37,070 nucleotides of DNA from Rhodobacter capsulatus (GTDB taxonomy: Bacteria > Pseudomonadota > Alphaproteobacteria > Rhodobacterales > Rhodobacteraceae): positions 1 through 37,070 of the forward strand of contig NZ_SWJZ01000112.1 of NCBI RefSeq assembly GCF_005144475.1. The letters run 5' to 3'. A program made the translations under genes and the position numbers. The number at the start of each line of letters is the position of its first letter. Position 1 is the stretch's first letter. Below, one piece after another: positions 1-37,070 of the stretch. The notes beneath the pieces are model-generated. The model made no database searches. It saw nothing but the letters and a program-made list of their open reading frames with translations, and had not been told where the DNA came from.

Positions 1-86
1 GGCGGGCATCCACGGCGGGCATCCACGGCGGGCATCCACGGCGGGCATCCACGGCGGGCATCCACGGCGGGCATCCACGGCGGGCA
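1..86. repeat. 13-bp tandem repeat, 6.6 copies
   Basis: Six perfect head-to-tail copies of GGCGGGCATCCAC fill positions 1-78, and a partial seventh copy (first 8 bases) ends at 86. The array starts at the first base of the window, so its true length is unknown. There are no spacers between units, so it is a simple tandem repeat and not a CRISPR array. It lies about 260 bp upstream of the proposed gajA start. No function is visible; it could be a variable-number repeat. Confidence 0.95.
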
Positions 87-344
87 AAGTTCGTCTGTCG
101 TCTGAGACATTCGTGTCTTGCACAGCATAGCTCTCGGCGCCGACGTGAAGGGCGGAGAACTGCCGTTCGCGGCAGGTGCGAAATGTTCTCTAGGTGGGCG
201 CGCAAGCCGACCTTCGCGGCAGTTTCAGTTGCACAATGCAGAAATGGAAAAGCTGTCGCATGCAGACTAAGCGGTAGCAACCCAACGATTGGTTGCGTAT
301 CAATCTTTGGAAGAGCCTCTAGTTCAGAGCGAAGTCCAGGGAGT
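87..344 (+). other. leader region upstream of gajA
   Basis: This stretch holds the presumed promoter and leader of the Gabija-like operon, but no clear -35/-10 pair can be fixed. The gajA frame is open back to an ATG at 183, yet the residues it would add look nothing like an OLD-family N-terminus. Two small hairpins are visible: AGACA/TGTCT around a TTCG loop (105-118), and GCAACC/GGTTGC (277-296). The decamer TTCGCGGCAG occurs twice. Confidence 0.5.
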
Positions 345-2135
345 ATGAAGTTGCCTATTATTGTGGATGAAGTCCGTATTTCTGGTTTTAGGGGCATCCG
401 AAACTTTGAGATGTCACTGCCACGGGTCGCAGTTCTGATAGGCCCGAACAACAGTGGGAAGACTTCCGTCTTGAAGGCCCTGCAACTCGCCCTAGGGGAC
501 TATGGACGACGCTTGTCGGACGAAGATTTCCACATCGATGGCAATGATGAGCGAGCGGAAAAAATTGTTGTAGACGTTCGGATTGTGCCAACGAACGACG
601 AGGGTGGCCGTGAGAGTGTATTTTCAAAGGAATGGATCACCGAATTTGGCGACAGGATCAGGGCAGATGCAACCGGTAATCAGTTCTTTGCCTTCCGAAC
701 CACAGCCCAACCGCAAGCCGCAAAAACAGGCTTCACAATCGAACGGCACACCCTGCAAGAATGGGTTGAGTACACAAAATGGCTTACAGTTGTGCCCAAT
801 TCCAGTCTTAAATTTTCGAGCCGCTCAGAATTCATTCCATTTGTGTCGATTGATGCCCAGCGAGATATACACCAGGAACTAAATGAAAGGTCATCCTTTG
901 TTGGAAGAGTGCTTTCGCAGGTGAAATACAATAAAGTTGACGTTGACTTTCTTGAAAGTATGATCGCGGACATCAACAAAGAAGCCGTTTCGAAAAGCGC
1001 GCCCTTGGCGCGATTGAAAGAGCAGCTAAATGCCCTCAACGAGTCTTTTGGTGGTGGGGGAAATGCTGAAGTAACGCCGTTCCCTAAAAAGTTGCGAGAC
1101 CTTTCGAAGAATTTCAGCGTGCATTTTGGAAACTCTGCCGCTAGCTCCTTTTCGATGGAGTACCACGGCATGGGCACACGAAGCTGGGCGTCCATGTTGA
1201 CAGTAAAGGCCTTCACTGGCCTGATGGCTGAATTGCACGAAGATGAGGCTGAACCTTATCATCCTATTATTGCTGCGGAAGAGCCAGAAGCGCACCTGCA
1301 CCCGAATGCACAGCGCTCGCTCTTCGCTCAGTTGTTCGACGCCACTGGGCAAGCAATCGTTAGCACTCACTCGCCATATCTTGCTGCGATGTGTTCTCTC
1401 CCGAATCTAAGGTCTTTGTCAGCACGTGGAGGGCACACACAGTGCTACAGTTTGATAGATGGGTTGGCAGAAGAAGAACTCAAATCCCTTCACCGACAGG
1501 TCATCCGTGATAAGGGGGAAATCTTGTTCGCCAAAGCACTCATCTTATTTGAGGGGCAAACCGAGGACCAAGTTGTTCCTGCAATGTTTGAAAGATGGTT
1601 TGGCGCGACAGCATTCACGAAGGGAGTAAATTTAGCCGCAGTAAATGGCAGAAATTATACACCATATCTCAAGCTGGCACTCAGTCTTGGCGTGCCAACC
1701 GTTATCGTAAGCGACAATGATACAAAGAATGGCGTGTCTTCAAAAGCCGATGTCGATGCGCAGATCGCAAAGCTAACCTCGGAGGCAAGTTTAGACTTAA
1801 CACCAAACTGGTTCCGGTTGGAGTATCTTACGGACCCAAATGATTTTGAGGCCGAACTAGTTCATTCGTGTGGCCTGCGAGCCGAAGTAATCGACTCCTT
1901 TATGCGAATGAAAGAAGGATTCAATCCAAATCCGCAATTCCTTGCTGCGCAGCGTGCGGCACTTGAGGCTAAAAATGACGAACAGTTAATCGGAGAAATG
2001 CGCAATTCGAAAACCCAGTATTCGGGTTTCCTTGCTGACGTCATCTCTGAGAACAAGCTGGGTAAGGGCCGTGAGGCTCTTGTGCCTCAAGCACTCCAAA
2101 ACGCATTCACGACAATTGAAGGGTGGCTAAATTGA
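345..2135 (+). CDS. gajA: GajA-like ATPase/TOPRIM endonuclease (Gabija, OLD family)
   Basis: This 596-residue protein has the order of OLD-family nucleases. Walker A (GPNNSGKTS) is at residues 33-41, a signature-like GMGTRSWASML at about 275-285, Walker B (AAEEPEAHLHP) at about 310-320 and the switch-histidine motif STHSPYL at 340-346. The C-terminal TOPRIM domain shows FEGQTED (catalytic Glu near 403) and SDNDTK (about 456-460). The ATG at 345 is chosen because AGGGAG lies just upstream and the protein then begins like relatives; the spacing is short. The next gene is a UvrD-like helicase overlapping by 4 bp, which is the gajA-gajB layout of the Gabija anti-phage system. In that family GajA is a nucleotide-sensing DNA endonuclease. 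The AT-rich codon use, unlike the core genes, suggests transfer. A stand-alone OLD nuclease is the alternative, but the helicase partner argues against it. Confidence 0.88.
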   Translation: MKLPIIVDEVRISGFRGIRNFEMSLPRVAVLIGPNNSGKTSVLKALQLALGDYGRRLSDEDFHIDGNDERAEKIVVDVRIVPTNDEGGRESVFSKEWITEFGDRIRADATGNQFFAFRTTAQPQAAKTGFTIERHTLQEWVEYTKWLTVVPNSSLKFSSRSEFIPFVSIDAQRDIHQELNERSSFVGRVLSQVKYNKVDVDFLESMIADINKEAVSKSAPLARLKEQLNALNESFGGGGNAEVTPFPKKLRDLSKNFSVHFGNSAASSFSMEYHGMGTRSWASMLTVKAFTGLMAELHEDEAEPYHPIIAAEEPEAHLHPNAQRSLFAQLFDATGQAIVSTHSPYLAAMCSLPNLRSLSARGGHTQCYSLIDGLAEEELKSLHRQVIRDKGEILFAKALILFEGQTEDQVVPAMFERWFGATAFTKGVNLAAVNGRNYTPYLKLALSLGVPTVIVSDNDTKNGVSSKADVDAQIAKLTSEASLDLTPNWFRLEYLTDPNDFEAELVHSCGLRAEVIDSFMRMKEGFNPNPQFLAAQRAALEAKNDEQLIGEMRNSKTQYSGFLADVISENKLGKGREALVPQALQNAFTTIEGWLN

Positions 2136-4036
2136 ACCTGGCGCTATCTGAAAATCAAAGGGAAATTGTTGAGCAGCCTGTCCAAGGTTCAATTCAAGTT
2201 CTTGCCTCGGCTGGTTCGGGAAAGACACGTGTGTTGACAGAGCGAATTCGGTTCATTCTTTCCAACGTGAAAAAGGATGGAGTGATCGCCCTAACATTCA
2301 CTAACAAGGCCGCAACTGAAATGAAAGAGCGGTTAACTCGGGGTGGGTATGACGAAGAACGAATTTGGGTGGGTACAATTCACTCAGTCGCTCAACGTAT
2401 CCTAGAACAGTATGGCCACACTATTGGTTTACCTTCAAACGTGCAGATTTTCGAACGCGACAAGGATCGCATGGAGGTGTTCCTCGAAGCATTGAGGGCT
2501 GATGGCGTGGATATAGACGACTATCTTGCTGTGGACGATCCGAATGAAAAGAAATCCAGAGAGCGCAACCTCCAAAACTACATGGATGGGTTTTCCACCA
2601 TAAAGAGAGAAATGCTATCCGAAGAAGAGGTTTCGGAGCGTTTTTCTGCAAACGCCGGTATCTGGCGCGTCTACAATGACTATCAGAACGCACTTCTGAA
2701 CAGTCGGGGAATAGACTATGACGACATTCTTTGCTACGCCCATCGAATTCTTCTCACGCAAACTTGGATTGGCGACATCTATCGAGCCAAATACAGCCAC
2801 ATCTGCGTGGATGAAGCTCAAGACCTTAATCGGATTCAGTACGAATTCGTGAAGGCATTGGCGGGAAATAAGGACGCCAATATCATGATGGTCGGGGACC
2901 CCGATCAGATGATCTATGGGTTCAACGGTTCCTCGTCCCGGTTCCTTTGCGAGAGTTTTATTGCGGACTTCACACCGAAAGTCTTTCGCCTGACAGAGAA
3001 CTACCGCAGTTCAAAGGCTGTAGTCCGAGCAGCAAATGGGCTTCGGCCTGGCGCGCAGAAAGAAACTGAATTTGCTCTGGAGGGTACCGTTGAGCTTGCC
3101 GCTTTCTCCTCCGAGGAGGAAGAGGCAAATTGGATAGTGTCCAGCGTTCTCAACCTTACGGAGCTAAAAACCCATCAGGAAATAGAGGGGACCATTTCCG
3201 TTGAAAACATGGTGGTCATCGCTCGAAACCGGTTCGTTTTTGCCAAGCTTGAAAATGCTCTCGGAGAGCAGAATATCGAGTACAATGTTAAGATTGGCGA
3301 ACGAGAGAAGCTACCAGTGTCGCTATTCGGGCAAATTCTGGATTCGGCCATTAGAGTGAAACTCAATCCCAACGATTGGGTGGACGGGAAAAAGCTATGC
3401 CAACTTCTCGGTATCTCTGCCCCATCAAGTTGGGGGAACGACGACCTGCTGAGCCAGTTTCGTAATGACTACATGGATGCAGGCCGGGGCAATGATAATC
3501 TGATCGGAGACCTGTTGAGTGAAGTAGAGACGCTGCACTTCGAGAACCCAAACATCCTGAAGTTCGAAAAGGTATTCGAAAAGAAACTGCGCGAACTAGT
3601 GGTCGCTGAACCTAGCGAAGAGAAGAGACTGGAAATTGATCGCAGCCTCGTTGAACTGAAAGAGTTTTCCGACCGGTGGACAAGATTTCGGCGTCTCGGT
3701 CTTGGCAACACACTCAGCGCTTTTAGGAATGCGACAGCATTGGGCAAGTTGAACCCAGACGCGTCTGATGCCGGATTAACGCTAAGTACCGTCCACACAA
3801 TGAAGGGGCTTGAGAAGGACATAGTGTTCTTGATGGGATTTTGTGAAGGAACATTTCCTGACTACCGCGCAAACACCGATGCGAAGATAAACGAAGAACG
3901 CAATACTGCATTTGTCGCCGTTACACGGGCGCGGCGGTGGTTGTTTGTTTCATATCCACAGTCGCGGATGATGCCGTGGGGATCGCCAAGATCTCAGCAA
4001 CCCTCTCGCTTCATTTCGGAAATGGGACTGACTTAG
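2132..4036 (+). CDS. gajB: GajB-like UvrD/PcrA-family helicase (Gabija)
   Basis: This is a superfamily 1A helicase of about 634 residues with every main motif visible: Walker A ASAGSGKTR (about 26-34), Ia FTNKAATEMKERL (about 56-68), II VDEAQD (about 226-231), III GDPDQMIYGF (about 255-264), IV TENYRSS (about 288-294), V STVHTMKGLE (near 550) and VI VAVTRARRWL (near 597). A TTG start at 2132 is preferred: its TTGA overlaps the gajA stop, and GAAGGG lies 8 nt upstream. A GTG at 2123 in the same frame would sit on that ribosome-binding site. In Gabija, GajB is the helicase/ATPase partner that GajA needs. It is longer than the roughly 500-residue Bacillus GajB that I recall, so it may carry a larger 2B or C-terminal region. 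Confidence 0.87.
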   Translation: MNLALSENQREIVEQPVQGSIQVLASAGSGKTRVLTERIRFILSNVKKDGVIALTFTNKAATEMKERLTRGGYDEERIWVGTIHSVAQRILEQYGHTIGLPSNVQIFERDKDRMEVFLEALRADGVDIDDYLAVDDPNEKKSRERNLQNYMDGFSTIKREMLSEEEVSERFSANAGIWRVYNDYQNALLNSRGIDYDDILCYAHRILLTQTWIGDIYRAKYSHICVDEAQDLNRIQYEFVKALAGNKDANIMMVGDPDQMIYGFNGSSSRFLCESFIADFTPKVFRLTENYRSSKAVVRAANGLRPGAQKETEFALEGTVELAAFSSEEEEANWIVSSVLNLTELKTHQEIEGTISVENMVVIARNRFVFAKLENALGEQNIEYNVKIGEREKLPVSLFGQILDSAIRVKLNPNDWVDGKKLCQLLGISAPSSWGNDDLLSQFRNDYMDAGRGNDNLIGDLLSEVETLHFENPNILKFEKVFEKKLRELVVAEPSEEKRLEIDRSLVELKEFSDRWTRFRRLGLGNTLSAFRNATALGKLNPDASDAGLTLSTVHTMKGLEKDIVFLMGFCEGTFPDYRANTDAKINEERNTAFVAVTRARRWLFVSYPQSRMMPWGSPRSQQPSRFISEMGLT

Positions 4037-4263
4037 GTGGAACGAAACAAATTTACCTCGTGAAGGCTGTTTCTTTCCGTTTGCGCGTCCAACGAATGGC
4101 CGCTTCGAGCACATTTTGACCATTGCTGCAAGCTGTCCAAATTTCTGCTATGGTGCAACTTCAGGCGCGTACCTTGCGATATGTTGATAGCTTGAAAGCA
4201 CAGCTAATGGGTTCCCTGCCAACCTGGATGGCTATTTTCAACTGAACTTCTGGAGTATGATCG
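4037..4263 (+). other. gap between gajB and the nuclease-vWA gene
   Basis: These 227 bp hold no convincing gene, and no terminator hairpin is visible. A TTGACC at 4116-4121 could be a -35 element but has no well-placed -10. The next gene may therefore have its own promoter or be read through from gajB. Confidence 0.4.
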
Positions 4264-6087
4264 TTGGCCAGTGACATTTATCGAGACAGCCTATCTGCGT
4301 GGAATGCGCTAAGTCGTGTTGGAGGCCTTGAGACCGATGGCCGCGATGAAGACCTTGTTGAAATTATCCACAAGCAACTGGACGCAACAGCGCTCAACCT
4401 TGAAAGTGCGCTCGCTAATGCGCCCATCGCGCAGTTTCTGTCGGCGCTTTTTTTCTCAATTCAACCTTTCGCCTCAATGTTCAGGGACATACTCTTGTTT
4501 TTTGAGAAATCCAATGCTGTTGAAGGGCAATCGCAGTTACGCATTAGTGTAGGAGACGAATTTCTAGAATTTCGACACTTTGAGGAGTTCCTCGAAAGTT
4601 GGAGTAAAATCGACGTACTGCTCGACGTTCCAGCGCTTGATCGTGCCGACGCATTCATCTTGAACACGCTTCGAATAGATTTTGGTGGCTACGAGTTCCT
4701 CAAGAATGCGCTCGAGCGCGAAAAACCTCCAAATACTGGATTTCCAGATGTGGATGACTGGCTTCGAGAATATGACGTTGGTCGCTACGCACCCTTCCCT
4801 TCAAGCCTTCTGTCAGAGCATTTTCCTAAGGGATTGTCGGATGCCGTTTCGCTGGTCCAGGCGGCTATCTCGATCATCCGTCAGCGCGGCCTGACCAGAT
4901 CGAAAATGATGAAGGAGCATCGCGACCGAAGCTATGCGTCGGTCGCTGAAGAGGCACTACACCCGTGGACGATCGCTCAGAACGAAACCGACTATTGGCT
5001 TCGTTCGCATGTCGGATTTCTAGCCAACATTCTCAAGTTGCCGGAAGAAGAACAGCAAAGATTTGCTTCGGTGGCATCGGTCAGGTTTGCGCAGTTTCCG
5101 CGCCTTAGCATTCCTGGAACGATTGAGGCCAGAGACCTAGAACGGCTATTGTCTTTGCCTGCTTGGAAACAGCGCTACGAAACCTATGGAGTATGGATTG
5201 CAACACAGATCATTCGTGCTCTCGAAGGCCATGACGTTGCAGTCAATATCGACAATGGTGAACTTAAATTTGCATTCGCCGAAGCGAGAATCGCCGACGT
5301 AAAGACTTCAATGCCGGAGTCGTGCATCTACGCAGAAAAGCGCGTACCAATTGTTGATCCTGTTGGCAAAAGCAGAAAGAACGCCGTGCAACCAGACTTT
5401 AGCCTTTGGAAGAAAGGGACAAACGGTGAGGACTGCGTACTGGTCGTCGAGGTAAAGCACTATAAGAAGCGCTCACGACGTAACTTTCGGGACGTTTTGA
5501 TCGATTATAGTCGAGCTCACCCTCAAGCTCACGTCGTCCTAGTCAATTACGGGCCTGTTGGGGAAAAAATTTCTGACTTGCCCATCGAGATCCAAAACCG
5601 CTGCGAGATGATCGGCCCACTCACACCCGAAACACATAAGGCACTTACTAATTTTCAGGAGATGGTGAGTGACAAAGTGGGTGAGCCAGTGCTCAAGTGG
5701 CAATCAACTGGGCCAGCACCAGCACATGAAATCGTTGCACTCGATGTGTCGCTTTCGATGAGTTCCATCTTGGCGTCCTCAGAGTTTCGGTATTTCCTTT
5801 CAAGCACATTGGAGGCTGACGCTACTATCGCTTTGATTGACCAAGATGTTCGAGCAATCTGTCGAGCGAGTGAGTTTAATCGCTGGGTTTCCGAAAATGA
5901 ACTTGGCCAATCAACTTCCCTTGCGGCACCAGTTGAAGAGCTTTTTTCGCGGTACTCGCCGATTATTGTCATCACTGATGAGGACGGCTTGCGGAGTCTC
6001 GAAAATCTCAATTCAGAGAGCATATTAAACCCGCTCGGCGACGCGAGAAATGTCATTTTTGTACGACTTAACCGTCAAATACAGTAA
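4264..6087 (+). CDS. PD-(D/E)XK nuclease-like protein fused to a vWA-like domain
   Basis: I do not recognise this 607-residue protein as a named family. The N-terminal 280 residues are mostly helical with no motif I can name. Residues about 300-430 look like a PD-(D/E)XK nuclease core: a helix with E306, then QPDFSLW (D378), then VVEVKHYKK (E396, K398), followed by a basic stretch. Residues 488-600 look like a von Willebrand A domain with a full metal-ion-dependent adhesion motif: D494-x-S496-x-S498-M, GQST551SL, and VITD572. The start is TTG at 4264, with GGAG 8 nt upstream and no better in-frame ATG. It follows gajB on the same strand and shares its AT-rich composition, so it was probably acquired with it. 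The role is inferred: a nuclease whose vWA domain binds a partner protein, acting with Gabija or alone. Confidence 0.72.
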   Translation: MASDIYRDSLSAWNALSRVGGLETDGRDEDLVEIIHKQLDATALNLESALANAPIAQFLSALFFSIQPFASMFRDILLFFEKSNAVEGQSQLRISVGDEFLEFRHFEEFLESWSKIDVLLDVPALDRADAFILNTLRIDFGGYEFLKNALEREKPPNTGFPDVDDWLREYDVGRYAPFPSSLLSEHFPKGLSDAVSLVQAAISIIRQRGLTRSKMMKEHRDRSYASVAEEALHPWTIAQNETDYWLRSHVGFLANILKLPEEEQQRFASVASVRFAQFPRLSIPGTIEARDLERLLSLPAWKQRYETYGVWIATQIIRALEGHDVAVNIDNGELKFAFAEARIADVKTSMPESCIYAEKRVPIVDPVGKSRKNAVQPDFSLWKKGTNGEDCVLVVEVKHYKKRSRRNFRDVLIDYSRAHPQAHVVLVNYGPVGEKISDLPIEIQNRCEMIGPLTPETHKALTNFQEMVSDKVGEPVLKWQSTGPAPAHEIVALDVSLSMSSILASSEFRYFLSSTLEADATIALIDQDVRAICRASEFNRWVSENELGQSTSLAAPVEELFSRYSPIIVITDEDGLRSLENLNSESILNPLGDARNVIFVRLNRQIQ

Positions 6088-6330
6088 CTCCCATTCGACT
6101 GAAAAGCAGGCACTGGTGTTCTGGCAGCGAGAGCTCGCTTCGTCCGCACTGCCGACCTTGGGCTGCCAAGCCATGCTGCACAATGCCATGGCCGTCCGCT
6201 TCGCGGAAGCCGCACTTCGGCATGAGCGCATGCTCGACCGGCGGGTAAGGGCCGGCCATGTCTCCGAGGCCAAGACCAACGCGAGCCGAGTTGGCGACGT
6301 GGCGATGGCGGACAGGCCAAGGGTGCCGGT
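6088..6330. other. convergent intergenic region
   Basis: This is a 243-bp gap between the plus-strand nuclease-vWA gene and the minus-strand AIPR gene. Composition changes here from AT-richer to GC-rich, marking a seam between two defence modules. Overlapping frames on both strands look like chance openness. I see no strong terminator. Confidence 0.5.
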
Positions 6331-8145
6331 TCAGGCATCCTGCAAAACCCGAAGTTCCGGGATCATCTCCGCATTGTCGGGATACTGGGCTGCCTGCACC
6401 GCATCCCAGGTTGCGGATCGTTTTGCCAGTTCAGAAAACTGTGCCCCTGCGCCCACACGCGTGAAGACAGCATTCACGACACAGGACCAGTTCCACAGAA
6501 GGCGTGAAAGCGGCCCCGATGTGTCCTGTCGCTGCCATATTTGCATCAGGTCAAGTCTATCGCCCAGGCGTTGACCCAGGATGGCGACGGTGTAGCTCGC
6601 AACGTTGACGTAGCCCTGCTTGAACGTGTCCTTGGCTTCCTTTGCCTTGATCTGCTTTTCGATGGCCTTGAAGAGGATGACCTTTGCGATCATCTCCTTG
6701 TACCAGGTGACGTCGAGTGCTGCGGGCACGATCTCCGGCGTGTCGTCCAGGGCGGACATGAACGCCGCAAAGTTCTTCTCGCCGCCCAGAGCCACCTGGT
6801 GCGGAAGCCCACGCCAGCTTTCGTGGTATTTGGCGATGTCATTTTTCGTGAGTTTGCGCCGGGTCGGGATAACCTCTTGCAAGCGGGTTTTCTGCGCCTT
6901 GGTCCGTCCATCGCGGAGCATAGCAACGGCATATGCCCCGGCCGCACGCTCGTAGAACCAGCGGCCTGTCCCGTCCGGGCACCAGGTGTCGTTCGCCAGC
7001 TTCTCGAGCTGGACATGGAAGGTGCGGTTTGCCGAGAGGTCGGAGGTCTTAACCGCCGTCTGGCTGTTTGCGTATTGCGAGATGCGCGAAATCAGGGTTT
7101 CACGCCCCTGATCGTCGCCCTCCCGTAGAATGACGATTTTTGCCGGAATCATCACATGTGACAAATCCAGATCCTTGTTGTCGCGGCTGGCGAAGTAGAT
7201 CGAGGATGTGGTCTGACCGCCGTTGACGATCTGCAGGCCCTTCAGCAGAGAAATGCCGACCTGACCATCCGCACCCCGGCTGATGCCCGCCTCGTCGCAA
7301 ACGATAACCAACCCGTTGTTGTAGGCCAGGAAATGCCCGGGCTCTTCTTCGAGGGTCGTCGCAATTCCGGCGTTCACCTTCTTGCGGGTCCCGAGGAAGG
7401 AGCGCACGTTCGCCTCCAGAAGGGTGGTGTTGAACCGCTCATAGAGCGATCGCAGCACCTCGCCGGGAATGGCTGTAAGGGCATAATCGTAGTCCGCCCC
7501 CGGGTCCGCCACATGGACACAGGGAAGCGGGCGGCCGATGGCTTGTTCAAAGCTCACCGCGATCTCGTCGCGCGGCTTTCCGGTCGTGTGCCGGAAAAGG
7601 CGCTCCATATCCATGGCTTCAACCTGGATCAGGCGACCTTCGACGTCACGCGGGGTGAAGTGTTTCGATTTCGTTTGCCCGTCCGTCAGGACGATGACCC
7701 GCAGCTGATCGAGATCGTGCCAGCGTCGCTCCAACGTCTCGACCAGCTCGAGGATTGGACTGGTGGGGTCCAGTCGTCCGGACAGCTTGCCGGTGCCCGC
7801 ATTGGCCGCGAATTGGACCGCCGACTTCGCCACGCCCGCAACATCGGAATCCCTGAGCTGAGTGAGATGCTCGGTGCCAAGATAATGCGTCAGGAACAGG
7901 TCGATGCGCGTATCATCGGCGGAGATGCTGAAGCCGGAAATCCGCAACTTGGCATTCCGGATCGTTCCTTCCCAATGGCAGACCTCGGGTGCTTCGGAAA
8001 TCCCCGCCGTGCTTACGTCGTCCATAGCGAGTTCAGCGAAGACCAGTTCCTCTTGCGGGAATGTTTCATCAGGGTTGCTGGCGCGTTCTGCCATGACGCT
8101 CTGGACGTGATTGCGGAACTCGGCGTGAAATTCATGCAGGTTCAT
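6331..8145 (-). CDS. AIPR family protein (MZA system)
   Basis: This 604-residue protein carries the AIPR (abortive infection phage resistance) signature: YNNGLVIVCDE at about residues 275-285, then GLQIVNGGQTTSSIYFAS at about 303-320. The N-terminal 200 residues contain a beta-rich part with VIVLTDG (about 150-156), of the type that precedes AIPR cores. It is the last gene of the five-gene operon. ATG 8145 is preferred to the TTG at 8160: GGAGA lies upstream, and the overlap with the preceding gene becomes 14 bp, exactly as at the Z1/PD-(D/E)XK junction. AIPR proteins occur in abortive-infection and modification-linked defence loci; in the MZA system AIPR gives the final letter. Its biochemical activity cannot be read from the sequence. 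Confidence 0.88.
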   Translation of the reverse strand: MNLHEFHAEFRNHVQSVMAERASNPDETFPQEELVFAELAMDDVSTAGISEAPEVCHWEGTIRNAKLRISGFSISADDTRIDLFLTHYLGTEHLTQLRDSDVAGVAKSAVQFAANAGTGKLSGRLDPTSPILELVETLERRWHDLDQLRVIVLTDGQTKSKHFTPRDVEGRLIQVEAMDMERLFRHTTGKPRDEIAVSFEQAIGRPLPCVHVADPGADYDYALTAIPGEVLRSLYERFNTTLLEANVRSFLGTRKKVNAGIATTLEEEPGHFLAYNNGLVIVCDEAGISRGADGQVGISLLKGLQIVNGGQTTSSIYFASRDNKDLDLSHVMIPAKIVILREGDDQGRETLISRISQYANSQTAVKTSDLSANRTFHVQLEKLANDTWCPDGTGRWFYERAAGAYAVAMLRDGRTKAQKTRLQEVIPTRRKLTKNDIAKYHESWRGLPHQVALGGEKNFAAFMSALDDTPEIVPAALDVTWYKEMIAKVILFKAIEKQIKAKEAKDTFKQGYVNVASYTVAILGQRLGDRLDLMQIWQRQDTSGPLSRLLWNWSCVVNAVFTRVGAGAQFSELAKRSATWDAVQAAQYPDNAEMIPELRVLQDA

Positions 8146-9151
8146 CGGCCGTCTCTCCAAGCTGCTGGAACATCATGTCCATGGATTGCGGTTCGATATC
8201 GAGGCTCTCGATGTCAAGATCATACTGTGCATTGCGGATCTGGCCCGGCAGTGTGTCCCGGCGCAGGCAGGGAAACCCGTCCCCGAGCGGAAAGCAGAGC
8301 ATTTCGCCGGCCAGCAGTTTTCGGGTGTAGCGGTCGGCGTGTTCGTCCATGAAGCGCGACAACATCAGAAGCGCGTCGAACTGCCTGCGCACGCCAGACC
8401 CGTCCATGATGTCGCGAAGGCGGTTCACGCATTGGGTCAGGGTCTCGCCTGCCTCATCCTCGACAAAGCGGATGGCGCATAGGAACATGGGTCTGCGGTC
8501 CGCATCCAGCTGCTCGACGGAGTTGATGCGGGCAATGAAACCTTGCGCCGCTGCCGTGCTTTTTACCTCGATGGCGCCGCTGTCGACGTGGAAATCCTGG
8601 GCGGCCCTCAGCGGCCCTTGCCAGCTGTCCAGCGCCACCAGTGCGGAACTGGAATGACCAACCAGCTTCTCGAGCATCAGAAGTTCGCCCATGAGACCAG
8701 CCTGTTTCTCGGTCGAAAGCGGTTTGCGGCGCTGGTTGGCCATGAACTCCTGCCAGTCACGGACGCGCACGAAGAAGGCATCCAGGATTGCGCGGGGCGA
8801 GGGGCAATCAAGGTGTTCGAGATGACGGAGGACGTTGACAGCCATAAGGGCGAACAGCTCGTGCGAACCGTCAATGAGGCGCACGAGGGCAATGGCCTCT
8901 CGGCCTTGCGATCCCGGTCGAGACGGAACACGCAGGACGTCGAAGCCACCGCCGCCCGGAAGCCGGTCTGCGGGCTTGATCGTCCCGGCGGGAAAATCCA
9001 CGACGATGGCTTCCCGGCTCCCGGGAAAACTGCGGCCGGCGTGAAAGACCACCTTGCCGGTTTTGTGGAGCGGGGACAGTGCCCACTCTTCGCCCTCGAC
9101 GTCTTTCAGTGCCCGCCATGTGCGGGCGAGGCCCTCCTCAGACCACGTCAT
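8132..9151 (-). CDS. PD-(D/E)XK motif protein (DUF4420-like; MZA system)
   Basis: This 339-residue protein belongs, by its sequence pattern and neighbours, to the PD-(D/E)XK/DUF4420 family that sits between Z1 and AIPR genes. The candidate active site is DFHVDSGAIEVKST, where the Asp, Glu and Lys of the nuclease fold can be assigned. Just upstream is the helical LMGELLMLEKL, which supplies the early Glu. ATG 9151 is chosen over an upstream ATG at 9196 because GGGAGG lies 9 nt before it and the overlap with the Z1 gene shrinks to 14 bp. The product is predicted to be the DNA-cleaving, or at least nuclease-fold, subunit of the system. This is the 'DUF' of the MZA name as I understand it. Confidence 0.82.
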   Translation of the reverse strand: MTWSEEGLARTWRALKDVEGEEWALSPLHKTGKVVFHAGRSFPGSREAIVVDFPAGTIKPADRLPGGGGFDVLRVPSRPGSQGREAIALVRLIDGSHELFALMAVNVLRHLEHLDCPSPRAILDAFFVRVRDWQEFMANQRRKPLSTEKQAGLMGELLMLEKLVGHSSSALVALDSWQGPLRAAQDFHVDSGAIEVKSTAAAQGFIARINSVEQLDADRRPMFLCAIRFVEDEAGETLTQCVNRLRDIMDGSGVRRQFDALLMLSRFMDEHADRYTRKLLAGEMLCFPLGDGFPCLRRDTLPGQIRNAQYDLDIESLDIEPQSMDMMFQQLGETADEPA

Positions 9152-11987
9152 CGACCATTGCCTCCCAGAGCACGGAGTTCGCCATGTAGTCGGCATCCCG
9201 GATCCTCAGTTTCGAGGGGCTGCCAGGAAAAGACAGCGACCAGGCGAGCGCCGGATCGCGCCCTTTCAGGGCCGGACAGGATGACTTGTCCGGGTCCAGA
9301 AGATAGAGCAGCAACAGCCCCCGTTTGCGGTCCGGTTGCAGACCGAGGGCCGCGTGACCAAACCCGAGGACGTGCCGGATCGCGGGCCCACCGGGCTCGT
9401 CTGGCGGCCCCTTGGCCTCATTGCGCTCGGCATCGCCGCGCCATGTCTCGCGTGTGAGAGCCAGCGCCGCTTCGTATTGTTCCTGCGTCAGATCGATAGT
9501 CTGATCGCGCGGCGAAATAAGGGTCTTGATGGAATAACGGTCCGTGTGAGCGCCAATGGCTGCCCGTTCGAGCATTCCGACCTTCGTTCCGCCGATTGCC
9601 CCTTCCGTTCCCTTTGCAGAGCCCACCAGCGCGACGGTCCAATTCGAGAGTTCTCCGGTTGCGCTCATCCTTTCGATGAAATCGGCGAGCATTGGCGGCA
9701 CGACGCGATAGGACTTCGAATGTGTCTGATAAGATCGGAGAAATGCCACAATCGGGATTGCCGGTACATTGCGCCAAAGGGCGCCATTCCAATTCTGCCC
9801 TTCTGGCAGAAAGTGCTGATCCTGCAACGGACGGCTTTCGCCCATCGAGGCCACGAAGCGTGATCCTGTCTCGAAATTTCGCTCGTGTTTTTCGTCGATC
9901 GGGAAAGACACGGTTTGCATCAGGCTGCCAGAATAGGTCAGATGCACCGGCTTTGCGGATCGCATCTTGGCCTTGGAGGTTACGGTGAGCGTATGGTGTG
10001 AGAGAACCCGCAAACCGAAATCCCGCGGCGTGGCGTTGATCGCCGCCATGTTGTCGAACTCTTCGCGCAACTCCTCTGCCGCGTCGGCAATATGTCCGAA
10101 CCATTGGATCATCTCGCCCGATGTGTAGAGCCGGCAGACATCGAGGTATTTGTCACGATAACCGAACCAGCGCCCCATCTGCATGAGCGTATCGTACATC
10201 TTTGTCGTGCGCATGAAGTAACTTGTGCAGAGCCCTTCCAGCGTAAGGCCTCGCGCCAATTTGTCTCCGCCGATGGCAATGACCTTCAGCCCCTTCTTGT
10301 CGTTCTCGGCATAATCGAGGGCATCCTTTGCCGATCCGTTGATCCCCCGGACCTCGATGTCCTGAAGCAGAAAGGGCAGAACGGCGCGGACCTCTGACCA
10401 TGTCACATCCTCGCCCTGCGGCACGTCCGGAAAGGCATCGCGCACCCGCGCCATCTCGGGATGGAAACGGGTCTCGAAATCGCTGCGCATAAGCGCATCG
10501 AGATTGGTCAGATCGATGTTGCGGTCATAGCGCCGGGCCATGTGTCGGATGAACTCCTCCACCTGAGCCACGATTTCGCCCTGCACGGAGGTGAACCGCG
10601 AAACGTGGATCAGCATGGAACTGTGCCTGTGCCCCTGTCCACGCACCTTGCGCACGGCGCAGGCAAACACGAAAGACCGTATGGCTTCCTGCAATGCGCG
10701 GGGCAGGACGCGTTCTCCGCCGATCCTGGGGCTCCATCCGTTCTTGTGCGTTGGCGGCATCCATTCCATGTGTTCGTCATCGTCGAGCCTGCGTGCGAGA
10801 GGCAAGTCCTCCGGAACCGACGAGGCAGACCCGAAGACTCGACCCGGCCCGATGTAGTTGGTCGGCGCACCCAGGCTGATGATGAATGCCGAGGGGAACA
10901 GGTCCGGTCCATGCTCGGCCGTGGCACTGCGTTCATGAATGAAGATGTTGGCGAAAGGCGTTGCCGTGTAGCCGACGTAAGCCTTTCTCGAGAAGGTATG
11001 CAGGACGCGACGGATCAGCCCGTTCAGAACCGTAGGCGAATGTTCGAGGTCGGGCTGGCCGTCGTCACCGATCGGCACCTCCCCGGTGTCCACGGATCCG
11101 TGGTCCGACTCGTCGTCGATGACAAGGGCAGGCAGGGCACTGACGATCCGCCGCCCCGTGTCCGGGTCCACGGCATCGGCGGCGTGGTTTTCCAGCCAGT
11201 AGACCAGCCGCTCGAGCACGTTCTTCTGCTTCTTGACCACGAAAAGCCAGGGGCGCTCCTCGGGCTTGACGTTCAGCTTGCGCGACGTCGCCGTGTCGAA
11301 ATCGCCCTTGTCCGACCGGTTCGTCGCGCAGTTCGGTTGCTGGGATTTGTCCTTGTCCAGTTCGCCGACGCCAACCAGGGGGAGGTGATCAACATTCACC
11401 AGGGTCGCGTATCCGAGGAAGCCCTCGTCAAGACGGATCTGCGTCTGCGCCCGGAGATTGTTGTGCAGACCCGCCAGCACAATGATGATCTTGTAACCCG
11501 CATCCGCCGCCTTGCAGATCAATCCGGTGTAGTTCCCGGTCTTGCCCGATTGCACATGCCCGACAACCAGACCGCGGCGATCCCAGTTTCCCGGACGCAA
11601 CGGATCTTCAAGGTTGCCGAGAACCTCGTCGGTCGATTTGTCCAGAGCATCCAGCGCCTTCCACGGAAGCTTTTCTTCCATGTATTCGGAATAGCGGCGC
11701 CAGTAACGCCAACCCTTCTTGCGGTCCGCGTTCAACCAGGGCTCGTGCCCGTCTTCGGCAACCAGCGAGGCGTTCTTGCCGATCCCGTGACTGGACCGCC
11801 GGATCATTTCGTCAATAACGGCTTCCCTGTCGACATTCTCGAACAACTCCGGGTCGATCATCTCGACCTTGCGCAAGACGCTGTCGATCAGGTCCGCCGT
11901 GACCAGCTCTCCGGTCTTTTCGATCTGGCGGCGGACAAAAGGCTCGCTGGCCTTCAGGATGTCAGCAAAATCCCTGCTCTCCGACAT
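9138..11987 (-). CDS. Z1 domain helicase-like protein (MZA system)
   Basis: This 949-residue protein is a superfamily 2-type ATPase with a Z1 domain. Walker A is GHVQSGKTGNYTG (residues 143-155), motif II LVIDDESDHG (288-297), motif III YVGYTATPFANIF (337-349), a motif V-like GGDKLARGLTLEG (573-585) and a motif VI-like QMGRWFGYR (603-611). The GRWFGYR and TATPFAN strings are typical of Z1 proteins. ATG 11987 follows AAGGAAAGG, 16 bp after the ATPase gene ends. It is the third gene of the operon and would act as the DNA translocase or helicase that works with the MutL-like ATPase and the downstream nuclease. Confidence 0.92.
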   Translation of the reverse strand: MSESRDFADILKASEPFVRRQIEKTGELVTADLIDSVLRKVEMIDPELFENVDREAVIDEMIRRSSHGIGKNASLVAEDGHEPWLNADRKKGWRYWRRYSEYMEEKLPWKALDALDKSTDEVLGNLEDPLRPGNWDRRGLVVGHVQSGKTGNYTGLICKAADAGYKIIIVLAGLHNNLRAQTQIRLDEGFLGYATLVNVDHLPLVGVGELDKDKSQQPNCATNRSDKGDFDTATSRKLNVKPEERPWLFVVKKQKNVLERLVYWLENHAADAVDPDTGRRIVSALPALVIDDESDHGSVDTGEVPIGDDGQPDLEHSPTVLNGLIRRVLHTFSRKAYVGYTATPFANIFIHERSATAEHGPDLFPSAFIISLGAPTNYIGPGRVFGSASSVPEDLPLARRLDDDEHMEWMPPTHKNGWSPRIGGERVLPRALQEAIRSFVFACAVRKVRGQGHRHSSMLIHVSRFTSVQGEIVAQVEEFIRHMARRYDRNIDLTNLDALMRSDFETRFHPEMARVRDAFPDVPQGEDVTWSEVRAVLPFLLQDIEVRGINGSAKDALDYAENDKKGLKVIAIGGDKLARGLTLEGLCTSYFMRTTKMYDTLMQMGRWFGYRDKYLDVCRLYTSGEMIQWFGHIADAAEELREEFDNMAAINATPRDFGLRVLSHHTLTVTSKAKMRSAKPVHLTYSGSLMQTVSFPIDEKHERNFETGSRFVASMGESRPLQDQHFLPEGQNWNGALWRNVPAIPIVAFLRSYQTHSKSYRVVPPMLADFIERMSATGELSNWTVALVGSAKGTEGAIGGTKVGMLERAAIGAHTDRYSIKTLISPRDQTIDLTQEQYEAALALTRETWRGDAERNEAKGPPDEPGGPAIRHVLGFGHAALGLQPDRKRGLLLLYLLDPDKSSCPALKGRDPALAWSLSFPGSPSKLRIRDADYMANSVLWEAMVDDVV

Positions 11988-12003
11988 GCTCGATGGCCTT
12001 TCC

Positions 12004-13512
12004 TTATTTGCTTCCCAGACCTGCGATCAGATCGGGGCGTTTGTCGAATGGCCGGGTTCGCGACAGTCGCTCCCGAGCCTCTGTCTCACTCAGGCCACGC
12101 GACTGCACCAGTGCATCGAACATGGCCTCCATCATCTCGACCAGGGCCGGATCGGCCTCATCCTCCAGAATGCTCACCGGAGGCTCGTCATCCGCGGCCG
12201 TGTCCAGCCAGATCCGTTGCACCGGAACGGTCGCTTCGACCAACCGCAGCAACGCCTCGATATCCCGGGCCAGCGGACCGGCACGGTCCATCACCGAGCG
12301 GTAGAGGTCATGCTTGCGTGACAGCCGATACGCGGTGGCGCCGGAGGGCCGTTTGATGGCCTCCCAGATATCGGGCATGCCCTCCTTGCTCTCGGCCCCG
12401 TCGGACACCAGCCGACCGCGAAACGCATAGACTGTCCGCGCAATCTCGCGGGCCTCCCGGGCAAGACGCAACAGTTGCGGTCTCAGGCGGACGGGCGGGC
12501 TGGCGGTGGATTTCAGGACGTTGATGTTCCATTCGCTGTCCATGGTATTCGGAATATCCAGCCGGATCCTGGCGAGGCGATGCGCTTCATCCCGGGGCCA
12601 CTGGCGCCCGCGCTCGCCGAGCCGCAGCCAACCGGACACCGCAAGCAGCCGCCTGTTGCGATAGATGTGAAACCCCTGCTGCGAGGTCCATCCGTCCGGA
12701 CCGGCCGCCGCTTCGAACTCTGCCGAGGTCTCGAACCTGTCCTTGTGCGGCAGGACGTGCATCTGAACCCGGACCTCGGGCGCGCCGAGAAGGGAATACT
12801 CGAGACTTTCAAGGCGTTTCGACAGGTTGCCCGTCAGGAACGGGTCCCAAGGTTTGACACGCTTGCCGTTGAGTTTCAGGTCGATCTGCCCCGAAGCCGT
12901 CCCGATGAGGCGGTGGAACACCATGGCGAGGTGCCGTTCGAGTGTTTCGAGAGCCTCGAACAGGTCATCGCTGGTGAACCCGGGAGTGACGATCCGGTCT
13001 AGGTCCTCCCACAGAACAACTGTCCCCGGGGCGTCAGCATGGCCAATGCCCAGCCGTTCCTCCGACCCCGGACGCGGCCCCTCGATCATCGGCCAGTCGC
13101 CTCCGGCCACGCCCTCGAGCACGTCGAGGTCCCACCGAAGGCAGGCTGGCGCTCTGCCGGACCGGCGCGAATGCACCGTAAGCGCCCGCGCCTGCGAGAA
13201 GCTGGCCGTCTTCAACCCCATCCCGAACCGTCCGAGATCATCCGCGCGCCGCGTATGGCGCGGATCGCGGGCGCCCAGCTGCATGGCCTTTTCCAGTTCG
13301 GCATCATCCATGCCGCAACCATCATCGGTGATCCGGATCCAGCTGTCGGTTCCCGCCCACTCGACGTGGACATCCACGGTTCTTGCCCCGGCGGAAATCG
13401 AGTTGTCGATGATGTCGGCGACCGCTGTTGCGGTGGTGTAGCCGAGGCCGCGCAGGGACTCGATCAACATCCCGGCCCGCGGAGGTGCGTTGCGTGTCTT
13501 GATGTTGGACAT
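12004..13512 (-). CDS. MutL/MORC-like GHKL ATPase (MZA system)
   Basis: This 502-residue protein has an N-terminal GHKL (Hsp90/MutL/histidine-kinase) ATP-binding domain: ATAVADIIDNSISAGA (28-43, with D36 and N37), DDGCGMDD (63-70) and DLGRFGMGLKTASFS (92-106). The rest fits the transducer and C-terminal region of the MutL-like ATPases that Iyer and colleagues (2008) linked to restriction-modification operons and to the origin of eukaryotic MORC proteins. It supplies the M of MZA. Its ATG follows the stop of the sigma-like gene with no gap (TGAATG), so its translation is probably coupled to that gene. The predicted role is an ATP-driven clamp that joins target recognition to the Z1 and nuclease subunits. 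No endonuclease motif of the DQHA(X)2E type is visible. Confidence 0.9.
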   Translation of the reverse strand: MSNIKTRNAPPRAGMLIESLRGLGYTTATAVADIIDNSISAGARTVDVHVEWAGTDSWIRITDDGCGMDDAELEKAMQLGARDPRHTRRADDLGRFGMGLKTASFSQARALTVHSRRSGRAPACLRWDLDVLEGVAGGDWPMIEGPRPGSEERLGIGHADAPGTVVLWEDLDRIVTPGFTSDDLFEALETLERHLAMVFHRLIGTASGQIDLKLNGKRVKPWDPFLTGNLSKRLESLEYSLLGAPEVRVQMHVLPHKDRFETSAEFEAAAGPDGWTSQQGFHIYRNRRLLAVSGWLRLGERGRQWPRDEAHRLARIRLDIPNTMDSEWNINVLKSTASPPVRLRPQLLRLAREAREIARTVYAFRGRLVSDGAESKEGMPDIWEAIKRPSGATAYRLSRKHDLYRSVMDRAGPLARDIEALLRLVEATVPVQRIWLDTAADDEPPVSILEDEADPALVEMMEAMFDALVQSRGLSETEARERLSRTRPFDKRPDLIAGLGSK

Positions 13513-15870
13513 TCAGATCAGGTTCCTGAGCAACCGTTGATTGGTCCGATGCCCGATTTCGGCCAGTCGCTTTGCCTCGATCTGCCGGATGCGCTCGCGC
13601 GTGACACCATGGATGGCCCCCAATTCCTCGAGGGTCATCTCGTCCTCGCCGCGCAGCCCGAAACGGCGAACGATCACATCCGCGGCGCGCTCCGGCATGT
13701 CGGCCAGAAAATGCTCTATGATTTCAGTGCGTTGCCTGGCGAGGACGTGACGGAACTGCGGAGAATCCACGTCCAGACAATCGTGAACCATTTCTTCGAA
13801 TGGAACCGGTCTTCTGGGAATGCGCCTGATCTCCCTGATGGTTTCTGGCGGGATCTCCATTTCTTCCGAAATCACCGAGATGATGGCCTCTGCCGACAAC
13901 TGCTGCGAGATACCTTCCTCGAGCCGGTCGACCTTTCGCAAAACGATTGCGCGATGCGACGGGACGCGAACCAGCGAACCGGTGTCGTCCAGCGCCCGGG
14001 TGATCGATTGTCGAACGCCGAATTGGCAATAGGTCATGAACCGATTGCCGCGATCCGGTTCGAACAGATCGATGGATCGCATCAAACCGAACACTCCGTC
14101 ATGAACCATATCCTCGATGTCATCGACAGGGGCTTCTCGCCTGCTGGCCTGGCGGCGGACAAGCGCAAGGTGCTCGAGCAGGATCTCGCGCCGAAAATTT
14201 TCCCGCGCGCGCAGCGAGGCTTCGATCCGATGCCGGACATCGTCCAGCTCGGGGTTGGCACGAAGGCCCTGCGCGATCAGATCCACCGCATCCCTCGAGA
14301 GTTTCAGTGCCGACACGGCACTCAACGCGTATGCGCGTTGTTCGGCGGTGACTGCACCATCCTCCAGCATCGTCTGATAGCCAACGAGGCAGGAGAGTGA
14401 CGCAGAAAGGACCTCTCCGTCCGGCGTTTGCCGACCATGTTGTACGTCGAGGTCAGTCAGCAGACTGGGGGGCACGGAACCGGCCTCGACCTTTTCTCCG
14501 AGCATGACCACCACGGACACAAGCGTTTCGTTGCTGACAAGCGCGCGGCACATATCTTGTTGGCTGGCAGACAATTCCCGGAACAATCGTGCCTCTGCGC
14601 GGGCTGACAACGGCTTGAATTCCACCCCTGGACGCATGTTGGACCCGTTGCAGATGCACGCCAGCAGATCCGCCACATCCTCGGGGTCCGAAGGATGCCC
14701 GGCAACGAAAACCTCGCAACTCTCGTCCTCACACGGCATCAAGCCGAGGTTTGTAAGTTCGTGAACCAGATTGCCACGCACGGTTTCCGCGTCGAAGAAC
14801 CCGCGAATATCCCCGATCAGTGTATCGACATCCTCACCATTGCAGGTGCCTGCCGCAAGCACGCGCTCCACCCACGCCATCAGGGCGCTTTCGGAAATGG
14901 CGTGAAAGCGCGTCGTTGGCGCCGTCGCATGGGGCGCCGATTTGCGCCCGGTCCGAACATCGAGGTAGGATCGGAATGTGGCCCCGTCAGCAAACTCCGC
15001 CGTCTGTGGCAAGGGGCCGACCACATCTTCGGCATCGATCCGGAAGCCGCCACGGCGGAGGTCATCGAACTCCAGCTCGGCACCGTCCTCATCTCCAAGG
15101 CGCGTGACCCGACCTTGCACGGCGTCGAAGGACGCAACGTAGTCATCGCGTTCGAGGTCGCGGTGGAAGTCCTCGGCTTCTTCCTCTCCGTCGAAATCCA
15201 GATCCAGATCGTCGAAGGCGAAAATGTCGTCTGTGGCTTCCTTGACAGGTTTAGACACGGGGAGGACCGCTGTCGAAAGGTCCGGCCGCACATCGTCGGG
15301 CGCGACAAAGCTCTCCGGCAAAAGGCTTCGCAGCAGCCCGGCCACCATTGCGTGACCATTCTCCGCAGCTCGGTCGTGGGGTTTCTTGCCCTCGAAGTTC
15401 ATCGCGGCGGGGTTGGCGCCCGCCTTGATCAGCTGATCGCAGAATTGCAGTCGCCCCTGCGACGCGCAGATATGTAAAGGGGTGTCCCCCTTGGCGTCGA
15501 TGGCCCCGACGCGTCCGGCCGCAATGAGCGCGGATACCGCCCCGGGCTTGCCTTGAACGAGACCGACCAATTCCTTGATGGTCAGCGCCTCGTGAATGGA
15601 ACTGTGCGACGAAACCGAGGCATGACCCGCCTCACGGCTCTCCAGTTCGTCCGCAAGGTCGTGATGTCCCGCCTCGCGCGCCCTTTGAGATGCTCTTCGC
15701 CCCTCTTCGTCCAAGGTCGATGCACTATGACCAAGCTCGAGAAGCCGCATCACGACGCGCGACCGACCTTTACGTGCGGCATCATGGAGGGGAAATGCGG
15801 CATTCGTCATCGCGGCGGGAACGCTGCCCCCGATACCCGTCAGACAAATGTCCTCAGTTGCCAAACCCAC
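13513..15870 (-). CDS. ankyrin-repeat sigma-70-like protein, first gene of the MZA operon
   Basis: This protein of about 785 residues has three parts. The first 185 residues contain ankyrin repeats, the clearest being GDTPLHICASQGRLQFCDQL and the following KAGANP unit. The middle 370 residues start with an acidic stretch (IFAFDDLDLDFDGEEEAEDF) and match nothing I can name. The last 230 residues are a sigma-70 core: region 2 (MVHDGVFGLMRSIDLFEP, then GNRFMTYCQFGVRQSITRAL), region 3, and a region 4 helix-turn-helix (TLEELGAIHGVTRERIRQIE). GTG 15870 is chosen because GGCAGGG lies 6 nt before it. TTG 15885 is too close to the candidate -10 element, and ATG 15810 lacks a good ribosome-binding site. 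The product may direct transcription of its own operon or sense phage through the ankyrin part; both are inference. Confidence 0.82.
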   Translation of the reverse strand: MGLATEDICLTGIGGSVPAAMTNAAFPLHDAARKGRSRVVMRLLELGHSASTLDEEGRRASQRAREAGHHDLADELESREAGHASVSSHSSIHEALTIKELVGLVQGKPGAVSALIAAGRVGAIDAKGDTPLHICASQGRLQFCDQLIKAGANPAAMNFEGKKPHDRAAENGHAMVAGLLRSLLPESFVAPDDVRPDLSTAVLPVSKPVKEATDDIFAFDDLDLDFDGEEEAEDFHRDLERDDYVASFDAVQGRVTRLGDEDGAELEFDDLRRGGFRIDAEDVVGPLPQTAEFADGATFRSYLDVRTGRKSAPHATAPTTRFHAISESALMAWVERVLAAGTCNGEDVDTLIGDIRGFFDAETVRGNLVHELTNLGLMPCEDESCEVFVAGHPSDPEDVADLLACICNGSNMRPGVEFKPLSARAEARLFRELSASQQDMCRALVSNETLVSVVVMLGEKVEAGSVPPSLLTDLDVQHGRQTPDGEVLSASLSCLVGYQTMLEDGAVTAEQRAYALSAVSALKLSRDAVDLIAQGLRANPELDDVRHRIEASLRARENFRREILLEHLALVRRQASRREAPVDDIEDMVHDGVFGLMRSIDLFEPDRGNRFMTYCQFGVRQSITRALDDTGSLVRVPSHRAIVLRKVDRLEEGISQQLSAEAIISVISEEMEIPPETIREIRRIPRRPVPFEEMVHDCLDVDSPQFRHVLARQRTEIIEHFLADMPERAADVIVRRFGLRGEDEMTLEELGAIHGVTRERIRQIEAKRLAEIGHRTNQRLLRNLI

Positions 15871-15890
15871 GATGTACCCTGCCAATCTCG

Positions 15891-15896
15891 AGTATA
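15891..15896 (-). promoter_or_regulatory. candidate -10 element of the MZA operon
   Basis: On the minus strand this reads TATACT, close to the sigma-70 consensus, just upstream of the sigma-like gene. A TTAACA at 15917-15922 could be the -35 element, but the spacer would be 20 nt, which is long. The leader to GTG 15870 would be short. Confidence 0.35.
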
Positions 15897-16052
15897 GTTA
15901 ACTGATCCTTGCGCGATGTTAAGCCAAAATCGGGCGAATCAAGAACCACCCTATGGCGATTTCAAGCCGTGATTTTCACCTGTTCCATCCAACCATTCAT
16001 CCAGCCCGTGTCTCTCGTGTTGAAACGCGACTGCGCTCAGCCCCGAGACCGG

Positions 16053-16511
16053 TCAGACAAAGCCAATCTCTCGGTGACGACTCCCATTGTGCGGGGCGTC
16101 CGTGACAAAATCTGTCACCTCATCAAGGATGTGCTCTGGCACCAAACGCCCGATCGCACATTCCCACACGACCAAGACCCGCCAGCCTGCCGCAAGCAGC
16201 GCATCGAGATTGGCTTTGTCGCGAGCGACATTCGACTGAAACTTGGTCTGCCAGAAATCGATATTGGTTGCCGGTGTGCTCGCCTTCGGGCACCTTTCGT
16301 GTCTGTGCCAGAAACAGCCACGCACCTCGATCACGACACGCCATTTCGGTAGCACGATATCCGGCCGACCGGGAAGGCGCGGATCATGGGTGCGAAACCG
16401 GAAGCCACGCGCGTGCAAGGCGCGTCGCAACAGAAGCTCCGGCTTCGTGTTTGCGCCCTTGATCCCTGACATCATTCGGGACCGGGTCTGTTTGTCCACC
16501 ACGTCGACCAT
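16053..16511 (-). CDS. vsr: very short patch repair endonuclease Vsr
   Basis: This 152-residue protein is a full-length Vsr. It has the TRSRMMSGIKGANTKPELLL start, the catalytic region LPGRPDIVLPKWRVVIEVRG with the metal-binding Asp of PDIV, the zinc-site and catalytic segment GCFWHRHERC, and the ending GWRVLVVWEC. Vsr nicks beside the T of T:G mismatches produced when 5-methylcytosine deaminates, starting repair that prevents C-to-T mutation at methylated sites. It is divergent from the cytosine methyltransferase gene with starts only 86 bp apart, which is the expected partnership. The C-terminal tail after EVTDFVTDAPHNG is short and unremarkable. Confidence 0.95.
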   Translation of the reverse strand: MVDVVDKQTRSRMMSGIKGANTKPELLLRRALHARGFRFRTHDPRLPGRPDIVLPKWRVVIEVRGCFWHRHERCPKASTPATNIDFWQTKFQSNVARDKANLDALLAAGWRVLVVWECAIGRLVPEHILDEVTDFVTDAPHNGSRHREIGFV

Positions 16512-16597
16512 GCGGTAAATCTATCAGGCGGAACTGCCATTTCCATATGGCGCCTGGCGCGAAACCTGGTAGAGGTTGCCGCCGGAAGGACCAGCCC
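16512..16597. promoter_or_regulatory. divergent vsr/methyltransferase promoter region
   Basis: This 86-bp region must hold both promoters. It contains two CCTGG pentamers (16553-16557 and 16565-16569), 12 bp apart, and an 8-bp palindrome CCATATGG (16543-16550). CCWGG is the site of Dcm-type enzymes, so methylation or binding of these sites could feed back on the two genes. The target of this methyltransferase is not known. Confidence 0.45.
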
Positions 16598-18091
16598 ATG
16601 TCAAGGAACTTTGCCATCGTCGACTTGTTTGCCGGCCCCGGTGGGCTCGGCGAAGGCTTGTCCCGGGCAGGGCGCGATTCGAACGGTCGGATGAAGATTC
16701 ACCTGTCCGTTGAAATGGATGACCACGCGGTTCAGACCCTGCGGTTGCGGGCATTTCTTCGTTTCTTCGAGGTATTTCCCGACGAATATTACGCCGCCCT
16801 CAAATCGGGAAAAGGTCTGCCGGATTGGTGCAACACATATCCGGCGGAATGGAAACGCGCCGAATCTGAAGTGCGGCAACGTGTACTCGGCGCCGATGGG
16901 GTCTTCGACGAACTGTCCGTCGAATTGGACCGGGTGCGGGAAACGCACCACGGCGATACCATCCTGATCGGCGGCCCACCCTGTCAGGCCTATTCTCTCG
17001 CCGGGCGGTCGCGGAACAAGGGCAAGGCGGATTACGTCCTCGAAAACGATGCCCGCCATTACCTCTACCGGGAATATGTCGCGATTCTAAAGCGGCTCCG
17101 CCCCGCGGCCTTCGTGATGGAAAACGTCAAGGGCATGTTGTCCAGCCATGTCGATGGAGGGGGCATCTTCCATCGCGTGCTCGACGACCTCGAAAGCGCC
17201 GGCGACGGGTATCGCCTCCTGCCGCTGACCAGACCGATCCCGATGGACGGCCATCGCGCCGAAGCAAGGGACTTCCTGATCCGCACCGAAGAACATGGTG
17301 TGCCTCAAGCACGTCATCGTGTCATAATTCTCGGAATTCGCTCGGACCTCGCAGGCAACCTTCCGGTCGGCCAGATACCCTTGGGCAACCCTCAGGTTCC
17401 GGTTTCGGTCAATGAAGCGATCCGGGGCCTGTGGATGCTGCGCAGTGGCCTCAGCCGCAACGACACTACGGCGGGATGGCAGGAAACAGTGCGCGATCAG
17501 GCCGCTCGTATTGCCGCCGCCGATGGCATCCCGGACGAGGTCCGCGCCATTGCACAGGCGATCGAAATGGCCAACGACCTACCCGAGTTGCGCCAAAGCA
17601 GTTGGCGTGGTGAGACCGCGGGTATGCCGGAGCATCTGCGGGCATGGTTTGCGGACGCGAGGCTGAGAACGACCCTGCATCACGACACGCGCGGACATAT
17701 CCCGGACGACCTCGGACGCTACATGTTCTCGGCCGCTTGGACACGCACGTTCGGCCGCACTCCGACGCTGGAACAATTCCCGGCCTTTCTGCAACCCGAG
17801 CACCGCAATCGGGCAACAGGGGCCTTTGCTGATCGCTTTCGAACGCAAGCCGCAGATCGCCCTTCAACGACGGTAACGAGCCACATTGCCAAGGATGGGC
17901 ACTATTTCATTCATCCGGATCCACGCCAATGCCGATCCCTGACCGTGCGTGAAGCCGCGCGCCTGCAGACGTTCCCCGACAACTACTTTTTCTGCGGGCC
18001 ACGTACGAAGCAGTACCATCAGGTTGGAAACGCGGTTCCCCCTTATCTGGCTTACCAGATCGGTCATGCTCTGCTCCGGCTCATAGGTTGA
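16598..18091 (+). CDS. dcm: DNA (cytosine-5) methyltransferase
   Basis: This 497-residue protein has the ordered motifs of C5 methyltransferases: I DLFAGPGGLGEGL (SAM binding), IV GGPPCQAYSLAG with the catalytic Cys, VI VMENVKGM, VIII QARHRVIILGI, IX RSLTVREAARLQTFPDNY and X QVGNAVPPYLA. The long segment between VIII and IX (about 200 residues) is the target-recognition domain, whose site cannot be read by eye. ATG 16598 is chosen because GGAAGGA lies 7 nt before it; an ATG at 16547 lacks such a site. With vsr and the MZA operon next door, it probably marks host DNA so that the MZA proteins spare it. It could also be a solitary methylase with Vsr. Confidence 0.94.
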   Translation: MSRNFAIVDLFAGPGGLGEGLSRAGRDSNGRMKIHLSVEMDDHAVQTLRLRAFLRFFEVFPDEYYAALKSGKGLPDWCNTYPAEWKRAESEVRQRVLGADGVFDELSVELDRVRETHHGDTILIGGPPCQAYSLAGRSRNKGKADYVLENDARHYLYREYVAILKRLRPAAFVMENVKGMLSSHVDGGGIFHRVLDDLESAGDGYRLLPLTRPIPMDGHRAEARDFLIRTEEHGVPQARHRVIILGIRSDLAGNLPVGQIPLGNPQVPVSVNEAIRGLWMLRSGLSRNDTTAGWQETVRDQAARIAAADGIPDEVRAIAQAIEMANDLPELRQSSWRGETAGMPEHLRAWFADARLRTTLHHDTRGHIPDDLGRYMFSAAWTRTFGRTPTLEQFPAFLQPEHRNRATGAFADRFRTQAADRPSTTVTSHIAKDGHYFIHPDPRQCRSLTVREAARLQTFPDNYFFCGPRTKQYHQVGNAVPPYLAYQIGHALLRLIG

Positions 18092-18476
18092 CACCGCCCG
18101 CCGCGACGCGAACTCCCGAAAGATCCGAATAAGGCTGTGCCTCGAGCGTTATGACGCGGTCGGGCAGCGGTGTTGACCGGATGACAAACATGCGGGATCG
18201 GCGTCGTCTTCAAGTGATCGGGTCCGCAGTGTCCATTCCGGAAAATCCTGATCCTTGAGAGGGTATGCTCGGGCGCAACCGTGTTCGTCCTGTCATTCAG
18301 CCTTCTGCGCGACGGCACAACCGCCGTGAGTCCCCCGAGATTCGATCACGAACGCGTGATTTTGGGTGTCGCGCGCAAGAATCTTCTCGGATCGGTTTTC
18401 GATTTTCCAAGGGGCCTCTTAGCCTGAAAGCACGTCCAACAAGATCCCTCGTTCTAACAGAAAACCCGGCTAACTC
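18092..18476 (+). other. 385-bp region upstream of mob genes; possible oriT
   Basis: No gene is evident here. The position just before the mobC-like and relaxase genes is where oriT usually lies. Small inverted repeats are present: ATCACG/CGTGAT with a 4-nt loop (18345-18360), and ACGGC/GCCGT around a 6-nt spacer near 18312-18327. I cannot assign a nic site to a known family. Confidence 0.35.
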
Positions 18477-18845
18477 ATGGCGCGTCCTCGAAAAAATATA
18501 TCCGAACCGCGGAGCGAGACAATCACCATCTCTCTCTCGTCCGCAGAGCGCGATACGATCGACGCGGCGGCGCGAGCAGCGGGAATGTCGCGATCTGCTT
18601 ATGCCGTTACGCGGATATTGGCACCGCAGCGGCAGGGGGTATTCCGGACTGGACGGCGGCAGGAGATGGCCAGTGCGCTGACCGACGCGGCGCGGTCTTT
18701 GGATGAAATTGTCCGCGGTATGGACGGCGCAGCACCGATGGAGGCGCTGACCATCGCGACCTGTTTGCTGAGTGTCGAGCGCGCCCTGATTGCCGTCGTC
18801 GATCCGGAAACACTGGGCGGATCCCGAGGCGAGGCGGAAACATGA
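18477..18845 (+). CDS. MobC-like ribbon-helix-helix mobilisation protein
   Basis: This 122-residue protein opens like small relaxosome accessory proteins: a basic start (MARPRKN), a beta strand (ETITISLSSAERDTID) and helices (AAARAAGMSRSAYAVTRIL) that make a ribbon-helix-helix DNA-binding fold. The remainder is helical. The stop codon overlaps the start of the relaxase-like gene by 4 bp (ATGA), so the two are translationally coupled. It would bind oriT and help the relaxase to nick. I see no strong ribosome-binding site before the ATG. A plain RHH repressor is the main alternative. Confidence 0.68.
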   Translation: MARPRKNISEPRSETITISLSSAERDTIDAAARAAGMSRSAYAVTRILAPQRQGVFRTGRRQEMASALTDAARSLDEIVRGMDGAAPMEALTIATCLLSVERALIAVVDPETLGGSRGEAET

Positions 18846-21373
18846 TCTTCGGGTTCTCCTCGCATCACGGTGTCAGCGACGAAGGGGCGGCGGGCGTGAT
18901 TGATTACCTGCTGTCGCCGCAACCCGGGCGAGGTGGTGCCGCGCGGGCGCGGCCAATGCGGGATCCAGTGCCCGAACTGCTCGTCGGCAATCCGCACGTC
19001 TTCGCCAAATCGGTCGACGCCCTACCCTGGAAGAACAGATACCGGTCCGCCGTGCTGTCATTTGCAGAAACAGATGTCGATCCTGAAGCCTTCAATGCGG
19101 GCGATCCGGAGGCGCGGGTGATGGTCTCCGGTTGTCTTGACCTGTGTCAGGAGGTGATGTTTCCGGGCATACCGGTGCCTGCACGTCCGCATCCGATAAT
19201 CGGCACACATACGCATGCGGGACGGCTTGAGATCAACGTCGCAGTGCCGCAGGCGGTTCGGCGCCCGGATGGGCAATGGCGGGCATGGAACCCGGAACCG
19301 CCGGGAAAGCAAGCGAGGGATCTGTGGCGTGCGTTTCAAGACGTCATCAATCTCCGCCATGGTTTTGCCGATCCGGAAGATCCCGCGCGCCGGCAACTGC
19401 TCTCCGGTCCGGATTGGCGCAGGAAGCGCGCCGCCGCTGCCGGGCGATTTGACAACGGCGATCGGCCCGATGATGTCGATGGCCTCATCGATCGCGTCAT
19501 CGGGCAGGCGCGGTCCCGGGCGCTGCGCGACCGGTCCGCGGTGATCGACTGCCTCAACGCAAACGGCGAGGGTCTGGGATTGTGCGTGATCAGCGCCGAC
19601 GATGCGACGGTGACCATCGGCACTGACGCCGCTGGCCCCGATCAACGGGTGCGATTGCGCGGTGTGTTGTGCAGACGAGATTTCGCCGCCGACGCTCTCG
19701 CCAACCCATCTCTCGATGCCATCGCCACACGGCAGGCCGAGCTTGCCGCTGCCCCCGTTCGTATTGCCGCAGCTTGGGCGCGCGTCGCTGCGTTCAACTC
19801 TTCCCGCTATGGGCAAGGCGCATGGCCCATACCGACCTTGGATCTGGAGGGATGGCTCTCTGACCCCAAACCGCGCACCCGAATTCCCCGAAAGCACCCC
19901 CAACTCCTCCAAGGCCTCCGCCCCCATGAAAACGCACACCCTCACACCCATGGAATCCGCCCTGCTGCAAGCCGTGACCCAGATGCACCGCGCCCATCAG
20001 CAAGAGCGCGAGGTACAGATGCGCGACATGACGGCGATGCGGGACCACATCGATATGCAAGACCGCCGCATCGCGCAGCTCGAGACGCTGATCAACGCGT
20101 TGGCTCCGTTGTGGGGCATCTCGCCGCCGAGCACCTGAGCTGCATCGTCGCAAAGTTGACGGCGGCCTTTTCGGCTCTGGCGCGCCACACGACGAGCCTT
20201 GTCGCGCTCAGGCGCTTCGATCGCCTGATACCTGAGGCTCTGACCCGCTCATTAAACGAACTCAACAGGAAATTGGAGACTTGCAATGCCGTCCTCACCA
20301 CCTGGTGCCCAGACGCAATTGACCGAGGCGCAAATCGCGGACCTGCTCGATCAACTGCGCCAACTCGTTCGCTTGATTGGACCGTTGACGGCGTTGCTTT
20401 CGGGGGCCTCGGGCATGAGCGGCGGGGCCGGGGAGCGGCTCGAGCAACTGATTCAACAACTGACAGGAGTGTCGGTTGGTCTGCATCAGATCGTCGAGGG
20501 GTTGACGAGGGTCATGGGGCCAGAGGGCGCAATGGGGCAGATCGACGGGCGGTTGAGCGCGATCGAGGCGCGGCAGATGGATCAGGACGACAGCTTGCGC
20601 GAAATTTCACAGGCATTGCGTCAGATCCTGGGCTGGATGCAAGGCGCCGCCTGACCTCGCCACCGACCGGAAGCCGGATCTGGTTATTGGCTCGTGTGCG
20701 TGCGGCCTTGAAGGCGGCCGTGGCGGGGGCCAAGTTCGCCATGCGCCCGCAAACATCCGCCGAGGATGAATTGCAACTGGCCATCGAGATCGAGGGAGTG
20801 GGCGCGATGGTCGTTTCCGCCCCGGGGGTCAAGCCGATCCGCGTGCAGGATCCCTCGCGGATGCGACGGTTGATGCAGGCCATTGCCGAGGCCATTGGAC
20901 TGGTCGCGGATGCAAAGGATCAGCGCCCGACAACTGCGCCTTCGCGCCCGGCGTTGCGACGGGAGCGGGTGCTGGTCCTGGCCGACACCGAAGCCGTGGC
21001 GCGGCAGGTCGAGCAGGTCCTGCCCCGCACGCATCTCCTCGAGGCGATCATCCGCCCTGCCGCGACATTGACGCGTGGGGAGAACATCGAGAAGATCGTA
21101 GAGGCCGCGCGGTCGGGGCAGGTGACCACTTGCATGCTGGTGTCCGCGCGCCCCGACGAAATGCGGGCAGATGTTCAGGCAGGGTGGTCTGCCCTGAGGA
21201 GCCGCATCGGGGCCTCCTTGCGCGCTGAAATCCGATCCATCGACGATGAGGGGCGCCTGCGCCGTTGTGATCCGCCGTGGGCATTCGGCGCACTGCAGAT
21301 CGAGCAATCACGTTCCGAAGATACCCACGCCCCTTCGGATTGCGATCCGGAAGACCCGGCTCCGGGCGGATGA
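18842..21373 (+). CDS. relaxase-like mobilisation protein in an unusually long open frame
   Basis: The first 340 residues or so look like a relaxase/mobilisation nuclease. HPIIGTHTHAGRLEINVAVP resembles the histidine motif of such enzymes, and RDLWRAFQDVINLRHGFADP follows as in alphaproteobacterial relaxases. This part ends near 19,860 with YGQGAWPIPTLDLEGWL. The frame then stays open to 21,373 (843 codons). However, 19,870-20,100 and 20,300-20,650 read as Arg/Ala/Gly/Asp-rich junk, while frame +1 carries protein-like sequence there (19926-20138 and 20286-20654). Sense-like sequence returns to this frame at about 20,111-20,300 and 20,690-21,373. Either small genes are nested in a long relaxase gene, as mobB is in mobA of RSF1010, or a frameshift removed the original relaxase stop. 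A TGA in the third frame at 19861 follows GGAGG. Confidence 0.55.
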   Translation: MIFGFSSHHGVSDEGAAGVIDYLLSPQPGRGGAARARPMRDPVPELLVGNPHVFAKSVDALPWKNRYRSAVLSFAETDVDPEAFNAGDPEARVMVSGCLDLCQEVMFPGIPVPARPHPIIGTHTHAGRLEINVAVPQAVRRPDGQWRAWNPEPPGKQARDLWRAFQDVINLRHGFADPEDPARRQLLSGPDWRRKRAAAAGRFDNGDRPDDVDGLIDRVIGQARSRALRDRSAVIDCLNANGEGLGLCVISADDATVTIGTDAAGPDQRVRLRGVLCRRDFAADALANPSLDAIATRQAELAAAPVRIAAAWARVAAFNSSRYGQGAWPIPTLDLEGWLSDPKPRTRIPRKHPQLLQGLRPHENAHPHTHGIRPAASRDPDAPRPSARARGTDARHDGDAGPHRYARPPHRAARDADQRVGSVVGHLAAEHLSCIVAKLTAAFSALARHTTSLVALRRFDRLIPEALTRSLNELNRKLETCNAVLTTWCPDAIDRGANRGPARSTAPTRSLDWTVDGVAFGGLGHERRGRGAARATDSTTDRSVGWSASDRRGVDEGHGARGRNGADRRAVERDRGAADGSGRQLARNFTGIASDPGLDARRRLTSPPTGSRIWLLARVRAALKAAVAGAKFAMRPQTSAEDELQLAIEIEGVGAMVVSAPGVKPIRVQDPSRMRRLMQAIAEAIGLVADAKDQRPTTAPSRPALRRERVLVLADTEAVARQVEQVLPRTHLLEAIIRPAATLTRGENIEKIVEAARSGQVTTCMLVSARPDEMRADVQAGWSALRSRIGASLRAEIRSIDDEGRLRRCDPPWAFGALQIEQSRSEDTHAPSDCDPEDPAPGG
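19926..20138 (+). CDS. small coiled-coil protein nested in the mob region
   Basis: Seventy codons in the +1 frame relative to the relaxase give a polypeptide with a long amphipathic helix (MESALLQAVTQMHRAHQQER, then MQDRRIAQLETLINAL), which looks real in contrast to the overlapping frame. The frame is open further upstream through a Pro/Ser/Thr-rich stretch (LTPNRAPEFPES), and GGAGG at 19846-19850 would suit a start near 19864. The start is therefore uncertain. It may be a separate small accessory protein or the tail of the relaxase reached by a frameshift. No family is recognised. Confidence 0.45.
   Translation: MKTHTLTPMESALLQAVTQMHRAHQQEREVQMRDMTAMRDHIDMQDRRIAQLETLINALAPLWGISPPST
20286..20654 (+). 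CDS. 122-residue helical protein of the mob region
   Basis: The ATG is preceded by GGAGA with 8-nt spacing. The product is helical throughout: ADLLDQLRQLVRLIGPLTAL, a small Gly/Ser/Met linker, RLEQLIQQLTGVSVGLHQIV, and a C-terminal coiled coil (IEARQMDQDDSLREISQAL). No family is recognised. The leucine pattern suggests that it self-associates or packs against another protein. It overlaps the long relaxase frame, which reads as low-information sequence over this span. An accessory role in mobilisation is a guess from position. Confidence 0.6.
   Translation: MPSSPPGAQTQLTEAQIADLLDQLRQLVRLIGPLTALLSGASGMSGGAGERLEQLIQQLTGVSVGLHQIVEGLTRVMGPEGAMGQIDGRLSAIEARQMDQDDSLREISQALRQILGWMQGAA
20687..21373 (+). 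CDS. possible separate gene in the 3' part of the relaxase frame
   Basis: From about 20,690 the long frame again looks like a real protein: ARVRAALKAAVAGAKFAM, then ELQLAIEIEGVGAMVVSAPG, RERVLVLADTEAVARQVEQV, and a C-terminal part ending near WAFGALQIEQ. This may be a separate 220-230-residue protein using TTG 20687 or GTG 20696, or the true C-terminus of the 843-codon product. No good ribosome-binding site is visible, and no family is recognised. It is listed so that the sense-like stretch is not lost inside the relaxase call. Confidence 0.35.
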   Translation: MARVRAALKAAVAGAKFAMRPQTSAEDELQLAIEIEGVGAMVVSAPGVKPIRVQDPSRMRRLMQAIAEAIGLVADAKDQRPTTAPSRPALRRERVLVLADTEAVARQVEQVLPRTHLLEAIIRPAATLTRGENIEKIVEAARSGQVTTCMLVSARPDEMRADVQAGWSALRSRIGASLRAEIRSIDDEGRLRRCDPPWAFGALQIEQSRSEDTHAPSDCDPEDPAPGG

Positions 21374-21742
21374 TCGGCATCATGGGGCTTGATCGTCCAA
21401 AGTCTCGGAATCAGCATGCCTTTGAAAAGTCAGGGCTTCCAGATTTGCGACCAGATTTCCCTTTCGCGGGGCTTGCCGCCCCGGACCCCGGCCCCCTCGA
21501 AGCCCTCACCAACGCAGCAATCGTCGAGTCCAGATCGTCGAATGCATCCTTCGTGCCCCACGTGCTCGCCCCGACAACCGAAATTACGGTTTCCACCCGT
21601 GGACCCTCCGCAATTTCGGTTGTCGGGGCTGCGCGCGCGGTGCCCCGTGTCTGCACCCGACGACCCGGCTCCGACGCAGCGTATCCGTTGCCTCCCCCCA
21701 TCGTTTCGTAATTTTTTCAGTCTTTTGGGTTCACCCCCGCCT
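21374..21742. other. 369-bp gap between mob region and integrase gene
   Basis: No convincing gene lies here. The main structure is the long inverted repeat listed separately. Both flanking genes end facing this gap, so it is a convergent region. Confidence 0.55.
21568..21629. repeat. nested inverted repeat, 22-nt arms
   Basis: The arms 21568-21589 and 21608-21629 are complementary except for one position (A at 21586 against C at 21611). The 18-nt loop contains a second inverted repeat, TCCAC-CC-GTGGA. No T-run follows on either side, so it is not an ordinary intrinsic terminator. Its place between the mobilisation genes and the integrase suggests a protein-binding or recombination site, but this is inference. 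Confidence 0.85.
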
Positions 21743-23668
21743 TCAGAATACCCGTGGCAGCCGCGTCACGATTTGCAGCATCGCAAGCATTGATGTCGGC
21801 ATGTCGTAAGTCTCGTCATGCGCATCCTTGCCAACGTGACCGACAAGATCGCGGCGCTCTTTGTCGGTCACTGTCTTGTCGCATTTCAAGAAGTCGATCA
21901 CGTAATGGCGAAAGCTGTGGAAGCAGAGGCCCTTGGGATTGCCCTCAAGCTGAATATCGAGCGCGCGATCCCAATTGTAGAAGATCTTGTCTCCGAAGCT
22001 TTCGGTGTCGTTCGTGGGCTTCAGCTCCGGAAAAATCGCGTTTGCGCCGGCTTTGCGCTGTGCCGCGACGTGGCGGAGAAAGCCGAGTTCGATCAGGTGG
22101 GGATGGATCGGGATGAGCCGTTCGGAGGCGAAGGTCTTGACCGACCGGTGCATGTTGTCGCGGATATGGTAGCAGGGGATGCCGTCGATCTCGCAGATGT
22201 CCTCGAGCATCAGGCCGAGAACTTCTTCGCGCCGCGCCCCGCTGTAGGCGGAAAGCAGGGGGCCCCAGTAAAGACCGTCCCGAAGGATCATGTTGCCGGG
22301 CAAGTGACGGCGTGTGTGATTGCGACAGCCGGTCCAGATCGTGTGCCGGAACACTTTGACCACCTCTTCGAGCGTGAACGGGGGGCGCTTGTCGCGGTCG
22401 CGCTTGATCTCTTGGACACGCAACAGGTCGAGCTGGATCGAGGGGGACACCGCGATCCCCTCGCTTTTTGCGTAGCGCACCATCAGCGACCATCGTTCCA
22501 GATGCCCGTTGATCGTCCGGGGCGAGAGGCCGACCTCGTCTTCGGGCAGATCGTCCGCCCGGGCGAGGATCTCGTCGATCGAGCGGTTCGCGTCTTTCGG
22601 GCTTTTGCCGTAATGTCGCGGCAGGCGTTGAAGCATGTCCTTGAAGGCCTTGAGGTGTTTCTGCTCGATATCCGTGATTCGCGTGATGCCGATCGCCAGG
22701 ATGAAGAGCTTGACACCGGAGACCAGCTGCTTGCGCGTTTCCGGTTTGATATGCTCCCGGCTCTTGTCGGCGTTGATCCGGTCGACGAGCGCCATCAAAT
22801 CGGGATCGTAATCGATTTCACGGGGGGCGCTGACGACCGGTGCCGGCGCGAAAGCCTGAACCGGGGCAAGGGATCGCGCGGCCAGAGGCGGGGGGGCGAT
22901 CGCCGCGACGTCCGTATTCGAGGCGGAGCCGGAAGGTTTTTCCGAAAACACGGCGGGGAGTTGCGGGTTCTCGACCAGGGAACGGGCATAGTCGTAGGCC
23001 CAGTCAAGATGCGGATCTCGCATCCCTTCGGCTGCTTTCCAAGCGGCGGCCTTGCCCGCGATCAGGAATTGACGCAGCTGGAGGACCGTCAACGCCGAGG
23101 GAGTGTCGCGCAGCGCGCCGGTCGAGCTTTCGTCGCCCCCCAGCGCGCTTCGCGCGGCGGCAAGCATCTTGGCCACGCCGCTCGGAACGGTAATTTCCTT
23201 GCGAAACTGCACGATCAGGCTTTCGAGCGACCCGATCTCGCGGTCGCCCGCACCCGCCCCCCGCAAAGCGGTCTCTTCCCGGGCATCAATCTCGGCCTCG
23301 AGGCCGCGCTCGGCGAAGATGCGCCAGGCCTGCACCGTCGCCCAGTCGAGACGGCGGTCGATCTCGTCTCCGCCCGTGATCGGGTCGAGCCTTGCAATGG
23401 TGCGCATGCGCGTGATCCGCGCCAGTTCTGTCCGGATCACCGATTCCAGCCAAGTCTTGCAGTCTTTCGGGCTCAGCGCACCAAGGGAAAGGGCTTCGAA
23501 CATCCGGTCGCTCTCATATGTCAATCTGCTCGCCAATATACGCGCGACGGCGCGATCCTGGGTGCGCAAAGAGAGCTGCAGATGGCTGATTTCTGTGGAC
23601 AGCGGCGGCATGCGTCGCCGCCACGTCCAGATCGTGCCGCGCAGGAAGATATGGGGCGATTGCGCCAT
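21743..23668 (-). CDS. int: tyrosine recombinase / island integrase
   Basis: This 641-residue protein ends with a phage-integrase catalytic domain. AYSGARREEVLGLM holds the first Arg (479/480), CFHSFRHYVID gives His584 and Arg587, LVGHVGKD gives His611, and DETYDMP gives the nucleophile Tyr621. The N-terminal third begins IFLRGTIWTWRRRMP, the kind of start seen in long proteobacterial integrases with an extra N-terminal domain. A core-binding SAM-like region (MALVDRINADKSREHIKPET onward) precedes the catalytic part. ATG 23668 has GGAGA 6 nt upstream. The gene starts 123 bp from the 3' end of tRNA-Asn and reads away from it, as expected for an element integrated at that tRNA. The product should catalyse insertion and excision of the island. 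Confidence 0.93.
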   Translation of the reverse strand: MAQSPHIFLRGTIWTWRRRMPPLSTEISHLQLSLRTQDRAVARILASRLTYESDRMFEALSLGALSPKDCKTWLESVIRTELARITRMRTIARLDPITGGDEIDRRLDWATVQAWRIFAERGLEAEIDAREETALRGAGAGDREIGSLESLIVQFRKEITVPSGVAKMLAAARSALGGDESSTGALRDTPSALTVLQLRQFLIAGKAAAWKAAEGMRDPHLDWAYDYARSLVENPQLPAVFSEKPSGSASNTDVAAIAPPPLAARSLAPVQAFAPAPVVSAPREIDYDPDLMALVDRINADKSREHIKPETRKQLVSGVKLFILAIGITRITDIEQKHLKAFKDMLQRLPRHYGKSPKDANRSIDEILARADDLPEDEVGLSPRTINGHLERWSLMVRYAKSEGIAVSPSIQLDLLRVQEIKRDRDKRPPFTLEEVVKVFRHTIWTGCRNHTRRHLPGNMILRDGLYWGPLLSAYSGARREEVLGLMLEDICEIDGIPCYHIRDNMHRSVKTFASERLIPIHPHLIELGFLRHVAAQRKAGANAIFPELKPTNDTESFGDKIFYNWDRALDIQLEGNPKGLCFHSFRHYVIDFLKCDKTVTDKERRDLVGHVGKDAHDETYDMPTSMLAMLQIVTRLPRVF

Positions 23669-23771
23669 GGCCGCGTCTCCAAGTCAGAGACGACCTGCCG
23701 GAGACGCATCCTCATGTGCTACAGGGCTGTGATACAGCCTCTGAGTCGAGAGGATGGTTTCTCTTTTATTT

Positions 23772-23793
23772 CAACATCTTGCGGGGGATGTTG
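23772..23793. repeat. inverted repeat abutting the tRNA-Asn 3' end; candidate att core
   Basis: CAACATC (23772-23778) and GATGTTG (23787-23793) are perfect 7-bp inverted arms around the 8-nt spacer TTGCGGGG. The right arm runs into the CCA end of tRNA-Asn. This geometry fits a tyrosine recombinase core site and lies exactly at the island edge. A weak tRNA terminator is possible, but on the minus strand the stem is followed by A-rich, not T-rich, sequence. Confidence 0.5.
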
Positions 23794-23866
23794 GCTCCGG
23801 CGGTAGGGATCGAACCTACGACCAATTGATTAACAGTCAACTGCTCTACCGCTGAGCTACGCCGGA
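23792..23866 (-). tRNA. tRNA-Asn (GTT)
   Basis: The minus strand folds as a complete tRNA. The acceptor arms TCCGGCG/CGCCGGA pair, the anticodon loop CTGTTAA carries GTT, the T-loop is GGTTCGATCCC, the discriminator base is G and the CCA is encoded. The 3' end faces the integrase gene, marking the right boundary of the island. The gene stays intact after integration. Confidence 0.97.
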
Positions 23867-24396
23867 ACACGAGGGGGTGTATAGCGGCGGTGTTTCGGGG
23901 GTGCAAGGGGGGAGCTGCGTTTTTTTCACCGCCCCGAAACAAGTCTTCCGCAACCGCCCCCTTCCTCCTCGCAGGAACGAAAACAGGCGGTTCCGGCGCT
24001 TTTCTTCGGGCGGCGGGGCCATCGGTGCTGCAAACACCCGCATGCCCCCGCCCCCAGATCGGCAAGGACGACGCGACTGTTCACGAAAACGTTTCCTTTC
24101 GAGATGCCCCCCACGTGAGCGCAGCGGGAATCGCTTCGAACCGGGCCCTCGCCCGCCAAGCTTGCCCCGCCCCCCGGTTGGACGGCCGTCCGACCAGCAG
24201 GCCGCGCCGCAGATCGACGGCGGCGCAGCGGCCCGGATCCGGGACACCCGTCCCGACATCGCCCCAACCGCGCATCGCCCCACTAAAAGCTGACCCAAAT
24301 ACTCATATTTATTTCTTGACCAAATTAGTCATGCATGCCATCCCGGTCCGGCCCGATACCGGGCGACATGACCTTTCCAACCCCGGAGGCCCTGCC
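23867..24396 (+). other. 530-bp region upstream of fbpA
   Basis: No convincing gene is seen; open frames on both strands look like GC-rich chance. Structures include GTTTCGGGG/CCCCGAAAC arms about 30 nt apart (about 23893-23940), the palindrome GGACGGCCGTCC (24180-24191) and CCCGGATCCGGG (about 24233-24244). The iron-type operator near its right end is listed separately. Confidence 0.5.
24317..24331 (+). promoter_or_regulatory. candidate iron-responsive operator (Iron-Rhodo-box-like)
   Basis: TGACCAAATTAGTCA is an imperfect palindrome (12 of 15 positions symmetric) in an otherwise AT-rich patch, 66 bp before the fbpA start. It resembles the TGAC/GTCA palindromes predicted for iron-responsive regulation in Rhodobacterales. 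The regulator (IscR-, RirA- or Irr-type) cannot be told from the site alone. Confidence 0.5.
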
Positions 24397-25410
24397 ATGA
24401 CCCTTTCCCCGCGCGCCCTGCTTCTGACCTCGGCCCTGCTTGCGCCCCTGCCCCTCGGTGCGGCCGAACTGAACCTTTACACCTCGCGCGAGCCGAAGCT
24501 GGTCGAGCCGTTGCTGACGGCCTTCACCGCCGAAACCGGGATCAAGGTCACCACGGTCTTCCTGAAAGACGGTCTGGCCGAACGGGTCGCGGCCGAGGGC
24601 ACCGCCTCGCCCGCCGATGTGCTGATGGCGGTCGATGCCGGCAACATGGCCGATCTGGCCGCCAAAGGCCTGACGCAAACCATTGACTCCGAAGCCGTTC
24701 TGGCCGCGGTGCCGAAAGAGCTGCGCGATCCGGAAAACCAGTGGGTGGCGCTGTCGATGCGGGCGCGCGTCGTCTATGCCGCCAAGGATCTGGGCCTGAC
24801 CGCGATCACCTATGAAGAGCTTGCCGATCCGAAATGGGCGGGCAAGATCTGCATCCGCTCGGGCCAGCACCCCTACAACACCGGGCTTTTCGCCGCCCAT
24901 CTGGCGCATCACGGCACGGCTGCGACCGAGACCTGGCTGGCCGGGCTCAAGGCCAATCTGGCGCGCAAGCCGGGTGGCGGCGACCGTGACGGCGCCAAGG
25001 ACATCCTGGGCGGCATCTGCGACATCGCAGTGGCGAATTCCTATTACGTCGGGCTGATGCGGACGAACGAGAAAGAGCCCGAGCAGAAAGCCTGGGGCGA
25101 GGCGATCACCGTGCTTCTGCCCACTTTCAATGACGGCGGCACGCATGTGAACATCTCGGGCGCGGCGATTGCCAAACATGCGCCGCACAAGGCCGAGGCG
25201 GTGCAGCTGCTCGAATATCTCACCTCGGATGCGGCGCAGAAACTCTATGCCGAGGCGAATTTCGAGTATCCGGTGCGGGCCGGGGCGGAGCTTTCGCCGA
25301 TCGTTGCCTCTTTCGGGCCGCTGACCATCGATCCGCTGCCGCTGAGCGAGGTGGTGACGCACCGCAAGGAGGCCAGCGCGCTGGTCGACAAGGTCGGCTT
25401 CGACAACTGA
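24397..25410 (+). CDS. fbpA: Fe(3+) ABC transporter periplasmic binding protein
   Basis: This 337-residue protein has a signal peptide (about 23 residues, hydrophobic core LLLTSALLAPLPLG, cleavage near GAA-E). The mature part begins LNLYTSREPKLVEPLL as in ferric-binding proteins. GKICIRSGQHPYNTG and the paired tyrosines of IAVANSYYVGLM are the usual iron-ligand region. GGAGG lies 7 nt before the ATG. It captures ferric iron in the periplasm and hands it to the permease encoded 8 bp downstream. An iron-type operator precedes it. The ATP-binding subunit is not in this window. Confidence 0.93.
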   Translation: MTLSPRALLLTSALLAPLPLGAAELNLYTSREPKLVEPLLTAFTAETGIKVTTVFLKDGLAERVAAEGTASPADVLMAVDAGNMADLAAKGLTQTIDSEAVLAAVPKELRDPENQWVALSMRARVVYAAKDLGLTAITYEELADPKWAGKICIRSGQHPYNTGLFAAHLAHHGTAATETWLAGLKANLARKPGGGDRDGAKDILGGICDIAVANSYYVGLMRTNEKEPEQKAWGEAITVLLPTFNDGGTHVNISGAAIAKHAPHKAEAVQLLEYLTSDAAQKLYAEANFEYPVRAGAELSPIVASFGPLTIDPLPLSEVVTHRKEASALVDKVGFDN

Positions 25411-25418
25411 GGCCCGCC

Positions 25419-27107
25419 ATGGCCGTGACCGATCTGAGCCCGCGGCTGCCCGGGCACCTGCGCGCCCGCCCCCTCCGGGGGGGCGGGTCGGCCTGGCTTT
25501 GGGCGGCGGGCGGCATTGCCGCGCTGGTGCTGGCGCCGGTGGCGGCGCTGCTCTGGCAGGCGGCGCAGGGGTCGGAGGGGCTTTGGAGCCATCTTTGGAC
25601 GCATGTCCTGCTGCCTGCGCTGGGGCAGACGGCGCTGCTTCTGGCCGGGGTCGGGCTGGTCGTCACGGTTCTGGGCACCACGCTCGCCTGGCTGGTGGCA
25701 GCGCATGAGTTTCCGGGCCGCAGGCTGCTTGACTGGGCGCTGCTTTTGCCGCTTGCCGTGCCCAGCTACATCATCGCCTTCGTCTATCTGGAGGTGACCC
25801 ATCCGCTCGGCCCGCTGCAAGACGGGCTGCGGGCGCTTTTGGGCTACAGCTCGCCGCGGGAGTTTCGGCTGCCCGACATCCGCTCGATGCCGGGGGCGAT
25901 TTTCCTTTTGGGGCTGGTGCTTTACCCCTATGTCTATCTGCCGGTGCGGGCGATGTTCGCGATGCAGGCGGCGGGGCTTTTGGAGGCCGGGCGGATGCTC
26001 GGCTGCACGCGGCGGGGGCTGCTGTGGCGGCTGGCGCTGCCGCTTGCCCGTCCGGCGATCGCGGCGGGGGCAAGCCTGGCGCTGATGGAGACGCTGAACG
26101 ACATCGGCGCGGCCGAGTTTCTGGGCGTACGCACGCTGACGGTATCGATCTATGCCACCTGGGTCACGCGCTCGGATCTGCCCGGGGCGGCGCAGATCGC
26201 GCTGGTGATGCTGGCCGTGGTGGCGGCGCTGGTGGCGCTGGAACGCTTCGCCCGGCGCAGGCAGCGCTTTGCGGGCGGCGCGCAAAGGATGCGTCCGCTG
26301 GTGCCGGTGCGGTTGGCGGGTCTGCGCGGATGGGCGGCGCTCGGGCTGGGGCTGGTGCCGGTTCTGCTGGGCTTTGGCGTGCCGCTGGCCTGGCTTTTGT
26401 CCGAGGCCGTGACGCGGATCGCCGAGACCGGGATTTCCGCGCAGCTGCGCGCCGAGATGCGGGCGACGCTGCTTCTGGCGACGGCGGCGACGGTGGCGGT
26501 TGTGGCGGGCGGGCTGGTCGTGGCGCTGACGGCGCGGCTTTGCCCCGGCGGGCCCGGCGCGGTGATCGGGCGGCTCGCCAGCCTTGGCTATGCGATGCCC
26601 GGAACCGTGGTGGCGCTCGGCGTGCTGGTGCCGATGGGGGCGCTGGACCGGCTGCTGGACGCGGGGGCGCGGGCGGTTCTGGGTCAGGGCACCGGGCTTG
26701 TGCTGATCGGCTCGGGGCTGGCTTTGGGATATGCTTATCTGGTGCGGTTTCTGGCGATTTCGGTGGGCGGCTGTGAGAGCGGCTTCGCGCAGATCCCGCG
26801 CTCGCTCGATCAGGCGGCGCGCAGCCTTGGCCATGGTCCGGCGGCCAGCCTGCGCCGGTTGCATCTGCCGCTCCTGCGCCCGGCCCTGATCGCCGCCGCG
26901 CTGCTGGTCTTTGTCGACACGATGAAGGAACTTTCGGCCACGCTGCTTTTGCGCCCGCTGGGGGTCGAGACCCTTGCCACGCATCTTTATGGCGAGGCGG
27001 CGCGGGGCAGCCATGAAGACGGTGCCATCGCGGGTCTTGCGATCGTCGCCGTGGGCATCCTGCCGGTGATCGCGCTGTCGCGGCTGGCGCAGCGGCGGGG
27101 GGCCTAG
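25419..27107 (+). CDS. fbpB: Fe(3+) ABC transporter permease, fused dimer
   Basis: This 562-residue membrane protein has about twelve hydrophobic segments and two copies of the binding-protein-dependent permease domain. Each has an EAA-type loop: GLLEAGRMLGCTRRGLLWRL in the first half and LDQAARSLGHGPAASLRRLH in the second. This duplicated form is typical of FbpB-type permeases. It follows fbpA by 8 bp and surely shares its transcript. Its last 4 bp overlap the end of a minus-strand hydrolase gene. No fbpC ATPase follows, so the ATPase must be encoded elsewhere or shared. Confidence 0.92.
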   Translation: MAVTDLSPRLPGHLRARPLRGGGSAWLWAAGGIAALVLAPVAALLWQAAQGSEGLWSHLWTHVLLPALGQTALLLAGVGLVVTVLGTTLAWLVAAHEFPGRRLLDWALLLPLAVPSYIIAFVYLEVTHPLGPLQDGLRALLGYSSPREFRLPDIRSMPGAIFLLGLVLYPYVYLPVRAMFAMQAAGLLEAGRMLGCTRRGLLWRLALPLARPAIAAGASLALMETLNDIGAAEFLGVRTLTVSIYATWVTRSDLPGAAQIALVMLAVVAALVALERFARRRQRFAGGAQRMRPLVPVRLAGLRGWAALGLGLVPVLLGFGVPLAWLLSEAVTRIAETGISAQLRAEMRATLLLATAATVAVVAGGLVVALTARLCPGGPGAVIGRLASLGYAMPGTVVALGVLVPMGALDRLLDAGARAVLGQGTGLVLIGSGLALGYAYLVRFLAISVGGCESGFAQIPRSLDQAARSLGHGPAASLRRLHLPLLRPALIAAALLVFVDTMKELSATLLLRPLGVETLATHLYGEAARGSHEDGAIAGLAIVAVGILPVIALSRLAQRRGA

Positions 27108-27979
27108 TCGGCGCGGGCGAAGACCGCGGTCACCGCCAGACCCGGATCCGCCACCACCCGACCCTGTGCGACCAGCGCCACCAGATGCGCGAAAAGATTG
27201 CGCGCCGCCGCCCGGTGCAGGGCCACGGGCGTGTCGGCATAGACCCGCGCGGTCAGGGCAGAGAGCGTCGCGGGCCCCGCGGCCAGCGCCGCAAGGATCT
27301 GCGCCGTGCGGGCCTGCCGATGCGCCGCAAGCGCGGCCAGCCGCGCCGCGGGATCGGGCACCGGATCGCCATGGCCCGGATAGAACACCCGCGCCCCCTG
27401 CCCCGCCAGCCGGTCAAGCGAGGTGAAATAGGCCTCCAGATCGCCATCGGGCGGCGAGATCAGCGTCGTCGACCAGCCCATCACCACATCGGCGGTAAAG
27501 ACCACGTCGCCCATCGCGAAACACAGGTGATTGCCGAAATGCCCCGGCGTGTGCAGCGCCGTCACCGACCAGTCGCCCATCGCGAGCGTCTCGCCATCGG
27601 CCAGCGTCACATCGGGGCGAAACCCCGCATCCACCCCCTCGCCGCCGCCCGCGAGCCCCGCTTCGGCCAGCGCCCGCATCGGCGCCGAACGCCCCGCCGC
27701 CGGATCACCAAAGGCGAAGATCGGCGCCCCGGTCAGATCGGCCAGCGGCCGCGCGGCCTCGGAATGATCGAGATGCGCGTGGCTGACCAGAATCGCCGCC
27801 ACCCGCTCGCCCGGGGCAAGGCGGTCCAGCAGCGCGCGCAGATGCCCCGGATCGGCAGGCCCGGGATCGAGCACCGCCACCTCCCCCCGGCCCAGCACAT
27901 AAGAACAGGTGCCCCGATGCGTCAGCGCCGAGGGATTGGGCGCCACAAGCCGCCGCACGCCCGGTTCCAGATCCTCCAT
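27104..27979 (-). CDS. metallo-beta-lactamase-fold hydrolase (LACTB2-like)
   Basis: This 291-residue protein has the metal-binding motifs of the fold: HAHLDH at 67-72, His147 in HTPGHFGNHL, Asp164 in FTADVVMG and His203 in FYPGHGDP. The C-terminal 70 residues (LAAHRQARTAQILAAL onward) form the small helical domain of the LACTB2/hydroxyacylglutathione-hydrolase-like group. That group includes RNA and thioester hydrolases, so the substrate cannot be assigned. It starts 40 bp from the divergent sensor kinase gene. A weak AGAGGG sits directly before the ATG. Confidence 0.9.
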   Translation of the reverse strand: MEDLEPGVRRLVAPNPSALTHRGTCSYVLGRGEVAVLDPGPADPGHLRALLDRLAPGERVAAILVSHAHLDHSEAARPLADLTGAPIFAFGDPAAGRSAPMRALAEAGLAGGGEGVDAGFRPDVTLADGETLAMGDWSVTALHTPGHFGNHLCFAMGDVVFTADVVMGWSTTLISPPDGDLEAYFTSLDRLAGQGARVFYPGHGDPVPDPAARLAALAAHRQARTAQILAALAAGPATLSALTARVYADTPVALHRAAARNLFAHLVALVAQGRVVADPGLAVTAVFARAD

Positions 27980-28019
27980 CCCTCTTTCCCTCTGCCGCTT
28001 CCGACGTTAGGGTTGTGGC

Positions 28020-29360
28020 ATGGATTTCGCCTGGCTCAAACACTTCCTGCCGCGCGGGCTTTACGGCCGGGCCGCGCTGATCCTGATCTTGCCGGTCGTC
28101 ACCATCCAGCTTGTCGTCTCGGTCGTCTTCATCCAGCGCCATTTCGAACGCGTGACCGAACAGATGACCACCTCGATGCTGCGCGAGATCGCGCTGGTGA
28201 TCGAGCGCGCCGACACCGCCGCGACCCAGGCCCAGGCCGCGACGCGGATGGCGGAGCTGGCGCAGGCGCTGGATCTGCGGCTGGATCTGCCCGCGCCCCG
28301 GCCCGTCCCCGCCGCCGACCGGCGCGAGATCACCGATTTCACCGGGCTGACCGTGCAATCGACGCTGCGCGCGGGCCTGCCGGGGATGATCGCGCTGGAT
28401 CTGACCGCGGGCGGGCGGGTGCAGCTTTGGGTCGCGACCCGGCACGGGCCGCTTTACATCGGTTTTCCGCGGATCTGGGTCTCGGCCGCGAATCCGCATC
28501 AGCTGCTGGTGCTGATGGTCTTCGTCTCGGTGCTGATGACGCTGATCGCGTTCTTGTTCCTGCGCAACCAGTTGCGGCCGATCCAGCGGTTGGCCCGCGC
28601 CGCCGAGGCCTTCGGCAAGGGCCAGATCGCGCCCTATCGCCCGACCGGCGCGCTGGAGGTGCGGGCGGCGGGCAAGGCGTTTCTGGAAATGCGCGACCGG
28701 ATCGAGCGGCAGACCGAAAGCCGCCGCCTGATGCTGTCGGGGATCAGCCACGATCTGCGCACGCCGCTGACGCGGCTCAGGCTTGGCCTGTCGATGCTGC
28801 CCGAAGAGCCCGAGACCGAGGCCGAGATCGCCGCGATGGCGCGCGACGTGACCGAGATGGGCAAGATGATCGACGCCTTTCTGAATGTCGCGCGCGAGGA
28901 GGCGGTGGCGGGCGAGCCGGAGCGGATCGAGATCTGCGCCTTTGTCGCGCAGGTGGTCGAGGATGCGATCCGCGCCGGGCAGCCGGTGCGGCTGCGCGAT
29001 TGCCCCGAAGCGCCGGTGCATGCGGTGGTGCGCCCCGATGCGCTGCGCCGGGCGCTGGAAAACCTGATCGGCAATGCGGTGCGCTATGGCTCGCGGGCCG
29101 AGGTCTCGGTCGCGGTGCGCCCGCGCAGCCTGCGTCTGCTGATCGAGGATGACGGCCCCGGCATCCCGGCCGAGCGGCGCGAAGAGGCGATGCGGCCCTT
29201 TACCCGGCTTGATCCGGCGCGCAATCAGGACCGCGGCCAGGGCGTCGGGCTGGGGCTGGCGATCGCCGCCGACATCGCCCGCGGCCATGGCGGCAGCCTG
29301 AGCCTGCTGGAAGGCAAGCGTCTGGGCGGGCTGGCGGCGGAACTGACCCTGCCGCTCTGA
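28020..29360 (+). CDS. EnvZ-like membrane sensor histidine kinase
   Basis: This 446-residue protein has a transmembrane helix at about 18-38, a periplasmic domain of about 120 residues, a second helix at about 161-181, then a HAMP linker (LRPIQRLARAAEAFGKGQ). The dimerisation domain has the phospho-accepting His244 in GISHDLRTPLTRLRLGL. The ATPase domain follows: N box ENLIGNAVRYGS (347-358), G1 DDGPGIP (377-383) and G2 GQGVGLGLAIA (406-416). The architecture matches EnvZ, which pairs with OmpR. No response regulator gene is adjacent: upstream lies a divergent hydrolase and downstream a small minus-strand gene. It may pair with a regulator encoded elsewhere. The signal is unknown. Confidence 0.92.
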   Translation: MDFAWLKHFLPRGLYGRAALILILPVVTIQLVVSVVFIQRHFERVTEQMTTSMLREIALVIERADTAATQAQAATRMAELAQALDLRLDLPAPRPVPAADRREITDFTGLTVQSTLRAGLPGMIALDLTAGGRVQLWVATRHGPLYIGFPRIWVSAANPHQLLVLMVFVSVLMTLIAFLFLRNQLRPIQRLARAAEAFGKGQIAPYRPTGALEVRAAGKAFLEMRDRIERQTESRRLMLSGISHDLRTPLTRLRLGLSMLPEEPETEAEIAAMARDVTEMGKMIDAFLNVAREEAVAGEPERIEICAFVAQVVEDAIRAGQPVRLRDCPEAPVHAVVRPDALRRALENLIGNAVRYGSRAEVSVAVRPRSLRLLIEDDGPGIPAERREEAMRPFTRLDPARNQDRGQGVGLGLAIAADIARGHGGSLSLLEGKRLGGLAAELTLPL

Positions 29361-29382
29361 CGTTGCCGTTCCGAGACTGGTC

Positions 29383-29532
29383 TCAGAAGATCAGCACGAA
29401 GACACCGATCCAGACCCCGGCCCCCGCAAGCACCATGGGCAGGATCCACCAGCCCGAGGTGGTTTCGATCGGCCGAACCTCGGCCGCGACGTCCCGCGAC
29501 AGATCGAGACCCGGCTGCGCTGTTGTGTCCAC
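29383..29532 (-). CDS. 49-residue single-pass membrane protein
   Basis: A GTG start at 29532 is preceded by AAGGAG at 7-nt spacing, a strong ribosome-binding site. The product has a polar N-terminus (DTTAQPGLDLSRDVAAEV) followed by one hydrophobic helix (WWILPMVLAGAGVWIGVFVL) reaching almost the last residue. The gene is too short for usual cut-offs. It is convergent with the sensor kinase, 22 bp from its stop. No family is recognised; a small regulatory or assembly membrane protein is possible. Confidence 0.68.
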   Translation of the reverse strand: MDTTAQPGLDLSRDVAAEVRPIETTSGWWILPMVLAGAGVWIGVFVLIF

Positions 29533-29551
29533 CGCTGCGCTCCTTCACGTC

Positions 29552-29577
29552 GGACCTGCGGTCCTGCAACTGCAGGA
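29552..29577 (-). promoter_or_regulatory. two overlapping hairpins in the leader of the small membrane gene
   Basis: Arms TCCTGCA/TGCAGGA (29562-29577, 2-nt loop) and GGACC/GGTCC (29552-29564, 3-nt loop) share bases 29562-29564, so both cannot form fully together. They sit 7 nt upstream of the AAGGAG of the small gene on the minus strand. A role in controlling translation or transcription is inference. Confidence 0.4.
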
Positions 29578-29846
29578 TGCGCGCAAAGTCTTAACGAAAC
29601 CTTAAGCACCCTGGGCCTGCGGACCTTGTGCAAGGTTTCGGGGGCAAGGTTTGGCGCGCCGCCTCTCGCGCCGGGTTTCGGCCCCGAGGCTCCCCCTTCC
29701 GCGACCTGTTTCCCATGACGCAAAAGGTCAGGCGACGATGGCAAAAGTTTGTCGGGCATATGAACCAAGCTTCGCTTGCAGCACGGGGCATTCTGCCGCA
29801 GTGTGAAGACTTGATGACGGCGGGGCGGGCTGTCGGTTCGGTGCAG
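29578..29846. other. non-coding stretch upstream of the lon promoter
   Basis: I see no gene, RNA or strong hairpin here. Frames that are open on either strand do not look like proteins. It should hold the promoter of the small minus-strand membrane gene, but I cannot place it. Confidence 0.45.
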
Positions 29847-29875
29847 TTGAACTGTGCCTCCCCCCCCCCTAGATA
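29847..29875 (+). promoter_or_regulatory. candidate lon promoter with a C10 tract in the spacer
   Basis: TTGAAC (29847-29852) and TAGATA (29870-29875) are separated by 17 nt, the ideal spacing. Both the TTGAA part and the CCTAGATAT context could also suit an RpoH heat-shock promoter, as is usual for lon. Ten consecutive C residues (29860-29869) fill the spacer next to the -10 element. Transcription would begin about 60 nt before the lon ATG. Confidence 0.55.
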
Positions 29876-29943
29876 TGGGGCATGGGAAGGGACGGGTTGC
29901 CAATCGCGGGACCGGTGCCTTTCGCCGCAAACAAGGACAGACA

Positions 29944-32355
<2,412 letters not shown>

Positions 32356-32377
32356 TCTGCCCTTGAAACAGGCTCTG

Positions 32378-32409
32378 ACGCGCTCCCTTTCGGGGGCGCG
32401 TTGTTTTTT
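32378..32409 (+). terminator. intrinsic terminator of lon
   Basis: A 10-bp stem (32378-32387 with 32392-32401, one T-G pair) and a 4-nt TTTC loop are followed by TTGTTTTTT. It sits 22 bp after the lon stop codon. Confidence 0.88.
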
Positions 32410-32490
32410 CCGGGCCCGGCTTTTGCAACGCATGGATTGTTGCGCCGTTGCGGCCTAACCTTGGCGCGACAGGAAACCGATGGGGCCGAG

Positions 32491-32883
32491 ATGAGCAAAT
32501 CCACGAAGAAATCCGCCGCGGCAAAGGCCGCGCAACCGGTGCCGGTGCCCGTGCCGGAAGAGACCGCAGCCGAGGCGGCGCCGGTCGCGGTCCGCGTGCA
32601 GGTGAAGAAAAAGGACTTCGTCGAGCGCGTGGTGCTGCGCAGCGGCGCCAAGAAGCCGGTCGTGCGCGATCTGACCGAGGCGGTGCTGGCGGTGCTGGGT
32701 GAGGCGCTGGCGAAGGGCGAGACGCTGGTTCTGCCGCCGCTGGGCAAGATTTCGGTGGCCCGCACGGTCGACAAGACGGGCGGCGACATCCTGCATGTGA
32801 AGCTGCGGCAGATGGCGGCGCCGGAAGATGCGAAAAAGAACGCAGATTCCGCGTCAGACCCCCTTGCGGAGGCCGAGGACTGA
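32491..32883 (+). CDS. HU-family DNA-binding protein with an N-terminal extension
   Basis: This 130-residue protein has an Ala/Lys/Pro-rich N-terminal tail of about 38 residues (STKKSAAAKAAQPVPVPVPE), then an HU/IHF-like fold: KKDFVERVVLRSGAKKPVVR, AVLAVLGEALAKGETLVLPP, LGKISVARTVDKTGGDIL. The acidic C-terminal tail (DPLAEAED) is also unusual. Typical HU has about 90 residues, so this is an extended variant. It bends or compacts DNA as a nucleoid protein. It lies downstream of lon and just before tRNA-Val. ATG 32491 is taken because the earlier in-frame sequence runs through the lon terminator; the GGGGCCGAG before it is only a modest ribosome-binding site. Confidence 0.85.
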   Translation: MSKSTKKSAAAKAAQPVPVPVPEETAAEAAPVAVRVQVKKKDFVERVVLRSGAKKPVVRDLTEAVLAVLGEALAKGETLVLPPLGKISVARTVDKTGGDILHVKLRQMAAPEDAKKNADSASDPLAEAED

Positions 32884-32902
32884 GGCTAAACACCGCTCCA
32901 CC

Positions 32903-32977
32903 GGGCGATTAGCTCAGCGGTAGAGCGCTTCGTTCACATCGAAGATGTCAGCGGTTCAAATCCGTTATCGCCCACCA
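32903..32977 (+). tRNA. tRNA-Val (CAC)
   Basis: A full cloverleaf can be drawn: acceptor GGGCGAT/ATCGCCC, D-arm AGCTCAGCGGTAGAGC, anticodon stem CTTCG/CGAAG with loop TTCACAT (anticodon CAC), T-loop GGTTCAAATCC, discriminator A and encoded CCA. Confidence 0.97.
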
Positions 32978-32986
32978 TCATTCCTG

Positions 32987-33020
32987 AAAAAGCGCTGGAA
33001 ATTTTCCAGCGCTTTTTCTT
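32987..33020. terminator. perfect 15-bp hairpin after tRNA-Val
   Basis: AAAAAGCGCTGGAAA (32987-33001) is followed by one T and its exact reverse complement (33003-33017), ending in TTTTTCTT. With A and T runs on opposite sides it can terminate transcription from both strands, serving tRNA-Val and the convergent dehydrogenase gene. Confidence 0.85.
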
Positions 33021-33112
33021 TGGCCGCAATCGACCGCAGCCTGCCCCAGGGGCAAACGGAGAACAGGGCGCAACCGCGCCCTGCAAAGGGTTCCGCCGCG
33101 CCCCGGCCCGGC

Positions 33113-34777
33113 TCAGACGCCCGGTTTCGGCGGCTCGGATTGCGTCGCGGAAGGCATCTCTGGCGCGGCCGTGCCGGGCAGGCTGACGCCGTGCTTTTCC
33201 ATGTAGGGGCGGAAATAATCGCGGAAGGCCTCGAAGCTTTCGGCCAGCATCAGGAATTCGGCGCGGTTCATCACCAGCACCTTGGTATCCTCGATCGCGT
33301 TCACCGAGGTCTTGCGCCGCGTCGCCCCCAGAATCAGCCTCTCGCCGAAATGGCCGCCGGGGCCGATCACCCGCGTCGTCAGCTCGCCCGACTCGGGGTC
33401 GGTCCGCACCATCTGCACCGCGCCCGAAATCACCGTGTAGAACCCGTCCGAACGGTCGCCCGCCTGATAGATCCGGTCGCCGGCGCGGAAATAGACATGC
33501 CGCATCGGCGGCTTCTGATAGGTGCGCAGCTGCACGAGGCTGCGCGCGCCCAAAAGATCGAGCGACCAGTTGATCATCACCCGGATGCGGGTGCCGATGC
33601 CGGGCAGAAGCGCCAGATAATAGGACCGCCAGATGAACCAGGCCGGAAAGCCGGTGATGTTGCGCCCGAAGATATCGGCCACGCCGCGTTTCGCCCCCAG
33701 CGAGGCCAGCGCCCCGCGCGAGCTGTAGGCGAAGACCCCGGGCGCGCGGCCCTTCAGCACGGCGGTGATGTTGGCGGCGACCCGTTTCGCCTCGCGCACA
33801 GCGAATTGCGCGGTGGGCGGCGCGAAATCGTTGCGCTCCGCGGCATCGTCCTTCAGCGGGATCAGCGCGCAATCGCCCAGCGCCCAGACATCGGTCCGGC
33901 CCTTGACGCGCAGGTTGCGATCCACCGCGACGCGGCCCTTTTCCAGCGGCAGCCCCATGCGCAGGATCACCGGCAGCGGCGCATTGCCGATCGTCGCGAC
34001 GATGGTGCGGGTGTCGATCACCTCGCCCTCGGTCGTCACCAGTTGCCGATGCGTGGCCGAGCGCACGCCGGTGCCCAGTTTCAGCTCGATGCCATGGCCG
34101 AGCAGATGCTTCGTCGCGTAATCGGCCAGCTCCTTCGGCATCTCGTTCAGGATCCGCGGCGCATATTCGACCAGCAGCACGCGGACCTCGGACGGGTCGA
34201 TGTTGGAATAGAACGGCAGCGAGCGGTCCAGCAGTTCCTTCATCTCGCCCACGGTCTCGACGCCGGAAAAGCCGCCGCCGACGACGGTGAAGGTCAGCGC
34301 GCCGCGCTTGGTGTCGGGCAGCGCCGTGACCTGCGCATGTTCAAGCTGCTCGATCACATGTTCGCGCAGACGCCGCGCATCCTCGAGCGTCTTCATCTTC
34401 AGCGCATGTTCCTCAAGCCCCGGCATGCGCGAGAAATCCGCCCCCTGCCCCAGCGCGATCACCAGATGGTCATAGGGCACCTCGGTCGGGCGGCGCTGGA
34501 TGCCCTGAAAGACGGTGACCACCTTGCGCTCGAAATCGACGCTGTCGACGACGGCCTTGCGCACCTGCACGCCCTTGAGCAGGAAGCGCAGCGGCGAGAC
34601 CGCATGGGCGGGCATGATCGAGCCTGCGCCCACCTCGGGCAGAAGCGGCTGGAAGACGAAGTAATTCTCGGCGTTGATCAGCTCGATCTCGGCCTTGCGG
34701 CCCAACCGGCGCGCAAGTGCGCGGGCCGTGTACATGCCGCCGAACCCCCCGCCCAGAACGACGATCCGCGTGACCAT
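33113..34777 (-). CDS. type II NADH dehydrogenase-like flavoprotein with a C-terminal cNMP-binding domain
   Basis: This 554-residue protein begins with the FAD-binding Rossmann motif VVLGGGFGGMYTARALA and has a second, NAD(P)-binding one, FTVVGGGFSGVETVGEM. The FAD-contact motif DVWALGDCALIP places it in the NDH-2 family. Residues from about 330 include the membrane-associating part (GFPAWFIWRSYYLALLPGIG). The last 130 residues form a cyclic-nucleotide-binding (Crp-like) domain: YFRAGDRIYQAGDRSDGFYT, then GGHFGERLILGATRRKTSV, where GER and the TRRKTS turn are the phosphate-binding cassette. NDH-2 oxidises NADH and reduces quinone without pumping protons. The extra domain suggests control by a nucleotide second messenger. 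ATG 34777 has GGAGGG upstream. Confidence 0.92.
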   Translation of the reverse strand: MVTRIVVLGGGFGGMYTARALARRLGRKAEIELINAENYFVFQPLLPEVGAGSIMPAHAVSPLRFLLKGVQVRKAVVDSVDFERKVVTVFQGIQRRPTEVPYDHLVIALGQGADFSRMPGLEEHALKMKTLEDARRLREHVIEQLEHAQVTALPDTKRGALTFTVVGGGFSGVETVGEMKELLDRSLPFYSNIDPSEVRVLLVEYAPRILNEMPKELADYATKHLLGHGIELKLGTGVRSATHRQLVTTEGEVIDTRTIVATIGNAPLPVILRMGLPLEKGRVAVDRNLRVKGRTDVWALGDCALIPLKDDAAERNDFAPPTAQFAVREAKRVAANITAVLKGRAPGVFAYSSRGALASLGAKRGVADIFGRNITGFPAWFIWRSYYLALLPGIGTRIRVMINWSLDLLGARSLVQLRTYQKPPMRHVYFRAGDRIYQAGDRSDGFYTVISGAVQMVRTDPESGELTTRVIGPGGHFGERLILGATRRKTSVNAIEDTKVLVMNRAEFLMLAESFEAFRDYFRPYMEKHGVSLPGTAAPEMPSATQSEPPKPGV

Positions 34778-34893
34778 GACACCCTCCATGCTGCTGCGCG
34801 AAGCATAGCCGAACGGCGCCGGACCGCCAGAGCCTATTCACGCAAGCCCGGCCCCGCGTTGCAGCAAGGTGACCGATTTCTTGCCGGGAAGAC

Positions 34894-34969
34894 TGGTGCC
34901 GGCGGAGGGACTCGAACCCCCGACCCCCTGATTACAAATCAGACGCTCTACCAACTGAGCTACGCCGGC
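34894..34969 (-). tRNA. tRNA-Thr (TGT)
   Basis: The minus strand gives acceptor GCCGGCG/CGCCGGC, D-arm AGCTCAGTTGGTAGAGC, anticodon loop TTTGTAA (anticodon TGT), T-loop GGTTCGAGTCC, discriminator A and an encoded CCA. Confidence 0.97.
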
Positions 34970-35070
34970 CACGGTGCTGAAATAACCTTCCGGCCGCCTC
35001 GGCGCAAGACCGGACGGCGGGGCTTTGCCTTCGCGGCTTTGGCCGCTATGGTGGCGCAAGGAGAACACCA

Positions 35071-35958
35071 ATGGATCTGGTCTTTCATCTGGGCGCGCAT
35101 GCCACCGATGACGAACGCCTTGTCAGGACGCTGGCCACCAACCCCGAGGCGATGACCGCGGCGCGTTCCCATGCCCCCGCCCCGGTCGCCTATCGCATGG
35201 CGCTGCGCGATGCGCTGATCGGGCTGAAGGGGCGGCCCGCCGATGCGGCGACGCAGGACCGGCTGCGCACGGCCTGCCTGCACGGCGCCCGCGGCCCGGT
35301 CGAGCGGCTGGTCTTCAGCTACGAGAATTTCCTCGCCCTGCCCGAGCGCGCGATCGGCGCGAGCGGGCTTTACCCGGCCGCCGCCGACAAGCTGGTGCCG
35401 CTGGCCAACCTGTTCCCGCAGGACCGGACCGAGTTTCATCTGGGCCTGCTCGACCCGGCGCTGCTGCTGGTGGCGCTGGCGGCGCGTCAGCCCGGCCGCG
35501 ATTTCACCGAGCTGCTCTGCGGCCATGCGCCCGAGGATCTGCGCTGGGGTCCGGTCGTGACGCGGATGGCCGAGGCCGCCGGGCGGGTCGGTGCGAAACT
35601 TGTGCTCTGGTGCAACGAGGATCTGCCGCTGCTGTTCCCCGAGGTGCTGCGGCAGATGGGCGGGCTGCCCGAGGCCGGGGCTTTGATGGGCGAATATGGT
35701 CTGGTCGAGGATCTGATGCAGCCCGAGGGGGCCCGGCGGCTGCGCGCCTATCTGGCAAGCCACCCGCCGCAGACGGCCGAGCAGCGGCGCAAGGTACTGA
35801 TCGCGTTTCTGGAGAAATTCGCCCGTCCCGAGGCGCTTGTGGCCGATGTGCCCCTGCCGGGCGTCAGCGCGGATCTGGTGGCCGAGATCGCCGCGCGCTA
35901 TGCCGCCGATGTGGCCGAAATGGCCCGCCTGCCGGGCGTGACGCTGATCACGCCCTGA
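35071..35958 (+). CDS. hypothetical protein, sulfotransferase-like N-terminus
   Basis: This 295-residue protein starts MDLVFHLGAHATDDERLVRT. The strand and turn resemble the HxGxHKTGTT start of sulfotransferase-like P-loop proteins, but the phosphate-binding KTGTT is replaced by ATDDE, so PAPS binding is doubtful. Later parts include VFSYENFLALPERAIG, FHLGLLDPALLLVALA and KLVLWCNEDLPLLFPEVLRQ. AAGGAGA lies well placed before the ATG. It stands alone between tRNA-Thr and the convergent gapR gene. The function is not known; a degenerate sulfotransferase fold is a suggestion only. Confidence 0.75.
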   Translation: MDLVFHLGAHATDDERLVRTLATNPEAMTAARSHAPAPVAYRMALRDALIGLKGRPADAATQDRLRTACLHGARGPVERLVFSYENFLALPERAIGASGLYPAAADKLVPLANLFPQDRTEFHLGLLDPALLLVALAARQPGRDFTELLCGHAPEDLRWGPVVTRMAEAAGRVGAKLVLWCNEDLPLLFPEVLRQMGGLPEAGALMGEYGLVEDLMQPEGARRLRAYLASHPPQTAEQRRKVLIAFLEKFARPEALVADVPLPGVSADLVAEIAARYAADVAEMARLPGVTLITP

Positions 35959-35973
35959 CGCGGCGGCGGGCGC

Positions 35974-36222
35974 TTAGGACATGCCAAGCGCGGCCTTGTA
36001 GATATCGAGGATCGCCTCTTCCTCGGCCAGATCGTTCTTGTCGCGCTTGCGCATCGCGATGATCTTCTTGATCACCTTGGTGTCGTAGCCGCGGGCCTTG
36101 GCTTCGGACATGATGTCCTTCTGCTGCTCGGTGATGTCCTTCTTCTCGGCCTCGAGATGTTCGTATTGCTCGATGAACTGGCGCAGCTCGTCCGCGGCCA
36201 CGGTATAGGCGTCGTTCGACAT
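35974..36222 (-). CDS. gapR: GapR-family DNA-binding protein (DUF2312/UPF0335)
   Basis: This 82-residue protein is nearly all helix: DELRQFIEQYEHLEAEKKDI, then EQQKDIMSEAKARGYDTKVI, then KKIIAMRKRDKNDLAEEEAI. It matches the small DUF2312 family whose Caulobacter member GapR forms a clamp on overtwisted DNA ahead of replication and transcription. Length and lysine-rich central helices fit. GGAGAG precedes the ATG. It is monocistronic as far as can be seen and convergent with the hypothetical gene on its left. Confidence 0.88.
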   Translation of the reverse strand: MSNDAYTVAADELRQFIEQYEHLEAEKKDITEQQKDIMSEAKARGYDTKVIKKIIAMRKRDKNDLAEEEAILDIYKAALGMS

Positions 36223-36364
36223 GAAGGCTCTCCGAAGGTCGTTACGCGGGATGAAGCCCCTGACTAGCGCAGCCCCGCCCCCCCTTCAAGCCGCAACCCG
36301 CGCCCGATCTCGGCGCTTGCCAAGACCCCGCGCGCGCGGTAGCCCGGGCAAAACGGAGGCGGTG

Positions 36365-36580
36365 ATGGACTTTCTGATCTGGGCTGGCGCGGCGGTCTCG
36401 CTGCTGGGGATGATCGGCATCCTCTATTGCGCGGCGCAAGTGGCCAAGGCGAAAAAGGCCGGGCTCGACGATGCGGGCCTGCGCGCGGCGCTGCGCGGCA
36501 TCGTGGCGATGAACCTGGGCGCGCTTTTCGTGTCGGTGATCGGGCTGATGCTGGTCGTGCTCGGCGTGACCTTCAAGTGA
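36365..36580 (+). CDS. small two-helix membrane protein
   Basis: Seventy-one residues hold two hydrophobic segments (FLIWAGAAVSLLGMIGILYC and LGALFVSVIGLMLVVLGVTF) joined by a basic, polar loop (KAKKAGLDDAGLRAALRG). GGAGG lies 5 nt before the ATG at 36365; longer in-frame versions lack such a site. It overlaps the end of the dehydrogenase gene on the other strand by 8 bp. No function is recognised. Confidence 0.75.
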   Translation: MDFLIWAGAAVSLLGMIGILYCAAQVAKAKKAGLDDAGLRAALRGIVAMNLGALFVSVIGLMLVVLGVTFK

Positions 36581-37070
36581 AGCGTCCGGCCAGGGTCTGA
36601 CCGTCGCGGATGAGCGCATCGAGCAGCGCGGGCGGCGCGGGCGCCCCCTCGGCCGCCAGCGCGCGCAACCGCTTGCGCAGCGCCAGCGCGCCGATCCGGT
36701 CGGCCTGAAACATCGGCCCGCCACGCGGCGCGGGAAAGCCAAGCTCCGCCCCCGCCATCAGATCGATGTCGCCCGGCCGGAACGCCTCGCCCATCTCCAG
36801 CGCGGCAAGGCCCGGCAGCGCCAGCTCGGCCAGCAGGCGGGCCAGGATCTCGGTCTCGGAAAAGCGGCGCGGCACGATCCCGGCCTCGGCACGCAGCGCG
36901 GCCAGGGCCGTCTCGGCCGCCAGTGCCCCCCCGTCCGGCACCCCGCCCAGAACCGCCAGCGTCGCCAGAACCGGGCCCGGCCCGCGCCCGGCGGCGCTCA
37001 GGCGGGCGGCGGTCCGCTCGGCGCCCAGCCGCGCGGCGCGGGCAAAGGGCCCCTCGGCAAAGCCCCAGCG
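36573..37070 (-). CDS. 3-hydroxyacyl-CoA dehydrogenase / enoyl-CoA hydratase, C-terminal part
   Basis: The 3' 165 codons of a longer gene run off the right edge of the window; the frame is open from 37070. The segment GEAFRPGDIDLMAGAELGFP followed by APRGGPMFQADRIGALAL corresponds to the C-terminal dehydrogenase domain of FadB/FadJ-type fatty-acid oxidation enzymes (usual form GFPxxxGGPMFxAD). An apparent GTG start at 36941 is inside the gene and is not its start. The full length and partner genes are outside the window. Confidence 0.85.
   Translation of the reverse strand, partial: RWGFAEGPFARAARLGAERTAARLSAAGRGPGPVLATLAVLGGVPDGGALAAETALAALRAEAGIVPRRFSETEILARLLAELALPGLAALEMGEAFRPGDIDLMAGAELGFPAPRGGPMFQADRIGALALRKRLRALAAEGAPAPPALLDALIRDGQTLAGRFT

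Follow-up and report, generated by a model that had tools for sequence, protein, structure and literature searches.

The window, by which we mean the whole 37,070-nucleotide stretch of Rhodobacter capsulatus DNA that was analysed, carries a gene for a 607-residue protein of three parts that lies between a Gabija system and a Mza-type system (Table 1). As the preliminary description of this DNA had it, the open reading frame is found on the same strand as gajB and in the same low-G+C block. It follows the gajB stop codon by 227 bp, and the G+C content is 48-52% over positions 1-6000 and at least 59% in all later 1-kb steps. A GGAG stands 5' of the TTG start codon, as read from the sequence, and in the alignment this start residue is shared by several near relatives. 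A promoter scan of positions 3900-6400 found no sigma-70-like site. The open reading frame is intact and has all its motifs, which rules out a pseudogene, and an antisense artefact is ruled out by the existence of relatives in several phyla. Downstream, the five genes of the Mza set are convergent with the nuclease-vWA gene; upstream, the gajA frame is open from position 183, with its likely start at the ATG listed in Table 1, according to our reading of the sequence.

Table 1. Features of the nuclease-vWA locus and its neighbours, in positions of the window
Feature	Position	Strand	Basis or remark
gajA, neighbour, not part of the feature	345..2135	+	PADLOC GajA, E 3.3e-214
gajB, neighbour, not part of the feature	2123..4036	+	PADLOC GajB, E 5.2e-259
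Spacer between gajB and the nuclease-vWA gene	4037..4263	+	Last position similar to the Phaeobacter Gabija locus: 4062
Gene for the 607-residue three-part protein (P0001)	4264..6087	+	TTG start; stop codon included
Conserved, mainly helical N-terminal region, residues 1-285	4264..5118	+	AlphaFold2 secondary structure
PD-(D/E)XK nuclease domain, residues ~299-432	5158..5559	+	E306, D378, E396, K398
Compact DUF2201-type vWA-like domain, residues ~487-603	5722..6072	+	MIDAS D494-x-S496-x-S498, T551, D572
Mza-type system, neighbour, not part of the feature	6331..15885	-	MzaE, D, C, B, A in coordinate order, PADLOC

Several other features of the window were recorded on the way. The PADLOC model of MzaA was matched over residues 548-781 of 790 only, and the N-terminal part of that protein gave a weak ankyrin model match (E 0.0032). 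Positions 1-86, at the start of the contig, form a perfect 13-bp tandem repeat of 6.6 copies. Between 16053 and 23668, genes that read as Vsr-like, C5-methylase-like, relaxase-like and tyrosine-integrase-like are found, a content that suggests an integrated mobile island; the Vsr-like and C5-methylase-like genes both have blastp relatives at locus L019, one of the loci described below.

The adjacency to gajB on the same strand and in the same low-G+C block speaks for one of two earlier proposals, namely that the gene encodes a third component of an extended Gabija locus. The closest GajB in a plasmid collection, 90% identical, is encoded on a conjugative plasmid of Phaeobacter inhibens (61 records matched), and the nuclease-vWA gene was found in none of five Gabija plasmid loci chosen from the top of these records (Phaeobacter, Aeromonas, Yersinia, E. 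coli and Acinetobacter), where tblastn of the window protein gave a single chance-level match of 50 residues (E 0.56). At the DNA level, the window is 84% identical to the Phaeobacter plasmid from 149 to 4062, and the similarity then stops, 26 bp past the gajB stop codon and about 200 bp before the nuclease-vWA gene. Furthermore, no neighbour of the 20 relatives clusters by blastp with GajA or GajB of the window, although PADLOC covered a chosen part of these neighbours and an OLD-like protein at L009 has weak GajA scores (best 4.7e-13). An additional locus from the same family (L024, with a 68%-identical GajA) ends before the end of gajB and is uninformative on the gene that follows. Thus, with no constant linkage to gajAB, we rejected the idea of a Gabija subunit on the grounds that none of the five Gabija loci carries the gene, that the similarity breaks at 4062 and that the neighbours of relatives include no GajA/GajB cluster; there is only a very remote chance that the protein is a third Gabija component. 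The Gabija block itself (149-4062) has clean ends relative to the P. inhibens plasmid, and judged by sequence Gabija was evidently transferred as a unit.

The protein consists of three conserved parts: a mainly helical N-terminus, a PD-(D/E)XK domain with a complete active site and a DUF2201-type vWA domain with a complete MIDAS. Conservation was read mainly from an alignment of 15 rows (A2), which is without L018 and the plasmid copies (alignments A3 and A6 are also without L017 and L021). Because its rows diverge to as little as 24% identity to the window protein, the conservation of the motifs is far beyond chance. Residues 290-432 are the best-conserved part of the protein, with a mean commonest-residue frequency of 0.64, and the nuclease core that had been described beforehand proved correctly placed: D378, E396 and K398 are kept in all 15 rows and E306 in 14, its position being occupied by D in L015. 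Structure prediction had been proposed as a check, and AlphaFold2 gave confident models of the full-length protein (mean pLDDT 83.0) and of residues 286-607 (mean pLDDT 81.2), in which E306 belongs to a helix spanning 304-318, D378 stands just before a strand at 379-384, and E396 and K398 are found in a strand at 389-398. This is the PD-(D/E)XK arrangement, with D and (D/E)xK on adjacent core strands and E on the first core helix. PD-(D/E)XK domains cut nucleic acids. When the model of residues 286-607 was compared with the PDB using Foldseek, the matches of highest probability were restriction-type nucleases, BbvCI first (E 2.1e-3, probability 0.89), with BsaWI also matching the nuclease domain (probability 0.85), followed for the nuclease part by BsmI, MspJI, AspBHI, PspGI, AgeI and Can2 amid unrelated proteins; VC1899 was, like Can2, among the fold matches. 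None of the matches, to the PDB or to viral models, had an E-value below 0.001. Considering that these alignments are loose, mixed with unrelated proteins and never past E 0.001, the assignment of the fold rests on the sequence motif together with the model.

The first ~285 residues, which the preliminary description had passed over, are conserved (mean commonest-residue frequency of 0.51 over 14 rows) and mainly helical, and a Foldseek search with the AlphaFold2 model recognised no DNA-recognition fold in them.

At the other end of the protein, the MIDAS-type motif that had been pointed out is also where it was said to be. Of the rows, 14 extend to the C-terminus; among these, D494 is kept in 14, S496, S498 and D572 in 13 each, and T551 in 12, while a further aspartate of the domain, D526, is kept in all 14. 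The row that is without S496, S498 and D572 is the actinobacterial L021, and the position of T551 is N in L016 and is also not T in the plasmid copies L002-L004. Model and alignment together place this complete DxSxS...T...D set in a Rossmann-like fold. When 390 genomes of the order were searched with a profile, the matches were the window's own gene and one other protein, the latter over profile positions 474-576 (E 4.8e-4, an E-value for one genome) and hence not over the nuclease part. This second protein (418 residues) belongs to the DUF2201 'VWA-like' proteins (PF09967, E 3.0e-27), and hhalign of the C-terminal profile against it gave a probability of 92.8 and a pairwise E-value of 3.9e-7, with every MIDAS position aligned (DxSxS, the middle D, T and TDxDG). 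This profile match is the strongest support for the vWA part. By comparison, neither the CoxE-type vWA protein of the window's own genome nor an unrelated control protein gave a significant hhalign result against the vWA part. Foldseek matches of the C-terminal part in the PDB were PTMP1 (E 0.025, probability 0.35), a mussel protein carrying vWA domains, and the vWA protein 4fx5 (E 0.47). Against the vWA assignment stands that Pfam gave no match for the window protein itself and, among 15 members, VWA_CoxE in three (best E 0.0032), VWA_2 in one and DUF2201 in one (E ~0.1). Altogether, the conservation, the AlphaFold2 and Foldseek results, with no Foldseek E-value below 0.001, and the DUF2201 profile match support the fusion of a nuclease with a vWA-like domain that had been proposed.

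No existing name could be given to the protein. Direct scans with Pfam, vWA families included, and with NCBIfam 2026 gave no match, PADLOC 2023 gave DpdE alone at E 0.044, which was treated as chance, and PDB sequence searches, for which the protein and profiles A2, A3 and A6 served as queries, gave none or weak unrelated matches. Among the matches listed in a search of open-access titles and abstract starts, a scope to which bioRxiv preprints do not belong, neither such a fusion nor a third Gabija gene of this kind was found, so that the earlier statement that no named system has this fusion holds for Pfam, PADLOC 2023, NCBIfam 2026 and these texts.

Relatives were found at 20 loci beyond the window, in four phyla, making 21 places in all. 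Five of them (L002-L006) are on rhizobial plasmid records, where the copy at L005 is split around an IS66 element and that at L006 is shortened and stands beside one. The other 15 (L007-L021) were picked up when 84,980 species genomes were scanned once with a pattern, and belong to Alpha-, Beta- and Gammaproteobacteria, Planctomycetota, Bacteroidota and Actinomycetota; an intact relative of 595 residues is encoded at L018 (9965-11749). The family is rare and well defined (15 loci per 84,980 species genomes), and it stands outside the PADLOC 2023 defence library. Its occurrence around the window is sporadic, the own genome being the only hit among 18 genomes of the genus and 398 of the phylum (profile A2), among 385 of the class (profile A1) and among 198 of the family (single-protein query), and each of the 12 genomes checked for copy number has one copy. 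The 21 places are not independent, because L002, L003 (both plasmid copies) and L016 are close kin in the tree and because L005 and L006 look like fragments of the same kind.

In the same tree, the window protein groups with relatives from genomes of four other families (L007-L010; Phyllobacteriaceae, Stappiaceae, Sphingomonadaceae and Erythrobacteraceae), a grouping that speaks for horizontal transfer. Recombinase genes lie within 0.4 kb of the relative at L009 and L021, and an integrase-like gene lies 0.8 kb from it at L010, as recognised from reading and from a DUF6538 match that is below its cut-off (E 3e-4). The dN/dS ratio between two plasmid copies is 0.22, indicating purifying selection on them. 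No relative was found in 50,697 phage records or in two pattern scans of viral contigs, and plasmid searches with L018, L019 and L021 gave no plasmid record beyond the first five. The relative at L021 (9959-11806) keeps the N-terminal and nuclease parts and has a C-terminus without the MIDAS motif, which suggests that the sensor domain may be exchangeable.

The preliminary description had proposed to score how often relatives lie near gajA/gajB or other defence genes. Of the 21 places, 10 (the window, L002, L003, L004, L006, L008, L009, L017, L018 and L020) have a named defence gene within about 10 kb, counted from a PADLOC or NCBIfam match, from record annotation or from a blastp cluster with a matched protein; no gajA/gajB was seen beyond the window by blastp cluster. 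Neighbours were clustered with a greedy choice of open reading frames, the window being covered up to position 24,000, and PADLOC was run on chosen neighbours, 40 proteins and then 96 (the eight longest open reading frames at 12 of the 20 loci). Besides Gabija and Mza in the window (PADLOC), the systems include an IetS-type subtilase at L002, L003 and L004 (by PADLOC at L003, by blastp cluster at the two others), preceded at L003 and L004 by an ATPase gene that is presumably ietA; SIR2, TIR and short-Argonaute-cluster genes at L002, L003 and L006 (by annotation and by clustering with the L017 Argonaute); a 6A-MBL cap2_3 protein at L008 (NCBIfam or PADLOC match); a PDC-M01/Septu-like pair at L009; a REase-APAZ gene with a short Argonaute at L017, where pAgo is 0.3 kb upstream of the relative; MzaC-E-type genes at L018; and LmuB of Lamassu at L020. 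PADLOC also recognised an oligonucleotide cyclase among the 96 proteins, and its locus, from motif reading, is probably L012, which would make an eleventh defence-adjacent place. The ten remaining places (L005, L007, L010, L011, L013-L016, L019 and L021) gave no recognisable named system among the neighbours scanned; at L007, the closest relative, the neighbours are a polyphosphate kinase, a transporter and two proteins without a match, while patatin-cluster genes are found at L010 and L019 and subtilases at L014. L008 (3504-8488) and L010 (5783-9961) have a common three-gene set directly beside the relative, consisting of a gene that reads as an HExxH metalloprotease-like gene, an MBL-like gene and a patatin-cluster gene, and in the Pedobacter locus L019 a lone patatin precedes the relative with open reading frames that overlap by 4 bp. 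No partner gene is constant, the most recurrent neighbour cluster occurring at no more than 4 of the 21 places.

As a control, the 96 neighbour proteins were compared, at a PADLOC threshold of E 1e-20, with 96 proteins drawn from 20-kb stretches of the 12 contigs on which these loci lie. The neighbours matched 45 redundant PADLOC models, and the 25 of these 45 that are listed, each in one member, correspond by name to at least five proteins (LmuA, LmuB, PDC-M01A/PtuA, MzaE and the cyclase). The control proteins matched five models (mad3 in two proteins, two ShosA models, Ppl and PsyrA), a total of six member-model matches and thus at most six proteins. The counts of matching proteins are therefore similar (at least five versus at most six) and do not separate the two sets, and it is the specificity of the matches that favours the neighbours, with a best E-value of 2e-232 versus 2.7e-98 and members of whole systems. 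With around six defence systems per 5-Mb genome, one would be met within a 20-kb stretch at a few per cent of loci. Judged from its neighbours, an association of the family with defence is likely.

Known systems resemble this protein in part. Nucleases of the Can2/Card1 type have a CARF plus PD-(D/E)XK architecture. Like them, the window protein is an effector that unites a PD-(D/E)XK nuclease with a Rossmann-like sensor domain, but its sensor is C-terminal and is vWA-like with a metal site, as opposed to a CARF pocket. In the parts of PMC7159879 that bear on MoxR-vWA ternary systems, vWA proteins are already described together with effector domains that include restriction-endonuclease-fold enzymes, and one FtsH-type class has its vWA behind an N-terminal all-helical domain. 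The same parts describe a MoxR AAA+ ATPase and additional core components as belonging to those systems, whereas no such recurring set was found here and the nuclease of the window protein is N-terminal to its vWA. In the window, no MoxR AAA+ gene with a VMAP, iSTAND or FtsH-type protein lies adjacent, the genes next to the window gene include no ATPase beyond GajA, GajB and the Mza genes (Pfam, PADLOC), and the blastp clusters contain no recurrent ATPase neighbour except the one before the IetS-type gene (2 of 21 places, L003 and L004). The TerY-P proteins of CoCoNuT, as described in the sections of PMC11090510 considered, also bring a MIDAS vWA into a nuclease defence context, but as separate genes with a kinase and a phosphatase and with no PD-(D/E)XK fusion. 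As for Gabija, it is a neighbour in the window with no conserved linkage in the loci examined.

The best explanation, to which we give a probability of about one half, is that the gene encodes an independent, horizontally mobile single-gene effector whose nuclease is triggered by its vWA domain. Having no constant partner, the family would most simply be explained by a self-inhibited nuclease that is released when the vWA captures a ligand. In a resting cell, the nuclease would be held inactive by its own flanking domains. According to PMC7159879, vWA domains carry a bound metal ion, and an extended or unstructured peptide is bound through the MIDAS motif; in the window protein, the Mg2+ of the vWA might capture an acidic residue or an extended peptide on a protein that is newly present or altered in infected cells, which could come from the phage or belong to a neighbouring defence system. 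The signal would be relayed by the helical region, probably via a changed oligomer state, and the nuclease would then cut nucleic acid, with DNA as the most likely substrate; its target would be either the invader's or, as abortive infection, the cell's own. Of the two earlier proposals, an independent single-gene defence protein is thus compatible with the results and favoured: the independence from Gabija is borne out, and the defence role is drawn from the neighbours.

Next best after this self-inhibited nuclease ranks an accessory effector that docks on neighbouring systems, because the relative stands directly behind same-strand genes at L002 and L003 (the IetS-type subtilase), L008 and L019 (patatin), L010 (the MBL-like gene) and L017 (pAgo). 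Such an add-on effector or adaptor would be switched on by the adjacent defence system, or feed it, with the vWA docking on a partner, and PMC7159879 proposes vWA domains as co-chaperone and peptide-binding modules. However, the partner varies from place to place and is unrecognised at several loci, and no family recurs at more than 4 of the 21 places, so that we find this reading rather unlikely. To a restriction-like enzyme, whose N-terminus would read a DNA sequence or modification while the nuclease cuts incoming DNA and the vWA oligomerises or recruits a chromosomal MoxR-type AAA+ ATPase, we would give a similarly low chance: restriction enzymes, the modification-dependent MspJI and AspBHI among them, provide the fold matches of highest probability, but these alignments are loose, the N-terminal region has no recognised DNA-recognition fold, and methylase clusters are found at no more than two of the 21 places, the Vsr/C5-methylase pair of the window and L019 being non-adjacent, some 9-12 kb away. 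Less probable still is a role outside defence, as a DNA-processing or maintenance nuclease of mobile elements. The plasmid copies (L002-L006), the recombinases or integrase near L009, L010 and L021 and the ordinary-looking surroundings in what was scanned or read at L007, L011 and L015 would fit such a role, against which stand the variety of defence neighbours, the lack of a constant mobility partner and the lack of any relative in the phage records and viral-contig scans. The third Gabija component comes far behind all of these.

With the vWA-triggered single-gene effector as the preferred reading, we tentatively propose that the proteins may form a new family of immune effectors made of one protein each. 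In them, a PD-(D/E)XK nuclease fused directly to a MIDAS vWA would be operated by a ligand, being released once the vWA recognises an infection-specific protein, and would work without an ATPase, a second messenger or a guide. If this is true, a nuclease would be triggered, within a single polypeptide, by a metal-dependent domain for protein binding that is known from the partners of chaperones, and the family would be a compact model of phage-protein recognition by cells.
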